Below are positions 1 through 57,066 of a stretch of DNA of 57,066 nucleotides, one piece after another; within the stretch, counting starts at the first letter, position 1, and every line of letters begins with the position of its first letter. The notes beneath the pieces are model-generated. The model was not told the origin of the DNA. It saw only the letters and a program-made list of their open reading frames with translations, and made no database searches. The position numbers and the translations under genes are program-made. This DNA comes from Vasconcelosia minhoensis LEGE 07310. GTDB taxonomy: Bacteria; Cyanobacteriota; Cyanobacteriia; Phormidesmidales; Phormidesmidaceae. The stretch is taken from the NCBI RefSeq assembly GCF_015207255.1, contig NZ_JADEXG010000030.1, positions 1 through 57,066 on the forward strand, in the 5' to 3' direction.

Positions 1-1
1 C

Positions 2-176
2 CAGGGTAAGCGCAAGAATCAATAAAGACTGCCTTATTGAGAAAAATGGCCGCGCCTATGTCAACAGGGTAAAGCTATTGAGAAAGGCGAGTACGAAAAA
101 CTGGGGCTTCTAGCCACGTCTGCAGCGCCCAAAAGCCAATGCATACTTTGGATACGATTTTCTTGCGCTTACCCTG
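2..176. mobile_element. Small inverted-repeat element (MITE-like) interrupting pstS
   Basis: A perfect 17-bp terminal inverted repeat is visible: 2-18 (CAGGGTAAGCGCAAGAA) is the reverse complement of 160-176. The 175-bp unit has no transposase-sized frame, so it looks like a non-autonomous element or a shrunken IS. The pstS reading frame enters it at 176 and stops inside the repeat. The end sequence reminds me of ISAs1-type termini, but that is from memory and weak. The possible left target duplication lies outside the window. Confidence 0.7.
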
Positions 177-804
177 CGCCCAGGACCAGAACGTTGTCAT
201 CTTCGCTAGCGGTATAGTCACCGCGGCTAGAGTCTTCTTCACCCACAATTTCTTCGGTGAAGTAATCGAAGGTCCCTGAGTCAGGCCCTGGACCATAGAG
301 GCTGATCTCTTCGTTGGGGAAGCTGGGGTCGAGCTGATTCCAGCGGGTGATGGTGCCCTCGGCCGCTGGCTCCCACAGGGTTTGCAGCTGATCAACCGTC
401 AGCTCTGATAGGAACTCGTTATCCTGGCTGACGACAACGGTAATCGCATCTGTTGCAACCGGAATCACCACATAGTCAACGCCAGCGGCTTCGCAAGCTT
501 CAACTTCGGTTTCTTTAATCGGCCGCGAAGCGTTAGAGATGTCGGTCTCACCCGCACAGAATCGCTCAAAGCCGCCGCCCGTACCGGATACGCCAACCGT
601 GACCCGAGCGTCACTCTGAGCCATAAACTCTTCGGAAATGGCTTCAGTAATCGGAAAAACGGTGCTGGATCCATCAATCTCAATTAGGTCGTTCGATTGG
701 GAAAGCGCTTGGCCAGCGCTCAGGCTGACGGTTCCGGCGGCTGCCGCGATCACAGCTAACCCCTTAAACCGGGACATTTTTTGACTGCTCGCTACCATGA
801 TCAA
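169..804 (-). pseudogene. pstS: PstS-like phosphate ABC transporter substrate-binding protein, truncated by element insertion
   Basis: The periplasmic phosphate-binding component of the PstSCAB importer. The 211-codon frame has an N-terminal secretion signal (hydrophobic AVIAAAAGTVSLSAGQALS) and then the PstS core: [34 protein letters not shown], and GPGPDSGTFDYF, which form the phosphate-binding loops. Family members run about 330-350 residues. Here the frame stops just after the conserved DDNVLV segment, exactly where the 2-176 inverted-repeat element begins, so roughly the last third is missing. The rest may lie left of the window. The first Met (804) and the Met at 777 are both possible starts. 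A Pho box lies about 70 bp upstream, as expected for a phosphate-starvation gene. The product is probably non-functional. Confidence 0.88.
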
Positions 805-873
805 ATACTCCGTGACTTAAATTACAGGCCACAAACTAATGTAAAGAGGCAAGTTTAAGAGAGCAGCGGGTCA

Positions 874-903
874 AGGTTATGGTCAGGTTATTTCTAAGTA
901 AAG
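874..903 (-). promoter_or_regulatory. Pho box (PhoB/SphR operator) upstream of pstS
   Basis: On the minus strand three 8-bp units follow each other with 3-bp spacers: CTTTACTT, AATAACCT, CATAACCT. This is the 11-bp-period direct repeat described for cyanobacterial Pho boxes (consensus close to CTTAACCT). The second and third units match best. It lies about 70 bp upstream of the pstS start. The rest of the 805-1070 gap holds nothing else I can identify. Confidence 0.6.
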
Positions 904-1070
904 GCGGCTTAATTTAAGACTGTAGGTTAGGCTGACTGTCCGATGATTCACCGATATTTCAAGAAATTTTGAATCTGATTCCCAAACTGACCCAAAAACG
1001 GTAGATTAAGCTCAGCCAGCATAAATCAACTTCTACGATTACAACGACAATGTCTATCTAATTTCCAACA

Positions 1071-1994
1071 TTGAGCCTGAGACGGTCTAAAGCAGCAAGT
1101 CGGGAGGTAGCCAACCTCTCTAAAGTTCGAATTAAGGTTGAAAACGGTCGATTTCGGGTGGTGGGCCTTGGCGCTTGGTATTCCTACTGGCGCGATCCCT
1201 ATCACCTGATGCTGACCATTCCCTGGCCTGGCTTCATCGCGATTACCTCAGGGCTATATTTGCTGGGCAATGCCCTGTTTGCCTTAGCCTATTTGGCCGG
1301 TGGGGATGCGATTGTCAATGCTGAACCGGGCTCATTTCAAGACGCCTTTTTCTTCAGCGTGCAAACCCTGGCATCCATTGGCTACGGCGCGATGCACCCC
1401 GCCAATCTCTATGCCGATATTCTCGTCACCTTGGAGGCACTAACCGGGCTGCTCGGGGTAGCAGTGCTGACTGGCCTCGCCTTTGCTCGCTTTTCCCGGC
1501 CTACGGCCAGGGTGATGTTTAGCCAAGTCGCGGTGATTACCCAGTTTGAAGGCATTCCGACCCTGATGTTTCGCGCCGCCAACGAGCGGCGCAACCAGAT
1601 TTCAGAAGCCCAGCTGCGGGTCTATATCATGCGCGATGAAGTCAGCGCTGAAGGCCAGCGGCTGCGGCGATTTCATCAGCTGCGGCTGCTGCGCGACCAG
1701 ACCCCCAGCTTTCTCCTCACCTGGACAGCGATGCACCCGATTGAGCCAGACAGTCCCCTCTATGGCTCAACTGAAGCCTCACTCCAGCGTCACAACGCGA
1801 CGCTGGCGATTTCCTTTAGCGGCCTAGATGAAACCGTGGCCCAAACCATCCATGCCCGTTACAGCTACGCCGCCCCCGAAATCCGCTGGAACAGCCGTTT
1901 CAAGGATATTTTTCAATACACTGACGAAGGCGATCGCTACATCGACTACAGCAACTTCCACCAAACCATTCCTATCGATCTTCCCGCACCCTAA
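1071..1994 (+). CDS. Inward-rectifier (Kir/KirBac-type) potassium channel
   Basis: A 307-residue ion channel of the inner membrane, probably a tetramer conducting K+. There are two transmembrane helices, about 50-77 and 115-135, with a pore loop between them holding the selectivity filter (TLASIGYGAM, about 99-108). The C-terminal ~170 residues form the cytoplasmic IRK immunoglobulin-like domain (TARVMFSQVAVITQFEGIPT, then FRAANERRNQI). Length and order match bacterial Kir channels. The frame opens with TTG, and no better ATG lies upstream. Pho-box and pstS promoter signals in the divergent gap point the other way. Confidence 0.88.
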   Translation: MSLRRSKAASREVANLSKVRIKVENGRFRVVGLGAWYSYWRDPYHLMLTIPWPGFIAITSGLYLLGNALFALAYLAGGDAIVNAEPGSFQDAFFFSVQTLASIGYGAMHPANLYADILVTLEALTGLLGVAVLTGLAFARFSRPTARVMFSQVAVITQFEGIPTLMFRAANERRNQISEAQLRVYIMRDEVSAEGQRLRRFHQLRLLRDQTPSFLLTWTAMHPIEPDSPLYGSTEASLQRHNATLAISFSGLDETVAQTIHARYSYAAPEIRWNSRFKDIFQYTDEGDRYIDYSNFHQTIPIDLPAP

Positions 1995-2025
1995 ATCACC
2001 CCTGTTACCTATGACCTCGCTGCAC

Positions 2026-2044
2026 GGGCAGGGAGACCCTGCCC
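2026..2044. repeat. Short G/C hairpin, interspersed repeat
   Basis: GGGCAGGG, a 3-nt loop and CCCTGCCC form a perfect stem just after the channel gene, followed by a C-rich tract similar to the reverse complement of tandem GTAGTGG sequence. A second member is at 16761-16779. It could also help end transcription of the channel gene, although no T-run follows. Confidence 0.5.
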
Positions 2045-2064
2045 CTACATATCCCATCACCCCA

Positions 2065-3315
2065 CTACCCACTCCCTCCCCCCGACGGCGGCAGCACACC
2101 ACTTCCATTCAGCTGCCGGTCAATCTTCCGCAGCAGTGCAAAGTCAGCCTCGGGCAAAGGATGCGTCTTACTCCCCGCACCGGGCCTTTCGAGGAAGGTA
2201 AACGCTGCCCGTAGCTGCTCTGGGGTTGCGGCAACTGGGGCCGTAAAGTGACAGGGAATAATCTGCTGAAAATCCCAGCTGGCGATCTGGTCGGCCCAGT
2301 CCAGCACTTGCTTTGCGGCCCGGCTGTAGATCAGCGTTTGCAGAATCGGCGCAACCAGCAGTCTGCCTTCACAGCGCAGGGTCTCAAAAGACTGCTGCCA
2401 GTCTGCTTTCCAGCGAAAGGGATAGAGTCCAAAATAGGCCTTTTTAGACCGGTTAGGCGACTTCAGGGCGTCTGCCAGCGTCTGGCCCAGGCCGGTCACC
2501 TCTAGGGCGCTGGGGCTGAAGTAGAAGGTAAATAGGGCAATCCGCTGCCAGCCCTTGCGTCGATTCTCTGCTGTATCTTCTACCGTATCAAACGCATCTT
2601 CTCGGGCATGAAAGAGTAGCGGATAGGGGTCTAGGGCCAGCACCGGCGGCGGGTCGGTCGGAACGGTCAGCACCGAGTCGATCATCAGCAGCGTCTGGGT
2701 TAGCCGATGAAAAAAAGCGGTTTCGACATAGGGACCTGCGTTGAGGTCGATTGGCCCGACGGTGGCATAGTCAAATTCGTCGGCAAAGGGCGCATCGGCG
2801 GAGTTCGCAGGCAGCACCTGAGTTCGGTTCGGGGGAAAGCCCAGCCAGCTCAGCGGCAGGTTGACCGGAAAGCTCCACTGGTTGGGTGAAACATAGACCT
2901 GGGCCTGGGGAAACTGGCGGGCAAAGGGGCCGACGAAAGCCTTGTGCTCAATCGCCGAAACCGTCGGCAGGATGATGTATCTGACCGGACCGTGGAGGGC
3001 TTCTAGCGATCGCACTCCCCGCACGCATTCCGGCGTCGGTGCCACCGGCGCATAGACCAGCAGCCCGCCCGACGCCAGCCTGACGACCGTCATCCGCACC
3101 GGCACAATCACATAGAGAATGCCCTGGGTCTGGTCAAAGGTCCAAATCCGGTCTTTGACGATCTCCCGCTGCAGGGTACGCCGCTGACCGTAGGGATACA
3201 GCGGTGCCGCTGGCCAAAAATTCCAGCTAAACTCCCGCGATCGCGCCTTTGCAACCCCCCGCGGCTGCTTCTCCTGTAGCGCATCCCCCGTCTGTGGTGT
3301 CCTGTCCTGAATCAA
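2065..3315 (-). CDS. DUF4336 domain-containing protein
   Basis: A 416-residue soluble protein of the DUF4336 family, widespread in cyanobacteria and plastids and related in fold to metallo-beta-lactamases; its function is unknown. Typical segments are FWPAAPLYPYGQRRTLQREI near residue 35-50, VRYIILPTVSAIEHKAFVGP in the middle, and the IPCHF motif near the C-terminus. Charged and small residues in ILPTVSAIEHK replace the HxHxDH metal motif of true hydrolases, so catalysis is not assured. The start is the first Met of the frame. The C-terminus is Gly/Ser-rich (LPPSGGGSG). Confidence 0.82.
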   Translation of the reverse strand: MIQDRTPQTGDALQEKQPRGVAKARSREFSWNFWPAAPLYPYGQRRTLQREIVKDRIWTFDQTQGILYVIVPVRMTVVRLASGGLLVYAPVAPTPECVRGVRSLEALHGPVRYIILPTVSAIEHKAFVGPFARQFPQAQVYVSPNQWSFPVNLPLSWLGFPPNRTQVLPANSADAPFADEFDYATVGPIDLNAGPYVETAFFHRLTQTLLMIDSVLTVPTDPPPVLALDPYPLLFHAREDAFDTVEDTAENRRKGWQRIALFTFYFSPSALEVTGLGQTLADALKSPNRSKKAYFGLYPFRWKADWQQSFETLRCEGRLLVAPILQTLIYSRAAKQVLDWADQIASWDFQQIIPCHFTAPVAATPEQLRAAFTFLERPGAGSKTHPLPEADFALLRKIDRQLNGSGVLPPSGGGSG

Positions 3316-3345
3316 CCTGCAACCCCTAATCTGGCATAGTCAATT

Positions 3346-3893
3346 TTACTCCTCAAACACGGGTGGCCACAGCTCAGACACCTGCACCTCCCAGCCCGGC
3401 AGCAGATCCGGCAGGGTCAGTACCTCCCCATCCACCAGCCGCACCGGCTCCGCATTCAGGCGGCAAACCTCCAGCCAGCGCTGCTCGGGATGAACAAAAT
3501 ACCTACCTGGGTACCCTGCTGCAAAAATTCGTTAATCTTGGCTCGCAGCCCTTTCAGGCTATCCGTCGGCGACGTCACCTCGACCATCAGGTCCGGGGCG
3601 AGTTCGGCAAAGCGGCGAGGGCTGCGGCGCAGCCGTTCGGCTTTCACAAACGACACATCCGGGGTGCGTATATCTCCCTTGGGTAGGCTAAACCCTGCAC
3701 CCGCACCCGTTACCCGTCCCAGCTGGCGAGGCTTAGCCCAGTTGAGGAGCTGAGCACCAAACTCAGAGGCAACTTCATCCGATTCATAGCCCGATAGACT
3801 CATAATCACTATGTTTCCATCGACTAGCTCAGCCCGATAGTCGCCGTCCAGCTTAGCCTGTAGCCGCTCTAAATCTTTGACGGTCAGCCTCAT
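3346..3893 (-). pseudogene. Uma2-family (DUF820) endonuclease, frameshifted
   Basis: A PD-(D/E)xK-fold putative restriction-like nuclease of the Uma2 family, very common in cyanobacteria. The first frame runs from 3893 with RTPDVSFV and LMVEVTSPTDSLKGLRAKIN, the usual active-site region, then reads out of phase after GTQVG near 3490 and stops at 3456. The homologous C-terminus continues in another minus-strand frame (HPEQRWLEVCRLN through LPGWEVQVSELW) to a TAA at 3346-3348. One small insertion or deletion around 3485-3495 explains this. It is either a real decaying gene or a base error in the assembly. It overlaps the upstream DUF2442 gene by 41 bp. Confidence 0.8.
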
Positions 3894-4122
3894 TGCGACC
3901 TCCGCATGAATCCATCCATTTCTTCGTACCGTAGATGCCCTGCATCAGGCTATGCACCAACAGATCAGCATCGAGTTCGGGCCAGTGCAGCGCCTCGCCG
4001 TCGCCGATGATTTCAACATTTGCGATCGCGCTGTCAGAGCCACCAGCAACACCCTGTAGCAGGTCTACATCAAACGAGCGTTGCACACCTGATGAGGTAG
4101 TCAACCATATAGTTCCTCCCAC
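3853..4122 (-). CDS. DUF2442 domain-containing protein
   Basis: An 89-residue protein whose core (NVEIIGDGEALHWPELDADL, then VHSLMQGIYG) is the DUF2442 signature. The family is short, often sits next to DUF4160 genes, and has been suggested as part of toxin-antitoxin-like pairs; a molecular role is not established. The start codon overlaps the end of the upstream DUF4160 gene, and its 3' end overlaps the Uma2 gene by 41 bp, so the three are translationally coupled. The last ~18 residues (GGRNEADRQRF) are outside the usual domain and may reflect loss of an earlier stop. Confidence 0.72.
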   Translation of the reverse strand: MGGTIWLTTSSGVQRSFDVDLLQGVAGGSDSAIANVEIIGDGEALHWPELDADLLVHSLMQGIYGTKKWMDSCGGRNEADRQRFRAATG

Positions 4123-4316
4123 TTATCCAAGATTGCCTTTTGATACTTTGCAGTTAGCTGTTTTGTCTTTTTGAGGTCTTTTTTGCTGTAAGCTCCGACT
4201 ACGGCAATCAGTTCTGATGTCTTAGCGTTAATTTTAGCTTGACCGCCGCGCTTATATATGTGGACGTGTATCGGTTTGTGGTCGTTGGGATTTCTACCCA
4301 ACCCCATATTGAGCAT
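4101..4316 (-). CDS. DUF4160 domain-containing protein, probably N-terminally truncated
   Basis: The segment NDHKPIHVHIYKRGGQAKIN and the C-terminal KKTKQLTAKYQKAILDKWEE match the DUF4160 family. Family members normally have ~20 more N-terminal residues forming the first beta strands. Here the frame instead runs back into the end of hsdR, and the nearest Met (4316) gives an unusual MLNMGLG leader. The gene overlaps the 3' end of hsdR by 23 bp and the DUF2442 start by 22 bp. It could be a shortened but functional partner of DUF2442, or a remnant fused to hsdR sequence by recombination. Confidence 0.6.
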   Translation of the reverse strand: MLNMGLGRNPNDHKPIHVHIYKRGGQAKINAKTSELIAVVGAYSKKDLKKTKQLTAKYQKAILDKWEELYG

Positions 4317-7300
4317 CCACTGTCTCGTTGAAGGAGTGGACGATCGCGATGATGCTCCCGGCTTCCTCGTTTGCAAAAACGCCGCTGAGGCCGTTGCTGT
4401 GCAGGTCGGTGAAGGGAGGATCGTAAAGCTGGCCGGGGTCCATGGTGCCGTTTTGGGTGAGGTAGTCGATCAGGGTTTCGACAAAGCGGATTTGGTTGGC
4501 GCTGAAGCGGCTGGCTTCCAGGTATGTTGAGAAGGCTTGCTTGGCGGCCTGGCGGTCTAGCCCCACCAGCTTGCGGATAAACTGCTTGAGGCTGAGATCT
4601 CTACCGTAGACGGCTTCGAAGCGATCGCGGCTTTCGGCGGCCTCGGGGGTGAAAAGCAGGGTCTCCAGCTCGTCTAGATCGGTTTCCGTCAGCGGCAGAT
4701 TGCGCTTGAGCTTGGCAATGGTGACGTGATTTTCCCGATCCCGAATATAGGCTTCTACTTTCTTGCGATACTGATAGGGGCTGAAGCCGGTCTGGTAGGT
4801 GGGGACATCGACCTCGGCGACCCGGCCCATCTCATCGGCAAAGTGGGTATAGACGATCTGCTGCTGCTGCCGGTCGATAAAGCTGACCAGGTGGCGCAGC
4901 GTCACCCGTAGGGTTTCGACCATGCCTACCGTCACGTTTTCCCACCAGCTTTCGGCCTGGGCTTCCTGGATTAGCGGAAGCTGAGCCTTGACCATGGGGA
5001 TGTCCTGCTTCTGCTCTAGCTGGGTGAGGGTATCGCGCAGCTTGTCTCGCAGGCGGATAAAGGCTTTGCTTTGTTCCAGAATAGCCAGCTGTAGCTGCAG
5101 GCAGAGCAGGTCAAACTGCTTGGCCAGATGGTTTTCATTGGGCAGGCCGTTGGGCAGGCTGGCCAGATGGGTCGCGATCGCGCTCACATCCTCTTCCGAC
5201 AGCTCTTCCCAGCGATCGCGCTGGGCAAAGGTCTCCACCGCCTGCAGGTGCCGCCGCACCAGTACGTTCTGGCGGGGCATCGTCTCCACATGCTGATGCA
5301 GGTCATCGAGCAGGGCATCGCGCAGGTCTGGCGCGGCGGCTGGCCCGGTCAGCAGCTGGCTCAGCCGCAGCCGATGCTGCACCAGGCGGCTGGTCAGGCT
5401 TTGCGGCAGGGGCTGACTGGCCTCGGGGATGTTTTGGCTGAAATATTCAAAGTTGCTACACAGGTCGAAGACGAGAAAATGTGTCTTGGGCTGGTCGGGG
5501 CCGAATAGGTGCTCACACAGGCGGGTGCCGCGCCCGATCATCTGGTTGAACTTGACTCGGGAGTAGACCGGCTTGAAGAAGACCAGGTTCACCACTTCGG
5601 GCACATCGACGCCGGTGTCGAGCATGTCTACGGAGACGGCCAGGGTGGGCTGCTTGGGCGCTTCGGCGAAGTCATCCAGCAGGCTCTGGGCGTAGGCGCT
5701 CTGGCTGTCGATCACCTGGGCAAACTGGCCCCGGTAGTGGGGATAGCTGTGGTCGAAGCGTTCGACGATGAACTCAGCGTGGGCATGGTTGCGGGCGAAG
5801 ATGATGGTTTTGCCCAGGCGATCGCCGCTGTCTACTTTCAGGCCCCGCTCCATCAGCAGCTTCAGCGCCTGATCGACGGTATCGATGTTGAAAAGCCACT
5901 GGTTCAGCGCGGCGGCGTTGACCTGATCGGGAATTTCCCCCGTCTCTGCGTCGCGGAATTTCTCTTCATACTCGGCCTGCTCCTCGGGGGAAAGGTCGCT
6001 GTAGCGGACGCCGGTGCGCAGAAATTTGAAGGGAACACTGACGCCGCGCGGCGGCACCAGGTAGCCATCCTGCACCGCATCGTCCAGTTCGTAGGCGAAG
6101 GTGGGGACGCCCTGCTGAAGCTCAAAAATCTGGTAGGTGTCGCGGTCTACTTCGGCTCTGGGGGTGGCGGTCAGGCCCACCAGCAGGCTGTCAAAGTAGT
6201 CGAAGATGAACCCATATTTTTGATAGATCGAGCGGTGCGCCTCATCGACGATAATCAGGTCGAAATGGCCCAGCCCGAAAACCCGCTGCCCGCCGTCACG
6301 GCTGATGGCGTTGTACATCGTGGGATAGGTGGAGAGGACGACGTTGGCGCTGTCGGCGGCTTTGTCTTGGGTCAGGTCCAGCGGGGTGACGGTGGGCAGA
6401 TGGGTCTTAAAGGCGCGGTAGGCCTGGGTGAGCAGGGCGGTGCGGTCGGCCAAAAACAGGACGCGGCTGACCCAGTTAGCCTTTTTTAGCAGATCGACCA
6501 GGGCGATCGCGGTTCTGGTCTTGCCGGTGCCGGTGGCCATCACCAGCAGGGCCTTGCGTTCTTTGCGATCGCACAGGCTCTCGGTCACCCGGCGGAGGGC
6601 TTCGCGCTGATAGCTGCGGTTGACGATCGCTTCATTGATCGGCACCTGGGCGGGCGGCTGGCGGTGGCTGCGGCGAAAGATCAGCCGCTCTAGCTCGCTT
6701 TTTTTCAGAAAGCCCGAAATGGCGCGGGGCGGATATTGGCGGTCGTCCCAGATCCAGGTTTCGTAGCCGTTGGTGTAGAAGATCACCGGGCGCTGGTTAA
6801 ACTGCTGCTCCAGGCAGTCGGCGTAGAGTTTGGCCTGGTGTTTGCCCTGGGTGGGGTCGGCAGTACTGCGTTTGGCTTCGACCAGGGCCAGAGGTTTGCC
6901 GTCATCGCCCCACAGCACGTAGTCTACTTTGCCGCTGCCGGAGGCATTGGGCATGCCCTGCACCGGATATTCAGTGGCATTGGGCGAGCGGATGTCCCAA
7001 CCGGCTTCCTGGAGCAGCACGTCGATTAGGTAGCGGCGGGTGTCGGCTTCGTGGTAGTCGTGGCTGTCGGGCAGGGCTTCGTTTTGCTGCTTTAGCGCGG
7101 TGATTTGGGCTTTGAGGGTTTCCAGCTCGGCTTCGGTGCGCTGGCGGCGGTCTGCTTCAATCCGGCGCTTCTTGTCGGCCTGGGAAAGCTCTTGCTCCAG
7201 GGTTTGCAGCTGCTCCCGGCTGATGGCAGGCTCGGCAGCGGCGGCCTGGGGGATGCGGCTGCGGTCGAACTGGAGGGCGGGCAGGGCTTTGCCGTTGGGG

Positions 7301-7674
7301 GCGTAGTAGCGGCAGAGCCAGTAGAGGACGTGGAAGAGTTCCTGCACCAGCTGCAGGGCTTCTGGCTCGGGAACTTCGCTGGCGTTATGGACAGCGAGGT
7401 TGCCTTTTTTATGGATAGCGCGGATTTTGGGGAAGAGGCCAGGCTTAAGGTTATTTTTGAAGGTTTGCTCGTGGATCAGGGCACCCAGGCCGGTGTCGTA
7501 GGGGAGGCGCAGGTAGGGATCGTTTTCGTAGAGCCAGAGGACGGCCTGCTCTAGGGCGAAGCGGGTGTAGAAGCAGCAGGCCCGGGGAGAGGTGACGGCC
7601 AGACGCTCGGCTTCGACGGCGTGGGCGTAAAGCTTTGGGAAGGCGGGCTTGAGGAAGTCAAAGTTGGAGGGCAT
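4294..7674 (-). CDS. hsdR: Type I restriction enzyme, R subunit (HsdR, EcoEI-like)
   Basis: The 1126-residue motor and nuclease subunit of the type I restriction-modification complex, which translocates and cuts DNA lacking the host methylation. Domains in order: an N-terminal DUF4145 region (about 15-120), a coiled coil (about 155-200), the HsdR nuclease domain with D251 and the E-A-K motif at 266-268 (LALVEAKRS), a superfamily-2 helicase with Walker A ATGTGKT (380-386), DEAH box (IIVDEAHRS) and LTATP, the helicase C domain ending MIGRGTRL, and an EcoEI-type C-terminal domain. The frame is intact. The gene is downstream of hsdS but separated by XisI, a small antitoxin-like gene and a repeat, so it may have its own promoter. 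Confidence 0.95.
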   Translation of the reverse strand: MPSNFDFLKPAFPKLYAHAVEAERLAVTSPRACCFYTRFALEQAVLWLYENDPYLRLPYDTGLGALIHEQTFKNNLKPGLFPKIRAIHKKGNLAVHNASEVPEPEALQLVQELFHVLYWLCRYYAPNGKALPALQFDRSRIPQAAAAEPAISREQLQTLEQELSQADKKRRIEADRRQRTEAELETLKAQITALKQQNEALPDSHDYHEADTRRYLIDVLLQEAGWDIRSPNATEYPVQGMPNASGSGKVDYVLWGDDGKPLALVEAKRSTADPTQGKHQAKLYADCLEQQFNQRPVIFYTNGYETWIWDDRQYPPRAISGFLKKSELERLIFRRSHRQPPAQVPINEAIVNRSYQREALRRVTESLCDRKERKALLVMATGTGKTRTAIALVDLLKKANWVSRVLFLADRTALLTQAYRAFKTHLPTVTPLDLTQDKAADSANVVLSTYPTMYNAISRDGGQRVFGLGHFDLIIVDEAHRSIYQKYGFIFDYFDSLLVGLTATPRAEVDRDTYQIFELQQGVPTFAYELDDAVQDGYLVPPRGVSVPFKFLRTGVRYSDLSPEEQAEYEEKFRDAETGEIPDQVNAAALNQWLFNIDTVDQALKLLMERGLKVDSGDRLGKTIIFARNHAHAEFIVERFDHSYPHYRGQFAQVIDSQSAYAQSLLDDFAEAPKQPTLAVSVDMLDTGVDVPEVVNLVFFKPVYSRVKFNQMIGRGTRLCEHLFGPDQPKTHFLVFDLCSNFEYFSQNIPEASQPLPQSLTSRLVQHRLRLSQLLTGPAAAPDLRDALLDDLHQHVETMPRQNVLVRRHLQAVETFAQRDRWEELSEEDVSAIATHLASLPNGLPNENHLAKQFDLLCLQLQLAILEQSKAFIRLRDKLRDTLTQLEQKQDIPMVKAQLPLIQEAQAESWWENVTVGMVETLRVTLRHLVSFIDRQQQQIVYTHFADEMGRVAEVDVPTYQTGFSPYQYRKKVEAYIRDRENHVTIAKLKRNLPLTETDLDELETLLFTPEAAESRDRFEAVYGRDLSLKQFIRKLVGLDRQAAKQAFSTYLEASRFSANQIRFVETLIDYLTQNGTMDPGQLYDPPFTDLHSNGLSGVFANEEAGSIIAIVHSFNETVDAQYGVG

Positions 7675-7778
7675 GAGGGTCGGGATGCGCTTCGATCTGT
7701 AGTATGCCCAATAAGGTTGATTTTCTGTGATTAAGTCAGTACCTAATCATTTTGAAGATAGTCAGTAGCGAGACGTAT

Positions 7779-7862
7779 CGGATCCCCCCTAGCCCCCCTT
7801 AGAAAGGGGGGGATAAGCTTTCAAAGTCCCCCTTCTCAAGGGGGATTTAGGGGGATCCTAAG
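7779..7862. repeat. C/G-rich palindromic interspersed repeat
   Basis: An ~80-bp unit of nested inverted repeats: GGATCC-like ends, inner stems CCCCCCTTagaaAGGGGGG and CCCCCTTctcAAGGGGG, and a central CTTTGAAAG-like core. This is the type of dispersed palindromic repeat seen in many cyanobacterial intergenic regions. It separates hsdR from the upstream small gene. A shorter related piece is at 28291-28322. Confidence 0.75.
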
Positions 7863-7872
7863 GTGTAAAGCT

Positions 7873-8148
7873 TCATAACCGATACCTCTCTAAACGACCT
7901 CTCAGGGAAAGGCCGTATTTTTGGTTTTGCTCGGCAATGAAGTCGTCAAGGCTGGAGAATTGGCCCTGCTCAAAGTTGTTCAGGCCGCGTTGAATACCGT
8001 TGAGGGTTTCAAAGAAGTCGGCATCACTGAGGCTGAGGCCCCAGGTCAAAACGGTAACAGCAATTTGGCCGATGTCTTGCCCGGTAGTTTCGGCGCGCTG
8101 GCGAAGCAGGGCTTCGATTTGAGGGGGGAGGTCAAGGGTGATAGACAT
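7873..8148 (-). CDS. Small antitoxin-like protein (hypothetical)
   Basis: A 91-residue acidic protein starting SITLDLPPQIEALLRQRAE. This N-terminus resembles the short strand plus helix of ribbon-helix-helix antitoxins used in cyanobacterial toxin-antitoxin or nuclease pairs. The C-terminus (DDFIAEQNQKYGLSLRGRLE) is variable in such genes. I chose the Met at 8148 rather than 8175 because the conserved-looking part begins there. It follows xisI by 13 bp and is likely co-transcribed with it. No catalytic motif is visible. Confidence 0.55.
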   Translation of the reverse strand: MSITLDLPPQIEALLRQRAETTGQDIGQIAVTVLTWGLSLSDADFFETLNGIQRGLNNFEQGQFSSLDDFIAEQNQKYGLSLRGRLERYRL

Positions 8149-8161
8149 TGATGTTCTGTAA

Positions 8162-8500
8162 TTACGAGACGGCAAAATCGGTAATTTTTCGGCGTTCTGG
8201 AGATTTGTAGGCGAGGACGATTTGGTCTTTGGGAATATCGAGGTCGGTCAGTTCGTTGGCAATGCCGGTTTCGGTGCCATCGTGCTGAATCCAAACTTTT
8301 TCACCGATGATGTCGATGTGGATCAGCGTACCGTAGATGCGGCGGTCGTTTTGCCAGCCGGTTTCGATTAGCAGGTAGTGGTGATTGTCTTTGTCGATCG
8401 CGAGGTAGGCGTCAGCATCGGGGTCTGGGCCTAAGAATTCCAGGAAGTCTTGCAGGACCTGAATGATCGTTTGTTGCAGGATTAGGACGGGGGTAGCCAT
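8162..8500 (-). CDS. XisI-family protein
   Basis: A 112-residue protein of the XisI family, first noted beside the fdxN-element excision gene in heterocyst formers. The signature is plain: NHHYLLIETGWQNDRRIYGT, then LIHIDI, KVWIQHDGTETGIA and a DFAV ending. XisI normally sits directly after xisH, a nuclease-like partner. No xisH is present here; hsdS is upstream and an antitoxin-like gene downstream. XisI members are numerous in cyanobacteria without excision elements, so a role in element excision should not be assumed. Confidence 0.85.
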   Translation of the reverse strand: MATPVLILQQTIIQVLQDFLEFLGPDPDADAYLAIDKDNHHYLLIETGWQNDRRIYGTLIHIDIIGEKVWIQHDGTETGIANELTDLDIPKDQIVLAYKSPERRKITDFAVS

Positions 8501-8556
8501 GTGAGGGTTGGTGAACGGCGTTTGGGGTGCAGTGAGAGAAGTTGCGGGCTGGTGGG

Positions 8557-9753
8557 TTAGAGGTCGCCTTGGAAGGCGCGCTGGAGCAGAGAGTTGAAAA
8601 AGTTATCTGATTGCGTCAAGTGTTCTTTTAAACGAGAACTAACAAATCGGAGCTTTTTAGCAAAATTGAGATAATCGATTTGGAGCTGACGCGGAGGTAA
8701 GAGTGCGGGGAAACTCTTTAATTGCGTTTTATTGATTGTGGCTATTCCCGTCGTTTGTTTGGCTGCCCTTAGAAAAAATCGCTTTCCTCGTTCGCTGCCA
8801 ATGTGTGCTGAAAGGTATCCAGGCTCAGCAATAAAAACATCTGGTCTAACACAAAAAATATGGTTTTGATGAATGCAGGTTTGAACCTCTCCATTCCAAA
8901 TTGCACCTCTGCCCAACTTATCAGGATCACCACCTTCGGTTAGCAATACATCACCAGTCTTCAAAGCATATCTATCAATATCTGACGGTAGAACACTGAT
9001 CTCTTTTATCTCAGATAGATCTAGGTATCCGTCTTGTACGTTCGCAACTCTCATGTAGGGAACTGATACCGTCTTGGACGAGTCAACCTTCTTGCCTTTG
9101 GCTATCCCCGATTGAATGAGACAAAAATCTTCTAACGGTGCTACTTTCCATCCTTTTGGGTTAGTCACTGGATCGCCGAACATTTCTAAGAATGCTGAGC
9201 GTAGCAGGTCTTCGGTAAGCGCGATCGCACTCTGACGTTTCCGGCGCACAGCATCCGCTTTATCCAGAATGGCCGCAATCCGACGCTGCTCATCAAGAGG
9301 CGGGAGAGGAATAAAGTATTTCTTTACGATTGAGTCAGAAACGGCAGGATAACTAGCACCTGTACTCTGCCGTGTCATGTCTTCGACGAAGTAAGGACTA
9401 CGAACCCAATAATACAAATATCGAGAATCTAACTGATTGGTTTTAGGTCTCAGAACAGTGAAACCAGTCGAAGCGGTAGCACTGTCGATTGAATAGTTAA
9501 CTTGAGCAACTGCATTTAGATTAGGTCTGACTGTTGAAACTAAAACGTCGCCATCTTTGACTAATTGTCTTGCTCGGCTAGGTGCTTCATGAGCGTAGAT
9601 TTCACTGACTTCTTCTATTTGCTTTGATTCTCTATTAACTGAAGCGATATCTATATACGCCAAAGACCGATTAGTTTCACATTTACGAGGATCCCATTTA
9701 CTTACGGGAGAAACAAGCTGTCCTATTGACACAGTCTCATATGCCCATCTCAT
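8557..9753 (-). CDS. hsdS: Type I restriction enzyme, S (specificity) subunit
   Basis: The 398-residue DNA-recognition subunit. It has two target-recognition domains (about 1-150 and 195-360), each followed by a conserved helical spacer. The first spacer carries IPLPPLDEQRRIAAILDKAD (about 150-170), and the protein ends NSLLQRAFQGDL, the usual end of the second repeat. The start ATG overlaps a stop codon (ATGA) belonging to a degenerate copy of the hsdM 3' end at 9750-9794. This implies hsdS once lay directly after hsdM in a 4-bp-overlap operon. Today 3 kb of other genes separate them. Confidence 0.93.
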   Translation of the reverse strand: MRWAYETVSIGQLVSPVSKWDPRKCETNRSLAYIDIASVNRESKQIEEVSEIYAHEAPSRARQLVKDGDVLVSTVRPNLNAVAQVNYSIDSATASTGFTVLRPKTNQLDSRYLYYWVRSPYFVEDMTRQSTGASYPAVSDSIVKKYFIPLPPLDEQRRIAAILDKADAVRRKRQSAIALTEDLLRSAFLEMFGDPVTNPKGWKVAPLEDFCLIQSGIAKGKKVDSSKTVSVPYMRVANVQDGYLDLSEIKEISVLPSDIDRYALKTGDVLLTEGGDPDKLGRGAIWNGEVQTCIHQNHIFCVRPDVFIAEPGYLSAHIGSERGKRFFLRAAKQTTGIATINKTQLKSFPALLPPRQLQIDYLNFAKKLRFVSSRLKEHLTQSDNFFNSLLQRAFQGDL

Positions 9754-9794
9754 CTAAGCAATTCCTCCAACGCATCCTAATCTGTCCAAATCTT
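9750..9794 (-). pseudogene. Remnant of hsdM 3' end (scar 1) at the hsdS start
   Basis: On the minus strand this stretch reads K-I-W-T-D-stop-D-A-L-E-E-L-L-R-stop, aligning codon for codon with the true hsdM end (E-I-R-Q-D-L-D-E-L-E-R-M-L-G-stop). By hand 30 of 45 bases are identical. An internal TAG shows decay. Its final TGA overlaps the hsdS ATG, the arrangement expected at an intact hsdM-hsdS junction. Confidence 0.65.
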
Positions 9795-9869
9795 ATTTTT
9801 GACCAAAATGGCCTACTATCGGGCTTGTTCGCCTTGCCAAAATTATTACTCTATAAGAGATACACCTAC

Positions 9870-10103
9870 TTAACCTGCTAATCTGAGTTCGGCTTGAATC
9901 GGCAGCTCTAACGGCATACTCGAATTTAGGCGAGTTGAGAAGAAGAGAATTTCTAGATTTTCGATCGCCCCCGAATCAGGATTCAAGCGGGCAATGATTT
10001 CATCACCGATCTCATCAGACTCCTGATCAGAATAAGGAGCACAGGTGTCGATGTAAAGAATATCGCCTAGTTTGTCGTAGCGAAATGTCAGGTTTTTGTC
10101 CAT
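9870..10103 (-). CDS. DUF2283 domain-containing protein
   Basis: A ~77-residue protein with the DUF2283 pattern: LTFRYDKLGDILYIDTC followed by EIIARLNPDSGAIENLEIL. These small proteins are common beside nucleases and toxin-antitoxin genes; function is unknown. The Met at 10103 places the beta-rich core at the N-terminus; an upstream Met at 10118 adds five residues. It forms a tandem pair with another DUF2283 gene just upstream and is the last cargo gene before hsdS. Confidence 0.75.
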   Translation of the reverse strand: MDKNLTFRYDKLGDILYIDTCAPYSDQESDEIGDEIIARLNPDSGAIENLEILFFSTRLNSSMPLELPIQAELRLAG

Positions 10104-10148
10104 TCCAAATCTGTTCAAAACTTATTATCGAGTATCGAAAACATTCTG

Positions 10149-10361
10149 TTAGACGGCAAAAGTTTCAAAGGCAACGCGAACGGGTTCTGACGAGGCAGGC
10201 ATAAAATTGAGCTTTTCAAATCCAATCACTTTCCCTTGGGCGTCTTTCATCAATACCACCTCATCCCCCGTTTCTTCGACTTCAAACTCATCTTCAGGAC
10301 TACCAAACCAAACCGTTAGCGTGTTGCCAATCCGATCATGAAAAACCTTTACTTGTGCCAT
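10149..10361 (-). CDS. DUF2283 domain-containing protein (second copy)
   Basis: A 70-residue DUF2283-type protein: AQVKVFHDRIGNTLTVWFG, then VVLMKDAQGKVIGFEKLNF. It is only distantly similar to the neighbouring DUF2283 protein, so the pair is not a recent duplication. Position 10361 was chosen because the domain begins at once after it; an upstream Met at 10406 would add an atypical leader. It lies 46 bp from the other DUF2283 gene and 67 bp from the Uma2 pair. Confidence 0.7.
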   Translation of the reverse strand: MAQVKVFHDRIGNTLTVWFGSPEDEFEVEETGDEVVLMKDAQGKVIGFEKLNFMPASSEPVRVAFETFAV

Positions 10362-10427
10362 AATTCTTTTCTTCTGTTCGCCAGGCAGCATAGGCCAGCG
10401 CCTCATAGATATATCGTTTTAAGACGC

Positions 10428-10997
10428 CTAGCGTCCCTGCAAAATCTGTGACGGGGTGAGCGTCAAAACGCCAAACAGCAGTGAGGCAATTGGGGTATCT
10501 CCCTCATAGACGGTTTCCTCATACAGCCCTTCCACCCACTCCAGCAGCGTCACCTTTTGCCGCATCGGGTCCACAATCCAATATTCCGCAATCCCCCGGG
10601 CGGCATACTCAGCCCGCTTATAGCGATAATCTCGACTCTCCTGTCTCGGACTCACCACCTCAACCACCAGCAGCGGCGGCGGCATGTCTGGCATCACCGT
10701 CGAGCGGCTGGCCCCTTCCAGCGCGGTTGCCAAATCTTCAGATAGCACCATCACATCCGGGAAGCGCGTCGTTGCCCCTGCACCACTGACTACAATCTCA
10801 GTCTTCATCGTCAAACGGTGCGGTGGAATGCCCCGCTGAGCAAAATAGATCACCAAAAACATGGCGATCCGGCGGTTCAAATCGCTTTCAGGCGGCATTT
10901 CGACTAGCTCCCCATTCACCAGCTCGTATTGAGTCTCTGTGCCAGGGTCATAGTTGAGGTACGCTTGCAGCGTCATGGGTTTAGATGCCAGAGTCAT
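10428..10997 (-). CDS. Uma2-family endonuclease (tandem copy A)
   Basis: A 189-residue Uma2 (DUF820) protein with the restriction-endonuclease-like fold. The active-site elements are visible: TTRFPDVMVL (Asp), [20 protein letters not shown] (Glu, Lys region), and the IAEYWIVDP strand. It is nearly identical to copy B (11049-11618) except for a short divergent patch around residues 40-70. The duplication includes the upstream leader up to about 11040, making a ~621-bp tandem unit. The target and physiological role of Uma2 proteins are not known. Confidence 0.88.
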   Translation of the reverse strand: MTLASKPMTLQAYLNYDPGTETQYELVNGELVEMPPESDLNRRIAMFLVIYFAQRGIPPHRLTMKTEIVVSGAGATTRFPDVMVLSEDLATALEGASRSTVMPDMPPPLLVVEVVSPRQESRDYRYKRAEYAARGIAEYWIVDPMRQKVTLLEWVEGLYEETVYEGDTPIASLLFGVLTLTPSQILQGR

Positions 10998-11048
10998 CGG
11001 AGCTACGCCTCTATCAACTGAGCAGAGCTGATCCTCATTTTAAGACGC

Positions 11049-11618
11049 CTAGCGTCCCTGCAAAATCTGTGCAGGGGTGAGCGTCAAAACGCCAAACAGC
11101 GGTGAGGCAATTGGGTTATCTCCCTCATAGACGGTTTCCTCATACAGCCCTTCCACCCACTCCAGCAGCGTCACCTTTTGCCGCATCGGGTCCACGATCC
11201 AATATTCCGCAATCCCCCGGGCGGCATACTCAGCCCGCTTGTAGCGATAATCTCGGCTCTCCTGTCTTGGGCTCACCACCTCAACCACCAGCAGCGGCGG
11301 CGGCATCTCTGGCATCACCGTCGAGCGGCTGGCCCCTTCCAGCGCGGTTGCCAAATCTTCAGATAGCACCATCACATCCGGAAAGCGCGTCGTTGCCCCT
11401 GCACTGCTGACTACAATCTCGGTTCCCATTCTGACCCGATAGCTAGGAATTCCCTGGTTTAGGAAAAAGGCAAATAATAGCGATGCAATTCGCTGATTTA
11501 GATCGCTCTCAGGCGGCATTTCAACTAGCTCCCCATTCACCAGCTCGTATTGAGTCTCTGTGCCAGGGTCATAGTCGAGGTACGCTTGCAGCGTCATGGG
11601 TTTAGATGCCAGAGTCAT
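11049..11618 (-). CDS. Uma2-family endonuclease (tandem copy B)
   Basis: A 189-residue paralogue of copy A with the same catalytic elements ([14 protein letters not shown]) and the same C-terminus TLTPAQILQGR. Residues 44-66 differ strongly (QRIASLLFAFFLNQGIPSYR against RRIAMFLVIYFAQRGIPPHR in A), while the flanks are nearly base-identical. It begins shortly after a second copy of the hsdM 3' end (11656-11700). A nested mini-frame in the leader (MKISSAQLIEA) is also duplicated in front of copy A. Confidence 0.88.
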   Translation of the reverse strand: MTLASKPMTLQAYLDYDPGTETQYELVNGELVEMPPESDLNQRIASLLFAFFLNQGIPSYRVRMGTEIVVSSAGATTRFPDVMVLSEDLATALEGASRSTVMPEMPPPLLVVEVVSPRQESRDYRYKRAEYAARGIAEYWIVDPMRQKVTLLEWVEGLYEETVYEGDNPIASPLFGVLTLTPAQILQGR

Positions 11619-11655
11619 CGGAGCTACGCCTCTATCAACTGAGCAGAGCTGATCT

Positions 11656-11715
11656 TCATCCTAGCAACCCCTCCAGCTCATCCAGATCCTGCCGAATCTT
11701 AATCAGAATTTTCAT
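11656..11715 (-). pseudogene. Copy of hsdM 3' end as a 19-codon mini-ORF (scar 2)
   Basis: The minus strand reads MKILIKIRQDLDELEGLLG then TGA. The last 15 codons (11656-11700) match the end of hsdM in 39 of 45 bases by hand alignment. The ATG overlaps the stop of the C39-like gene (ATGA), so the fragment could still be translated. It marks the boundary between the peptidase-like cargo and the Uma2 cargo. Confidence 0.72.
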
Positions 11716-12143
11716 TCAGCAATCATAATCGTCAAACCATTTGTTAGCCGAAAAGCAGCCTCAAAATGAGATCGATTTACCTGACGTTTTCCTACCAATG
11801 GATCTAACACTGTCACATCATTCTCATCGGTTTCTCCAACCACTAATGAATGAATCCCCCTGACTCGATCAATTGGCATCAGCCCAACGTACACAATGGG
11901 ATACAACCCCTGCGCTACCAGGTCATCCAACTGCACCATCGTCAGGTTTGCCTTACGCGCTTTTACAAAACCTACCTGCCGCGCCGCCTCAACCGCTTGC
12001 AAAGCCTCCGTTCCAAAGATTGTGCAATCGCACAATCGGCGCAACTCAGACTCGGAAATGACAGTCCCCGCCTCCGCTAAAACCATTCGCAAGCAAGCCG
12101 GTACACAAGAGTCAGGCGTTTCCTGCGGATAAAAAGGCGGCAT
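11712..12143 (-). CDS. C39-like cysteine peptidase domain protein
   Basis: A 143-residue single-domain protein with papain-like C39 features: QETPDSCVPACLRMVLA near the N-terminus (Q7, C13), GIHSLVVGE with H98, and VLDPL with D114, giving a complete Q-C-H-D set. In ABC exporters such domains cut leader peptides; stand-alone forms are of uncertain use. No transporter or peptide precursor is nearby. The gene overlaps the upstream unknown gene by 32 bp, so they form a translationally coupled pair inserted between hsdM and hsdS. Confidence 0.72.
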   Translation of the reverse strand: MPPFYPQETPDSCVPACLRMVLAEAGTVISESELRRLCDCTIFGTEALQAVEAARQVGFVKARKANLTMVQLDDLVAQGLYPIVYVGLMPIDRVRGIHSLVVGETDENDVTVLDPLVGKRQVNRSHFEAAFRLTNGLTIMIAE

Positions 12144-12528
12144 TGATCGCGTCTTCCCGTTCCCTATAGCACGCCATCCCTGCCGACTTCATGACCGTTG
12201 GTTGAGTAGCTGAAATAATTCCCCGCGAAAACGCACTCACCAAAACCTCGCCCACCTCGCCCACGACGCCAATATGTGGATAAGCCAGCCCCACCGCTAC
12301 TGACCAGATATCGCCCCCGGCAATCAATCGCGGCTCCAGCGCCGTAAACCGATCTGAAAGCACCCGCAGCAGCCAATCATTCACAACCGTTTGCGCGATC
12401 GCTGCCGAAATCGGTAACGCCTCAGACTCAGGCGTAGCCAGCCATCCCGTCAGCAGTCCCTGAACCGCCGCTAGCCGCTCCGGAGGCAGGGTTGCTAATT
12501 GTTCACAGGTCACATCGGCTGAATCCAT
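12112..12528 (-). CDS. Hypothetical protein paired with the C39-like peptidase
   Basis: A 138-residue protein I do not recognise. It is mainly helical and acidic in its first 70 residues (PPERLAAVQGLLTGWLATPE), has no signal peptide or membrane segment, and a small glycine-rich stretch VAVGLAYPHIGVVGEVGE. Its 3' end overlaps the peptidase-like gene by 32 bp. The tight coupling suggests a substrate, inhibitor or antitoxin-like partner of that protein, but this is inference only. Confidence 0.6.
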   Translation of the reverse strand: MDSADVTCEQLATLPPERLAAVQGLLTGWLATPESEALPISAAIAQTVVNDWLLRVLSDRFTALEPRLIAGGDIWSVAVGLAYPHIGVVGEVGEVLVSAFSRGIISATQPTVMKSAGMACYREREDAINAAFLSAGNA

Positions 12529-12642
12529 CCTGGCCTCCCTATCACTGCAACGGCCAAATGCGCTAATAAGATCATACTCGCTCAGCCTACGCTAGCGCTT
12601 TCTGCCCACTCGGCAGCAACAGCTAATCTTAGTCCAGCTCAA

Positions 12643-12688
12643 ATCGCGGCGCAGCGCGTCATAGCATCGCGGCGCAGCGCGTCATAGC
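12643..12688. repeat. Two exact tandem copies of a 23-bp unit
   Basis: ATCGCGGCGCAGCGCGTCATAGC occurs twice head to tail (12643-12665 and 12666-12688) between hsdM and the first cargo gene. It contains GC-rich inverted symmetry. The remainder of the 12529-12713 gap shows nothing clear. Confidence 0.8.
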
Positions 12689-12713
12689 TTGAAACCGAGT
12701 TGGAGCCTGCCAC

Positions 12714-14198
12714 TCACCCCAGCATCCGCTCCAACTCATCCAGATCCTGCCGAATCTCGCCCTCCAGCGCCCGCAGCTTCTGCAAGATCACCTTCGGCGG
12801 GTCGTACTCCACTTCCTCATACTCAATTTCCTTATAGCGGTTAATCGACAGGTCATAGGCATTCGCCGTAATCTCCGCCTTGGGCACCCAAAACGCTTTG
12901 CCAGTCCGGTCGGTATCCTGCTTCGGATCGCGGGCCTTCCAGCGCTTTAGCAGGTCAGGGATATCGTTTTCTTCAACCGGCTGGCGCTTATCATCCAGCG
13001 AAAACCCATCCGCCGCCATGTCATAAAACCAAACCGTATCCGTCCCATCCTGACTCACCCCGATTTTGGTAAACGCCAGAATCGCCGTAGACACCCCCGC
13101 ATAGGGCTTAAACACCCCCGACGGCATCGAAATCACCCCGTCTAGCTTGTGCTCCTCGATCAGCATCCGCCGCAGCTCCTTATGCGCTTTGCTGCTGCCA
13201 AACAGCACCCCGTCCGGCACAATCACCGCTGCCCGGCCGCCTTTCTTCAGCAGGCGCAAAAACAGGGCCATAAACAGCAGCTCCGTCTTCGTCGTTTTGA
13301 TTACCTTGGCCAGATCCTTGGCAATGGTCGATTTCTCCACCGACCCCTTAAACGGCGGATTCGCCAGCACCACCGTAAACGCCTCCTCCACCCCCGCATG
13401 GTCCTCCGACAGCGAATCGCGCGCCTCAATCTTGGGCTGCTCAATGCCGTGCAGCATCAGGTTCATGCTGCCAATCCGCAGCATCGTGGCGTCAAAGTCA
13501 AAGCCGTGGAACATGCCCTGGTTGAAATGCGCCCGGTTGCCAGCGGCATTCAGCACCTGGTTGCCCTGACTATCCTTCAGGCCGCGCAGATATTCCGCCG
13601 CCGCCACCAAAAAGCCACCGGTGCCGCAGGCCGGGTCGCAGATGATGTCGTGGGGGCCGGGTGCCAGCAGCTCGACCATCATTTTGATAATGTGCCGGGG
13701 CGTGCGGAACTGGCCATTGGTGCCCGCCGTGCTCAGCTTCGAGAGCATGTACTCGTAGAGGTCACCCTTGGTATCCCGGTCTTCCATTGGGATCTGGTCG
13801 ATCTGGGCGACCACGCTGGCCAGCAGCGCCGGAGAGCCGATCAGAAAGACGGCATCTTGCATGTGGCGGGCATAGGGGCTATCGGCCACCTCACCGCCCA
13901 GGGTTTTAATAAACGGAAACGCCTGATCCCGAACCGTTCGCAGCATCGCCTCGGCATCGTCCAGATGCTTAAACTGCGACCAGCGGCACGGCTGGCTGTC
14001 CGCCGAAAAGACCGGCTGCTCCATCGGGCGGCCCAGCTGCTGAGCCTTAGATTCCTTCGCCAGCTCCAGGTCATCCAGCCGCTTGATAAACAGCAGGTAA
14101 GAAATCTGCTCAATCACCGACAGGGGATTGCTGATGCCGTTATTCCAAAACGTCGTCCAGAGGCGATCGACCTTCGACTTCAGTTCCCCTGTAATCAT
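12714..14198 (-). CDS. hsdM: Type I restriction-modification methyltransferase, M subunit
   Basis: A 494-residue N6-adenine DNA methyltransferase. It has an N-terminal helical HsdM_N domain (about 1-140), the SAM-binding motif I CDPACGTGGFLVAA (187-200), and the catalytic motif IV LANPPFKG (N280-P-P-F283). The tail IRQDLDELERMLG is a short coiled-coil end. It methylates the site chosen by HsdS and also joins the restriction complex. The frame is intact. Two extra copies of its last ~45 bases occur downstream. It is the first gene of the operon, with hsdS 3 kb away. Confidence 0.95.
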   Translation of the reverse strand: MITGELKSKVDRLWTTFWNNGISNPLSVIEQISYLLFIKRLDDLELAKESKAQQLGRPMEQPVFSADSQPCRWSQFKHLDDAEAMLRTVRDQAFPFIKTLGGEVADSPYARHMQDAVFLIGSPALLASVVAQIDQIPMEDRDTKGDLYEYMLSKLSTAGTNGQFRTPRHIIKMMVELLAPGPHDIICDPACGTGGFLVAAAEYLRGLKDSQGNQVLNAAGNRAHFNQGMFHGFDFDATMLRIGSMNLMLHGIEQPKIEARDSLSEDHAGVEEAFTVVLANPPFKGSVEKSTIAKDLAKVIKTTKTELLFMALFLRLLKKGGRAAVIVPDGVLFGSSKAHKELRRMLIEEHKLDGVISMPSGVFKPYAGVSTAILAFTKIGVSQDGTDTVWFYDMAADGFSLDDKRQPVEENDIPDLLKRWKARDPKQDTDRTGKAFWVPKAEITANAYDLSINRYKEIEYEEVEYDPPKVILQKLRALEGEIRQDLDELERMLG

Positions 14199-14273
14199 GC
14201 GCTGAGTCCTTGATGAATGCAGTAGCTCTATACCTTACCGCCTTCCGCCATTATGCCCAGCTGAAATAAGCAA

Positions 14274-15551
14274 CTAAGGCAAAATTGCGTCTAGTCGGAT
14301 TAACGTTTGCAGCAGCACATTGGCTCCGTGGACGCAGTCTTCAGGTGAGGTATATTCCGCTTCGGAATGGCTGACGCCATCAGCGCTGGGGACGAAAATC
14401 ATGCCCATGGCGGTAATCCGGCCCAGCTCCAGGGCGTCGTGACCGGCGCGGCTGGGCAGGTGTAGGTGGCTCAGGTTCAGATCCTGGCAGACCGTCTGGA
14501 TGACTTGCTGGACGGCGGCAGCGGCGGGGGTGGGCTCAACGTAGAGCAGGGGCTCGATCGCGATTTTTGTTCGGGTTTTGAGCGCGATCGCATCCAGCTT
14601 TTGCTCCAGCTGCTGCGTCATCGCCTCCAGGCTCTCGGGCGACAGGTCGCGCATATCCACCGACAGCGTCACCTGCCCCGGCACAATATTGACGGCATTG
14701 GGAGACACCTCGAGCTGGCCCACCGTCGCCACGGGCTGGCTGGGCTGGGCTAGAGCAATCTGCCGGACAGCCAAGACCGTCTCGGCAGCGGCGACGAGGG
14801 CATCTTGGCGCATATCCATCGGCGTCGTCCCAGCGTGGTTGGCCTGGCCAGTAATCGTAATCCGGCTGCGGTGAATGCCGACCACGCCCTGGACGATGCC
14901 AACGGTCTTCTGCTGATATTCTAAAACGATGCCCTGCTCGACATGCAGCTCGACAAAGGCGGCTAGGTCGGTCCGACGGGCGGTCGCCAGCTGCTCCCAG
15001 CTGCCGCCGAGCATTTCCAGACAGTCCTGAATCGGCGCATCGACGTTGGTTTGATAGCGTTCAGGCGCATCTAGCAGGGCCGTGCCCGCGATCGCCTGAC
15101 AGCCGATCATCGTATTTTCTTCATCGCTGAAGACGATCACTTCGACGGGATGGTTTAGCCGCTGGCCGCGATCTCGCAAGGCCCGCACCGCCTCAATCCC
15201 CGCTAGCACGCCGAGCACGCCGTCATAGCGCCCGCCGGAAGGTACCGTGTCGATGTGGGAGCCGGTCGCCAGCGCCGGGGCGTCCGCAACCTCTCCCTCG
15301 TAGCGGCCAATCAGGTTTCCCGCTGCATCCGTCCGCACCTGCATCCCTGCCTCGACCATCCACTGCTGCACCCGATAGCGGGCCTGGATATCCTCCGGCG
15401 TAAAGGCCAGCCGACAGAGGCTGCCATCGGGCCGCTGGCCAATCTTGGCGAGCGACTCAATATGGTCATTTAGCCGCTGACCGTCAATTCCAACAATCGA
15501 AAGCACTGTCATAGATGTTCCCTCTGGCCCGCTGATGCTAAGTTTACTCAA
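14274..15551 (-). CDS. M20-family amidohydrolase (allantoate / N-carbamoyl-amino-acid hydrolase type)
   Basis: A 425-residue zinc hydrolase of the hydantoinase/carbamoylase branch of peptidase family M20. Metal and catalytic motifs are visible: ATGSHIDTVPSGGRYDGVLG, VIVFSDEENT, VELHVEQGIVLE, and the C-terminal SRAGHDALELG with SADGVSHSEAEYT. Such enzymes cleave N-carbamoyl or ureido C-N bonds and release ammonia, so it may salvage nitrogen from allantoate or similar compounds; the substrate cannot be told from sequence. Starts at 15551 or 15512 are both plausible. No other purine-degradation gene is visible here; purE nearby is biosynthetic. Confidence 0.85.
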   Translation of the reverse strand: MSKLSISGPEGTSMTVLSIVGIDGQRLNDHIESLAKIGQRPDGSLCRLAFTPEDIQARYRVQQWMVEAGMQVRTDAAGNLIGRYEGEVADAPALATGSHIDTVPSGGRYDGVLGVLAGIEAVRALRDRGQRLNHPVEVIVFSDEENTMIGCQAIAGTALLDAPERYQTNVDAPIQDCLEMLGGSWEQLATARRTDLAAFVELHVEQGIVLEYQQKTVGIVQGVVGIHRSRITITGQANHAGTTPMDMRQDALVAAAETVLAVRQIALAQPSQPVATVGQLEVSPNAVNIVPGQVTLSVDMRDLSPESLEAMTQQLEQKLDAIALKTRTKIAIEPLLYVEPTPAAAAVQQVIQTVCQDLNLSHLHLPSRAGHDALELGRITAMGMIFVPSADGVSHSEAEYTSPEDCVHGANVLLQTLIRLDAILP

Positions 15552-15578
15552 TCTTTCCGGCTTGAGCTGATGTCGCTG

Positions 15579-16709
15579 CTACAGCCTGGCCCAGGTCAGC
15601 TGCTTTTTGTCGGCGTCCCAGCGCCAGCGGAGGAACTGAGCGGGCTGATTAATCATCGCTTCCGATAGGCCAATGGCGGCTCGGGGAGCAGTCGTTGCAG
15701 TCGCAATTGCTTCTTCTACCTCGCATAGTCCCCATTGGGCCAAATTTTTCACCCCGTCTAAAAGGGGCCGAGTCGTCCCCGCCAGCGTGCCGTCGGGTAG
15801 CCGCGCCGTGCCGTCCTTCACTTCAATCTCACGGCTATCCCAGGCATAGACGCCATCCGGCAGCCCCAGGGGAGAGAGGGCGTCGCTAACCAAAAAAGCC
15901 TGCCGCTGCATTCGCAAAAATAGCTTGAGCATGGTCGGGCTAATATGCTGCCCATCGGCAATAAACCCACAGGACACCCCCGGCTGCGCCAGTGCCGTCC
16001 CCAGCAGCCCTGGCTCGCGATGATGCAGCCCCGGCATTGCATTAAAGGCATGGGTCACCATCGTTGCGCCCTGGTCAAACGCGATCGCGGCTTCCCCTGC
16101 CGTCGCCAGCGAATGGCCCAGGCTGACAATAATCCCCTGCTCCTTTAGCCAAGGAATTACCTGACCGGTTGGGTCGAGCTCGGGGGCCAGGGTAATCACC
16201 TTCACCAAATCGGCAAACTTCCCCAACAGCCCCCTGACATTATCCAACGTCAGCGCCTGCAAATACGCTGCCGGATGCGCCCCGCGCTTAGCCGGATTGA
16301 GAAACGGTCCTTCCAAATGCACTCCCCATACCTGCGCTCCGCCAGTAGCCTCAGCCTTATAACGTTTCAGCACCGCCAGACTCCGGTGAATATTCTCCAC
16401 CGAAGTCGTTACCAGCGTCGGCAGATAGCCATCAACCCCCTGCTGCCAAAGAAACTCCGAAATCTTCGCTAATGTCCCCAAATGCTCCAGCCGCAGATCC
16501 GGAAACGCCAGCCCCAAGCCCCCATTAATCTGCAAATCCACCCCGCCCAGCGAAAGCCAGTCTCCCCCCAGGTCAATTGTCTTGCCCGCAATCGCCGCCT
16601 CATCTCCCAAAGGCATCGGCTCAATCTTCTCCACCCGACCTCGCTCCACGCGCATCTGATAGAATCCAGACCGCCCCACCACCCGACCATTCACCCAAAC
16701 CTCACCCAC
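15579..16709 (-). CDS. nagA: N-acetylglucosamine-6-phosphate deacetylase
   Basis: A 376-residue amidohydrolase-superfamily enzyme removing acetate from GlcNAc-6-phosphate during amino-sugar recycling. The metal ligands and catalytic residue are in place: HLEGPFLNP (E133), SLGHS (H199), VTHAFNAM (H220), and VSDALSPLG with the catalytic Asp276. ADGQHISP fits the substrate-binding part. Length is normal for the family. It is 28 bp upstream-adjacent to the M20 gene on the same strand, so co-transcription is possible. No nagB is in the window. Confidence 0.93.
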   Translation of the reverse strand: MGEVWVNGRVVGRSGFYQMRVERGRVEKIEPMPLGDEAAIAGKTIDLGGDWLSLGGVDLQINGGLGLAFPDLRLEHLGTLAKISEFLWQQGVDGYLPTLVTTSVENIHRSLAVLKRYKAEATGGAQVWGVHLEGPFLNPAKRGAHPAAYLQALTLDNVRGLLGKFADLVKVITLAPELDPTGQVIPWLKEQGIIVSLGHSLATAGEAAIAFDQGATMVTHAFNAMPGLHHREPGLLGTALAQPGVSCGFIADGQHISPTMLKLFLRMQRQAFLVSDALSPLGLPDGVYAWDSREIEVKDGTARLPDGTLAGTTRPLLDGVKNLAQWGLCEVEEAIATATTAPRAAIGLSEAMINQPAQFLRWRWDADKKQLTWARL

Positions 16710-16760
16710 GCCCCAATCCCCTCACCCAAACCATTCCTAAAATAAATCATCCCCTGGCGC

Positions 16761-16779
16761 GGGCATGGTTACCATGCCC
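16761..16779. repeat. Short palindromic hairpin, interspersed repeat
   Basis: GGGCATGGT and ACCATGCCC form a perfect 9-bp stem around one base. Together with the CCCCTACCC flank this belongs to the same family as 2026-2044 (GGGCA.GG ... TGCCCCTAC). It lies in the nagA/purE divergent gap, just before the purE start. Confidence 0.55.
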
Positions 16780-16802
16780 CTACCCATTACCCCATCACCC
16801 CT

Positions 16803-17327
16803 ATGCCTCCCGAAATTAGCATCATCATGGGCAGCGACTCAGACCTCCCCACCATGGCCGCCGCGATCGCGGTTTGTGAAGAATTCGCGATCGCCCCTGA
16901 GGTCGCCATTATCTCAGCCCATCGCACCCCAGCGCGGATGGTCGCGTACGCTGAAAACGCCGTGGAGCGCGGCATCAAGGTCATCATTGCGGGAGCGGGC
17001 GGCGCGGCGCATCTGCCGGGTATGGTGGCAGCAATCACACCGCTGCCAGTAATTGGCGTGCCGGTCAAGACCAGTACGCTCCAGGGCGTCGATTCGCTCT
17101 ACTCGATTGTGCAAATGCCGGGCGGCATTCCGGTTGCGACGGTGGCCATCGGCAATGCTAAAAATGCCGGGCTGCTGGCCGTGCAGATTTTGGCTAGCCA
17201 GCGCCCGGAGCTGCTAGAGCAGGTCAAAGCCTACCGCCAGCGCTTAAAAGCAGCCGTCATTGAAAAACAGGCCCGCTTAGACGCGATCGGTGTCCAGCAA
17301 TATCTCAAGGAAAGAACGGATGCCTGA
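16803..17327 (+). CDS. purE: N5-carboxyaminoimidazole ribonucleotide mutase
   Basis: A 174-residue enzyme of purine biosynthesis that converts N5-CAIR to CAIR. The class-I PurE motifs are all present: [10 protein letters not shown] near residue 9-18, [10 protein letters not shown] with the catalytic His (about 41-50), [13 protein letters not shown] (about 62-74), and the [20 protein letters not shown] segment. Length is typical. It is divergent from nagA and not linked to purK here. Confidence 0.96.
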
Positions 17328-17792
17328 AGCTTGTTTTTCAGATATATCCGTGCTGCGTGCGTCAAAAAAGTAACAAAATGAAAAGCTAGGGAGCGGTCGG
17401 AGGCTTAGTCACGGCCTAAACTTTAAAGTTTCTTTAAATTTTTGCGCCGATCGGCTTTGAAAAATCGCCAGACCATCCTCTTCGCGAAAAAATGTATCAT
17501 TCTATACAGAACGACTTGCCTCAAATTGGTGGAATCAGTCAGATACACCATCTGGGAAACTGTCTAGGAGCGGCTTGTAGCGACTTTTCTTGATAAGTAA
17601 AGCCTGATGATAGTTGCTCAACCCGCAGGTCAAGGGTGCTTTAGTCACCTGACGAGCTTCGGAGTCCAAAGTTTCGGAGTGCCCTTCGAGCTTTATCTCC
17701 TAGAAGTGGTTGAGCCGAACCTATCGCTTAAGCTCAGCCTCCCCTATGGCAGTGGCTAATTGCTGTCTGATTGCGTTAGGAACGTCTGTCGA
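17328..17792 (+). promoter_or_regulatory. Long leader region of amt
   Basis: A 465-bp gap without a convincing gene. It holds the NtcA promoter (17494-17535), which would give a 5' untranslated leader of about 250 nt. The leader contains short inverted segments but I could not match it to the cyanobacterial glutamine riboswitch or another known RNA. Confidence 0.4.
17494..17535 (+). promoter_or_regulatory. Class-II NtcA-activated promoter of amt
   Basis: The NtcA consensus GTA-N8-TAC is perfect at 17494-17507 (GTATCATTCTATAC). A -10-like hexamer TGGAAT follows at 17530-17535, exactly 22 bp after the box, the spacing known for promoters where NtcA replaces the -35 element. The gene downstream is an ammonium transporter, a classic NtcA target. 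Confidence 0.72.
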
Positions 17793-19265
17793 ATGACTAA
17801 TTTAACTTTGAGAAAAAAGGCCAGAGCGAGGCGGCGAAACCCGTCTGTCTGGTCTTCCTATGCCCCGCCTTTTGCTGAAATGGCGGAGCGCTTTTTTGGC
17901 CGCCTGCTGGGTCGCTCGCTCTCCTGGGCCTGGCTGTTTTGTGTGCCTGTGGCCATCACCATCGTGGTGGGCTGGGGCCTGGCTGCCAACGCTCAAGAAG
18001 AAGCACTGTCCCCCGATAGTGTGCAGGCGGTGCTAGACAACATTTGGATCTTGGTTGCGGCCATACTCGTCATCTTCATGAATGCCGGTTTCGGCATGCT
18101 GGAGACCGGCTTTTGTCGGCAGAAAAATGCCGTCAACATCTTAGCCAAAAACCTAATCGTTTTTGGCCTAGCGACGCTTTCTTTTTGGGTACTGGGCTTC
18201 TCTGCCATGTTTGGCTCAGGGAGCTACCTGTTTGGCCTGGGGGGGTACTTCCTCGGCGGTGACGCGGCAACCTACGGGTTGGATGGCGGCACGCTGACGA
18301 TTCCCGTCTTTTTCCTCTTCCAAGCGGCTTTTGCCGGTACGGCGGCGACGATTGTGTCGGGTGCGGTCGCCGAGCGGATCAAGTTTTCCAGCTTTATTAT
18401 CTTCAGCGTATTGCTGACCGCGATCGCCTACCCAATTTCGGGTCACTGGGTCTGGTCGGGTGCCGCCTGGCTGACCGATCGCGGTTTCTCTGACTTTGCC
18501 GGGTCTACCGTTGTCCACTCGGTTGGTGGCTGGGCTGCCCTGATGGGTGCCGTCTTCCTCGGCCCCCGGATTGGTAAGTACCAGGATGGACGAGTAAATG
18601 CGATCCCGGGTCACAATATGAGCATTGCGACCCTGGGCTGTCTCATCCTCTGGATTGGCTGGTTTGGCTTCAACCCCGGTTCTGAGCTGGCAGCGAGTAC
18701 AGCCGTTCCCTTTATTGCGGTAACAACCAACTTAGCTGCGGCGGCTGGTGGCGTTGCGGCGACCTTTACGGCCTGGGCGCTAAGCGGCAAGCCCGACCTG
18801 TCTATGATAATCAACGGCATTTTGGCTGGCCTGGTGGGCATTACCGCTGGCTGTGCCGGCGTGAACTACTGGGGTGCGGTGATTATTGGCCTGGTGGCCG
18901 GTATTATCGTCGTCTTCTCTGTCGGCTTCTTTGATAGCATCAAGATCGACGACCCGGTCGGAGCGATTTCAGTTCACCTAATCTGTGGTATTTGGGGAAC
19001 GCTAGCGGTCGGTCTGTTTAACGTAGAAAGCGGCCTGTTCTTTGGCTTTGGGATTGGTCAGCTGCTGTCTCAGATTTTGGGGATTGTGGTGATTGGTCTA
19101 TTTACCGTCGTTGCCAGCTCTATTTTCTGGCTGATTCTGAAGTCCACCGTTGGCCTGCGGGTGGCGGCTGAAGAAGAGCTTAAAGGTCTGGATATTGGTG
19201 AACATGGGATGGAAGCCTACAGCGGTTTCCTGAAGGACACCAGCGACATGAGCGGCGTCATCTAG
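17793..19265 (+). CDS. amt: Ammonium transporter, Amt family
   Basis: A 490-residue integral membrane channel for ammonium/methylammonium, used when nitrogen is scarce. It shows 11 hydrophobic helices after an N-terminal signal-like segment (about 45-67). The twin pore histidines are seen in [10 protein letters not shown] and in [11 protein letters not shown]. Other Amt signatures are [19 protein letters not shown] and [18 protein letters not shown] prefer ATG 17793 (AGGA 17 bp upstream is weak) over TTG 17760 with 11 more residues; Met 17880 would also keep the signal. A perfect NtcA box lies about 290 bp upstream. Confidence 0.95.
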
Positions 19266-19316
19266 AACGATTGGAACGGGTAACCCCTCCGTCAATCAGC
19301 TGTTTACACTTCACCC

Positions 19317-19348
19317 AAGGTCCGTTCCAGAATTCTGGAGCGGACCTT
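19317..19348 (+). terminator. Strong hairpin after amt
   Basis: AAGGTCCG-TTCCAGAATTCTGGA-G-CGGACCTT folds into a nearly perfect stem of 16 bp with one G-T-like mismatch, ~50 bp after the amt stop. A modest CATTTTGGG follows, so it may be a rho-independent terminator with a short T-run. Confidence 0.6.
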
Positions 19349-19433
19349 CATTTTGGGTTCACTGACATGGCTTTCCTGCTGCAACGGTAAGATTCAAATG
19401 GCGCATTCTTAGGGTTCTGATGCGTTTCAAGCT

Positions 19434-19694
19434 TTGGCTACGATCTCCTTATACTGGGCGTCGATGGGCGCTGTAGCGGTAATGCGCGCGATCTCGCTTC
19501 ACGATATCCAGCCCGACGCCGCGATTCTAGAAAGCCCGTTCGATCGATTGCTCAGTACGGTCTGCCACCGCTTTGAAGCTATGGGCATTCCGTCCTTTCC
19601 GGGAGCTGAACTCATCGTCAGCAGTAGTCAGGGCAGTGAGCCCCATATAGCAGCTCCCCAGCGACCTAAAGGCCGCTGGGGAGCAAATGAATAG
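19434..19694 (+). pseudogene. Alpha/beta-hydrolase fragment (degenerate)
   Basis: The frame contains YWASMGAVAVMRAI and IQPDAAILESPFDRLLSTVC, which match the nucleophile elbow and following strand of serine alpha/beta hydrolases of the cyanobacterial YjfP/dipeptidyl-like type (normally G-x-S-M-G-A). Here the Gly before Ser is altered, and there is neither an N-terminal half nor the final Asp/His part. I take it as a decaying remnant. The 3' part overlaps a perfect hairpin at 19653-19684. Confidence 0.6.
19653..19684 (-). terminator. Perfect hairpin downstream of gifA
   Basis: GCTCCCCAGCG and CGCTGGGGAGC form an 11-bp perfect stem with a 10-nt loop, about 70 bp beyond the gifA stop on its strand. 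No T-run follows in either direction, so a termination role is only a guess. Confidence 0.35.
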
Positions 19695-19754
19695 AATGCG
19701 GAGGCCGGTTCGCCTTGATGAGCGAGCGACCACTCCCTTCGCTAGCTGAAGCGG

Positions 19755-19955
19755 TTAGCTAAAGGTAGAGCCACTGCGGGTATAGGACTGCTGAGCCGCA
19801 AAGCTAGGCTTGCCTTGAATATGTAGGCCCTGACCCAGCTCTTCAGAAGTCAGGCCGACCTCAGCGCCAGAGCGAGCGAGTAGAGACTGCTGACGATGCT
19901 TAACCTGGTGATGATGACGCATCATAAGGGCACGGGCTTGATCTTGAACAGACAT
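19755..19955 (-). CDS. gifA: Glutamine synthetase inactivating factor IF7
   Basis: A 66-residue, very basic protein matching IF7, which binds and switches off cyanobacterial glutamine synthetase type I when ammonium is plentiful. The N-terminus SVQDQARALMMRHHHQVKHR and the following QQSLLAR agree with the family. The arginines known to be needed for binding the enzyme fall exactly at positions 8, 21 and 28 when the protein starts at 19955. The longer frame from 20012 is unlikely. An NtcA box overlaps the promoter at 20056-20069, consistent with repression under nitrogen limitation, and amt lies just upstream in the window. Confidence 0.88.
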   Translation of the reverse strand: MSVQDQARALMMRHHHQVKHRQQSLLARSGAEVGLTSEELGQGLHIQGKPSFAAQQSYTRSGSTFS

Positions 19956-20038
19956 GGTAAAACCTCTTGAGGAAAAAGAATGCAAACTGTAAGGAATTGG
20001 AAGCGAAGACAAACACTCTTCGAACAGCTTCTTAATTC

Positions 20039-20069
20039 ATTATAGACAAAATTCTGTAACAATAGCTAC
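20039..20069 (-). promoter_or_regulatory. gifA promoter with overlapping NtcA repressor site
   Basis: On the minus strand GTAGCTATTGTTAC (20056-20069) is a perfect GTA-N8-TAC NtcA box inside a longer palindrome (TTCTGTA...TACAGAA). A consensus -10 TATAAT is at 20039-20044, only 11 bp after the box. The box therefore covers the -35 region, as expected for NtcA acting as a repressor, which is what is known for gif genes. The ATG is 84 bp further on. Confidence 0.7.
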
Positions 20070-20177
20070 AGAATACAAAACTTAATATTTAATTTGCCAT
20101 ATTTTGCCGAGAAAGTTGCAGCATAGCTTCACAGCTGTCTTCAGGCCAGCGGTCAGCGCTACCAGTATGATGGTCGC

Positions 20178-20432
20178 ATGTCAGATATCACCATTCATCT
20201 CAAGCTGTTTGCCGCCTATCAAGAGGCCGTCGGTGCCGCCGAGCAAACTCTGGTTTTGCCATTTGGGACGACCGTTGCTGCCGTTTGCGATCGCTTAATT
20301 AGTGAGCATCCCGAGCTGGCCCGATGGCGTGACCTGACGCGATTTGGAGTAAATCTTCAGTTTGTAGAGCCCGATACGGTGCTGGCGGAGGGGGATGAGG
20401 TGGTACTGATTCCGCCGGTGAGTGGGGGGTAG
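20178..20432 (+). CDS. moaD: Molybdopterin synthase sulfur-carrier subunit (MoaD-like)
   Basis: An 84-residue ubiquitin-fold protein. It has the beta-grasp pattern (TIHLKLFAAYQEAVGA, LRFG-like turn RFGVNLQFV) and ends EVVLIPPVSGG; the C-terminal Gly-Gly is where thiocarboxylate forms to donate sulfur in molybdenum cofactor synthesis. A ThiS/MoaD-type carrier for another pathway cannot be ruled out since no moaE is beside it. It ends just before a 7-bp tandem repeat. Confidence 0.85.
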   Translation: MSDITIHLKLFAAYQEAVGAAEQTLVLPFGTTVAAVCDRLISEHPELARWRDLTRFGVNLQFVEPDTVLAEGDEVVLIPPVSGG

Positions 20433-20443
20433 ATGGGTGGAGG

Positions 20444-20464
20444 GTAGTGGGTAGTGGGTAGTGG
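20444..20464. repeat. Three exact tandem copies of GTAGTGG
   Basis: The 7-mer is repeated head to tail inside a G-rich tract (20423-20475) directly after moaD. Similar sequence on the opposite strand is present near 2050-2080 (CCACTACCCACT). Confidence 0.7.
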
Positions 20465-20489
20465 AGGGAAAAGGAAAGAGGGAAGCGTG

Positions 20490-21239
20490 TTAAGGGGTTG
20501 GGTCGCAGGTGGTACCGGTGTAGTTGAGTTCGACTTCAAAGGACAGAGCTTTGCGGGTTCCTGCGGCTGCGGCTTCGTCAAAGGTTTTAGCTTTAACTGC
20601 ATTGACAATCCAGGTGTCGAGGTCGCTGTAGCCTGTATTTTTGATGATTTGTGGCTCATCCGAGACAGTCCCATCGGCTTCGGCCAATACACCAATCGAA
20701 GCGTTGCCCGGGGCGGGGTTCCGGCAGTTTGGCTGAATGGGGTAGTCAACGACCATGCGGTCACTGATGAATTCGGGGGATAGGCCATGCTGAGCGCGCA
20801 TATTAGTATGCCAGGCCGTAAAAGCATTTAAGGCTTCACCGTCAGTAGTTCCAGTTGCACTGAAGGTTGCTGGGCCGCTGGTTGCGGGCGCAGGAGCTGA
20901 GCTGACTGGATGGAGTTCAGCTGGGCTAGCTTCGGCCGGTTCGGGCTCAGGGGCAGGTATAGGTTGCTGATTGGGTATTGGAGCTGGGACGGGAGCAGGC
21001 TGGGGCGGCTGGGGCCGAGGACGGGGAGCAGGCGGTGGAGCGGGTGGCTCTGAAGCAGCTGGGTTGGGGAGTCGGGTCACCGCGATCGCGGCTGGCGGTG
21101 GTTCTAAAATTATTTCTGGCTCGACGGGCGATTCTCGCAGCGGCAGCCAGAGGATAATGCCATGAAGTCCTAAGGACAGCAGCGCCCACCCGTAGAATGG
21201 TCGGCTCAGCAGCAGCTGTTGGCTAGGCGGACGAGGCAT
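20490..21239 (-). CDS. TonB-like energy-transducer family protein
   Basis: A 249-residue protein with one N-terminal transmembrane helix (about 15-34, FYGWALLSLGLHGIILWLPL), a long proline-rich linker (about 60-110, e.g. PAPPPAPRPRPQPPQPAPVP) and a C-terminal TonB-like domain (IGVLAEADGTVSDEPQIIKN, then DLDTWIVNAVKA). This layout fits proteins that span the periplasm to energise outer-membrane receptors. No exbB/exbD is seen nearby. I chose Met 21239 since the ORF upstream to 21338 lacks hydrophobic or conserved sequence. Two Cys in the C-terminal domain could pair. Confidence 0.75.
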   Translation of the reverse strand: MPRPPSQQLLLSRPFYGWALLSLGLHGIILWLPLRESPVEPEIILEPPPAAIAVTRLPNPAASEPPAPPPAPRPRPQPPQPAPVPAPIPNQQPIPAPEPEPAEASPAELHPVSSAPAPATSGPATFSATGTTDGEALNAFTAWHTNMRAQHGLSPEFISDRMVVDYPIQPNCRNPAPGNASIGVLAEADGTVSDEPQIIKNTGYSDLDTWIVNAVKAKTFDEAAAAGTRKALSFEVELNYTGTTCDPTP

Positions 21240-21459
21240 ATCTGACGCGGTTGGAACCCCATGTAGTGATCGAAAGCAGCCGGTCGGGCCACTGCTTAGG
21301 TAGAGTAGCGTGGGTACTTGAGCATTCCAGGCAACCATGTTAACAACTTTATAAGTCTCTGCTCTGAAGCCGTAAAGTTGGATAGGCGACTTAAGCCTGT
21401 CTCCAGCCGGGTTGAGCAGGGCGAAAGCGGCTGACCGAGCCTCTTGGGGGTGCTACCGC

Positions 21460-23298
21460 ATGATGTCTCGAACTAAGACTGCCGTACTCATCTTTCTCGG
21501 AATCTTGCTTTGGCTGGCGGCGGCCGCTTTACTGAGGCTTTCGCCCCCTCAGGAGGCCGCTTTGGAGCGCATGATGCCCGTTGATGACGCGATCGCAATT
21601 TCTACCCCCATGCTGACCGACCCCTTCCTGCAGCGGCCGACCGAAACCTCAGTCAATGTCGTCTGGTTTACTGAATTTCAGGGCGCTGGTCACAGCGTGC
21701 GCTATGGGGCCGACCTGGAGGAAAGCGCGATCGCGGTCACGACCCAGCTCAGCCGCCTGCGCGAAGACGCTGACTCTCAGGTGGCGGGCAAAACCTATAG
21801 CCAGCTGACGCCGCGCTCGGTCTGGCGGCATGAGGCTATCATCGGCGGTCTAATTCCCGGACAGCGGCTGCCCTACCGCGTCTTCAGCCAGCGTGAAGAC
21901 GGTCAGCTGTTACAGAGCCGCAGCTTTAGCCTGGCCCCGCTACCGCCGTCTGACCAGCCGCTGAAAATTTTGCTGACCTCCGACCACCAGCTGATGCCGC
22001 TGACGCCCGCCAATCTGCAAAAGGTACAGGAAACGGTGGGCCAGGTGGACGCGGTTTTCCTGGCTGGAGACCTGGTGAATATTCCCGACCGAGGGTCTGA
22101 ATGGTTTGACCACGCCAAGGGCCATGCGTTCTTTCCCAGTCTCCAGGGCCGGGCGCATTTTGCCTTGGAGAAAAACGGTCAGGAAACGGTCTATATCGGC
22201 GGTGAACTGATTCAGCACGCGCCGCTGTTGACGGGCCTCGGCAACCATGAGGTAATGGGTCGCTATTCTGACACCGACAAGCTCAAGCGGCAGTTTGGCG
22301 ATGCGGTTCCCCGGGCGGTGGCCCAGCAGCTTTTCGACTCAGATAAAGCGAACGCCGATGGCGGGGCCGCTAGCCGGGCTGAGTGGGTGAAAAATCACTC
22401 CTTCAATACCGACACCTACGAAGAGATTTTTTCCCTCCCGACGGCGGCGCTCCCCGATGGCGGTAAAACTCAGCAGTACTACGCCACGACCTTCGGGAAC
22501 ATTCGGCTGATTTCGCTCTATGTCACCCAGATCTGGCGACCGCCAGGGCTCGGTCCGGATGTCAAAGGCCGCTACCGCGAGCGCCAGTCAGACCTGGAGC
22601 AGCCCGAGTCCTGGGGCTATGGCCAGCATATTTTTGAAAGCATCGCCGCGGGCAGCTCCCAGTACCAGTGGCTACAGCAGGAGCTGGCCAGTGAGGCGTT
22701 TCAATCTGCGCCTTACAAAATTGTGATGCTGCACCATCCACCCCATTCCCTTGGCGATAATATTGTGCCCGCCTTTACTCATCCCGTGCCGGTAACCCAG
22801 CGGCACCCAGACGGCAGCCTGCAGAGCCTGCGCTACGAGTATCCCAAGTCGCAAGACCTGATTATTCGTGACCTCGTACCGCTGCTAGAGAAGGCTGGCG
22901 TGCAGCTGGTTTACTACGGCCACTCTCATCTGTGGAATCGCTTTGTCAGCGATCGCGGGGTCCATTTTCTCGAATCTTCCAATGTCGGCAATACCTACGG
23001 TGCTCACCTGCAGGATAAGCCACGACAGGTTCCCCCCCAGCAGCCCGTCGATGGCCTAGGAAAATTTCAGGAAAAGTATGTTGCCGCTGGCGACCCCAAT
23101 GGCTTAGAGCCGGTTGTGCCGACCCTAGCTCCTTTACAGGATGAACAGGGCAGCCCACTGCCCTATATCGCCAGCAACGACATCACCTGTTTTAGCCTCT
23201 TTGACACGGCGACGGGAACCGTCAGCAGCTACTACTTTGACGCCCGACAGCCTGAGTCAGCCGTCGTTGAGTTTGATCGGTTTTTGCTGAAGGGTTAG
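21460..23298 (+). CDS. Secreted or membrane-anchored metallophosphoesterase
   Basis: A 612-residue calcineurin-like phosphoesterase. A signal anchor (about 8-28: VLIFLGILLWLAAAALLRL) is followed by a fibronectin-like/purple-acid-phosphatase N-domain (TETSVNVVWFTEF, WRHEAIIGGLIPGQRLPYRV). The metal-binding motifs follow: LTSDHQL, VFLAGDLVNI, LTGLGNHEVMG, VMLHHPPHS and YYGHSHLWNRF. It may release phosphate from organic esters outside the cytoplasm. ATG 21460 was preferred to TTG 21412. No clear Pho box precedes it. Confidence 0.87.
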   Translation: MMSRTKTAVLIFLGILLWLAAAALLRLSPPQEAALERMMPVDDAIAISTPMLTDPFLQRPTETSVNVVWFTEFQGAGHSVRYGADLEESAIAVTTQLSRLREDADSQVAGKTYSQLTPRSVWRHEAIIGGLIPGQRLPYRVFSQREDGQLLQSRSFSLAPLPPSDQPLKILLTSDHQLMPLTPANLQKVQETVGQVDAVFLAGDLVNIPDRGSEWFDHAKGHAFFPSLQGRAHFALEKNGQETVYIGGELIQHAPLLTGLGNHEVMGRYSDTDKLKRQFGDAVPRAVAQQLFDSDKANADGGAASRAEWVKNHSFNTDTYEEIFSLPTAALPDGGKTQQYYATTFGNIRLISLYVTQIWRPPGLGPDVKGRYRERQSDLEQPESWGYGQHIFESIAAGSSQYQWLQQELASEAFQSAPYKIVMLHHPPHSLGDNIVPAFTHPVPVTQRHPDGSLQSLRYEYPKSQDLIIRDLVPLLEKAGVQLVYYGHSHLWNRFVSDRGVHFLESSNVGNTYGAHLQDKPRQVPPQQPVDGLGKFQEKYVAAGDPNGLEPVVPTLAPLQDEQGSPLPYIASNDITCFSLFDTATGTVSSYYFDARQPESAVVEFDRFLLKG

Positions 23299-23411
23299 GT
23301 CAATCCTTTGTATGAATTTTTAATGGAAAAAGACTGCCAGGGCGGATGTGCCGTACTAGCAGTGATAAAAAGCTATAAAGGAAAGACTGAAAGGTCAGCT
23401 TTGATCTTTCA

Positions 23412-25760
23412 ATGCTCCATAACTATCTGCTCATGCCCAACCCGCCCGATTGCGAATGGTTAGCGTCGCTGCCCTTAGTCTTAGCCGGGCCTATTCTCCA
23501 GCGGGTAGAGACAGAGACAGTCACGGTTTGGGTTGCTCTGAAACAATCCTGCCGGGTGATGCTGACGATTTACAGCACCGCGGACCGGGGACAGACGATT
23601 GGAGAGCCGCTGTTTCGCAATAGCCAACAGACCGTCGCGCTGGGGCAGTCCTTACATGTGGTGGCGGTGAGCGCGATCGCGCCAGCCGGGCGACCGCTCA
23701 CCAGCGATGCGCTCTATGCCTATGACCTGAGCTTTCACGAAACCTATAGCCTGGCGGTTCACACGCTACCGCAGGGACTGGTGGCGGCTGATAGGCCTGC
23801 GATTAATCTCAGCTATTTTGACCACCCACTGCCGACCTTCGCGCTGCCGCCGCAGGATGTGGCTGACCTGCGCCTGGTCCACGGCTCCTGCCGTAAGCCG
23901 GGCGGCGAGGGGTTTGACGCGCTGCCGGTACTCGATAGCTTAATTGCAGACGCCGCTGACCAGCCCTGCCACCGGCCCCATCAGCTCTTGCTCACCGGCG
24001 ACCAGATCTATGCAGATGATGTAGCCGACCCGCTGCTGTGGGTGGCGACCCGGCTAGGCGATGCCCTGCTCGGCTGGGAAGAGCAGCTGCCGATCGGGCT
24101 CGACCGACTGGGGCAGATGATCTATCAGACACCGCGATCGCTGCCGCCGGGAGAACGCAGCACCGTGGCAACTGATCAAGCAGGGCTGACCGCTGGACTC
24201 CCGCGCCAGCCCAAGAAGAGCAACAGCCATCTGTTTGGCCTAGGTGAATTCTATGCCGCCTACCTGCTGGGCTGGTCACCCGCCTGCTGGCCCACCCTAC
24301 CGCCGGGCCGAATCCTTTATCAGGAGCCAAAGCTCATCCGCCAATGGGACGCTGACGTGCGCAAGCTGCGTCAGTTTATCCATACCTTAGGGAAAGTGCA
24401 GCGATCGCTGGCTAACATTCCCGTCTATACCATCTTCGACGACCACGACGTCAGCGACGACTGGAACCTGAATCGGGCCTGGTGCCTGCGGGTGTTGGGG
24501 CGACCGCTGGGGCAGCGAATCGTCCAAAATGCCCTGCTGGCCTATGCCACCTTTCAGGCTTGGGGGAATACGCCGGAGCAGTTCACCGCCGGTCAGCCCG
24601 GGGGGGCGCTGCTAGCAGCGGCTCAGGACTGGGCCGCCTCAGCCGGGAGTAACGTTCAGGCCTATGGTGCGGTTGGGCGCTATGTGGGAATGCCCGCGAC
24701 CGATGCCCAAACCCGCCAGCCTAAGTTTGTCCGCTGCGGCCAGACCCTAGTGCTCGACCGCCATCCCGACGCATTGACCTGGCACTATACCATCCGCAGC
24801 CCGTGCCACGAAATTATCCTGCTCGATACGCGCACCTGGCGCGGTTACCCAGCTGACCAACCCCCGCCGGCGCCACCGATGCTGCTGTGCCCAGAGGCCT
24901 ATGAGCAGCAGCTGGGCCAGACTTTGCAGCCTGATTCAGCTGCGTCAGGAGATTCTATACTGTCCCCAAGGCTAACGTTTGTGGTGGCGCCAACTAACGT
25001 ATTTGGCCTCAACGTAATTGACTGGGTGCATGAGATCCAGCTGCGCCGTCGCCGGGTATTTGCCTCAGACGTGGGCGATGCCTGGAATATCCATTCGCCC
25101 GCGTTGGCACAGCTACTGCAATATTTGTTCGACCGACGGCAGCAGGTCGTTGTGCTATCAGGCGATATTCACTACAGCGCGGCGGTGCGGCTGACCTACC
25201 AGAGCGGTTCATCTCCGCCCGCCGTACTGGTGCAGCTCACGGCTAGCGCCTTCAAGAATGAGGAAACTCTGACTCGTCTGATCCATACTCGGCTTAAGAG
25301 CTGGCTACTGCCCGAACGGGTTCGCCGCTGGCGGGGCTGGCGACAGCCGCCGGACATGGTCGAGCTGCCTCGGAAGGGCGATCGCGCTACGCCCCCTGAC
25401 TGGCGCTGCGCCCTAGAATGGATTCCCCGCCAGCCCGTCTGCTATCCCAGCTTTAGCAAGCCAAATGACTGGCTGCCGCTGCCCGAACGGCGGAATGAAC
25501 TGCTGCGATCGCGCTGGTATCAGCCGCTTTTATTCTGGCTCAGCCGCTGGTTTCAGTCAGGCCGCGAGGTGGTAGGGCTGAACAACATTGCCCTGGTGCA
25601 GTTTCGCGCGGCTAGTCGCGATCGCGCCCTCAGCGTCGTCCAAGATGTCTACTGGTTTTCGCCCTGGCGACCGATTCAGCTGGTCTACAGCCGCTATGAA
25701 GGAGAAATCAAACCCAACTCAGCCCAGCTTGAGCCTCTGGACAAAGCTAAGGGAGGCTAA
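23412..25760 (+). CDS. PhoD-like alkaline phosphatase family protein
   Basis: A 782-residue member of the PhoD superfamily. Motifs are LVHGSCRKPGG (about 155), LLTGDQIYADDV (about 193-204), VYTIFDDHDVSDDW (about 337) and VVLSGDIHYSAAV (about 575), giving the binuclear metal site. Unlike the Bacillus PhoD enzyme there is no Tat signal, so it is likely cytoplasmic; related cyanobacterial proteins are long and of unknown substrate. An extra C-terminal ~200 residues are rich in Trp and Arg. It follows the other phosphoesterase on the same strand by 113 bp; the two may be co-regulated. Confidence 0.86.
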   Translation: MLHNYLLMPNPPDCEWLASLPLVLAGPILQRVETETVTVWVALKQSCRVMLTIYSTADRGQTIGEPLFRNSQQTVALGQSLHVVAVSAIAPAGRPLTSDALYAYDLSFHETYSLAVHTLPQGLVAADRPAINLSYFDHPLPTFALPPQDVADLRLVHGSCRKPGGEGFDALPVLDSLIADAADQPCHRPHQLLLTGDQIYADDVADPLLWVATRLGDALLGWEEQLPIGLDRLGQMIYQTPRSLPPGERSTVATDQAGLTAGLPRQPKKSNSHLFGLGEFYAAYLLGWSPACWPTLPPGRILYQEPKLIRQWDADVRKLRQFIHTLGKVQRSLANIPVYTIFDDHDVSDDWNLNRAWCLRVLGRPLGQRIVQNALLAYATFQAWGNTPEQFTAGQPGGALLAAAQDWAASAGSNVQAYGAVGRYVGMPATDAQTRQPKFVRCGQTLVLDRHPDALTWHYTIRSPCHEIILLDTRTWRGYPADQPPPAPPMLLCPEAYEQQLGQTLQPDSAASGDSILSPRLTFVVAPTNVFGLNVIDWVHEIQLRRRRVFASDVGDAWNIHSPALAQLLQYLFDRRQQVVVLSGDIHYSAAVRLTYQSGSSPPAVLVQLTASAFKNEETLTRLIHTRLKSWLLPERVRRWRGWRQPPDMVELPRKGDRATPPDWRCALEWIPRQPVCYPSFSKPNDWLPLPERRNELLRSRWYQPLLFWLSRWFQSGREVVGLNNIALVQFRAASRDRALSVVQDVYWFSPWRPIQLVYSRYEGEIKPNSAQLEPLDKAKGG

Positions 25761-25783
25761 AAGTCCTACAATCCAATCGCTCG

Positions 25784-27148
25784 CTAACGGCGGCTGAAAT
25801 AGTGCTTTGGGGCAGTCAGCCGATGGAACCGCCAGACGAAAAGCAGTCCGGCGACGGCAACCCCAGTAGACTGACCGATCAGCAGACCTACGCCGTCTAG
25901 CTCCCATAAAAAGCCAAGTAACCATCCACTGGTCAAGCCTATTCCCCAGAAAGCAACCCCGCTCAGCAGTACAGGTAAGCGCGTATCCTGAAGGCCGTAT
26001 AGCGCACCCAGGGCGACTCGCTGAATCCCATCTAAAATCTGGGCCAGAGCTGAAATGAGCAACATGGGCATGGCCATTGCTATGATTTGCGCGTTAGCCG
26101 GGTTATGAACGTCTAGATAAATTCCAATTACCTGACGACGATAAATGACTAACGCGATCGCGGTCAGCACCATGAATCCTGTAACTAGAACAATACCCAC
26201 ATACCCGGCACGTCTTATTCTTGAGTGGTCCTGCTGGCCAAAAGCTTGCCCCACGCGGACTGTTGCCGCAAACGACATCCCCATCGGCACCGTAAACAGC
26301 AAATACATGGTCTGATAAACGGCCTGGTGAGCCGCCAGGACAGCGGTTCCTAAAAGACCCATGAGAAAGGTAACGATGGTGAATAGCCCATATTCTAAAA
26401 CAACGGTAGTCGCGATCGCAGTGCCGGTAGCTATCAGCCGCATCAGAATTTTAGGCTTCAGTCGATACAGATCTTGTAGAAAACGGTAGCGCTTTAGCTG
26501 AGAATCTTGAAAGATGTAAGCAAGAAAGATCAGAAACATCAGCCAGTAGCTCAGCCCGCTTGCCAGGCCTAATCCCGCCAGCCCTAAGCGAGGAAACCCA
26601 AACTGACCAAATCCTAAAGCATAGTTGCCAACAATGTTGAACAGGGTGCCGATAGCCACAATCACAGTCACGATGTGGGCTTGAGCGAGCGCAGAGACAT
26701 AGCCTCTGAGCATAGCAAAGCCTAAAGCCGGAAAGATGCCCCATGCAATCAGGTGAAAATAGGGGACTGCTAGCTCGACAATCGACGCAGACTGGCCTAG
26801 CCCTTCCAAAACAAAGCCTAGCCGATAAATTGTGGCCATGATTGGCAGGCTCAAAAACAGCGATAGCCAGAGTCCTTGACGAGCGAGCTGCTCAATCTGC
26901 TTATAACGACCCGCCCCATAGGCTTCAGCGACGAACGGGCTCACGGCCATCACAAAACCGCTAGCGATATTCAGCAGGAATTGAAAGGCCGCTGAGGCGA
27001 GTCCACCGGCTGCTAGAATTTCTGTGCCTAAGCGACCCATCATAATTGTATCTACGAAGCCGACGGCTGCCTGAGCTAGCTGAGCGCTTGCCAAGGGAAC
27101 TGCTAGCTTTAAGAAGGCTTGGACCTCAATGCCCGTTTTTGAATGCAT
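25784..27148 (-). CDS. MATE family multidrug/cation efflux transporter
   Basis: A ~454-residue antiporter of the NorM branch with twelve predicted transmembrane helices in two six-helix halves. The signature region near the start, LASAQLAQAAVGFVDTIMMG, is followed by AAGGLASAAFQFL, and FVAEAYGAGRYKQIEQLARQ marks the loop after helix 2. I prefer Met 27148 as start because the domain begins at once; the frame opens at 27196. It exports organic cations or toxins using H+ or Na+. It is divergent from an AraC-type regulator, a plausible control gene. Confidence 0.92.
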   Translation of the reverse strand: MHSKTGIEVQAFLKLAVPLASAQLAQAAVGFVDTIMMGRLGTEILAAGGLASAAFQFLLNIASGFVMAVSPFVAEAYGAGRYKQIEQLARQGLWLSLFLSLPIMATIYRLGFVLEGLGQSASIVELAVPYFHLIAWGIFPALGFAMLRGYVSALAQAHIVTVIVAIGTLFNIVGNYALGFGQFGFPRLGLAGLGLASGLSYWLMFLIFLAYIFQDSQLKRYRFLQDLYRLKPKILMRLIATGTAIATTVVLEYGLFTIVTFLMGLLGTAVLAAHQAVYQTMYLLFTVPMGMSFAATVRVGQAFGQQDHSRIRRAGYVGIVLVTGFMVLTAIALVIYRRQVIGIYLDVHNPANAQIIAMAMPMLLISALAQILDGIQRVALGALYGLQDTRLPVLLSGVAFWGIGLTSGWLLGFLWELDGVGLLIGQSTGVAVAGLLFVWRFHRLTAPKHYFSRR

Positions 27149-27297
27149 CACTGTTGCCACTATGCCCGCCGTTAAACACTGTCTATGTTCCATCAAGTAG
27201 CAGATTTAGACTACTCAAACATTGCTGAACTATCAGCATCTTGCTGTGAGTTTTCCCCGGTCAGACTGCGCTAAGATTCAGTCAGCAAAGTCAGACG

Positions 27298-27305
27298 AGA
27301 AAGGT
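27298..27305 (+). promoter_or_regulatory. Ribosome binding site deciding the AraC start
   Basis: GAGAAAGG lies 6 bp before ATG 27312, supporting that start over the TTG at 27222. Confidence 0.55.
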
Positions 27306-27311
27306 CCATCC

Positions 27312-28202
27312 ATGCCGTCAGCCGCAGAACCTCTCAGCAAAACCGGTCAATTCTCTAACCGTGGGCTGCAGCCTCCAGTCGTTTCTAGTCAAGCCTGTGG
27401 CTGGAAGAATATTTTAGTAGAAGAGTTTTGTCAGCCACCAGGCGAAGAGCACTATCAAAGCGCAACTGAGCACACGCTCTGTCTAGCGCTCAGTCACCGC
27501 CCCTTAAAGCTGTTTCAAAAGGTTAGCGTTCGCACGCACATTAGCCTGTCTACAAAAGGGGATATGACCGTTACGCCAGCTCAGCTATCTCTATTCAGCC
27601 AGTGGGATCAGTGCGATCAGTATCTGCGCATCCGGATTGCATCTAAGTTTCTAGACCAGGTTGCGCAAAATGAAGAGGCATCAGGTCGCGTGGAGCTAGT
27701 GCCAAAGTTTCAAACCAGAAATCCTCACCTGGAGCAAATTGGGACCATGCTCCTGACCGAGCTGCGCAACGGTGGGGCAGCAGGGCAGCTCTATGTCGAG
27801 TCGCTGACTAACATGCTAGCGGTTCATCTGCTCAGAAGCTATACGGCACAACAACCGAGCATCGCGCTATATGAAGGCGGCCTGACCGATTATCAGCTGC
27901 TGCAAATTACGGACTATATCCGCGATCGCCTATCGGACAATATTCAGCTCTCTGACTTGGCTCAGCAATTGGGACTCAGTCAGTTTCACTTCAGTCGGCT
28001 CTTCAAACAGTCAACGGGGGTATCCCCATACCAGTATGTGCTTCAGCAAAGGGTTGAAGAGGCCAAGCAGCTGCTTAAAACAACAAAGTTGACCATAGCT
28101 GAGATTGCCCTGACCTGCGGATTTAGCAGCCATAGTCATCTGGGCAAATGGTTTCGCCAGCAGACTGGAATGACACCTAAAGCATTCCGAAAAGTAAGCT
28201 GA
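27312..28202 (+). CDS. AraC-family transcriptional regulator
   Basis: A 296-residue DNA-binding protein. The C-terminal ~100 residues hold the AraC/XylS double helix-turn-helix: IQLSDLAQQLGLSQFHFSRL and LTIAEIALTCGFSSHSHLGK, ending in RQQTGMTPKAFRK. The N-terminal ~180 residues are a cyanobacterial-type sensory domain (SATEHTLCLALSHRP) with unknown ligand. It is divergent from the MATE exporter and probably controls it or itself. Start fixed by the RBS at 27298-27305. Confidence 0.9.
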   Translation: MPSAAEPLSKTGQFSNRGLQPPVVSSQACGWKNILVEEFCQPPGEEHYQSATEHTLCLALSHRPLKLFQKVSVRTHISLSTKGDMTVTPAQLSLFSQWDQCDQYLRIRIASKFLDQVAQNEEASGRVELVPKFQTRNPHLEQIGTMLLTELRNGGAAGQLYVESLTNMLAVHLLRSYTAQQPSIALYEGGLTDYQLLQITDYIRDRLSDNIQLSDLAQQLGLSQFHFSRLFKQSTGVSPYQYVLQQRVEEAKQLLKTTKLTIAEIALTCGFSSHSHLGKWFRQQTGMTPKAFRKVS

Positions 28203-28290
28203 CATTCGGCTTCGGCATTCATGACTATCGATCCCCTGCAAATTGTTGCTCCCAAAAACCACATAGACTCTTGAAAGATTTGGAGGCCAG

Positions 28291-28322
28291 GCTCAAAGTC
28301 CCCAAATTTGGGGGTTTGGGGG
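28291..28322. repeat. Palindromic C/G interspersed repeat fragment
   Basis: CCCCAAATTTGGGG (28300-28313) is a perfect palindrome in a context CAAAGTC...GGGGGTTTGGGGG similar to the repeat at 7779-7862. The rest of the 28203-28393 gap shows nothing clear. Confidence 0.55.
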
Positions 28323-28393
28323 CGTCACGAGCAGTTAAATTAGATATCAATTGTGAAAGTATTCTTGATGGACAGCTTTGAACAATCTGTTTA

Positions 28394-28816
28394 TCAATCC
28401 GTAACTCTATCTGTTCTAAACTGACTGCCTCTGACGGTGCTCCAAGTAATGTAGGCGGCCACAAGCAAATCGAAGCTGACGCAGGCCAGGACATACCAAA
28501 CTGGAGCATAGGCTGCACCCTGCTTCAAAAAATGCAGTCCCACATCCCAGACTGGATGCAGCAGCCAGCCCAGCATCAGCCACCAGGCCGAATACCGCAG
28601 TCCTATCAGGGCTAGCAGACCATAAATACCCACTCCGACAGCTTCTAGCGCTATCCGTGCTGCGCCAGCGCCGCCAGCTATAGCAAATCCAACGTAGAGC
28701 AGTGCCGCAACGATGAGTCCAGCGGCCATCACGGATAATTTCTGGGGTAACGCTCTGACGGCAGCTAGAAAAGCTGCCGCACCGATAAGGCCGAGCAGCA
28801 GGGAGGTAATAATCAT
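28394..28816 (-). CDS. DUF6010-type small membrane protein
   Basis: A 140-residue protein with four hydrophobic helices (IITSLLLGLIGAAAFLAAV, AAGLIVAALLYVGFAIAGG, then LLALIGLRYSAWWLMLGWLL and YVLACVSFDLLVAAYI). The HPVWDVGLHFL motif between helices matches a bacterial membrane family annotated as DUF6010, of unknown function. The ATG is 2 bp after the tetR stop, so it is co-translated with the regulator and probably lies in the same operon. It might be a transporter or resistance factor in the response the TetR protein controls. Confidence 0.7.
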   Translation of the reverse strand: MIITSLLLGLIGAAAFLAAVRALPQKLSVMAAGLIVAALLYVGFAIAGGAGAARIALEAVGVGIYGLLALIGLRYSAWWLMLGWLLHPVWDVGLHFLKQGAAYAPVWYVLACVSFDLLVAAYITWSTVRGSQFRTDRVTD

Positions 28817-28818
28817 GT

Positions 28819-29598
28819 TTAGCCAGGACAGACCGTTTCAAGAAACTGCTTGCCACAATCCTTACATAGATAGCACTGCTTGCCCCGGCGGAAGCCGTTT
28901 TTATTCACCTGACTAGACTGACAGTGAGGACATATCATTACATTCATTACATTTTCTACGCGGCTATCCCCAATATGCGGCCCCAAATATGAAACCAGCA
29001 GGTCTTCAATTTGATGCATCAGCTGCTGGCGATGGGCTAAGTCAGGATTGCGCAGCGCAGATAGGATGACGGCATTGCTACTGTGAACGCAGACTTCCGC
29101 TAACAGACTACACCGCGCCTCACTCAAAGCTAAGTTCCTCTGGTGTAGAAGGCTAGCCAAAAAATCGATTGCTTCCTGAGTCATGCTTTCATCAATTGAT
29201 TGAAAGATCTCGCGGGCCGTATAGAACTGTACAAACACAATCCGCGATACGGGCTGCTCAAACAGCTCAGCCGCTGCTGTGACAAGGGCGTGGATCATTT
29301 GGCGCAGCGGTAGCTGAATAATTTCCGGCGTGCTCATCTGTGCCCAAAAGGCTTTAACCCGTTCAGTATGCCGTAGCTCCATTGCCTTGAATATGGCGGC
29401 TTTATCCAGGAAATACTGATAAAGCGAGCCAACGGCGGTCCCGGCCTGTGCTGCGATCTGATGGGTCGTCGCGGCCTCGTAACCCACTTGGTCAAATACA
29501 GTCGCCGCCGCGTCTAAAATTTTTTCAACTCGTTTTTTCCCCCGCTGCTGTTTGGGCTGACGGCGGAGCGTTCTTGACAAATGCGAATGGTCTGTCAT
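28819..29598 (-). CDS. TetR/AcrR regulator with C-terminal transposase-type zinc ribbon
   Basis: A 259-residue protein. Residues 20-70 are a TetR helix-turn-helix (EKILDAAATVFDQVGYEAAT, QIAAQAGTAVGSLYQYF). The middle is a ligand-binding helical domain. The last ~42 residues are foreign: MICPHCQSSQVNKNGFRRGK then CKDCGKQF, a CxxC/CxxC zinc ribbon (C223, C226, C245, C248) of the kind at the N-terminus of IS1 InsA-like transposases. The TetR family does not normally have it. The fusion is in frame and complete. It is divergent from the Rieske oxygenase gene, which it may repress, and continuous with the DUF6010 gene. Confidence 0.85.
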   Translation of the reverse strand: MTDHSHLSRTLRRQPKQQRGKKRVEKILDAAATVFDQVGYEAATTHQIAAQAGTAVGSLYQYFLDKAAIFKAMELRHTERVKAFWAQMSTPEIIQLPLRQMIHALVTAAAELFEQPVSRIVFVQFYTAREIFQSIDESMTQEAIDFLASLLHQRNLALSEARCSLLAEVCVHSSNAVILSALRNPDLAHRQQLMHQIEDLLVSYLGPHIGDSRVENVMNVMICPHCQSSQVNKNGFRRGKQCYLCKDCGKQFLETVCPG

Positions 29599-29648
29599 AT
29601 TTTAGGAATGCGACGGATCTTTCATAATTTTACAGCGCGATCGCTGGC

Positions 29649-29653
29649 GGAGG
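29649..29653 (+). promoter_or_regulatory. Strong ribosome binding site of the Rieske gene
   Basis: GGAGG lies 6 bp before ATG 29660. The 61-bp divergent gap between tetR and this gene also holds an AT-rich stretch and a HIP1 site, and must contain both promoters and any TetR operator. Confidence 0.6.
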
Positions 29654-29659
29654 TTTGCG

Positions 29660-30649
29660 ATGCAGTCTATGCTTCCCGGTGTGCCCTGGCTTCTAGGGCA
29701 CAAGTCCATGCTGGCGGTGAATCAGCCCCACAAGGTTGCTTTGCAGGGTAAGGACTACGTGATGTGGAAAACGCCCGCTGGGTCGGTCCATGCCTTGCCC
29801 AACGCCTGTCCCCATATGGGTGCGATGCTGTCTGAGGGATGGTGCCAGCCCCAAGCCGATCAGTCTACCGTGGTCTGTCCCTTCCACGCGCTGGAGTTTG
29901 ATGCTTCAGGCTGTACCATTTTACCTGGGACGAGCAAAAAAACGCTGCCTCAGCTGAAGCCTTTGAAACTAGCAATCCAAGGAGACTTCATCTGGTCCTA
30001 TGGAGAATACGAGCCCAGAATCCCTATTCCAAGCGTGCTGAATGAGATTGCTCAGACCTACTCGTTTATCGGCCATACCGCAGACAGAAGCGTTGAGACA
30101 GACTTGCTCACCATGCTGCTGAATATGCACGACTACAATCATCAGAACGGTACCCATCGGGACCTGTTTCGGATTACAGAAGTGCAGTTTCATCAGTTCA
30201 TTGATGAGGGCCACCATTCTCACGCCTTCTATGACATGCCGACTGCTCCTTACCGTCTGATGGAGAAACTTAAGAAACCGGATTTATTTCTACTGCCTCA
30301 AACGATTAAGGCCCACTTAGAAAACCATTTCCCGTCTCTGGTTATTTTTCATGGAGAAATGCCGCTAGGCAAAGCTGCGCAGTGCCATCTCTTTGTGCCC
30401 GAAGCTGAAAACCGCACTCGAACTTATGTTCTGCTATTTGGTCAGGCCAGGCATCCGGCATTTAAACTGTTTGGCAACACCTATCTCAAGCTTAGTAAAG
30501 TTGTTGTCGATCAGGATGCCGACATTCTGGGCAAGCTCTATCCCGACTCGCCTCAAAAAATTAAACTCAACAATGAGGTCGGAATGGACTGGGTCAGACG
30601 CAATTTCCAAAGCTTTCCGGAGATCGTAGAACCTAAGCTTTCGAGATGA
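29660..30649 (+). CDS. Rieske [2Fe-2S] aromatic-ring-hydroxylating-type oxygenase
   Basis: A 329-residue non-heme iron oxygenase. The Rieske cluster ligands are C50-x-H52 (ACPHMGAM) and C73-x2-H76 (VVCPFHALEF). The C-terminal catalytic domain has a probable mononuclear-iron motif MHDYNHQNGTH. It could hydroxylate or desaturate an aromatic or isoprenoid compound; cyanobacterial relatives include pheophorbide and carotenoid-type oxygenases, but no substrate can be named. It depends on a separate reductase. The TetR regulator is divergent at 61 bp. Confidence 0.85.
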   Translation: MQSMLPGVPWLLGHKSMLAVNQPHKVALQGKDYVMWKTPAGSVHALPNACPHMGAMLSEGWCQPQADQSTVVCPFHALEFDASGCTILPGTSKKTLPQLKPLKLAIQGDFIWSYGEYEPRIPIPSVLNEIAQTYSFIGHTADRSVETDLLTMLLNMHDYNHQNGTHRDLFRITEVQFHQFIDEGHHSHAFYDMPTAPYRLMEKLKKPDLFLLPQTIKAHLENHFPSLVIFHGEMPLGKAAQCHLFVPEAENRTRTYVLLFGQARHPAFKLFGNTYLKLSKVVVDQDADILGKLYPDSPQKIKLNNEVGMDWVRRNFQSFPEIVEPKLSR

Positions 30650-30688
30650 AATACATGAATGTTTGCATAATCACTTGCTACCCCCTCT

Positions 30689-31471
30689 CTATGCTGGGTA
30701 CAAAGTCGCCTCAACGGTCGCTCTAGGAGCCTGTCGCAAAGTCTCCTGCATGACTTGCTCATCGGTAAACGAACCAGAGAGATGACGGCCTTCACAGACT
30801 AAGCTCACCTCGCCTGCCTTGAACGGCCAAGGGGATACGACGAGCCGACTGGTATTATCCATTGGCTCAAGCTTGAGAACAGTTTTTCCGTTAGCCGTAG
30901 GCACATTTTCTAGAGTGAATGCTGCTTTGACTTCCATGCAAATCGCTAGGGATAGACGATCTGCGACCCGAACGATCTGCCGATTGCGTTCCACAATCTT
31001 AGGCTGACAGAATGCGGCATAGCGAGCATCCTGTCGTAATGTTTTGAGTAATTCAGACTGGAGTGCTTGCTGCTGAGAAATGAACCTGTCAACCGTTTGA
31101 GCGGCTTCTGCTGAAGCTTGCTCATTGTTGAACTGCTGATAGATCCCGACGCCATGGAGCGAAACGAGCAGGGCTGGGTAGTGCCCCAGCGCCAGTGCCA
31201 TCTGGACGCCAGCAGACCAAAGCGCAGTGTGGGCTTTGACAGGCACTTCGGTAAAATTGTGTGGACGACCGGTCTGAGGATTTAGCGTTGGCGAAGCTTC
31301 CCATGGCAGCCAGCCAATATCGTGCACTTCTGCGCCCAGGCAGACCTCTTCCCAAGGCTCGAAGGAGCCAAATTCTGAGTTTCCCCAGGCTCTTGCAATT
31401 TGACCCGCCAGCCAAGCGTGGGAGGGCTGGCTAATCGCGATGTATCCTTCAGCGTTATTTCGATACAGCAT
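30689..31471 (-). CDS. DUF3891 family protein
   Basis: A 260-residue soluble protein of a family of unknown function. The pattern ISQPSHAWLAGQIARAWGN near residue 13-31, EVHDIGWLPWE (an HD-like pair) and LVSLHGVGIYQ are the family marks and suggest a metal-dependent phosphohydrolase relative; this is inference. It converges on the Rieske gene with 39 bp between their stop codons and need not be related to it. Confidence 0.78.
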   Translation of the reverse strand: MLYRNNAEGYIAISQPSHAWLAGQIARAWGNSEFGSFEPWEEVCLGAEVHDIGWLPWEASPTLNPQTGRPHNFTEVPVKAHTALWSAGVQMALALGHYPALLVSLHGVGIYQQFNNEQASAEAAQTVDRFISQQQALQSELLKTLRQDARYAAFCQPKIVERNRQIVRVADRLSLAICMEVKAAFTLENVPTANGKTVLKLEPMDNTSRLVVSPWPFKAGEVSLVCEGRHLSGSFTDEQVMQETLRQAPRATVEATLYPA

Positions 31472-31643
31472 AGCGTTTAAGTGAATAGATTGATCTGCCC
31501 TCGTTGTACTTCATTACTGTAATTGAGCGCGCGATCGCAAGGGTGCTGGAGTTTGCCGGTCTGGCTAGCTTGGTAAAAGCGATAAGAAATGCCTGGACAA
31601 TTCGATAAAATTAGGTTCAACTGCAATTCCCAGGGCAATACCC

Positions 31644-32399
31644 ATGGTTCAAACACCTGCTCAGGTTTTATACCCTGACTCAGACGGTAAACCGATGGCC
31701 GAGAATACAGTTCAGTATCGCTGGATTGTCCGTCTGGTGACTAATCTAAAACGGCTCTTGAAAGACCAAACCGCCTTTGTCGCGGGAGATTTGCTCTGGT
31801 ATCCGGTCAAGGTTGAAGCCCCACCCGTGCCTGCCCAAGCGCCCGATGCAATGGTCGTGCTGGGGCGTCCTGCTGGAGACCGAGGTAGCTACAAACAGTG
31901 GGAAGAAGATAACGTTGCGCCGCAGGTGGTTTTCGAAGTGCTTTCCCCTAGCAATAGTGCCCGCGAAATGTTCGCAAAACAGGCATTCTATGGTCAGTAT
32001 GGGGTTCTGGAGATGTACTTCTATGACCCAGACTCCTATGATTTCTGGGGATATGTGCGGGACCATCAAGCGCAAGACTTGTCTGTCATCACGCCGCTTA
32101 ATTTTCCCTGGACATCGCCGATACTCAAAATTCGGTTTGAGCTATACGATGACGGCCTGGCTATCTTTCACCCAAACGGCGAGAGGTTCAAGGAACCCGA
32201 GGAATACATTGAAGAACGCAACCAGGCTCAGCAGGAGCGCAATCAGGCTCAGCAGGAACGCAACCAGGCCCAGCAGGAACGCAACCAGGCTCAGCAGGAG
32301 CGTAACCAGGCCCAGCAAGAGCGCAATCAGGCCCAGCAGGAACGCGATCGCGCTTTTGCCAGGCTGCGCGAACTCGGGATTGATCCGAATCAGCTATGA
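31644..32399 (+). CDS. Uma2-family endonuclease with C-terminal heptad coiled coil
   Basis: A 251-residue Uma2 (DUF820) protein. The catalytic region reads APDAMVVLG (Asp) and VVFEVLSPSN (Glu), then AREMFAKQAFYGQYG. After residue ~190 comes a coiled coil of RNQAQQE repeated six times, encoded by 21-bp tandem units (32217-32342), then ERDRAFARLRELGIDPNQL. The coiled coil probably drives oligomerisation. Coil length is likely to vary by slippage. Confidence 0.88.
   Translation: MVQTPAQVLYPDSDGKPMAENTVQYRWIVRLVTNLKRLLKDQTAFVAGDLLWYPVKVEAPPVPAQAPDAMVVLGRPAGDRGSYKQWEEDNVAPQVVFEVLSPSNSAREMFAKQAFYGQYGVLEMYFYDPDSYDFWGYVRDHQAQDLSVITPLNFPWTSPILKIRFELYDDGLAIFHPNGERFKEPEEYIEERNQAQQERNQAQQERNQAQQERNQAQQERNQAQQERNQAQQERDRAFARLRELGIDPNQL
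32217..32342 (+). repeat. Six in-frame 21-bp tandem repeats
   Basis: Six copies of a CGCAACCAGGCTCAGCAGGA-type unit, each coding RNQAQQE, with only silent third-base differences. They form the coiled coil of the Uma2 protein. Confidence 0.95.
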
Positions 32400-32473
32400 G
32401 CGATCGCGGTGATTACGATGACCGAATTCTGCCCCTAGTAGCCACATAGAATCACTTATATACCACGTGTATT

Positions 32474-32746
32474 TTAATAAATGTCGGCGCTAGAGATACG
32501 CCCCTCTAGCAGCTCATACTCATCCTCTAAGAGCCAAAGCCTTGCTTCATCATAATTTTGGCAGCTCTTAATCAATCTATATTTTTCAGCAGGGTCGAAG
32601 ATGTGCCAATTTCCTACTTGATCACTCAACAGCAGCAAGATATATGGAGGCGACAGCGTTGGATCAAGCCAAACCTCGAGAGAGCTCCAGCTATCCTTCA
32701 CTCGGTCGAGTCCGGGGGATTGGGTGGTATCGGTCGTTGGCATCAA
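32474..32746 (-). CDS. Hypothetical protein (downstream partner of a two-gene unit)
   Basis: A 90-residue acidic protein I do not recognise (DSWSSLEVWLDPTLSPPYIL, ARLWLLEDEYELLEGRISS). No signal, membrane segment or metal motif is visible. It starts inside the 3' end of the upstream gene (56-bp overlap), so the two are translationally coupled. The small, paired, overlapping layout resembles toxin-antitoxin or toxin-immunity genes, but there is no motif evidence. Confidence 0.6.
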   Translation of the reverse strand: MMPTTDTTQSPGLDRVKDSWSSLEVWLDPTLSPPYILLLLSDQVGNWHIFDPAEKYRLIKSCQNYDEARLWLLEDEYELLEGRISSADIY

Positions 32747-33029
32747 TTTTTACCTCACCATAAAACAGCGGAATTCTAGAGCCACTAGGATCCAGCCTAA
32801 AACCAATTGGCTGGGAAAAGAATAAGCCATAGCGCTCGTAGCCGCGAATAGTGCCTGTGTATTCGCCTTTTTCTAAGATAGCTCGAGCAACCTGAAACAT
32901 TGTTTCTTTATCGCTAAAGATGTGAGCAGATTGCCTACGTCTTAGTAGCCTTAGGACTTGTGGCGTATTAGGTAAGTGTTTTGAAAAATGTCTGGAGTCA
33001 GGAATGACATTACGCCCAATTCCACTCAT
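32691..33029 (-). CDS. Hypothetical conserved protein (upstream partner)
   Basis: A 112-residue basic protein. The middle, KGEYTGTIRGYERYGLFFSQ followed by PIGFRLDPSGSRIPLFYGEV, looks like a compact beta-rich domain of a type I have seen in cyanobacterial small proteins near polymorphic-toxin genes, but I cannot assign it. The C-terminus ends DRYHPIPRTRPSEG. It overlaps the downstream gene by 56 bp. Confidence 0.6.
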   Translation of the reverse strand: MSGIGRNVIPDSRHFSKHLPNTPQVLRLLRRRQSAHIFSDKETMFQVARAILEKGEYTGTIRGYERYGLFFSQPIGFRLDPSGSRIPLFYGEVKIDANDRYHPIPRTRPSEG

Positions 33030-33067
33030 TGACTGAAATTTTTTCGACTTTATTAGAATAGCTACAG

Positions 33068-33505
33068 TTACTTATGATAGCGGCTGCCCTGGAGGATGGT
33101 TTTGGCGCGGTAGAGCTGCTCCAGCAGCATCAGGCGGGCCAGCTCGTGGGGGAAAGTCATGGCGGACAGGCTGATTTGCTGACGGGTTTGCTGCTTGAGC
33201 GATGGACTGATGCCTGCTGGGCCGCCGATGAAGAAGGTTAGCCTACCGGAAGCCTGCTGTCCCAGCCATTTGGCCAGTTGAATGGAGTTAAAAGACTGGC
33301 CTTCCTCAGCCATCAGGATGAGCATGTCTTGAGCCTGCAGCAGGCTTTGCAGCTTGGCAGCTTCGCGTTCTGGGTCAGCGTCTTTGATTTCGACAATTTC
33401 GACTTCCGGTAGGCGCTGGGTATAGACCGCTATCCCCGACCTGAGCCAGGCTTTCTTGACCTTGCCGACGGCAATAATTTTAACCTTTGGAAAGCTTTGT
33501 GCCAT
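33068..33505 (-). CDS. rlmH: 23S rRNA (pseudouridine1915-N3)-methyltransferase
   Basis: A 145-residue SPOUT methyltransferase that modifies helix 69 of 23S rRNA. FIGGPAGISPSLKQQ forms the knotted SAM site, and the ending EQLYRAKTILQGSRYHK is the RlmH C-terminal signature. Length is normal for the family. The upstream gap contains an interspersed repeat at 33558-33635. Confidence 0.95.
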   Translation of the reverse strand: MAQSFPKVKIIAVGKVKKAWLRSGIAVYTQRLPEVEIVEIKDADPEREAAKLQSLLQAQDMLILMAEEGQSFNSIQLAKWLGQQASGRLTFFIGGPAGISPSLKQQTRQQISLSAMTFPHELARLMLLEQLYRAKTILQGSRYHK

Positions 33506-33557
33506 TCGAACAGGAGCCTATTAAGTACCTAAGCATTGAAATTTACATAGAAGGAAT

Positions 33558-33635
33558 TGTCATTCCGAGCATAGCGAGGAATCTCTTAACCACTGACGCT
33601 TCTGGGATAGATGCCTCGACAGGCTCGGCATGACA
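33558..33635. repeat. Interspersed imperfect inverted repeat
   Basis: TGTCATTCCGAGCATAGCGA at the left and a related inverted GCCTCGACAGGCTCGGCATG at the right end enclose about 40 bp. This TGTCATTCCGAG...-type stem is a widespread dispersed bacterial repeat. It lies between rlmH and the ABC permease. Confidence 0.7.
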
Positions 33636-33699
33636 TCAGGCTCTTCTTTGTAAAAAATGTGCAATTAGTTTTGTTCGACTACTTACCCAGAGTCGATCT

Positions 33700-34428
33700 C
33701 TACGCGACAGCCCGATCGGTTTGCTTAGCCTGCTGCTTGGCGCGTTTTTTAGCCTGCTCGGTGGGGTCCATCCAGCGCTCTAGCCAGCTAAACGCTTGGG
33801 ATGAAATCGTATTCAGGACGAGATAGATCAGCGCTACGGTGATATAGATTTCAAACGCCCGGTAGTTGGTCGCAACGGTGAGCTGGCCCCGGCGGAAGAG
33901 TTCTTCAAAGCCAATGATCGCGACTAGGCTAGTGTCTTTGAGCAGGGTGATAAATTCATTGCCCAGCGGCGGGATCATGCGACGAAACGCCTGCGGCAAA
34001 ATGATGTAGCGCATCGTTTGGTTAGGCCCCAAACCGAGTGATTCTGATGCTTCCCGCTGGCCTTGCTCAATCGACTGAATGCCAGCCCGGACGATTTCGG
34101 CCAGGTAAGCGGCAGAGTTGAGGCTGAGCGCTAAAATTGCCGCCGTCCAGCGGTCAAAGGTAAAAGAAACCCCCAGCGACTGGACTAGCGCGGGCAGCCC
34201 GAAATAGATCAGAAAGATCTGCACCAGCAGCGGCGTGCCGCGAAAAAAGTCGATATAAATACGCGATAGCCACCGCAGCGGCATGATCGGTGACAGCCGG
34301 GCAATGCCTAGCAGCGTCCCACCAATCATGCCCAGAATAACGGAGACTGCGGTGAGCTGGAGCGTAATCAGCGCGCCTTTGAGCAGCGTCGGCAGCGCGT
34401 CGATGATATATCCGAGTGATTGGGCCAC
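33700..34428 (-). CDS. Polar amino-acid ABC transporter permease
   Basis: A 242-residue inner-membrane permease of the His/Glu/Arg type. Five hydrophobic helices are visible, with the ATPase-contact EAA loop ASESLGLGPNQTMRYIILPQ followed by AFRRMIPPLGNE. It works with the binding protein just upstream (34522-35379) and the divergent ATPase (35575-36336). The tail is Lys/Ala-rich. Confidence 0.92.
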   Translation of the reverse strand: MAQSLGYIIDALPTLLKGALITLQLTAVSVILGMIGGTLLGIARLSPIMPLRWLSRIYIDFFRGTPLLVQIFLIYFGLPALVQSLGVSFTFDRWTAAILALSLNSAAYLAEIVRAGIQSIEQGQREASESLGLGPNQTMRYIILPQAFRRMIPPLGNEFITLLKDTSLVAIIGFEELFRRGQLTVATNYRAFEIYITVALIYLVLNTISSQAFSWLERWMDPTEQAKKRAKQQAKQTDRAVA

Positions 34429-34521
34429 GGCAGGTCAGAGAATTGAGGACAAAGCGGTGGGCAGCTCGCAGGGGGTAAGCTCAGGCCGCCACTGATAGAA
34501 AGAACGCTACTTGAAAGAGCA

Positions 34522-35379
34522 CTACAGCGCCGCATCGACCGACTCGGGCAGCTCTCCGGAGGGTTCGCTGCCAAACCACTTTTGGTAAATTTCAGCGTAG
34601 GTGCCATTTTCGATGATTTCCCCCAGCGCCGCGTTGACAGCCTCTACGTTTTCAGAACCCTGGGGGAGGGCGATGCCGTAGTATTCTTCGGTCAGCAGCT
34701 CGCCGACCACTTTGAGCCCAGAGATGTTGCCGCTGTTAATCGCGTCTAGCGTAACCGGGGCGTCGTTAATGACGGCATCGACGTTGCCATTGGCTAGCTC
34801 CTGCAATGCCAGGGGAGCAGAGTCAAACTGGCTGATCTCAGCCCCTTCAATCTTGGTGGCTTCTTCAGCCCCGGTCGTACCGAGCTGAACCGCAATCCGT
34901 TTATTCTGAAGATCTTCAAAGGACTGGATTTCGGTATTTTCTTCTTCGACCGCGATCGCTAATCCCGCTTTGAAGTAGGGCCGGGAAAAGTCTACCGTCT
35001 GAGCCCGCTCTTCAGTAATTGTCATAGCGCTAATCGCAGCGTCCACTGAACCATTCTGCAGCGCCGGGATCAGGCCATCGAAGGGCAGGCTGCTGAATTC
35101 CACCTCGGCCCCGGCCTGCTCGCCAATCGCCCGCATAATGTCGATATCAAAGCCCTCTAGCTCACCGTCGGCGTCCTGAGATTCGAAGGGTGGAAAGGCC
35201 GGCTCGGTGCCTACCGTCCAGGTATCGCCACTCGCGGTTTCTGCCGTGGCTGGGTCACTAGCCGCCGAGTCGTCAGAGGTAGCGGCGGGTTCCTCACCGC
35301 CGCAGGCCGCCAGGAGCAGAGCTGCACCAAACCCTAACGCAGAATGCTTCAAGAACCGGGCACGGGTGATCTTAATCAT
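34522..35379 (-). CDS. Amino-acid ABC transporter substrate-binding lipoprotein
   Basis: A 285-residue family-3 solute-binding protein. The N-terminus ends in a lipobox LLLAAC, so it is membrane-anchored. The ligand region has WTVGTEPAFPPFESQDADGE, LEGFDIDIMRAIGEQAG and the ERAQTVDFSRPY motif typical of polar amino-acid binding. A Ser/Ala/Thr-rich linker follows the lipid cysteine. The specific amino acid cannot be named. It is transcribed with the permease downstream. Confidence 0.93.
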   Translation of the reverse strand: MIKITRARFLKHSALGFGAALLLAACGGEEPAATSDDSAASDPATAETASGDTWTVGTEPAFPPFESQDADGELEGFDIDIMRAIGEQAGAEVEFSSLPFDGLIPALQNGSVDAAISAMTITEERAQTVDFSRPYFKAGLAIAVEEENTEIQSFEDLQNKRIAVQLGTTGAEEATKIEGAEISQFDSAPLALQELANGNVDAVINDAPVTLDAINSGNISGLKVVGELLTEEYYGIALPQGSENVEAVNAALGEIIENGTYAEIYQKWFGSEPSGELPESVDAAL

Positions 35380-35574
35380 GGAAACTCCAAAACACGGTCA
35401 GATAGGCCAACAATATGCACCTTAACCTAATCATAAACTTCAGGTTAGAGATAAGTTAGTTTACAGATAAGTACAGCAAAAGTTTGATCGCCTAGGCACT
35501 TTTTCCGTTGGCTGGGGGTGATAGGCTGGCTGAAATAGCCTCTCTGCTGGGGACGCCCCGGCGCTGTCACTGCC

Positions 35575-36336
35575 ATGGCCGACGATATGCCCGCAATTTT
35601 ATGTGCCAATTTGCAGAAGCGCTTTGGTGAGCTCAAGGTCCTGCGCGGCATCAACGGTCAGATCCATCGGGGCGAAGTGGTTGCCATTATTGGCTCATCG
35701 GGCTGTGGCAAAAGCACGCTGCTGCGCTGCTTCAACCGGCTGGAGGGAATCAACGGCGGCGAGCTGGTGGTCAACGGCATCGATCTTTCTAAGCCCAAAA
35801 TCAGCCGCAAACGACTGATTCAGCTGCGGGCTAAAGTCGGGATGGTGTTTCAGCAATTCAACCTGTTTCCCCACATGTCAGTGATTGATAATCTCTGCCT
35901 AGCTCCGCGCAAGGTGCTCAATCAGTCTGAGAAAGAAAGTAAAGAAACCGCGCGCTTTTATTTAGATAAGGTCGGCCTGAGCGAAAAGGCCCATGCCTAT
36001 CCTGACCAGCTTTCGGGCGGGCAAAAGCAGCGGGTCGCGATCGCGCGTTCCCTCTGTATGCAGCCCGAGATTATCCTATTTGATGAGCCGACTAGCGCCC
36101 TCGACCCCGAACTGGTTGGCGAAGTGCTGCTGGTGATGCAAAACCTGGCTGAGGAAGGCATGACCATGGTCGTGGTTACCCACGAGATGCAGTTTGCCCG
36201 TGAAGTGGCTAGCCGGGTGATGTTTCTGAATCAGGGCCAGGTCGAAGAAGAAGGCGACCCGCGACAGGTGCTGAAACATCCCCAGAGCGAGCGACTGCAA
36301 GCCTTTCTCAGCCGGATGAATCGAGTTCAAGTTTAG
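35575..36336 (+). CDS. Amino-acid ABC transporter ATP-binding protein
   Basis: A 253-residue ABC ATPase of the GlnQ/HisP group. Walker [10 protein letters not shown] (about 40-48), the Q-loop [12 protein letters not shown], the signature LSGGQKQR and Walker [13 protein letters not shown] are intact, as is the switch His in [10 protein letters not shown]. It completes the transporter whose other genes are on the opposite strand 195 bp away; the split divergent layout may set different expression for the ATPase. Confidence 0.95.
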
Positions 36337-36385
36337 ATAAAACCCATATTTAAGGGGTTGCCAAAGGGCAAAATCTTACCGCACA

Positions 36386-37174
36386 TTGGGGAAACGTCCT
36401 TTAACGGTGTCCTTAGCTGTGGGTAAATCTCGATCCGTCGTTCCGGCTGGTATAAGCGCGATCGCGCATCGCTTCTGGCAAAAAAGCCAGCAGATACCCG
36501 CTGAAGCCTGGCGGCGCTGGGGCGGAACGCTGGCGATTGGCCTGGGCATTTTAGCCCTGCTGACCTACGCCACGACTCGGCTGGCGATGGGCTGGCAAGA
36601 CCCATGGCTACAGGACTGGGACCGGCAGACGCTGATTGCAATCACGGAGCGCTTTCCGATGACCTTTGCCAAGGGGGTCACCTGGGAGTCGCCCGGCAAC
36701 CTGGTCGGGATGCTGCCGATGATTTTGACCTTTACGGCGCTGACAGCCTGGTTTGCCAATCCGCTGATTGCCGCCAGCGCCGTCGCCGCCTATGTCCTGC
36801 AGTTTGCGCTGGTGTGGATTAGCTGGGGCATGTGGGACCGCGATCGCCCGGACCTGATTGCCGATGGGCTAGCCGCGCCGGGTCTGCATTCCTTTCCTTC
36901 GGGCCATGCCACCGTCGTCATGGCCACCTATGGCTTTCTCTTTTATCTGTGGCTGCGCACCTCTCGCAGCTGGCTAGAGCGCTTCATTGCCCTGAGCTTC
37001 AGCCTGGTTTGGATTGGCCTGATCAGCATGGCCCGGCTAATTTTAGGCACGCACTGGACCAGCGACATCATCGCCGGGCTAGCGCTAGGTGGCCTGTGGC
37101 TGCTGACGGTAGTGATTGCGATGGAGCGCGGTCTAGGCTATGTCCGCCGTTCCCAGAAACGTCAGTCTGGCTAA
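36386..37174 (+). CDS. PAP2-family membrane phosphatase
   Basis: A ~262-residue phosphatidic-acid-phosphatase-type protein with about six membrane helices. Motif 1 is incomplete: the MWDRDRP stretch lacks the usual Lys seven residues before Arg-Pro. Motif 2 is SFPSGHATV and motif 3 is SMARLILGTHWTSD, both with their catalytic His. It may dephosphorylate lipid phosphates such as undecaprenyl-PP or phosphatidate. The start is uncertain: TTG 36386, or GTG 36408, which begins nearer the helices. It overlaps the convergent DUF1206 gene by 4 bp. Confidence 0.82.
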   Translation: MGKRPLTVSLAVGKSRSVVPAGISAIAHRFWQKSQQIPAEAWRRWGGTLAIGLGILALLTYATTRLAMGWQDPWLQDWDRQTLIAITERFPMTFAKGVTWESPGNLVGMLPMILTFTALTAWFANPLIAASAVAAYVLQFALVWISWGMWDRDRPDLIADGLAAPGLHSFPSGHATVVMATYGFLFYLWLRTSRSWLERFIALSFSLVWIGLISMARLILGTHWTSDIIAGLALGGLWLLTVVIAMERGLGYVRRSQKRQSG

Positions 37175-37980
37175 TTCTCAGGATTAATCCGTCGGTAGCG
37201 AGCCTGGAAACCCATGTGAATGCCGTAGGCAATCAGGCCCAGCGCCACAATACCGAACATCCAAGGTAGGAAAGAACTGCCCTGCAGCGATTGCAGCGCT
37301 CCTTCTGAAGTGCGCACTTTGCTAGGATCATAGGTTCTGGCTGCCTGAATCAGGAAGCCGCCAATGACGATGTAGACGACCCCGCGGGCGGCAACCCCGA
37401 ACCGACCAATCCAGGTCGCGATCGCTTCTTCCTTCTGGCTCATCTCGTGGAGCTTAAAGCGCTTGCGGAACTTCGCCTTAATGGCCCGATAAAAGTAGTA
37501 GAAGGCGAGGCCAATGAACAGCGCACCTACCGTTCCGACGAGCCACCTCCCAAACGGGTAGGAGAGAACCTGGGAAGTGATGCTTTGAGATGAGCTACCG
37601 CCACCCTGTCCGCCGCCCGACCCGATTAAAAGCCCGATCGCAAACACCGCTAAAGCCCCGTAGACTAAGCCGCTAATTGCATAAGCGATCCGCCGGACTA
37701 TGTCGGAGGCGTCATTGCCGCGATGCTCGGGGTCTTTAATCGCCTGGGTAAAGCGCCAAATCACATAGCCAATCAGCCCAATTGATAAAATCACCAGCAG
37801 GACTTGCCCAAAGGGTTGCGCTGCGATCGTCCTAACTGCGCCCTTAGAACCGATCACCTTGCCCTCCGAACCAAAGGCCGCTCGAGCCGATAAAAGGCCG
37901 ATGGTAATATAGATGACCCCCTTAGCTGCATAGCCGAATCGAGCTAAGTACTCGATCCACTTGGCGGGCTTATCGTCCAC
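37171..37980 (-). CDS. DUF1206 domain-containing membrane protein
   Basis: A 269-residue protein with six or more membrane helices arranged as three repeats of the DUF1206 unit. Each repeat begins with a short pattern ARFGYAAKGVIYITIG or RFGVAARGVVYIVIG. A Gly/Ser loop (GSGGGQGGGSSS) lies in the middle. Function is not known; the family occurs in many bacteria. The gene converges on the PAP2 gene. Confidence 0.85.
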   Translation of the reverse strand: MDDKPAKWIEYLARFGYAAKGVIYITIGLLSARAAFGSEGKVIGSKGAVRTIAAQPFGQVLLVILSIGLIGYVIWRFTQAIKDPEHRGNDASDIVRRIAYAISGLVYGALAVFAIGLLIGSGGGQGGGSSSQSITSQVLSYPFGRWLVGTVGALFIGLAFYYFYRAIKAKFRKRFKLHEMSQKEEAIATWIGRFGVAARGVVYIVIGGFLIQAARTYDPSKVRTSEGALQSLQGSSFLPWMFGIVALGLIAYGIHMGFQARYRRINPEN

Positions 37981-38172
37981 AATAAAATCCTCTGATTAAA
38001 AGAATGAGTAGGAACTCCTATAGCCACTTCATCAGAGAACCAATGCGACTTCATCCCCCCCCAGAATGACTTTGTACTAGCGAATCTGTATAGGTCAGAA
38101 TACCTATGGGATCGTGAAAGCCAAAAGCTATAATGTGAGCTGGCCAATCGCGACCTCTACTCGGTGAGCCCT

Positions 38173-38535
38173 ATGACAAAACTGACTCAACACCTGACTT
38201 GCAGTCTAATTAGCGTTGGCCTATCAGCGGTGACGCTACCAGCGATGGCTTCGCCTGAGATCTCCAGCGGAGATGCCACAATCCGCGCCGATATGAACAG
38301 CTGCCTGTCTCGGACCGATGACTTTATGGCAGAGCTCGCAATTCCAACCGAACGGGGCGATACCTACCGCACCGGCTTTTTCGAGGATGGCTCTTTTCGC
38401 ATCGTCTGCTACGACAACCCGGGGACCCGCAATCCGTCCAGCCGAGTCGTGGTATTCGCTGCCCACGATAGTGACATTGACGTCGCCAACAGTTTTGTCC
38501 AGATTGCGCTCCAGAAAATTACCCAGCAGCGGTAG
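38173..38535 (+). CDS. Secreted hypothetical protein
   Basis: A ~120-residue protein with a clear signal peptide (CSLISVGLSAVTLPAMA, cleavage likely after MAS). The mature part is acidic and contains two Cys (MNSCLSRTDD, FRIVCYDNPG) that could form a disulfide. No recognised domain. ATG 38173 is used; GTG 38164 would add three residues. Confidence 0.65.
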   Translation: MTKLTQHLTCSLISVGLSAVTLPAMASPEISSGDATIRADMNSCLSRTDDFMAELAIPTERGDTYRTGFFEDGSFRIVCYDNPGTRNPSSRVVVFAAHDSDIDVANSFVQIALQKITQQR

Positions 38536-38626
38536 GGGTGGGGGAGTGACGGGGTGATCGGGTGTTCGCGAGGTGTCGCTGTAGGCGTTAGGAGTAATCG
38601 AGTGATCGGGTGATGGAATATTTGGC

Positions 38627-39982
38627 TCAGGCTACGACTGGAGAGAGCAGCGGCACTGCGGTTAGGCTGAAGGCTCTGGTCTCGGTTACCTGGACCGGCA
38701 CGAGCTGACCTTTGAGCTGGCTGATATCGCCTTCAAAAAAAGTGAGCCGATTGCCGCGGGTGCGGCCCATGACCTGGGTGGGGTCTTTGGGATTGATCGC
38801 TTCGACCAGTACCTCTTCAATTCGGTTTTGGTAGCGCTGCGATCGCGCTTCAGCCTGCTGCGACACCAGATGATTGAGCCGCTGCAGCCGGTCCTTTTTA
38901 ACTTCCTCATCTAGCTGGTCGGGCCAGAGCGCTGCCGGGGTCCCCGGTCGGGGCGAATAGGCTGCCGTGTTGAGCAGGTCAAAGCCGATATCGGCCACGA
39001 GCCGCAGCGTGTTCTGAAACTGGGCTTCGGTTTCGCCCGGGAAGCCGACAATCGCATCGGCGCTGATCGATGCATCCGGCATGTAGCGGCGGATGGTGTC
39101 GATAATGCGGCGATATTTTTCATGGGTGTAGCCCCGGGCCATCGCCTTGAGCACCGCATTATCGCCCGACTGGAAGGGGATATGGAAATGCTCACAGAGC
39201 TTAGGCAGCTCGGCGCAGGCCTGAATCAGCCGCTCGGTGAAATAGCGCGGGTGGCTAGTGGCAAAGCGAATGCGCTCAATTCCTGGTACGTCGTGGACGA
39301 AGTAAAGCAGGTCGGTCAGGGTATTCTGCCGCCGCCCAGAGGCGTCAATTCCAGGCAGGTCGCGGCCATAGGCGTCAATGTTCTGACCCAGCAGCGTCAC
39401 CTCGCGATAGCCCTGCTGTCCTATTGCTGCCATTTCTGACCGAATCGCAGTCGGCTCCCGGGACTGCTCGACGCCACGCACACCCGGCACAACACAGTAG
39501 GTACAGCGCTCATTGCAGCCATAGATCACGTTGACCCAAGCCGTCACTTCGCTATCCCGACGCGGCTTGGTGATGTCTTCAATAATCTCGATCGGCTCGG
39601 TCGCGACTACCTGGGTACCGCTAAACACCTGCTCCAGCAGCTCCCCTAGCCGGTTGGCATGCTGCGGACCCATTACCAAATCTAATTCGGGGACGCGGCG
39701 CAGCAGGGCTTCACCCTCCTGCTGGGCCACGCAGCCTGCGACGACGAGGGTCAGGTCGGGCTGTTCGTGCTTGCGTTTAGCCTGCCGTCCCAAGTAAGAG
39801 TAAACCTTCTGCTCGGCGTTGTCGCGAATGGTGCAGGTATTGTAAAGAACCAGATCGGCCTGGTTGGGGTCTTCGGTCCAGACCAGGCCCATATCGTCTA
39901 GAATGCCCCCCATCCGCTCGGAGTCTGCCTTGTTCATTTGGCAGCCAAAGGTCGTAATGTGGTAGCGGCGCAGAGCAGTCAT
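38627..39982 (-). CDS. miaB: tRNA-2-methylthio-N6-dimethylallyladenosine synthase
   Basis: A 451-residue radical-SAM methylthiotransferase acting on A37 of tRNAs. It holds the N-terminal UPF0004 domain ([37 protein letters not shown]), the radical-SAM cluster motif [16 protein letters not shown] (CxxxCxxC), and the C-terminal TRAM RNA-binding domain ([12 protein letters not shown]). Length matches MiaB, and the intact cluster motifs indicate function. Confidence 0.95.
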
Positions 39983-40071
39983 GGCAAGTCCTGGGCGTTA
40001 GTGGACGGATGGACAGTTTCCTATTGTGCCATTTTGCCTGAGGAATCGGCTATGGCAATATCAAATGGGCG

Positions 40072-40620
40072 CTAGTCCACTAGCTTATCGACCAAGACGC
40101 TGAACCCCAATAGAACCTTTTGAGTCGCTGCCGTACCGCCTGCGACGATGACTTCCTGACGGTCTGCCGTGACGATAACAACCCAGCGATTTTCTGGAAA
40201 GACCAGCCAAACTTCTTCGCTGCCTGAAGCCAGATATTCCTGGGACTTGGTCAGCAAATCTTCAGCAAAATCCGTAGGAGAGACAATTTCAGCAATCAGT
40301 GGAAAACTCTGCATCAGCACTTTAGCGTCACCATGCTGCGCCAGTAAGTCAGGTGTCAGATAGGCCACATCTGGCGAACGGCCCCGGTCAACAGTACGGC
40401 AGGGTACCTCCGTATAGACCTCGCCCCCAAGCCCGTTTTCATCTACGTAGTTTCGCCACAATGTGCTCAACCGGCTCTGAATTTTGCTGTGCTTGAGGGT
40501 CATGCCTTGATTTTCAATCATTTCGCCGTCTACCCACTCAGTACCAACAGGCGGACGGTCCAGCCAGGCTTCTAACGAATTTGTGGATAGAATCCCAGAG
40601 GGCTCAACGGCGGCAACCAT
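40072..40620 (-). CDS. Uma2-family endonuclease
   Basis: A 182-residue Uma2 protein. The catalytic strand region is RSPDVAYLTPD and LIAEIVSPTDFAEDLLTKSQ, and the end GFSVLVDKLVD is shorter than in other copies here. ATG 40620 opens a complete frame 64 bp from the divergent Nif3-like gene start. Confidence 0.85.
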   Translation of the reverse strand: MVAAVEPSGILSTNSLEAWLDRPPVGTEWVDGEMIENQGMTLKHSKIQSRLSTLWRNYVDENGLGGEVYTEVPCRTVDRGRSPDVAYLTPDLLAQHGDAKVLMQSFPLIAEIVSPTDFAEDLLTKSQEYLASGSEEVWLVFPENRWVVIVTADRQEVIVAGGTAATQKVLLGFSVLVDKLVD

Positions 40621-40683
40621 TTACTTAAGCGCTACAAATTTCCTAAATTGATTGTAGACCACCGATTCGGAGCCGTTGCCTCT

Positions 40684-41487
40684 ATGACTATCGCCGAGCT
40701 AATCGCCAGCTTTGAAGTCTGGGCGCACCCAGACTGGCAGGAAAAGTGGGACAACTGCGGCTGGCAGATTGAGCCCGGTATTTTAGACCAGCTGCCTGGA
40801 GTACTGGTCTGCCTAACGCCGACACTGGCGGTGATGGCTGAGGCGATTCAGCTAAAGCAGCAGGGGCATCCTGTGAACCTGATCTTTGCTCACCATCCGC
40901 TGATATTTCATCCCCTCAAGTCGGTGACGGCGGGTGACCCGGTGGGGGATATGGTGCGACTCGGCCTCACCCACGGCATTGGCGTCTATAGCGCCCATAC
41001 CAATTTTGACCAGGTTGCCGACGGGACGGCGGATGTCCTGGCCCAGTTGCTACAGCTCCAGCAGCCTGAACCCGTGGTCCCCACCGAGACCGGGCGGGGC
41101 TATGGCCGAGTCGGAGATTTGCCTAACCCCTGTTCGCTACGGCAGCTTTTATCTCAGATTCAAGCGAAGCTAGAACCGCCTACTTTGCTTTATTCCCCTA
41201 CCGCGAATCTACAGCAGACCATTCGCCGGGTCGCAGTCCTGGGGGGCTCTGGGGCTAGCTTTCTCTCAGCCGTCAGCACAACTGGGGCTCAGGTCTACCT
41301 CACCTCAGACTGCAAGTTTCACCAGTTTCAGGAGGGGCGAGATCGCGGCCTCATCTTAGTAGACGCTGGTCACTATGCTACCGAACGCCCGGCCTGTGCG
41401 CGCCTGACTGACTGGCTGCGTCAGCAGGGCGCTAGCTGGGTTCGCCTGAGCGATCGGGATGAAGACTTTCGTCAGTACTTTCGCTAA
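40684..41487 (+). CDS. Nif3-like dinuclear metal-centre protein
   Basis: A 267-residue protein of the Nif3/YbgI/DUF34 family, possibly GTP cyclohydrolase-like; the biological role is unsettled. The metal ligands are visible: FAHHPLIFHP (about 78-87), SAHTNFDQVADG (about 108-119) and the C-terminal LVDAGHYATERP. It is intact. Start: ATG 40684 is preferred to the frame opening at 40648. It is divergent from Uma2. Confidence 0.88.
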   Translation: MTIAELIASFEVWAHPDWQEKWDNCGWQIEPGILDQLPGVLVCLTPTLAVMAEAIQLKQQGHPVNLIFAHHPLIFHPLKSVTAGDPVGDMVRLGLTHGIGVYSAHTNFDQVADGTADVLAQLLQLQQPEPVVPTETGRGYGRVGDLPNPCSLRQLLSQIQAKLEPPTLLYSPTANLQQTIRRVAVLGGSGASFLSAVSTTGAQVYLTSDCKFHQFQEGRDRGLILVDAGHYATERPACARLTDWLRQQGASWVRLSDRDEDFRQYFR

Positions 41488-41828
41488 ACTAGCGGCTAGC
41501 TGAAAGATACAGGCCCGATTGCAGCCTGATCCTGTTGTCAATGCGATCGCGCTTTTTGCAGCTATCAGACTCATGGTTCGCTTATTTATTTTAGTGGTTC
41601 GCTAAATTCTGAAAACGCCACATGTAGCGTAAAGTTGATTACATTTTCCTCATGACTTCCTGAGACGCCATATGGCAAGAGAAGACTCATGGGTTAGAAC
41701 ATTTGTCAATAGACCGGAAAGCCATTGCTTTCGTGGTATTTCTGAATCTCAAATTATTTTGAGCGAACCATAAGATCAGAAGCTTTCACACCGCAAATTG
41801 TCTGAAAATCAATCAACTTGAATCAGTT
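41488..41828. other. Intergenic stretch without a recognised gene
   Basis: About 340 bp between the Nif3-like gene and the sulfotransferase. It holds a short inverted pair (TGGTTCGCTTA near 41574 and AGCGAACCATA near 41762) enclosing ~180 bp, and one isolated GTA-N8-TAC. No coding frame is convincing. Confidence 0.35.
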
Positions 41829-41835
41829 AAAGGAG
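41829..41835 (+). promoter_or_regulatory. Ribosome binding site deciding the sulfotransferase start
   Basis: AAAGGAG lies 3-5 bp before ATG 41839, supporting that start over the frame opening at 41818. Confidence 0.65.
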
Positions 41836-41838
41836 CAT

Positions 41839-42444
41839 ATGAGCAAGGTTTTTGGGATCGGCTGGGCTAAGACTGGGACTTCGACCCTGGGCAAATGTTT
41901 TGAAATATTAGGCTTTGATCATCAAAGCCAGAATCTGGGATTAGCCAAAGATCTCGCTAAGCCTGACTTATCAAGAATCATGGCGTTAGCACAGGAAAAA
42001 GAAACATTTGAAGACTGGCCTTGGATTATCCTCTATAAAGAACTCGATCAGGCGTTTCCCGGCAGCCGATTTATTTTGACCCAACGAGAACCTGACCAGT
42101 GGATTCGAAGCTATAAAAACATGTTGGCAAATCAGGGGGGTGAGTCGGAAGAGCTGAATGAGATCCGCCGAATTCTCTATGGCCTCCCCTTTCCTCAGGT
42201 CTCAAGGGAAGCGATGATTCAGCGATATAGGCGTCACAATGATGAAGTTACAGATTATTTTCGCGACCGTTCGGATAGCTTGCTAGTCGTCAACTGGGGC
42301 AAGGGTGATGGTTGGAAAGAGCTCTGTGAGTTCTTGGATAAACCGATTCCAGCTCAGCCATTTCCCCACACCAACAAAGGAAAATACTATCGAAAAACGA
42401 TCTCGAGTCGGGTGCAGAACAAACTGAGGGCTTGGTTAAAATAG
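41839..42444 (+). CDS. Sulfotransferase family protein
   Basis: A 201-residue PAPS-dependent sulfotransferase-like protein. The 5'-phosphosulfate-binding loop is GWAKTGTSTLG at the N-terminus, and the 3'-phosphate loop is RFILTQREPDQWIRSYKN, as in the cyanobacterial sulfotransferase_3/D-type group. It could sulfate a polysaccharide, lipid or small molecule. It lies alone. A decayed coding-like stretch follows on the opposite strand. Confidence 0.83.
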   Translation: MSKVFGIGWAKTGTSTLGKCFEILGFDHQSQNLGLAKDLAKPDLSRIMALAQEKETFEDWPWIILYKELDQAFPGSRFILTQREPDQWIRSYKNMLANQGGESEELNEIRRILYGLPFPQVSREAMIQRYRRHNDEVTDYFRDRSDSLLVVNWGKGDGWKELCEFLDKPIPAQPFPHTNKGKYYRKTISSRVQNKLRAWLK

Positions 42445-42854
42445 CGCTGCGATACAAGAACACCTCGAAAGCCTTTTTGGGAACATAGCATTTGTGGCTT
42501 TGTCGCCGCCGCCCCTGACTACGCGGGTTGAGAAGGCCAAACTCATCATTTTTCCGATCTTTCCAAAACTGCACCACGGCCCTGGGGCCGGCGGATATCT
42601 TGAACCGGCTGGAGTCTCCCTAGATGAGGGCTTACCGAGATAGCGGCTCCGTTGAGAAAAATGCTGACATAGCCCCCAGCTGATCAGCCGATATAGATAA
42701 CCTAGGGGATGATAGAGGCTGCGGCCGATGGCCATGTCAAGCGCGATCGCGACCAGCAAAATCAGCGATCCCTTCCAGAGGAGGCTCCGGAAGCGCCTAA
42801 GCCTTAGAAAAGGTAATTCAGCCTGGACAGATTCAACATTGCACCGATGACTTG
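42445..42854 (-). pseudogene. Decayed coding-like region, unrecognised
   Basis: A minus-strand frame from about 42840 to 42436 reads through ELPFLRLRRFRSLLWKG, then a hydrophobic segment LILLVAIALDMAIG and HPLGYLYRLISWG before losing sense around 42600. It looks like the beginning of a membrane protein. A faint likeness to the N-terminus of CbiB/CobD exists, but I would not assign it. The upper strand has nothing convincing. Confidence 0.3.
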
Positions 42855-43067
42855 CTAAGAGGCTTCCGAAGCCCTAGGCGCAGACTGAAAGTCAATCTGC
42901 TTGTGATTGCCTGTACAGAAGGGCTGATTCTCAGAGGCACCACAGCGACAAAGCGCAATCACCTTTTGCTCTGCCGGGAACTCTCCTCCTTCAGCATCGA
43001 CGATGGAAACATCGCCCGTAATCCGAAAAGGACCATTGTCTGCCACCGCAATCTTTACATCAGCCAT
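42855..43067 (-). CDS. CDGSH iron-sulfur domain protein
   Basis: A 70-residue protein of the CDGSH (NEET-like) type. It has C40, C42, C51 and H55 (CRCGASENQPFCTGNHKQ), the 3Cys-1His set that holds a labile [2Fe-2S] cluster. The NGPFRITGDVSI part is the short N-terminal segment of the mini-CDGSH group. A role in redox sensing or iron-sulfur handling is likely. Start at 43067 (upstream Met 43082 adds five residues). Confidence 0.88.
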   Translation of the reverse strand: MADVKIAVADNGPFRITGDVSIVDAEGGEFPAEQKVIALCRCGASENQPFCTGNHKQIDFQSAPRASEAS

Positions 43068-43243
43068 AACCGTCTCTTTCACTCCTATTTTTTATTGATG
43101 TTTCATTGAGGATTGACGTTCATTCAAAAGTATAGGGTGAATGATTGAACCCAGTATGGAAATTACGGACGATACGAAAGCGATCGCGGCTGACCTCATC
43201 TTCCGCCTGTCCCACTGTCCGGTACTTATCCTCAAGTGAGCCG

Positions 43244-44212
43244 CTATGCCGCACTCATCTCCAGCATCTTCTGAATAGGCCGCAGGGCCGCAGTCTGAAC
43301 CTCAGCAGGCAGGGTAATCTCAGGACTGCGGTTTTTCATTGCTAGGTAGAGCTTTTCTAGCGTATTCAGCCGCATGTGGGGGCACTCGTTGCAGGCGCAG
43401 TTGTTCATCGGCGGGGCGGGAATGAATAGCTTCTCGGGGACCTGCTTCTCCATTTGGTGAATGATGCCTGGCTCGGTCACGACGATGAACTGATTACAGC
43501 TGCTCTGCTGCACATGCTTGAGCAGCGCTGTGGTTGACCCGACAAAGCTAGCGTGGCGCAGGACTGGCGCTTCGCATTCAGGATGGGCAATAATTTCAGC
43601 CTGGGGATACTCCATTTTGAGCTGAAGAATCTTTTTCTCAGAAAACGTTTCATGCACGATGCAGCTGCCCTGCCAGAGCACCATGTCGCGACCGGTCTGG
43701 GCCATGACGTAGCGACCTAAGTTGCGGTCGGGGGCAAAGATAATCGGCTGCTCGGGGGGAAGCTGATTCACTAGCTTAACCGCATTGGAACTGGTGCAAA
43801 TCAGGTCGCTCATCGCCTTGATCTCCGCCGTGCAGTTGATGTAGGAAATCACGAAGTGGTCGGGATGGGCCGCCTTAAACTTTGCGAAGGCCGCTGGCGG
43901 ACAGCTTTCTGCCAGGGAGCAGCCGGCCTCCAGGTCGGGCAGCAGCACCAGCTTATGGGGATTCAGTATTTTGGCGGTTTCAGCCATAAAGTGAACCCCG
44001 GCAAACACGATCACATCCGCATCGGTCGCCGCCGCCTGCTGCGAAAGCCCCAGCGAGTCGCCAATATAGTCAGCCACATCCTGGATCTCTGGTTCCTGGT
44101 AATAATGGGCTAAAATGACCGCGTTCAGGTCTTTTTTAAGCTGTTCGACAGCTGCAAATAGGTCTTTTGGCAGCGCAGTCGGCTGGGTGGGTCTGGGGGC
44201 AGTTGTAAACAC
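43244..44212 (-). CDS. nadA: Quinolinate synthase
   Basis: A 322-residue [4Fe-4S] enzyme that joins iminoaspartate and dihydroxyacetone phosphate in NAD synthesis. The family marks are [48 protein letters not shown] and the cluster ligand region [13 protein letters not shown]. Three conserved Cys are present. It is a complete frame. No nadB or nadC is in the window. Confidence 0.96.
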
Positions 44213-44394
44213 GGCGTCTTACCTTTATTGTATCAGCGCTTAAATGTTTGCCTTTTAATTATAGTCATTATTACCAAAATTGTGGGCTATTCCAGCGGTC
44301 AGTCTTAAAACCGGCACAGCTACGCCTAAGGTTTGCTGAGTCAGCGTCGTCTCAGTGTTATGTTGAGAAACGGTTTGCTGATTCAAGTTGCCCT

Positions 44395-45843
44395 ATGTTT
44401 TTGCTGCTGTCACTCCTATGGCAAGCGCCCAACCTGCCCCTGCCCCCCACTCGGCCGCTAGTGCTGGCTCAGCGTCAGCTGGTGACCCAGCCGCAGGAGG
44501 TGCGTCCGCTGCCGGGCGGGCTCGATCAGGTACCGGTGTTTAATGACAATAGCCCAGAGCGAATTGGGACGGAAGGCATCTTACTGTCCACCTTTCCTCG
44601 GCGCGGCAAATCCGAGCCCTCGGCTCACCTGGACTATGCCTTCAACGGTCGATTTGACCTGTTTTCGCACCACGTCGTACAGGGACAGTCGCCCACCGAT
44701 ATGCGGACGATGTTTCAAGGGATCATTGTCCATAACCCCAGCCGCCAGCCCGTAACGCTGACCCTGCGAGAGGCGGCGAGCTACCTCAGTCAGGATGCGC
44801 CCTGGCAGGAGCTAGCCTCGGTCGAGTCAAATCTGGCCAGTACTCGATTTGCCGGGCCGGGCAGCCGCCTGATGAACGATATTCTGCGGGACCGGCGACA
44901 GGCGAGCTGGCCTGCCCAGATCGAGATTCCGCCGGGGCAGAATCGGCTGCTGATGAATGTGCCGATTCCCCTGCGGCGGCTGAGCGTCGCGACGGATGGG
45001 ACGCTGCCGCCAGGGAGTCCGCTACTGCCGACGGCATCCAAGGCGGCTAGCAGCGAACCCCGGATCAACGGTCGCTCCACGTTAATGCGGCTGTCCAGTA
45101 ACGGCCCGCTCTATGTGGCCAGTCTGGCGATGTACGCGCCCCTTGGGGAAGACGGTGAAGAGCGGGTGCCAACGCTTCAGGAATGGCAGACGCTGCTGGT
45201 GCGGGGTGGACTAGCGGGTCCGCGCGATCGCGCCCCCACCCCACCCGGCTCCAGCGCTGACCCATTTCTCTACGGTCGCGTCGCGGGCGTGGCCCAGGGC
45301 TCCAGCTGGAATGCTACCCTCACCGATCCTGGCGACAGTCGGCTGACGATTCCGGCAGTGGGCGATCGCCTGTCTTACGTCTTGAGTACGCTAGAGCGCA
45401 ATACCTTTGGCACCGGCCAGATCCAGAGCGCGCCGATGCTGGCCCGCTACGCCGATACCGCCTACCGGGCCAACGGCAACTACGGGATTGAATACGACCT
45501 GAGGCTGCCGCTCTACAACGATAGCGAGCAAACTCAAACGGTATCGCTCTCGGTACAGACGCCGCTGCAAAATGAAACGCTGCGTGGCGAGCTCCAGTTT
45601 TTAGAATCGCCCGAATCGCGCGTGTTCTTTCGGGGTACGGTGCTGTTTATCTACCAAGATCGGGACGGTCGCCCTCGGGCTAGCTACACCCACCTGGTCC
45701 AAAATCGCGGGCAGCAGGGAGAACCCTTAGTACAGCTTGAGCTGGAGCCCGGCGATCGCAGTCTGGTGCAGGTGCAGTTTCTCTACCCGCCGGACGCGAC
45801 TCCGCCGCAGGTGCTGACGATTGAAACCCTGGCGAATGACTAG
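44395..45843 (+). CDS. DUF3370 domain-containing secreted protein
   Basis: A ~482-residue protein of the cyanobacterial DUF3370 family, which is of unknown function and probably in the periplasm or cell surface. The N-terminus from Met 44395 (FLLLSLLWQAPNLPLPPT) is a short signal-like segment. Family marks are PGGLDQVPVFNDNSPERIGT, RFDLFSHHV, MFQGIIVHNPSR and EYDLRLPLYNDSEQ. The frame opens at 44248, but the first ~50 residues look non-coding. It converges on a broken histidine kinase gene, overlapping by 4 bp. Confidence 0.85.
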   Translation: MFLLLSLLWQAPNLPLPPTRPLVLAQRQLVTQPQEVRPLPGGLDQVPVFNDNSPERIGTEGILLSTFPRRGKSEPSAHLDYAFNGRFDLFSHHVVQGQSPTDMRTMFQGIIVHNPSRQPVTLTLREAASYLSQDAPWQELASVESNLASTRFAGPGSRLMNDILRDRRQASWPAQIEIPPGQNRLLMNVPIPLRRLSVATDGTLPPGSPLLPTASKAASSEPRINGRSTLMRLSSNGPLYVASLAMYAPLGEDGEERVPTLQEWQTLLVRGGLAGPRDRAPTPPGSSADPFLYGRVAGVAQGSSWNATLTDPGDSRLTIPAVGDRLSYVLSTLERNTFGTGQIQSAPMLARYADTAYRANGNYGIEYDLRLPLYNDSEQTQTVSLSVQTPLQNETLRGELQFLESPESRVFFRGTVLFIYQDRDGRPRASYTHLVQNRGQQGEPLVQLELEPGDRSLVQVQFLYPPDATPPQVLTIETLAND

Positions 45844-46146
45844 CCCGGGCTAGGAACCGCGATCGGCTCAACCCTGGTTGCCCCCGAATTGGATACAGAC
45901 CCTTTCCCTTCCCCCGTGGGCGCGTCGCTGGGCTGCTGGATCGGAATCTGAATTAAAAATTCCGTGCCTGCCCCCAGCTGCGAGCGGCATTCCAGCTTGC
46001 CCTGGTGCCTTTCAACCACAATTTGATGGCTGATCGACATGCCGATACCGGTACCTTTGCCCACGGGTTTGGTGGTAAAGAAGGGATTGAAAAGTTTGTC
46101 GATGACGGCCTGGGGCATACCGGGGCCGTTATCTGCGATCGCGATT
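45840..46146 (-). pseudogene. Histidine kinase, 3' fragment only
   Basis: The minus frame reads IADNGPGMPQAVIDKLFNPF, then TTKPVGKGTGIGMSISHQIV and GAGTEFLIQIP: the N, G1 and G2 boxes of the ATPase domain of a sensor kinase. All upstream domains (sensor, His-box) are lost. At the HIP1 site 46135-46142 the sequence changes to a piece of the nuclease gene (46135-46197). Confidence 0.85.
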
Positions 46147-46197
46147 GGGCATATCCACCGCAATCACCTCTGTCCGGTCAATAACGCCGCTGAAGCA
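46135..46197 (-). pseudogene. Duplicated fragment of the downstream nuclease gene
   Basis: From the HIP1 octamer onward, 39 bases are identical to 47057-47095 inside the nuclease gene, and the next ~23 are related. On the minus strand it reads FSGVIDRTEVIAVDMPNRDR against SGITDRTEVIAVDMPNRDR in the full gene. It is a relic of a second nuclease copy joined to the kinase remnant. Confidence 0.85.
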
Positions 46198-46205
46198 ATT
46201 TATGG

Positions 46206-46219
46206 TAGCGCATACGCTA
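46206..46219. promoter_or_regulatory. Putative operator of the PIN/RHH toxin-antitoxin pair
   Basis: TAGCGCATACGCTA is a perfect 5-bp palindrome (TAGCG/CGCTA) centred 17 bp before the toxin ATG, followed by a half-site ATAGCGG. Such palindromes before toxin-antitoxin genes usually bind the antitoxin for autorepression. Confidence 0.5.
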
Positions 46220-46229
46220 TCATAGCGGT

Positions 46230-46652
46230 ATGCCGAATAAGCTCGTCATCGATACTAGCGTTATTATCAGTGCGCTAATTGGCCCGAGTGGTCCGAGTCG
46301 GGCACTGATTCGGCGCTGCTTCATGGGTGATTATCAACCTTTAATGGGAAATGCCCTGTTTAGCGAATATGAATCGGTTATAGGAAGAGACCGGGTACTT
46401 GCTCGATGCCCTTTAACCCAAACTGAGATACGGATTCTGCTCCAGTCCCTGATGAGCGTTAGCAAATGGATTTCTATCTACTACACCTGGAGACCCAACC
46501 TGAGAGACGAAGCCGACAATCATCTAATTGAGTTAGCAGTGGCTGGCAACGCTCAAATGATTGCTACTAACAATGTCAAATATTTTCAAAATTCTGAGCT
46601 GCTGTTTCCCAACTTGATAATTCTAAAACCAGAAGAAGTTCTGAGGAGATGA
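46230..46652 (+). CDS. PIN-domain toxin
   Basis: A 140-residue PIN-fold ribonuclease of the 'putative toxin component, PIN family' group. Acidic metal ligands are D8 (KLVIDTSVIISALIG), E46 and D93/D96 (LRDEADNHLIELAVAG), with a C-terminal N in MIATNNVKYF. It likely cuts RNA when freed from its antitoxin. The gene precedes its antitoxin, the reverse of the usual order, with an ATGA overlap. Confidence 0.88.
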   Translation: MPNKLVIDTSVIISALIGPSGPSRALIRRCFMGDYQPLMGNALFSEYESVIGRDRVLARCPLTQTEIRILLQSLMSVSKWISIYYTWRPNLRDEADNHLIELAVAGNAQMIATNNVKYFQNSELLFPNLIILKPEEVLRR

Positions 46653-46894
46653 CCGCTATGGCGACTTTGACCGTTCGTTTGCCCGATGATAAGCATGAGA
46701 GATTGAAGGAATTTGCCCAAAGCAGGGGGATCAGCGTCAATAAGCTGATTGAGGAGCTTTCTACGATTGCGCTGGCAGAATTTGATGCGTTTACCCGCTT
46801 TAAAGCCATGGCTGCGATTGGAGATCCAAATGAAGGGTTAAGGCTGCTTGAGAAATTGGATTTTTTGACCAGCCAAACCGATAGTCAAGCCTAG
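46649..46894 (+). CDS. Ribbon-helix-helix antitoxin
   Basis: An 81-residue protein (78 from Met 46658) with the RHH pattern ATLTVRLPDDKHERLKEFAQ, then GISVNKLIEELS, and a C-terminal acidic tail that would cover the toxin. It should bind the operator and neutralise the PIN toxin. Its ATG overlaps the toxin stop by 4 bp (ATGA). Confidence 0.83.
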   Translation: MTAMATLTVRLPDDKHERLKEFAQSRGISVNKLIEELSTIALAEFDAFTRFKAMAAIGDPNEGLRLLEKLDFLTSQTDSQA

Positions 46895-46930
46895 CTGCAA
46901 TCCTTTCCCCATTGGTCAACCATTGAAGAG

Positions 46931-47944
46931 TTAACCGCAGATTTTAGCCTCGATTATGGCCTGAATTTCGACTGGCACTGAGGATAGCAGGTCGTAACCG
47001 GTGGCGATTTCAATCCGGTCAACGGTGGTCTGGTAGGTTTGCCAGCTGGCGTCTACGCGATCGCGATTGGGCATATCCACCGCAATCACCTCTGTTCGAT
47101 CGGTGATGCCACTGACGCTAGCCGTTGGCGAATCCAGCACCACAATCACTTTCCAAATCCGACCCGGTACGGTCACCTCGCCCACTTTACCCCGCTCGCC
47201 ATAAACGCCGCCGATGACATAGAGCGACTTGCCTTCCCGAACCCGCTGCCGGGAATATTCTTCCAGCTCTTTCCAGGGACCACGATTGTTATCTGCGGTT
47301 TGCGGAAAGACGTTAGACATGAGAAAGGTGGCGGAGTTGTCCTGGGGGCTGCGGGTGCGATCTCCCGACGGCACCATATGACCGCGATCGTAGCCAGAAC
47401 CGCGATAGGCCGTGGGCAGGACGGGTGGGAATTCCTTGGGCAGGCCGCTGTCGGGGCGGAAGTCATCCTGGCGGTCGGTTTGGCCTAGCCAGCTGCGGTT
47501 GACCAGCCAGCTGGCCCAGATCAGGGAAGCGCGATCGCGATCATAGGCCAGCACATACTGCTCTCGCTCGATCAGATAGTTGCCAACGTAGGTTTTGCCC
47601 GCGTGGCTGGGATTGCCCAGCGCCAGATGCGAGCTGGGCGAAACGTAGGTCAGCGGTTCCAACGGCCGTGTCGCCAGCGGTAGCGCTTCGCAGGCTCTGC
47701 CGTTGCCGTCTCGATCTAGGCCGTAGGGGTCACCGCGAACGGCGTCGAGCACCGCCTGGGCCAGCGGCTGGCTAATCAGGTCGCCACAGTCGCAGTCATC
47801 ATCGACGCAGGGCGGCAGGCTGGCGCGGGGATTGGCCCCAGCTGAAAAGAGGCTGCAATGGGTGGTCAGCAGAGCCAGCGGCAGGAGCAGCAAACGCCTC
47901 GGCCGGCCAGCTCGTTTAGACTTACGCGTTGGTTCAGTTTGCAT
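46931..47944 (-). CDS. DNA/RNA non-specific endonuclease with Excalibur-like domain
   Basis: A 337-residue secreted nuclease. The N-terminus has a basic stretch and a hydrophobic signal (RLLLLPLALLTTHCSLFSAG). Residues ~45-85 hold an Excalibur-type calcium motif (DPYGLDRDGNGRACEAL). The catalytic NUC1 domain has YDRGHMVPSGDRT (DRGH motif) and the magnesium Asn in TADNNRGPWKELEE. It degrades DNA or RNA outside the cell or in the periplasm. A piece of this gene is repeated at 46135-46197. Confidence 0.9.
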   Translation of the reverse strand: MQTEPTRKSKRAGRPRRLLLLPLALLTTHCSLFSAGANPRASLPPCVDDDCDCGDLISQPLAQAVLDAVRGDPYGLDRDGNGRACEALPLATRPLEPLTYVSPSSHLALGNPSHAGKTYVGNYLIEREQYVLAYDRDRASLIWASWLVNRSWLGQTDRQDDFRPDSGLPKEFPPVLPTAYRGSGYDRGHMVPSGDRTRSPQDNSATFLMSNVFPQTADNNRGPWKELEEYSRQRVREGKSLYVIGGVYGERGKVGEVTVPGRIWKVIVVLDSPTASVSGITDRTEVIAVDMPNRDRVDASWQTYQTTVDRIEIATGYDLLSSVPVEIQAIIEAKICG

Positions 47945-48000
47945 TGAGCCTGGAGGTTTTATAGAATTTTCAGCCTGAAGAAAACTTTACTGAACGGCAC

Positions 48001-48041
48001 CCGCTATGGCAGTCTGCCCAAAGCGGCGACTGCCATAGCGG
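48001..48041. repeat. Perfect 13-bp inverted repeat upstream of sodN
   Basis: CCGCTATGGCAGT (48001-48013) and ACTGCCATAGCGG (48029-48041) are exact inverted copies with a 15-bp loop, in the divergent nuclease/sodN gap. It may be an operator for both genes, or a small dispersed repeat. Confidence 0.65.
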
Positions 48042-48174
48042 CTGAGTAGAGCAAACTTGCCCCATCTGCTCTAAAGTCACGGCTAGAGAAAGAATCGGTA
48101 TACTGGACGATTGAAACCTGGCTTCAAACCTTTTAAACTTGATACATTCACGCTATAAGAGCAAAATTCAATTG

Positions 48175-48666
48175 ATGACTATGCCCATAACTATGCTAGA
48201 ACAAGCAATCTCAAACCTTAAGGCGTGGCTGCCTGCCCCGGCTGTCCACGCGCACTGCGATGGTCCCTGTGGTGTGTACGACCCGTCCTCGGCTCGGATT
48301 GCCGCTGAAGCCGTCCTCTCCATGACCAAAAAAATTATGGATTTGGAGCCGCCAGCGTCGGGCGATCAGGCGGCTATGGTGACTTACGAAAATACCATGT
48401 CGCGCTACATCGCGATTAAAGAGGAGCAGGCGCAGATTACTAAGGACGAGGTGCTAATCCTCTGGACGGACTATTTCAAGCCGGTTCACTTGGAAAAGTA
48501 TCCCGACCTGCATGACACCTTCTGGAAGACAGCAAAGCTCTGCTCCTCCTGCAAGGTTGAGGTCAGCACGCAGCACGCCCAGGAGCTGATGGAATCGGTG
48601 CAGAAGATCCACAATATCTTCTGGGCCACCAAAGAACGGGATGTTTCCTGGTATACCGCTAGCTAG
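48175..48666 (+). CDS. sodN: Nickel superoxide dismutase
   Basis: A 163-residue Ni-SOD precursor. The nickel hook HCDGPCGVYDP begins at residue 27, after a 26-residue propeptide (LKAWLPAPAVHA) removed by SodX. The new N-terminal His and the two Cys bind Ni. The remainder matches the four-helix subunit (MVTYENTMSRYIAIKEEQAQ). I chose ATG 48175; Met 48181 and 48193 are alternatives, and TTG 48139 is unlikely. sodX follows 59 bp on. Confidence 0.95.
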   Translation: MTMPITMLEQAISNLKAWLPAPAVHAHCDGPCGVYDPSSARIAAEAVLSMTKKIMDLEPPASGDQAAMVTYENTMSRYIAIKEEQAQITKDEVLILWTDYFKPVHLEKYPDLHDTFWKTAKLCSSCKVEVSTQHAQELMESVQKIHNIFWATKERDVSWYTAS

Positions 48667-48686
48667 ATAATCGCGATCGCACCCCC

Positions 48687-48719
48687 ATCCCGCAGCGCTC
48701 ACCGCCCTGCGGGATTTTT
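48687..48719 (+). terminator. Terminator or attenuator between sodN and sodX
   Basis: ATCCCGCAG, an 11-nt loop and CTGCGGGAT form a 9-bp stem followed by TTTTTG. It lies inside the 59-bp sodN-sodX gap, so it would lower sodX expression relative to sodN. Confidence 0.75.
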
Positions 48720-48725
48720 GCTTGT

Positions 48726-49106
48726 ATGTCCATTCCCCCCGCTAGCTTTACTGAATACGCCCTCTGGCTGCTAGGCCGCCGCCGCCTGTTCACCATATTC
48801 AACGAGTCCATGCAGCCGACCCTGAAGCCAGGGGATAAGGTGTTTGTAGACCCCAGTTGGCAGGCCCGACAGTCGCTGAAGCCGGGGGATATTGCGATCG
48901 CGCATCACCCTTTCCAGCCCAACCTCAAGCTGATTAAGCGAGTCCAGGACGTTTTCTACGACGGCAGCTACTATCTAGTTAGCGATAACGCCTCTGAGCT
49001 AACCGCCCAAGACAGCCGCAAATTTGGCCCAGTTGCCCCCAATCTCATCATTGGCCGCGTAACCAGCTTTTTTTACAGGTCAGAGAACAAACTCAATCTC
49101 TCCTAA
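48726..49106 (+). CDS. sodX: Nickel-type superoxide dismutase maturation protease
   Basis: A 126-residue S26-type peptidase (signal-peptidase fold) that cleaves the Ni-SOD propeptide. Catalytic Ser28 is in FNESMQPTLKPGDKV and Lys71 in KLIKRVQDV. It lacks the usual membrane anchor. The linkage to sodN confirms the role. Confidence 0.94.
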   Translation: MSIPPASFTEYALWLLGRRRLFTIFNESMQPTLKPGDKVFVDPSWQARQSLKPGDIAIAHHPFQPNLKLIKRVQDVFYDGSYYLVSDNASELTAQDSRKFGPVAPNLIIGRVTSFFYRSENKLNLS

Positions 49107-49152
49107 TTGATAGGATTGATAGGTTCGCAATGTATGATCTGCGTTGTGGTGG

Positions 49153-49761
49153 TCATGTTAGTGATTCCGGTAGTTGTCTCAATGCTAGAATTTGAGCGGT
49201 GCTTAAGGTGAAGTCAGGAATAATTGTCGATTTGATTGGCGTGCTTTCGGTGTAAACGGTATCTTCGTATTGGCCATTTACCCATAGGCATAGTGTGGTC
49301 TGCTGCATTTCTGGACCGACAATCCAATATTCTGTGATTCCTCGGGCAGCGTATTCGGTACGCTTGTGACGGTAGTCGCGGTCGCGATTTTCCTGCCCTG
49401 GAGAAACCACTTCCACCACCAAAACCGGCGGCGGCATATCGTAGGTAATCGTATTTCTGCGCTGACCTGCTAGGGCGGCATAGCCCGCTTCACTCAGAAC
49501 AGTCAAGTCGGGCAGACGCACCTTTGCTCTTCTGCCACTGACGGCGATCTCTAGATCTTTAAGATTAATCAGCACGATGGGGACATACTTTGCCAGCTCC
49601 AGCATCAGCAGCTTAGCCAGCTTGCAGTTCTCAGGCGACTCAGTCGGCATTGCTACTAGCTCACCGTTCACCAGCTCATAGCGGGTATCGGTGCCATCGT
49701 CATAGGCCAGATAGTCGGCCAGCGTCAGCAGTTTAAAGGGGCTGGGTGTAGCTGGCGTCAT
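49153..49761 (-). CDS. Uma2-family endonuclease, overlapping DUF2442
   Basis: A 202-residue Uma2 protein. Markers are [47 protein letters not shown]. Start at 49761 (ATG) is inside the end of the DUF2442 gene (29-bp overlap); the frame runs upstream to 49872 without conserved sequence. It resembles the tandem Uma2 pair at 10-11.6 kb, notably in [20 protein letters not shown]. Confidence 0.87.
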
Positions 49762-50017
49762 AGCGAGGTAAGGGCTGTTTAGCAATGAGGGAACAAAGCA
49801 CGTCGGGGTCGAGGTCGGCATGATTAGGCCAGCAGACGGTACCCAGGTCAGGGTTGACGGTGACCTGGGCAAAGTAGGCAGATACCTTCAAAGGCTCAAA
49901 AATGCCAGTAAATTTAACCAATTTTTGAATATTAACGATGCCCTCAATGCCATCTTCGAAAGTGAGGTGCAGACAATAATCCTTTAAAGGCTGAACAGCG
50001 ACAATGTTTTTCAACAT
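49733..50017 (-). CDS. DUF2442 domain-containing protein
   Basis: A 94-residue protein with the DUF2442 pattern: [39 protein letters not shown] and HADLDPDVL. It overlaps Uma2 by 29 bp, the same arrangement as the DUF2442-Uma2 overlap at 3.3-4.1 kb. It could be an antitoxin-like partner of the nuclease, which is inference. Confidence 0.82.
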
Positions 50018-50145
50018 GGGTTACTCCAGGGACTGGAATTTTTCTGAAGGGTTCAAACATCAGCGCGGGATTATAGTCAAACCTTAGCAAACCTGAGCAG
50101 ATAGGATAAATTTAATGGATTACGCGACAGAGCGGGAGCAGCGCG

Positions 50146-50691
50146 GTGACAGCCCTAGCGAAATGGACGGTGGATGACTACCATCGGCTGATTGACAGCG
50201 GCATTCTCAGTCAGCGTCGGGTTGAGCTGCTGCAAGGAGACCTGATTGAGATGGCACCGGAAGGCCCAGGCCATGCCTACACGACTGAATCCGGCACGAG
50301 CTATCTGCGGGCCCAGCTGAAGCATCGAGCTGTAGTGCGAGAAGCGCACCCGATTACGCTGGCCCAGTCTGAACCTCAGCCCGATATCGCCGTTGTCCAG
50401 CCGCCGCGCGATCGCTATAGAGAGCGCCATCCTTCAGCAGCAGAGATTTTTTGGCTAATTGAGGTCGCCCAATCGACCCTGGCCTATGACCTGGGCGAAA
50501 AGAAGCGAGTCTATGCCACAGCCGGGATTCCAGAATACTGGGTGATAGACCTGGCAAATCGCCAAATTTTTCGGTTTAGCGACCCGCTGGGTGAAACCTA
50601 TGGGACTGAGCTGCGAGTGAGTCAGGGCAGCCTCCGGCCCGTCGCGTTTCCTGAGCTAGACCTGCAAGTCGGACAGTTTTTCAGCGGCTAG
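50146..50691 (+). CDS. Uma2-family endonuclease
   Basis: A 181-residue Uma2 protein: WTVDDYHRLIDSGILSQRRV, the active-site Asp in PDIAVVQPPR and Glu in WLIEVAQSTLAYD, then GIPEYWVIDL. GTG 50146 opens the frame; ATG 50115 is out of frame. It converges on the methyltransferase gene, overlapping by 11 bp. Confidence 0.86.
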   Translation: MTALAKWTVDDYHRLIDSGILSQRRVELLQGDLIEMAPEGPGHAYTTESGTSYLRAQLKHRAVVREAHPITLAQSEPQPDIAVVQPPRDRYRERHPSAAEIFWLIEVAQSTLAYDLGEKKRVYATAGIPEYWVIDLANRQIFRFSDPLGETYGTELRVSQGSLRPVAFPELDLQVGQFFSG

Positions 50692-51325
50692 CAGTTCCAA
50701 CCGCTTGGGGGACTCGGTACTCGACCCGGACGCGATCTCGGAAGCGACTGTCGCGGTTGACAAACCGATCCTGCCGCACTACCTCCAGACCCAGAGCTTC
50801 AAAATGGGCCAGCTCTGCCAGGGTCAGCGGCCAGGGGGCGCTATCGGGAGGCGTCTCAGACTGGCGGATGTAGGTGGCGATCAGGGCGGTGCCGCCGGGG
50901 GCGGCCAGGGCCGCAATCTGCTCAATTACTTCTGGCCGGATATCTACCGGCAGAGCTTGAATCGTGCGGAAATCGTAGACCAGGTCGAAGCGATATCGCC
51001 AGTCGGGCGGCAGCTGAAAGAGGTCGGCTACCTGGTAATGGACCGATGAGTTGGGAAAGCGCTGCTGGCACCACGCGATCGCGGTTGCTGAAATATCGAA
51101 GGCGGTGACCTCAAAGCCATAGTTCGCCAGCGCTTCGGCATCGTCGCCCAGTCCGCAGGCGACGACTACGGCAGAGCGACCCGTGCTCTCCGGCGCGGCC
51201 TGCTCTAGCCAGTCTTGCAGATAGGGCGTCACCTCCATCAGCGCCCAGGGAATCTGGCCCGGGTCGCCCTGGGCCAGGGCGTCGGCGTAGAGCGGCTCAA
51301 ACCAGTCAGAATCTTGTGCGGACAT
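50681..51325 (-). CDS. Class I SAM-dependent methyltransferase (TPMT-like)
   Basis: A 214-residue Rossmann-fold methyltransferase. The SAM-binding motif is VVVACGLGDDAEALANYGFE (residues 52-71), followed by VTAFDIS (acidic loop) and DLVYDF. The N-terminal DWFEPLYADALAQGDPGQIP resembles the thiopurine-type methyltransferase group. The substrate cannot be told. Confidence 0.85.
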   Translation of the reverse strand: MSAQDSDWFEPLYADALAQGDPGQIPWALMEVTPYLQDWLEQAAPESTGRSAVVVACGLGDDAEALANYGFEVTAFDISATAIAWCQQRFPNSSVHYQVADLFQLPPDWRYRFDLVYDFRTIQALPVDIRPEVIEQIAALAAPGGTALIATYIRQSETPPDSAPWPLTLAELAHFEALGLEVVRQDRFVNRDSRFRDRVRVEYRVPQAVGTASR

Positions 51326-51404
51326 CGAGTTTGCTTAAAAGAGGCCAGGTTTCTTTATAGTCTATTTGTCTTATAGACCGGCAGTCAGGCTGACCTGCCT
51401 GGCG

Positions 51405-52313
51405 CTATGGCGGCGGCTTTTGCCAGGGCATCAGCTGCCAGCCCTGGGGCGGCAGGCGACCATCCATCACAGCCAGGCCGACAAAAATTACCGCCATACC
51501 GACTAGGGCGCTCCAGGGCAGCCGTTCATTCAGCAGCGCAATACCCAGCAGCGAGGCACTGAGGGGAATCAAAAACGCTACCAGGTTGGCATAGGTGGCA
51601 CCAGCTCGGGTCAGCAGGGAAAAGTAAATCAGGTAGGCGCTGGCGGTCGAAAAGACGCCCAGGCTAAGCAACGCCATCCCCGTCGCCGGGCTGAACTGAA
51701 TCACTCCCGGGGCTGACGCTAGAGCAATGATCAGCATCACCAGGGCGCTGACGGTAATGCTGCCCGCTGCGACTACCGTCGGCGACATCGGGCTGAGGCG
51801 ACGGCCATAGATGCCCGCTAGCCCGTAGGACAGGGCCGCCCCTAAAATTGCAAACTGTCCTAGGTCGTCCCAGCCTAGGCCGCTCAGCACGGTTGGTCCG
51901 ACCAGCACGATGACGCCGCCAAAGCCAATCGTCACGCCACTTAGACGGCTGTAGGTGAGTTTCTCATCGGCGGTCAGCCAGTGGGCTAAGACGACCGTAA
52001 ATAGAGGCGTTGTAGCATTCAGGATAGCGGCTAGACTGCCTTCGATATACTGCTGCCCCCAAACAATCAGGTTGAAGGGAACCAGATTATTGACACAGCT
52101 CAGCTGAAACAGCCGCAGCCAGACCCGGGGCGATCGCGGCAGCCGTTCGCCCCGCAGATAGAGAATCAGGTTCAGGGTGAGGGCCGCGATCGCGAGCCGT
52201 CCCGCCACAATCAGCAGCGGCGGCAGGTCGCGCAGGGCAATCTCCACAAAATAAAAGGAGCTACCCCACAGCATGGAAAGCAGCAGCAGCAGCAGCCAGT
52301 CTTTTAAGCCCAT
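51405..52313 (-). CDS. EamA/DMT-family transporter
   Basis: A 302-residue inner-membrane exporter with ten predicted helices in two EamA repeats. The first helix begins at MGLKDWLLLLLLSMLWGSS; GSLAAILNATTPLFTVVLAH is the typical repeat end. I use Met 52313; the longer frame to 52586 contains no membrane segment. It may export an amino acid or metabolite. Confidence 0.9.
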   Translation of the reverse strand: MGLKDWLLLLLLSMLWGSSFYFVEIALRDLPPLLIVAGRLAIAALTLNLILYLRGERLPRSPRVWLRLFQLSCVNNLVPFNLIVWGQQYIEGSLAAILNATTPLFTVVLAHWLTADEKLTYSRLSGVTIGFGGVIVLVGPTVLSGLGWDDLGQFAILGAALSYGLAGIYGRRLSPMSPTVVAAGSITVSALVMLIIALASAPGVIQFSPATGMALLSLGVFSTASAYLIYFSLLTRAGATYANLVAFLIPLSASLLGIALLNERLPWSALVGMAVIFVGLAVMDGRLPPQGWQLMPWQKPPP

Positions 52314-52353
52314 CACCAATTCGGCTGAGTCAAAACCATGACCTGTAGCGGGT

Positions 52354-52818
52354 TCAAAGCCGCTCGGCGAAAAACGACTGGAACCCGGCCAGCCGACCAT
52401 TTTCGCCCCAGCGGGCCGCGAAGCCAGACAGCGTATCAATCTGATGCGCCTCGTCGTCAGGCAAAGCGGGCTCGAACCCGAGCAGGTCTTGCTGCGGCGG
52501 TAGGGCGGTCCAGTCCGCAATATCTGGCCGCCACCAGAGCACCCGGCAGAGCCGATGAAACCCTTGCTTTCCCTCATAGGGCTCACAGTCTAGGATTTCG
52601 ACCAGATGAGTCAGCTTGCCGTTTTGCACCAGGGCGATCTGGTCTGCGGCTTCGATCATTTCAGCCTTGTTGGTGGCAAAGTCCAAGGGAAAAATCGTCA
52701 CATAGTTGTGATCAATCGTGTGTGGCGAATCCTGAAAGCGATCGCGGGTGTAGGCCCAGCCATTGGGGTCGCGGACGGCCTTGATCCACTTCAGCTTTGA
52801 TAAAACCAGATGGTTCAT
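52354..52818 (-). CDS. Hypothetical protein
   Basis: A 154-residue protein from Met 52818 (MNHLVLSKLKWIKAVRD). The strand-like TIDHNYVTIFPLDFATNKAE and QIALVQNGKLTHLVEILDCE hint at a PUA/EVE-like fold, but I could not confirm this. No signal or membrane segment. It lies 40 bp upstream of the EamA gene on the same strand and may be co-transcribed. Confidence 0.55.
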   Translation of the reverse strand: MNHLVLSKLKWIKAVRDPNGWAYTRDRFQDSPHTIDHNYVTIFPLDFATNKAEMIEAADQIALVQNGKLTHLVEILDCEPYEGKQGFHRLCRVLWWRPDIADWTALPPQQDLLGFEPALPDDEAHQIDTLSGFAARWGENGRLAGFQSFFAERL

Positions 52819-53073
52819 GGGACTCCCAAGAGTAGTGGACGGACCTGAATCGAGCTTTGGCCAAGTTGAGCTGAAGCCGGGCCACATTGCTGAACGCCCA
52901 CCCCATCATAGAGCACTGCCGATGTCAGGATTCGCGGATTGCGGCTGAAGGCCGCTGCCACAGAGACTTGATACTACGGATAAAATTTAATGAGGCTTTG
53001 TTAAATCGCTTGATTTAGCCCCGCTGATTTAGAAACCTTTGGAAGTTACGAAAACCCTATAAACCTGATTTTA

Positions 53074-53262
53074 ATGAACGCCATCATGTCGAACCACTTA
53101 GAACTGCAACCGCCCAGTCAGACCGCTGAGCCAGCTTCATCTAATCCAGCACTTCCAAGCTGCTGCAAGTGCGATCGGGCTGCCATCATTCAGGACGGCG
53201 AAGGGCTGGCCTACTGCCCTGACCATGCGCCCAGTCAGCTTTGGGAAGATACTAGCGGCTAA
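53074..53262 (+). CDS. Small zinc-finger-like hypothetical protein
   Basis: A 62-residue protein with one Cys/His cluster: SCCKCDRAAIIQDGEGLAYC then PDHA, a CxxC...CxxH pattern likely to bind zinc. The first 30 residues are low-complexity. No family recognised. Upstream is an AT-rich gap including an IS-like TTTGTTAAATCGC sequence near 52995. Confidence 0.5.
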   Translation: MNAIMSNHLELQPPSQTAEPASSNPALPSCCKCDRAAIIQDGEGLAYCPDHAPSQLWEDTSG

Positions 53263-53446
53263 GGCTAACGGCTGCCTACAGGGTCCCGGCGCGATCTCCT
53301 TTACGAGTTTTTGACACTTATTGTTTATACTGAGTCTGAATTTTGCAGTCAGGGGGAATCCAGGATGTTCAGCCTTTTGCACCATTACAGCTAGTGAGTC
53401 AGGGGCGATAGGTTTAGAAAACTATCGGGCCGTTGTTCCCATAAAT

Positions 53447-54763
53447 ATGCCAAAAATCAATGATTCAGTGACCGATTGTTCTCATTACCGTCTGCGATGT
53501 GTTCACTGTGGAGCAGACTATCCCGCTAATCCGTTTCGCCTGCAATGTGACCAGCCTCACGCGCCGTCTCTGCTCCGTACGGTTTATCGCACCCAGCAGC
53601 TGACGATCAGGCCCCATCTCCCCGGTATTTTTCGATTCCTCGACTGGCTGCCCGCCGACCATTTTTTAGCGGGAGGTGGCAAACCCATCACCTACCAAAG
53701 CACCCACCTAGCCCGGCGGCTGGGCCTAGAACAGCTCTACATCAGCTTCAATGGCTACTGGCCAGAGCGAGCAGCGAACCTGCTCACGGGCTCCTTCAAG
53801 GAATTAGAGGCCCCCTCAGTGCTGGCCCGGGTGCCCGAGCATCATCGTCGCACTCTGGTGGTGGCTTCGGCCGGGAACACGGGCCGGGCCTTTGCCCACA
53901 TTTGCTCTAGCCTAGCGCGATCGCTCTATCTGGTGATTCCTGAAAAAAATCTGGACGCGATCTGGTCTACGTCTAAGTTTTATCCCGGCGTGCGGCTGAT
54001 CGTCGTCAGTGACGGGGGCGACTATGCGGACGCGATCGCGCTGGCCCAGCAGATCGGTCAGCTAGACGGATTCTTTCCCGAAGGCGGAGCGGCTAATGTG
54101 GCCCGGCGGGACGGCATGGGGCTGACTGTACTGGACGCGGTGACGACCTTAGGCCAGATTCCGGCGCACTACTTCCAGGCGGTAGGCTCGGGGACGGGCG
54201 GCATTTCGGCCTGGGAAGCCAATCAGCGCCTGCTCCAGGATGGCCGCTTTGGCAACCAGACTATGCAGCTACACCTGGCCCAAAATAGTCCCTTTAGCCC
54301 CATGGTCGATGCCTGGAAGCGGGGCAGCCGCACCCTTGTTGCTCGCCGTGAGGGGGTGACCAAGGCGCAGATTAATCAGGTTTCGGCTAAGGTGCTGACC
54401 AATCGCAGCCCGGCCTATGCGATCGCTGGTGGAGTCTACGATGCGCTAACCCAGACCGGGGGGCAAATGTACGCGGTCACTAACTCAGCCGCCGTTCGCG
54501 CCCGCCGCCTGTTTAAGGAACTCGAAGGCATCGATATTAGTCCCTCGGCTGGCATTGCGACAGCGGCCTTACTCCAGGCGGCTGAGGCCAATGCGCTGAA
54601 AAAAACAGACTGCATTTTGTTGAACATCACCAGCGGCGGCACCGAGCGCATCCGTCAGGACTATGCGCTGCACTATCTCGCGCCCCGGATGGCCTTTTCA
54701 CCCCAGGAGATTCGCAGCGGTTCGGCTCTGCGGCATATCGAGCAGCAGCTGCTTTCCGTTTGA
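53447..54763 (+). CDS. Cysteate synthase-like PLP enzyme (threonine-synthase family)
   Basis: A 438-residue PLP enzyme. The N-terminus has C18-x2-C21 (LRCVHCGADYP), a possible small zinc site. The cofactor Lys is in TGSFKELEAPSVLA (K118), followed by VVASAGNTGRAFAHICSSLA, PEGGAANVARRDGMGLTVLD and SGTGGISAW. This matches the cysteate synthase branch, known from methanogens, which makes L-cysteate from O-phosphoserine and sulfite; a threonine synthase role is less likely because the flanking motifs differ. Start is ATG 53447; the frame opens at 53321. GH3 follows after 30 bp, so the two form one transcription unit. Confidence 0.8.
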   Translation: MPKINDSVTDCSHYRLRCVHCGADYPANPFRLQCDQPHAPSLLRTVYRTQQLTIRPHLPGIFRFLDWLPADHFLAGGGKPITYQSTHLARRLGLEQLYISFNGYWPERAANLLTGSFKELEAPSVLARVPEHHRRTLVVASAGNTGRAFAHICSSLARSLYLVIPEKNLDAIWSTSKFYPGVRLIVVSDGGDYADAIALAQQIGQLDGFFPEGGAANVARRDGMGLTVLDAVTTLGQIPAHYFQAVGSGTGGISAWEANQRLLQDGRFGNQTMQLHLAQNSPFSPMVDAWKRGSRTLVARREGVTKAQINQVSAKVLTNRSPAYAIAGGVYDALTQTGGQMYAVTNSAAVRARRLFKELEGIDISPSAGIATAALLQAAEANALKKTDCILLNITSGGTERIRQDYALHYLAPRMAFSPQEIRSGSALRHIEQQLLSV

Positions 54764-54793
54764 GTCCCCATTGCGTAGAGAGAATTGAGAGAC

Positions 54794-56473
54794 ATGGCAA
54801 ATCCCCTGATGAATCTGGCTTTCCAGGCATTCGCCCAGCGCTCAACAGCTAGACTCATTCAACATGTTCAGCAGATCGAGCAGGCGCAGGAGACGTTTTT
54901 GCGATCGCTGCTCCAGTCTCACCAGGATACCGAATTTGGACGCGAGCATAAGCTCTCTGAAATCAAGACCATCGACCAGTTTCGCTTGCGCCTGCCGATT
55001 CGGCCCTACAGTGCCTTTGCGCCCTACATTCAGCGCATGGCCCATGGCGAAGCGAACGTGCTGGTGCCCGATCCGCTAATTTACTTCAACATCAGCAGCG
55101 GCTCGACCGGACAAAAGAAGTTTATTCCAGTGACGGCGCGATCGCGGCGGTTTCTCTCCCGCTCCAGCCGCACTGCGATTGGGTTTGCAATTAAGGCAGC
55201 ACTGCGAGATCAGCGGCCCCTCGGCAAGATTCTCTTTCCCATGTCGGTCAACCCCCACGGACAGACGGCCTCCGGCATCAGCTATGCGCCGGTCAGTACG
55301 AGCGATATGTACCTGATGGATGGACTCTCTCGAAATCTGCTGTTTGTCCATCCGCCTGAAGCCTATCAGATTGCCGATACGACCGCTCGCTATTATATCT
55401 GTCTCATGTTTGCCCTAAGAGATCCAAACTTGCGGGTGATTCTAGCGACGTTTCCAATTCTAGCCCTGCAGATGTGTCGGCAGCTAGAAGAGCACGCCGA
55501 CTCTTTGATCCAGGATATCGAAGTGGGGCAAATTGCCGACTGGATCAAGCTAGAACCGCAGCTGCGAGAGCGCCTGGAGCGTAAATGGTCCGCTGCGCCG
55601 AGACGGGCCGCCCAGCTCCGGCAAATCTATCAGTCCTACGGACGGCTGACGCCCCAAACAGCATGGTCCGGTTTATCGCTAATGGTAACAGCGCGAGCAG
55701 GCACTTCTAATTTTTACTTCGAGCAGTTCCCAGAATACTTTGGCGACCTGCCGATCTTTGGCGGCATCTATGCCTGTTCTGAAGGAAATCTGGGCGTTCA
55801 CTATGACTTCAATACTGACAATGCCATTCCCGCGATTGAAAGTACTCTGATTGAATTTGTTCCTGAAGACCAGTGGGAGACTGACTGTCCTAAAACGCTG
55901 ATGGCCTGGGAGCTGGAGGTAGGCCGCCGCTATCGAATTGTGTTGACCAACTACAGCGGCTTCTATCGCTATGACCTGGGCGACGTGGTTGAGATTGAGG
56001 GATTCTTTGAACAGGCTCCCCTGATGCGGTTTCTGCATCGTCGGGGCGGCGTCATCTCAGCCTCTACTGAAAAAACAACAGAAGCCCACGTACTGGCTAC
56101 GATGCAGCAGCTGCAAAAGATTTTTCAGGTCACGCTCGGAAATTTTTGTATCACCTTACCTAAAAAGGATCTTCCCGCCTACTACTTGGTCAACATTGAA
56201 CTGTCCCCCGCCGACCGACTGGCAGACCCTGAGAAATTTTTGCAGCAGTTTGAAGTCATTATGCAAAGTGTGCAGAAATTCTATGCCATTAAGCGACGGG
56301 ACCAAATCGCCCCCCCGCGCTTGCGAATCCTGCCTTCGGGAAGCTTTGAAATTCTCAGACAGCGGATGATCCAGCGGGGCATCTCGGCGGCGCAGATCAA
56401 ATTTCCCCACGTCACTGAAGATCGGCAGTGGTTAGATGGACTTAGCATTGAGCAGGAAGTGCGGTTAGAATAG
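54794..56473 (+). CDS. GH3-family acyl-acid amido synthetase
   Basis: A 559-residue adenylating enzyme of the GH3 family, known from plants where it joins amino acids to auxin or jasmonate via an acyl-AMP. The ATP loop is NISSGSTGQKKFIPVT (about 99-114), then ACSEGNLGV, and the C-terminal hinge region NYSGFYRYDLGDVVEIEG. Bacterial GH3 proteins are of unknown substrate. Next to cysteate synthase it could conjugate cysteate to an acyl acid; this is inference. Start is ATG 54794, TTG 54785 adds three residues. Confidence 0.88.
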   Translation: MANPLMNLAFQAFAQRSTARLIQHVQQIEQAQETFLRSLLQSHQDTEFGREHKLSEIKTIDQFRLRLPIRPYSAFAPYIQRMAHGEANVLVPDPLIYFNISSGSTGQKKFIPVTARSRRFLSRSSRTAIGFAIKAALRDQRPLGKILFPMSVNPHGQTASGISYAPVSTSDMYLMDGLSRNLLFVHPPEAYQIADTTARYYICLMFALRDPNLRVILATFPILALQMCRQLEEHADSLIQDIEVGQIADWIKLEPQLRERLERKWSAAPRRAAQLRQIYQSYGRLTPQTAWSGLSLMVTARAGTSNFYFEQFPEYFGDLPIFGGIYACSEGNLGVHYDFNTDNAIPAIESTLIEFVPEDQWETDCPKTLMAWELEVGRRYRIVLTNYSGFYRYDLGDVVEIEGFFEQAPLMRFLHRRGGVISASTEKTTEAHVLATMQQLQKIFQVTLGNFCITLPKKDLPAYYLVNIELSPADRLADPEKFLQQFEVIMQSVQKFYAIKRRDQIAPPRLRILPSGSFEILRQRMIQRGISAAQIKFPHVTEDRQWLDGLSIEQEVRLE

Positions 56474-56680
56474 GGCTAATGCTGGCCTTCGCGCTGTGCC
56501 GTTTAAGATCAATCTAGGGACCTATTCCCAGCTATCGGCGCTAATCCAGTCGTGAAACGGCAATTGGCTTTGCCTGTCATTAACTGCGGAGAACCGTTTC
56601 CAAGTTGAACTGGGCTGAGGAATCGATTTGCTAAGGATTGTCGTAGTTTAGGCCGGTGCTGTCAAGTTTAAAGGCCTAAA
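56474..56680. other. Intergenic stretch without a recognised gene
   Basis: About 200 bp between GH3 and the insertion sequence end; I see no hairpin with a T-run, no tRNA and no coding frame. Confidence 0.4.
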
Positions 56681-57066
56681 GGGGCTTTGTTGCATGAATT
56701 GAGAAAGGGACAGGGGTTTCCCATCTCGGTCGTTTTCTAGGCTGCAACGCGGTAGCTATCAGGCATTCCGAGCTGCGTCATCCGGTTAAGCGCCTTACAT
56801 TCAATCATCAACTCGGTGGTTTGAGCTGCGATCTTTCTGGCACACACCTCACCTGTGAAAACGGTTTTGAGTCGGTACATCCCCGTCTCGCTGAGCGAAC
56901 GGCGGTGATAGTTGACTTCTTCTTTCCAAGCTGAGCGACCCACTTTGCGGATGCGTCTGAGGTTCTCATCGCGCGGATGAGCCGGGCCTTTGCGGTTGCC
57001 GTGGAACCAGATCTTGGCATCCTTGCGCGGCGGTATCGCCGCCGTCGCCTCGCGCTCGTCAATCGC
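56681..57066 (-). mobile_element. IS5-family insertion sequence, right part (runs off the window)
   Basis: A terminal inverted repeat GGGGCTTTGTTGCATGAAT at 56681-56699 matches the IS5/IS903-type end and is followed by the transposase 3' end. The other end is outside the window. Confidence 0.8.
56737..57066 (-). CDS. IS5-family transposase, C-terminal part (partial)
   Basis: The minus frame is open from the window edge to the stop at 56737, reading KIWFHGNRKGPAHPRDENLR, GRSAWKEEVNYHRRSLSETG, then MYRLKTVFTGEV and ECKALNRMTQLGMPDSYRVA. The Y-(2)-R-(3)-E-type motif (YHRRSLSE) is the catalytic C-terminal part of the DDE domain. The N-terminus lies beyond the window. Confidence 0.88.
   Translation of the reverse strand, partial: AIDEREATAAIPPRKDAKIWFHGNRKGPAHPRDENLRRIRKVGRSAWKEEVNYHRRSLSETGMYRLKTVFTGEVCARKIAAQTTELMIECKALNRMTQLGMPDSYRVAA

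What the first reader, a model, noticed from the sequence alone, without database searches (positions are those of the whole stretch)
9750..12758. Three copies of the hsdM 3' end bracket cargo modules between hsdM and hsdS
The true hsdM end (12714-12758) is repeated at 11656-11700 (39/45 bases identical) and 9750-9794 (30/45, overlapping the hsdS ATG as ATGA). Each cargo block (peptidase-like pair; Uma2 pair plus two DUF2283) lies between consecutive copies. The simplest reading is that cargo was inserted into the hsdM-hsdS junction at least twice, each event bringing or duplicating the hsdM tail. The copies differ in age: the one at hsdS is most decayed. It suggests an integration hot spot or a recombination scheme for loading defence genes into type I loci.
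Basis: partly seen in the sequence, partly recalled or inferred. Interest (0 to 1): 0.78.

Follow-up and report, generated by a model that had tools for sequence, protein, structure and literature searches.

The report
Copied hsdM tails serve hsdS
In this and many other cyanobacteria, genes slipped between two overlapping genes of a DNA-defence system come with a copied piece of the first gene's end; the copy still provides the ribosome-loading start signal of the second gene and, in Microcystis, forms the constant flank beside which that gene's specificity domains are swapped.

Summary
A profile built only from 13 other cyanobacterial hsdM 3' ends finds exactly three sites in the 57-kb window, those named (E 1e-11, 2e-11, 8e-9; next 0.94). 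It is also general: about 16 independent hsdM loci in two hsdM lineages carry hsdM-tail copies behind cargo genes, one to three per locus. The hsdS-proximal copy ends exactly on the ATGA that overlaps the hsdS start, and all 19 examined keep a Shine-Dalgarno motif 7-11 nt from the ATG. Most copies form a mini-ORF that stops on the next start codon. Best reading: hsdS initiation is written inside the hsdM 3' end, so cargo can enter this junction only if that end is duplicated; the copy becomes a portable translation leader. Copies travel with hsdS or cargo, occur at ectopic sites, and in Microcystis form the constant 5' block of hsdS genes whose TRD1 is exchanged between an hsdM-linked and an hsdM-free site. 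No recombinase and no fixed duplication length were found, so 'integration hot spot' is only partly supported; roughly half of cargo-bearing loci lack a recognisable copy. Function is inferred from sequence, not tested.

The parts
12714..14198 (-). hsdM (494 aa), type I modification subunit
   Evidence: Pfam N6_Mtase, HsdM_N; PADLOC MTase_I 1e-190
12714..12758 (-). original hsdM 3' end (tail), codes IRQDLDELERMLG*
   Evidence: R2 model E 1.3e-11
12112..12528 (-). cargo module A, gene 1: unknown 138-aa protein
   Evidence: no Pfam match; homologues sit beside the C39 gene in 5 other loci
11712..12143 (-). cargo module A, gene 2: C39-like peptidase, 143 aa
   Evidence: Pfam PF03412 1.8e-14
11656..11715 (-). 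mini-ORF MKILIKIRQDLDELEGLLG*; its ATG overlaps the C39 stop (ATGA 11712-11715)
   Evidence: sequence
11656..11700 (-). inner tail copy, 39/45 to hsdM; GGAGG kept
11049..11618 (-). cargo module B: Uma2 protein 1
   Evidence: Pfam PF05685 2e-34; PADLOC candidate PDC-S03
10428..10997 (-). cargo module B: Uma2 protein 2 (tandem, mosaic duplicate)
   Evidence: Pfam PF05685; repeat D1
10149..10406 (-). cargo module B: DUF2283
   Evidence: Pfam PF10049 3e-7
9870..10118 (-). cargo module B: DUF2283
   Evidence: Pfam PF10049 4e-5
9750..9794 (-). hsdS-proximal tail copy, 30/45 to hsdM; GGAGG 10 nt before the hsdS ATG; internal in-frame TAG
8557..9753 (-). hsdS (398 aa), start codon overlapping the tail copy as ATGA
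   Evidence: Pfam Methylase_S; PADLOC Specificity_I
4294..7674 (-). hsdR (1126 aa)
   Evidence: PADLOC REase_I 7e-177

Best explanation
In these cyanobacterial type I systems hsdM and hsdS overlap as ATGA, and the ribosome-binding site and start context of hsdS lie inside the last ~45 nt of hsdM. Cargo (toxin-antitoxin-like genes, Uma2, nucleases, peptidases) can settle between them without harming either gene only if the hsdM 3' end is duplicated (or hsdS gains another start signal), so a surviving insertion commonly leaves a tail copy in front of the gene that follows. The copy next to hsdS is kept as a portable translation leader: a Shine-Dalgarno motif and the ATGA, usually as the end of a short ORF whose stop overlaps the hsdS start, so hsdS translation can be coupled to the mini-ORF instead of to hsdM. 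Because it is a constant block flush against TRD1, it also serves as the 5' homology arm when hsdS (or cargo plus hsdS) is exchanged by recombination, and so it travels with those genes. Shown from sequence: recurrence, exact end at the hsdS start, SD and frame retention, loss of the ATGA from many hsdM genes after insertion, hsdS/TRD1 exchange beside the copy. Inferred: that the mini-ORF is translated and couples hsdS; that exchange is ordinary homologous recombination; how each first duplication arose.
For: Empty sites overlap as NTGA. In cargo loci the copy before hsdS ends exactly at the hsdS start: L039, L040, L042, L043, L045, L047, L048, L050, L061, L115, L121 and window; L041, L117 (L117 after re-choosing its start), L167-L169, L172; L225, L235. 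All 19 hsdS-proximal copies scanned keep an SD motif 7-11 nt from the ATG, while one internal copy (L045) and two ectopic copies have lost it. The last 9 nt are more conserved in copies than in hsdM itself (0.91 v 0.82), the first 9 less (0.59 v 0.72); 24 of 25 dereplicated copies are open in the hsdM frame. hsdM ends in ATGA in 16/20 empty but 10/30 cargo loci, Fisher p 0.0016. In Microcystis, 5 hsdM-linked and 6 hsdM-free hsdS genes share a leader block (95-98% over up to 152 nt) that in most pairs ends at the tail's last base, plus central and distal blocks; TRD1 is shared across sites in L061/L230 and L041/L171/L226. L168/L169, two loci of one genome, share most of the cargo at 93-100%; identity falls to 0.78 across the tail and about 0.5 in hsdS. 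L042 carries an in-situ ~115-nt duplicate, 50/51 to its own hsdM.
Against: About 14 of 30 cargo loci have no recognisable copy (e.g. L034, L044, L051, L053, L056, L057, L118, L125), so the copy is not obligatory. The mini-ORF is broken in the window's own hsdS copy (internal TAG) and by a frameshift in L041, L229 and L230, so coupling through a translated mini-ORF cannot be universal; the SD alone may suffice. hsdM tails evolve as coding sequence, so part of the frame retention in copies is inherited rather than selected. Several copies were used to build model R1; the independent test is R2. The empty-site ATGA count is partly circular, since empty sites were recognised by a start overlap.
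Confidence: 0.74

Rival explanations
1. The copies are footprints of a cargo-integration mechanism: the hsdM 3' end is an attachment site, and each element brings or duplicates it on entry, for example circles of tail plus cargo entering by Campbell-type crossover within the tail.
For: One copy per module in several loci (window 2; L045 2; L115 2; L121 3; L164 2). Tail plus cargo units at ectopic sites without hsdM: L181 (MNT/HEPN), L178 (Uma2). L042 is a recent in-situ duplication. The window's inner copy is nearest to its own hsdM, 39/45.
Against: No integrase or transposase among the window cargo. Duplicated length varies from ~45 to ~200 nt, with no conserved outer ends. Most copies are closer to copies elsewhere than to their own hsdM. 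Many cargo loci have no copy.
Confidence: 0.3
2. The copies are remnants of imported hsdS: a donor fragment carrying the hsdM 3' end plus hsdS joined behind resident cargo or a broken hsdS, and the tail persists mainly because hsdS needs a start region.
For: L235 has an hsdS N-terminal fragment followed by ~200 nt of hsdM 3' end and then a complete hsdS. In G298 the tail diverges together with hsdS while the cargo is 93-100% alike over most of its length. Ectopic Microcystis hsdS genes carry the same leader.
Against: L042's copy is its own hsdM (44/45 against 39/45 for the next best), and inner copies (window, L121, L164) are followed by cargo, not hsdS. In L235 the fragment is nearest to its own hsdM.
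Confidence: 0.35
3. The mini-ORF peptide, a free copy of the HsdM C-terminal helix, acts on HsdS assembly or activity.
For: Nearly all copies are open in the hsdM frame. Structural models place the HsdM C-terminal helical region beside the HsdS helices (PMC3510504).
Against: The frame is broken in the window's hsdS copy and in some Microcystis copies while the SD is kept; peptides can be as short as 13 aa (L164, L172).
Confidence: 0.07
4. Chance or composition: similar RBS-rich coding ends without common descent.
For: The tails are short and G-rich (sequence).
Against: E-values 1e-11 to 8e-9 from an independent model with no other site in 57 kb; recurrence in about 16 loci at the exact same position.
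Confidence: 0.01

Closest known systems
Translational coupling at the hsdM-hsdS overlap (EcoKI; PMC3510504)
   Same: hsdM 3' end overlaps the hsdS start and the genes are read in different frames; the paper states they are translationally coupled.
   Different: Here cargo separates the genes and a copy of the hsdM end carries the overlap; no detached copy is described in the passages read.
Integron attI1 short ORFs (ORF-11, ORF-17, ORF-18; PMC8876359)
   Same: A short ORF at the cassette boundary with its own start signals boosts translation of the next gene by coupling; the peptide sequence matters little.
   Different: No integrase and no attC; the short ORF derives from the end of a resident gene and is duplicated with modules.
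SpnIV tvr and duplicated-hsdS shuffling loci (PMC6265443, PMC7394358)
   Same: hsdS/TRD exchange by direct or inverted repeats; at tvr, toxin-antitoxin homologues sit between hsdM and hsdR.
   Different: tvr has a tyrosine recombinase; here no recombinase was found, and the 5' repeat is the hsdM 3' end itself.
PADLOC phage-defence candidates found by guilt-by-embedding (PMC10855318)
   Same: Window Uma2 and the Microcystis nucleotidyltransferase match candidate families PDC-S03 and PDC-S09.
   Different: Those lists describe cargo genes, not how the overlapping junction is kept working after insertion.

Membership tests
Type I restriction-modification locus | hsdR, hsdM and hsdS genes in one cluster | tested here: met
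   4294-7674, 12714-14198, 8557-9753
Translationally coupled gene pair | stop/start overlap with an SD inside the upstream reading frame | tested here: met
   ATGA overlap and SD at hsdS-proximal copies (the upstream frame is interrupted in the window's own hsdS copy)
Translationally coupled gene pair | downstream expression depends on upstream translation | not testable with these tools
   needs a reporter assay or ribosome profiling
Integron or cassette array | integrase gene | tested here: not met
   no integrase among the ORFs between hsdM and hsdS in the window; the rest of the genome was not searched for one
Integron or cassette array | conserved attC-like folded site at each module end | not tested
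   modules share only the tail; no structure search was run
Transposon with target-site duplication | fixed-length direct repeats and a transposase | tested here: not met
   duplicate length ~45 to ~200 nt; no transposase in window cargo
Phase-variable hsdS shufflon (ivr/tvr type) | locus-encoded site-specific recombinase | tested here: not met
   none among the ORFs between hsdM and hsdS; the remaining ORFs near the locus were only read by eye
Phase-variable hsdS shufflon (ivr/tvr type) | several hsdS variants sharing exchangeable TRDs | tested here: inconclusive
   met across Microcystis genomes; in the window's genome only one tail-linked hsdS was found

The most novel reading that the evidence does not exclude
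The hsdM tail is the exchange unit of a recombinase-free cassette system: one ~45-nt sequence is at once protein C-terminus, translation start of the next gene and homology arm, so defence and toxin modules and hsdS variants can be added, removed and swapped at the junction (and at ectopic hsdS sites) while every order stays translatable.
Probability: 0.3. Interest if true: 0.82.

Novelty: new variant of a known kind. Interest (0 to 1): 0.64.

Why it matters
Genes embedded in type I operons are now used to predict new defence systems, yet how an overlapping, coupled gene pair tolerates insertion is rarely addressed. The tail copies give a concrete answer, mark insertion events and perhaps their order, point to cargo and relocated hsdS genes that annotation misses (a relocated leader is a searchable tag), and link cargo loading to the same sequence beside which hsdS specificity is swapped. 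The model is directly testable with a two-gene reporter.

Tried and rejected
Chance similarity: rejected with shuffles and an independent model. Copies as parts of unrelated genes: rejected, they follow the hsdM frame and the hsdM lineage (lineage-B copies in L121 and L235 resemble lineage-B tails). Assembly artefact: unlikely, seen in many assemblies including a single-contig genome (L225). Fixed-length target-site duplication: rejected. A clean Microcystis deletion of cargo between two tails (L061 to L041): not claimed, because the L041 leader shares a base change with the ectopic L171 leader and may have arrived with that hsdS. Codon-position counts in copies look coding-like (51, 32, 67) but the comparison includes coding tails, so it is weak. 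Two family searches failed on coordinates and were repeated.
Full report
CHECK. hsdM (12714-14198, minus) is separated from hsdS (8557-9753) by 2960 bases of cargo. The hsdM 3' end recurs at 11656-11700 (39/45) and 9750-9794 (30/45); shuffles of the downstream sequence reached at most 27/45. To avoid circularity I built a sequence-only model from 13 hsdM tails of other genomes, leaving out the window and all copies. With filters off it finds only these three sites in the 57 kb (E 1.3e-11, 1.6e-11, 8.3e-9; next 0.94). The genome holds no further copy detected at E 0.001.

LOCAL ANATOMY. Module A is an unknown 138-aa protein plus a C39-like peptidase; module B is two tandem Uma2 proteins and two DUF2283 proteins. 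The inner copy closes a 19-aa mini-ORF (11656-11715) that starts on the peptidase stop as ATGA. The outer copy has an internal in-frame TAG but keeps GGAGG 10 nt before the hsdS ATG. Module A's two genes form a pair that is found elsewhere, including a second copy in this genome (G000:C150), away from hsdM and without a tail, so it is an independent module that was inserted here.

GENERALITY. I collected hsdM loci from named genomes and from whole-genome sets. In the lineages closest to the window the empty junction is an overlap of hsdM stop and hsdS start. Among loci with cargo, tail copies ending exactly at the hsdS start were found in L039/L040/L041/L061/L225 (Microcystis), L042, L043, L045, L047, L048, L050, L115, L117, L121, L167, L168, L169, L172 and L235 (the L117 start was re-chosen by me); L164 has two further copies but its contig ends before hsdS can be confirmed. 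Some loci have two or three copies, one per module (L045, L115, L121, L164). L121 and L235 belong to a second hsdM lineage and their copies resemble tails of that lineage. About 14 of 30 cargo-bearing loci show no recognisable copy. Cargo is diverse: nucleotidyltransferase/HEPN, HicA/HicB, BrnT-like, DUF433, DUF559, papain-fold toxin, YhgA-like, PBECR2-like, DUF4258-like (HEPN by eye, and several of these matches lie below Pfam's curated cut-off).

FUNCTION OF THE COPY. All 19 hsdS-proximal copies scanned carry an SD motif 7-11 nt before the hsdS ATG; one internal copy (L045) and two ectopic copies have lost it. Relative to hsdM tails, the copies are better conserved at their last 9 positions and worse at their first 9. 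Once cargo is present, hsdM often abandons the ATGA ending (10/30 against 16/20 at empty sites, p 0.0016). These are the marks expected if the duty of starting hsdS has moved from hsdM to the copy. Most copies are open in the hsdM frame and form mini-ORFs of about 13 to 25 aa, some starting on the preceding gene's stop (window; the HicB-linked L045/L048/L050 group). In EcoKI, hsdM-hsdS translation is coupled (PMC3510504); short ORFs at integron attI1 sites do the same for cassettes (PMC8876359). Coupling here is inferred.

MOVEMENT. (i) L042 is a young case: about 115 nt of its own hsdM end is duplicated (50/51 over the last 51 nt) and the cargo gene itself begins on hsdM's ATGA. (ii) The hsdS-proximal copies of L043, L045 and L048 (different assemblies of Xenococcaceae/Myxosarcina) are 43-44/45 alike but only 29-31/45 like their own hsdM, so the tail does not simply derive from the neighbouring hsdM. 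(iii) In genome G298 two loci share most of the cargo at 93-100%, while the tail is 0.78 and hsdS about 0.5 identical. (iv) Microcystis genomes carry a second, hsdM-free hsdS at a constant site beside a NUDIX gene; it bears the same leader. Between 5 hsdM-linked and 6 hsdM-free genes the constant blocks are leader, central and distal regions, with the leader block ending at, or within a few bases of, the tail's last base in nearly all pairs that differ in TRD1; L061/L230 and L041/L171/L226 share TRD1 across the two sites. (v) Tail plus MNT/HEPN (L181) and tail plus Uma2 (L178) lie at sites without hsdM. (vi) L235 holds an hsdS N-terminal fragment, ~200 nt of hsdM end, then a full hsdS, a likely scar of hsdS import.

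CONCLUSION. The tail copies are hsdM ends duplicated when cargo enters the junction (or when hsdS is imported) and kept because hsdS starts inside them; they double as constant flanks for exchange. That insertion is targeted by a dedicated mechanism is not shown: there is no recombinase and no fixed duplication size. The relative share of cargo insertion and hsdS import in generating the copies is open. For the window, the inner copy is most like its own hsdM and the outer copy most like tails of other genomes, which fits an older or foreign cargo-B/hsdS block and a later entry of module A next to hsdM; with 45 nt this order is only suggestive.

LITERATURE. Overlap and coupling of hsdM-hsdS, hsdS shuffling and embedded defence genes are known; ten full-text searches returned no paper describing hsdM-tail copies. 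The library is open-access only, so absence is weak evidence.

Noticed in passing
window 10414-11334: The two tandem Uma2 genes share 5' leaders and long near-identical stretches (300 nt at 96%) but differ in the middle, as if partly homogenised by gene conversion; the duplicated leader begins right at an ATGA in both.
   Followed up: partly
window 12643-12688: Perfect tandem repeat of 23 nt (ATCGCGGCGCAGCGCGTCATAGC twice) in the gap between hsdM and module A.
   Followed up: no
window 7780-7858: 31-nt imperfect inverted repeat (GGATCCCCCCTAGCCCCCC...) between hsdR and the small genes downstream of hsdS; similar GATCCCCC-type repeats occur beside tail copies in L164, L043 and Microcystis loci.
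   Followed up: no
window 8162-8500: An XisI-family gene and a 100-aa ORF (7873-8175) lie between hsdS and hsdR, so extra genes also sit in the hsdS-hsdR gap, there without tail copies.
   Followed up: partly
L226-L230, L171: Six Microcystis genomes carry an hsdS without hsdM near a NUDIX gene, with the hsdM-tail leader; in G400 (L227) it is the only tail match in the genome.
   Followed up: yes
L131 (G002:C5): hsdM is split in two pieces about 7 kb apart (residues 1-294 and 291-494), suggesting a large insertion inside hsdM.
   Followed up: no
L173 (G217:C14): Decayed locus: an hsdM fragment is fused in frame to a Uma2 gene, followed by a tail copy and a frameshifted hsdS start.
   Followed up: partly
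L042:6638-7576, L055, L179: Cargo directly on the hsdM stop is a YhgA/Rpn-like nuclease-family gene (Pfam Transposase_31 in L042); L042 is also the freshest tail duplication. L055 and L179 were judged by eye only.
   Followed up: partly

Follow-up and report, generated by a model that had tools for sequence, protein, structure and literature searches.

Organization of the locus

The window, that is, the whole stretch of 57,066 nucleotides analysed from Vasconcelosia minhoensis LEGE 07310, carries near its end two complete genes on the forward strand: a predicted cysteate synthase (CS) gene at 53447..54763, which starts with ATG and encodes 438 aa, and a GH3 acyl acid amido synthetase gene at 54794..56473, which also starts with ATG and encodes 559 aa. 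The sequence between them, read directly, is an intergenic stretch of 30 bp (54764..54793, forward strand) with a GAGAG ribosome-binding-like sequence, TTGAGAG being located immediately before the GH3 ATG at 54794, and the gap is 21 bp if the alternative TTG start of the GH3 gene at 54785 is used. The longest frame of the CS gene covers 53321-54763 with a TTG start, and the CS profile begins only at its residue 56. A preliminary description of this DNA had reported a CS-like PLP gene followed, after 30 bp, by a complete GH3 gene, and both the coordinates and the spacing were right. A scan for promoters and terminators gave matches that were no more numerous than in shuffled sequences. No lipid gene was found beside the pair within the window, with the contig stopping 593 bp past the pair. 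An EamA transporter gene (51405-52586, reverse strand) was considered as a third conserved member and rejected, for it barely aligns (23%, E 0.007) with the EamA proteins near CS in two other genomes (G471 and G497). Further upstream, at 48139-49106, a nickel superoxide dismutase gene is followed by a gene for a small signal-peptidase-like protein, which is the usual sodN-sodX type of arrangement.

The first gene is a cysteate synthase

The product of the first gene is a cysteate synthase and not a threonine synthase, its activity being predicted from comparisons of profile score, structure, conserved columns and tree. In the NCBIfam profile search it scored 508.5 bits against TIGR03844, for which the curated equivalog cut-off is 324.9, whilst the top threonine synthase equivalog model gave only 72.5 bits with a cut-off of 303; the window genome also encodes a separate ThrC-like gene. 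The nearest solved sequence was 9k3c (433 bits), named in the structure library as CapA2 of Alistipes finegoldii, and the AF2 model of the protein (pLDDT 91.9) found its best structural fit in the same CapA2, with 48% identity, TM of 0.92/0.94 and rmsd of 2.0, threonine synthases ranking after it with 14-21% identity. The window CS agrees with the other CS proteins in each of the 73 columns whose conservation among them is 95% or more, and many of these columns differ in ThrC. In a tree of 40 sequences, a long and fully supported branch (100/99) parted the CS proteins from the two cyanobacterial ThrC-type proteins included, one of which comes from the window genome. The motif GSFKE at 53789..53803 (forward strand) contains a lysine that putatively binds PLP (K118 when the protein is counted from the ATG), which is invariant in 20 aligned CS and is also present in ThrC; the role of K118 is presumably that known for the family. 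Threonine synthase identity is thus rejected by profile score, tree and conserved columns, and the placement among true threonine synthases, which the preliminary description had named as one outcome that would overturn its reading, did not occur, since the phylogeny groups the protein with true cysteate synthases. The cysteate synthase of Methanosarcinales, which serves coenzyme M synthesis, belongs to the same family and clade as the window CS, but its partner gene differs, and a coenzyme M pathway is not expected in cyanobacteria.

The second gene encodes a complete GH3 protein

The second gene encodes a complete member of the GH3 acyl acid amido synthetase family, for which amide formation is predicted, with the N-terminal, central and C-terminal Pfam domains (PF03321, PF23571 and PF23572) all scoring over cut-off. 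Three ATP/AMP motifs align with those of plant GH3 proteins, namely SSGSTGQKK at 55094..55120, YACSEG at 55769..55786 and YRYDLGD at 55964..55984, all on the forward strand. Among 22 cyanobacterial GH3s, the key positions of the first motif, E330 of the second, and R392, Y393, D394, G396 and D397 of the third are invariant. Plant GH3 structures were matched both by sequence and by the three-domain fold (TM ~0.85), and GH3.6, JAR1 and PBS3 share the three ATP motifs, though identity is ~20-24% and the acyl and amino acid substrates of the window GH3 are probably different. The search for acceptor-specificity residues returned Arg144 (numbered on the longer frame) as the top column, which was not significant, in an independent-pairs test that cannot reach significance.

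A parallel among bacteria is OlsH (Sinac_1599), a characterised planctomycete GH3-like lyso-ornithine lipid synthetase that uses free fatty acids and ornithine with ATP and Mg2+, and whose authors suggest other amino acids for homologues elsewhere (PMC12493201). Both are bacterial GH3 proteins encoded in short operons, and the window GH3, like OlsH, would use ATP to join a free fatty acid to an amino acid and so yield an N-acyl amino acid. The two are related in sequence, but the OlsH equivalog NF052613 gave the window GH3 95.8 bits, far below the 620 bits required, so it is similar in kind rather than a member; in addition, its partner is CS and not OlsI or OlsG, and the amino acid expected is cysteate.

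Distribution of CS and its linkage to GH3

CS is rare in cyanobacteria, having been detected above cut-off in four of the 386 genomes sampled from the phylum and in 13 of the 390 sampled from the class, two samples that overlap, and in only one of 65 genomes of the window's own family, which is the window genome itself. GH3 was found in 50 of the 386 phylum-sample genomes (E <= 1e-20). The CS genomes comprise G000 (the window genome), G159, G374, G471, G490, G497, G539, G564, G569, G583, G588, G591, G610 and G632, together with seven of the 22 genomes of one further family, f16 (G360, G455, G456 and G462-G465). Among plasmid records, CS relatives of 35-40% identity were obtained only from two large Streptomyces plasmids (L100 8001-9197 and L101 8001-9173), and no GH3 was found near the CS relative on either.

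Outside f16, all 13 genomes with readable flanks have a GH3 gene no more than three genes away from CS, and these genomes belong to six families (f1, f5, f12, f15, f19 and f43). GH3 is directly downstream of CS on the same strand in nine of the 13, with gaps of 21-213 bp by longest frames; in G564 the two genes are divergent, and in G539, G159 and G374 they are separated by one or two genes, with GH3 coming first in G374. The GH3 of G490 is cut short by its contig. In G632, CS, DedA and an amidase gene run into a contig end, and a second contig starts inside an amidase gene, passes an opposite-strand gene and continues with GH3 and a decarboxylase, so that the two contigs appear to hold a single CS-GH3-decarboxylase locus. 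On the assumption of 4500 genes and two GH3s per genome, chance would put a GH3 no further than three genes from CS at a rough rate of 0.003 per genome, and chance adjacency is rejected by the 13/13 linkage. The occurrence of the pair in six families with changing gene order suggests a shared function of CS and GH3 rather than an inherited order. Conservation of the adjacency in relatives, the lack of which would have told against the preliminary description, was found when the search that it proposed was run. The seven CS genomes of f16 contain no linked GH3.

The GH3 adjoining CS in G610 (L124 4988-6668) is split into several frames, through either decay or sequencing error. In G569, the linked GH3 is immediately followed by a frame of 151 aa (L121 5503-5958) that combines N-terminal-like and C-terminal-like GH3 sequence, apparently a second copy of GH3 that has collapsed.

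Phylogeny of CS and GH3

The CS-linked GH3s make up eight of the ten rows of one GH3 clade (98/99) and occur in three further places of the tree, occupied by G374, by G159, and by G539 with G632. CS linkage as a label on this tree needs at least five changes, and well-supported branches force five. The cyanobacterial CS proteins fall into two groups, the first with ten GH3-linked genomes and f16, and the second with G159, G374, G539 and G632. The f16 sequences sit within the first group, where branching order is not well supported, and from this position the f16 arrangement without GH3 looks like a later departure. One genome of the window's family, G215, has the sister GH3 and no CS, which is probably a loss.

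Lipid-related genes around GH3

The surroundings of 39 cyanobacterial GH3 loci were surveyed, with one locus (that of Filamentous cyanobacterium CCP2) counted twice. A small FA_hydroxylase recurred at 11 loci, whilst Mpo1-like, amidohydrolase and MFS transporter genes each recurred at eight. An acyl hydroxylase resembling OlsC was present at five, scoring 254 bits where the OlsC cut-off is 450. At the CS-GH3 loci themselves, FA_hydroxylase is found before CS in G591 and beside CS in G159 and G374, the OlsC-like gene adjoins GH3 in G374, DedA/VTT genes are present in G539, G632 and G583, and MFS genes lie next to GH3 in G471 and G497. These surroundings are lipid-like and speak for a lipid as the product, rather than for a free signal or a storage compound. 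The preliminary description had offered a signal, a surfactant-like lipid or a storage compound, and genomic context retains the lipid and leaves the other two less favoured.

Several further arrangements were observed. A block of FA_hydroxylase, Mpo1-like and amidohydrolase genes stands beside GH3 in eight cyanobacterial loci (L035 9831-12267 and seven others), which suggests a hydroxy-fatty-acid metabolism tied to GH3. The window genome has a second GH3 (L037 374-8524) beside a small FA_hydroxylase, two ABC-transporter-like genes, an SDR, an acetyltransferase-like protein and an alpha-oxoamine synthase (AOS), and AOS, Rieske and acetyltransferase-like genes recur near GH3 in other genomes. 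In G054 (L091 6093-9006), a GH3 and a PLP gene of the threonine synthase type stand tail-to-tail; the PLP gene exceeds the thrC cut-off and does not belong to CS.

Proposed pathway and alternative readings

Cysteate synthase makes cysteate from phosphoserine and sulfite, and GH3 enzymes form an acyl-AMP first and an amide second. On this basis, the window CS would swap the phosphate of O-phospho-L-serine for sulfite by PLP chemistry to give L-cysteate, and the GH3 would convert a carboxylic acid to its acyl-AMP and then join the acyl group to cysteate at the amino group; the acid is most likely a free fatty acid or a hydroxy-fatty acid. The resulting N-acyl-L-cysteate would be an anionic amphiphile, either placed in the membrane or exported. 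We infer which substrates the GH3 takes, that the acyl part is a lipid, and what the product is and does, and give a probability of roughly 0.6 that CS and GH3 constitute such a small pathway to a sulfonated amino lipid. In its favour are the identity of CS, the complete GH3 with three ATP motifs, the recurrent linkage of CS to GH3s that occupy four positions in the GH3 tree, the lipid genes near cyanobacterial GH3s, the use of free fatty acids by OlsH, and the lack of a match to the CS-associated decarboxylase in the window genome. The sister GH3 without CS in G215, the f16 CS without linked GH3 and the want of a lipid gene next to the pair in the window speak against an N-acyl-cysteate route. 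The N-acyl-cysteate or similar conjugate proposed in the preliminary description is accordingly kept as the reading best supported by identity, tree and linkage, with the product itself as a prediction.

A different order of events, in which decarboxylation of cysteate to taurine comes first and GH3 then makes an N-acyl-taurine, is unlikely as the general reading. It draws on the gene run of CS, DedA, GH3 and PLP decarboxylase in G539, on what is apparently the same set across the contig break in G632, and on a related PLP decarboxylase in six of the seven f16 CS neighbourhoods. However, the CS-associated decarboxylase had no match at E 1e-20 in the window genome and nine other CS-GH3 genomes, a search outside which unrelated decarboxylases fall, and for lack of such a match taurine is not expected as an intermediate in the window's organism; taurine formation there by the CS-associated decarboxylase was rejected. 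For G539 and G632, by comparison, N-acyl-taurine is the likelier product.

The loci concerned have features of their own. G539 and probably G632 (L128 4231-9206; L127 7859-10281; L133 1-4995) join CS, DedA, GH3 and the PLP decarboxylase, with an amidase and a JmjC-like gene also in between in G632. The f16 genomes are 8-10 Mb in size, and their CS is mostly accompanied by a TauD-methyltransferase fusion, a small methyltransferase and a PLP decarboxylase (L034 310-9868; L094-L099), with several loci holding two flavodiiron-type proteins as well; the f16 CS locus is possibly a taurine or methylated-taurine route.

Rather improbable, too, is the joining of cysteate by GH3 to a small acid, for instance indole-3-acetate or a benzoate, which would yield a hormone-like or specialised conjugate and no lipid. 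Every solved GH3 matched is a plant hormone or benzoate enzyme, and IAA conjugates are reported for cyanobacteria (PMC6827244, which cites Zizkova 2017). Yet the identity to those plant enzymes is low, the neighbourhoods of GH3 are lipid-like, and the bacterial relative OlsH uses fatty acids.

In the capnine route, SulA/CFAT condenses cysteate with acyl-ACP through a C-C bond, Lys281 being diagnostic of SulA (PMC9304779). A corresponding route in the window's organism, with cysteate feeding an AOS for a capnine-type sulfonolipid and GH3 supplying or adding the N-acyl chain, is doubtful and has a small probability at best. CapA2, which comes from a capnine producer, is the closest solved structure to CS, of the same enzyme family, so that a cysteate synthase as the first enzyme of a capnine pathway is present and cysteate may likewise be a precursor of sulfonated lipid; moreover, the window genome carries an AOS with GNAT and SDR genes ~2.5 kb from its second GH3. 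But AOS is general, for 21 of 24 genomes have it whether or not they carry CS and three CS genomes lack it, and it was never located beside CS in the loci read. The AOS of the window genome that best matched the query has Ile at the position of the diagnostic Lys281, and we infer that it belongs to the cyanobacterial BioF-like group, a Nostoc member of which failed to form the SPT product (PMC8895605). The partner of the window CS is instead an amide-forming GH3, and a SulA-type capnine route is not supported, as no SulA-type AOS with Lys281 was found linked to CS.

It is very improbable that CS and GH3 are mere neighbours, with CS making a solute (free cysteate or taurine) and GH3 using another amino acid, as the f16 CS without linked GH3 and the G215 GH3 without CS might suggest, against which stands linkage in all 13 readable genomes, in six families, with changed orders and with GH3s that are spread over several parts of the tree.

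Significance of the CS-GH3 pair

No report of the CS-GH3 pair was found in open-access papers searched at title and abstract level, among them papers sought on cyanobacterial N-acyl-taurine, sulfonolipids and cysteic acid, and the term 'cysteate synthase' was met together with cyanobacteria only in the reference list of one paper. Both enzyme families are known, and no description of their combination, or of its probable product, was found in the open-access literature searched. We give about even odds to the broader proposal that N-acyl-L-cysteates, possibly hydroxylated, form a new class of sulfonated amino lipids in scattered cyanobacteria, made by a capnine-independent CS-GH3 route, with N-acyl-taurine and GH3-free variants elsewhere.

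If the N-acyl-cysteate reading is true, these compounds would be a second kind of cyanobacterial sulfonated lipid beside sulfoquinovosyl diacylglycerol, and the sole characterised bacterial GH3 lipid pathway would be extended to a new head group. Cysteate synthase, in place of serving coenzyme M or capnine synthesis, would then feed a ligase that forms amides, and bacterial GH3 proteins lacking an assigned use would gain a concrete substrate hypothesis.
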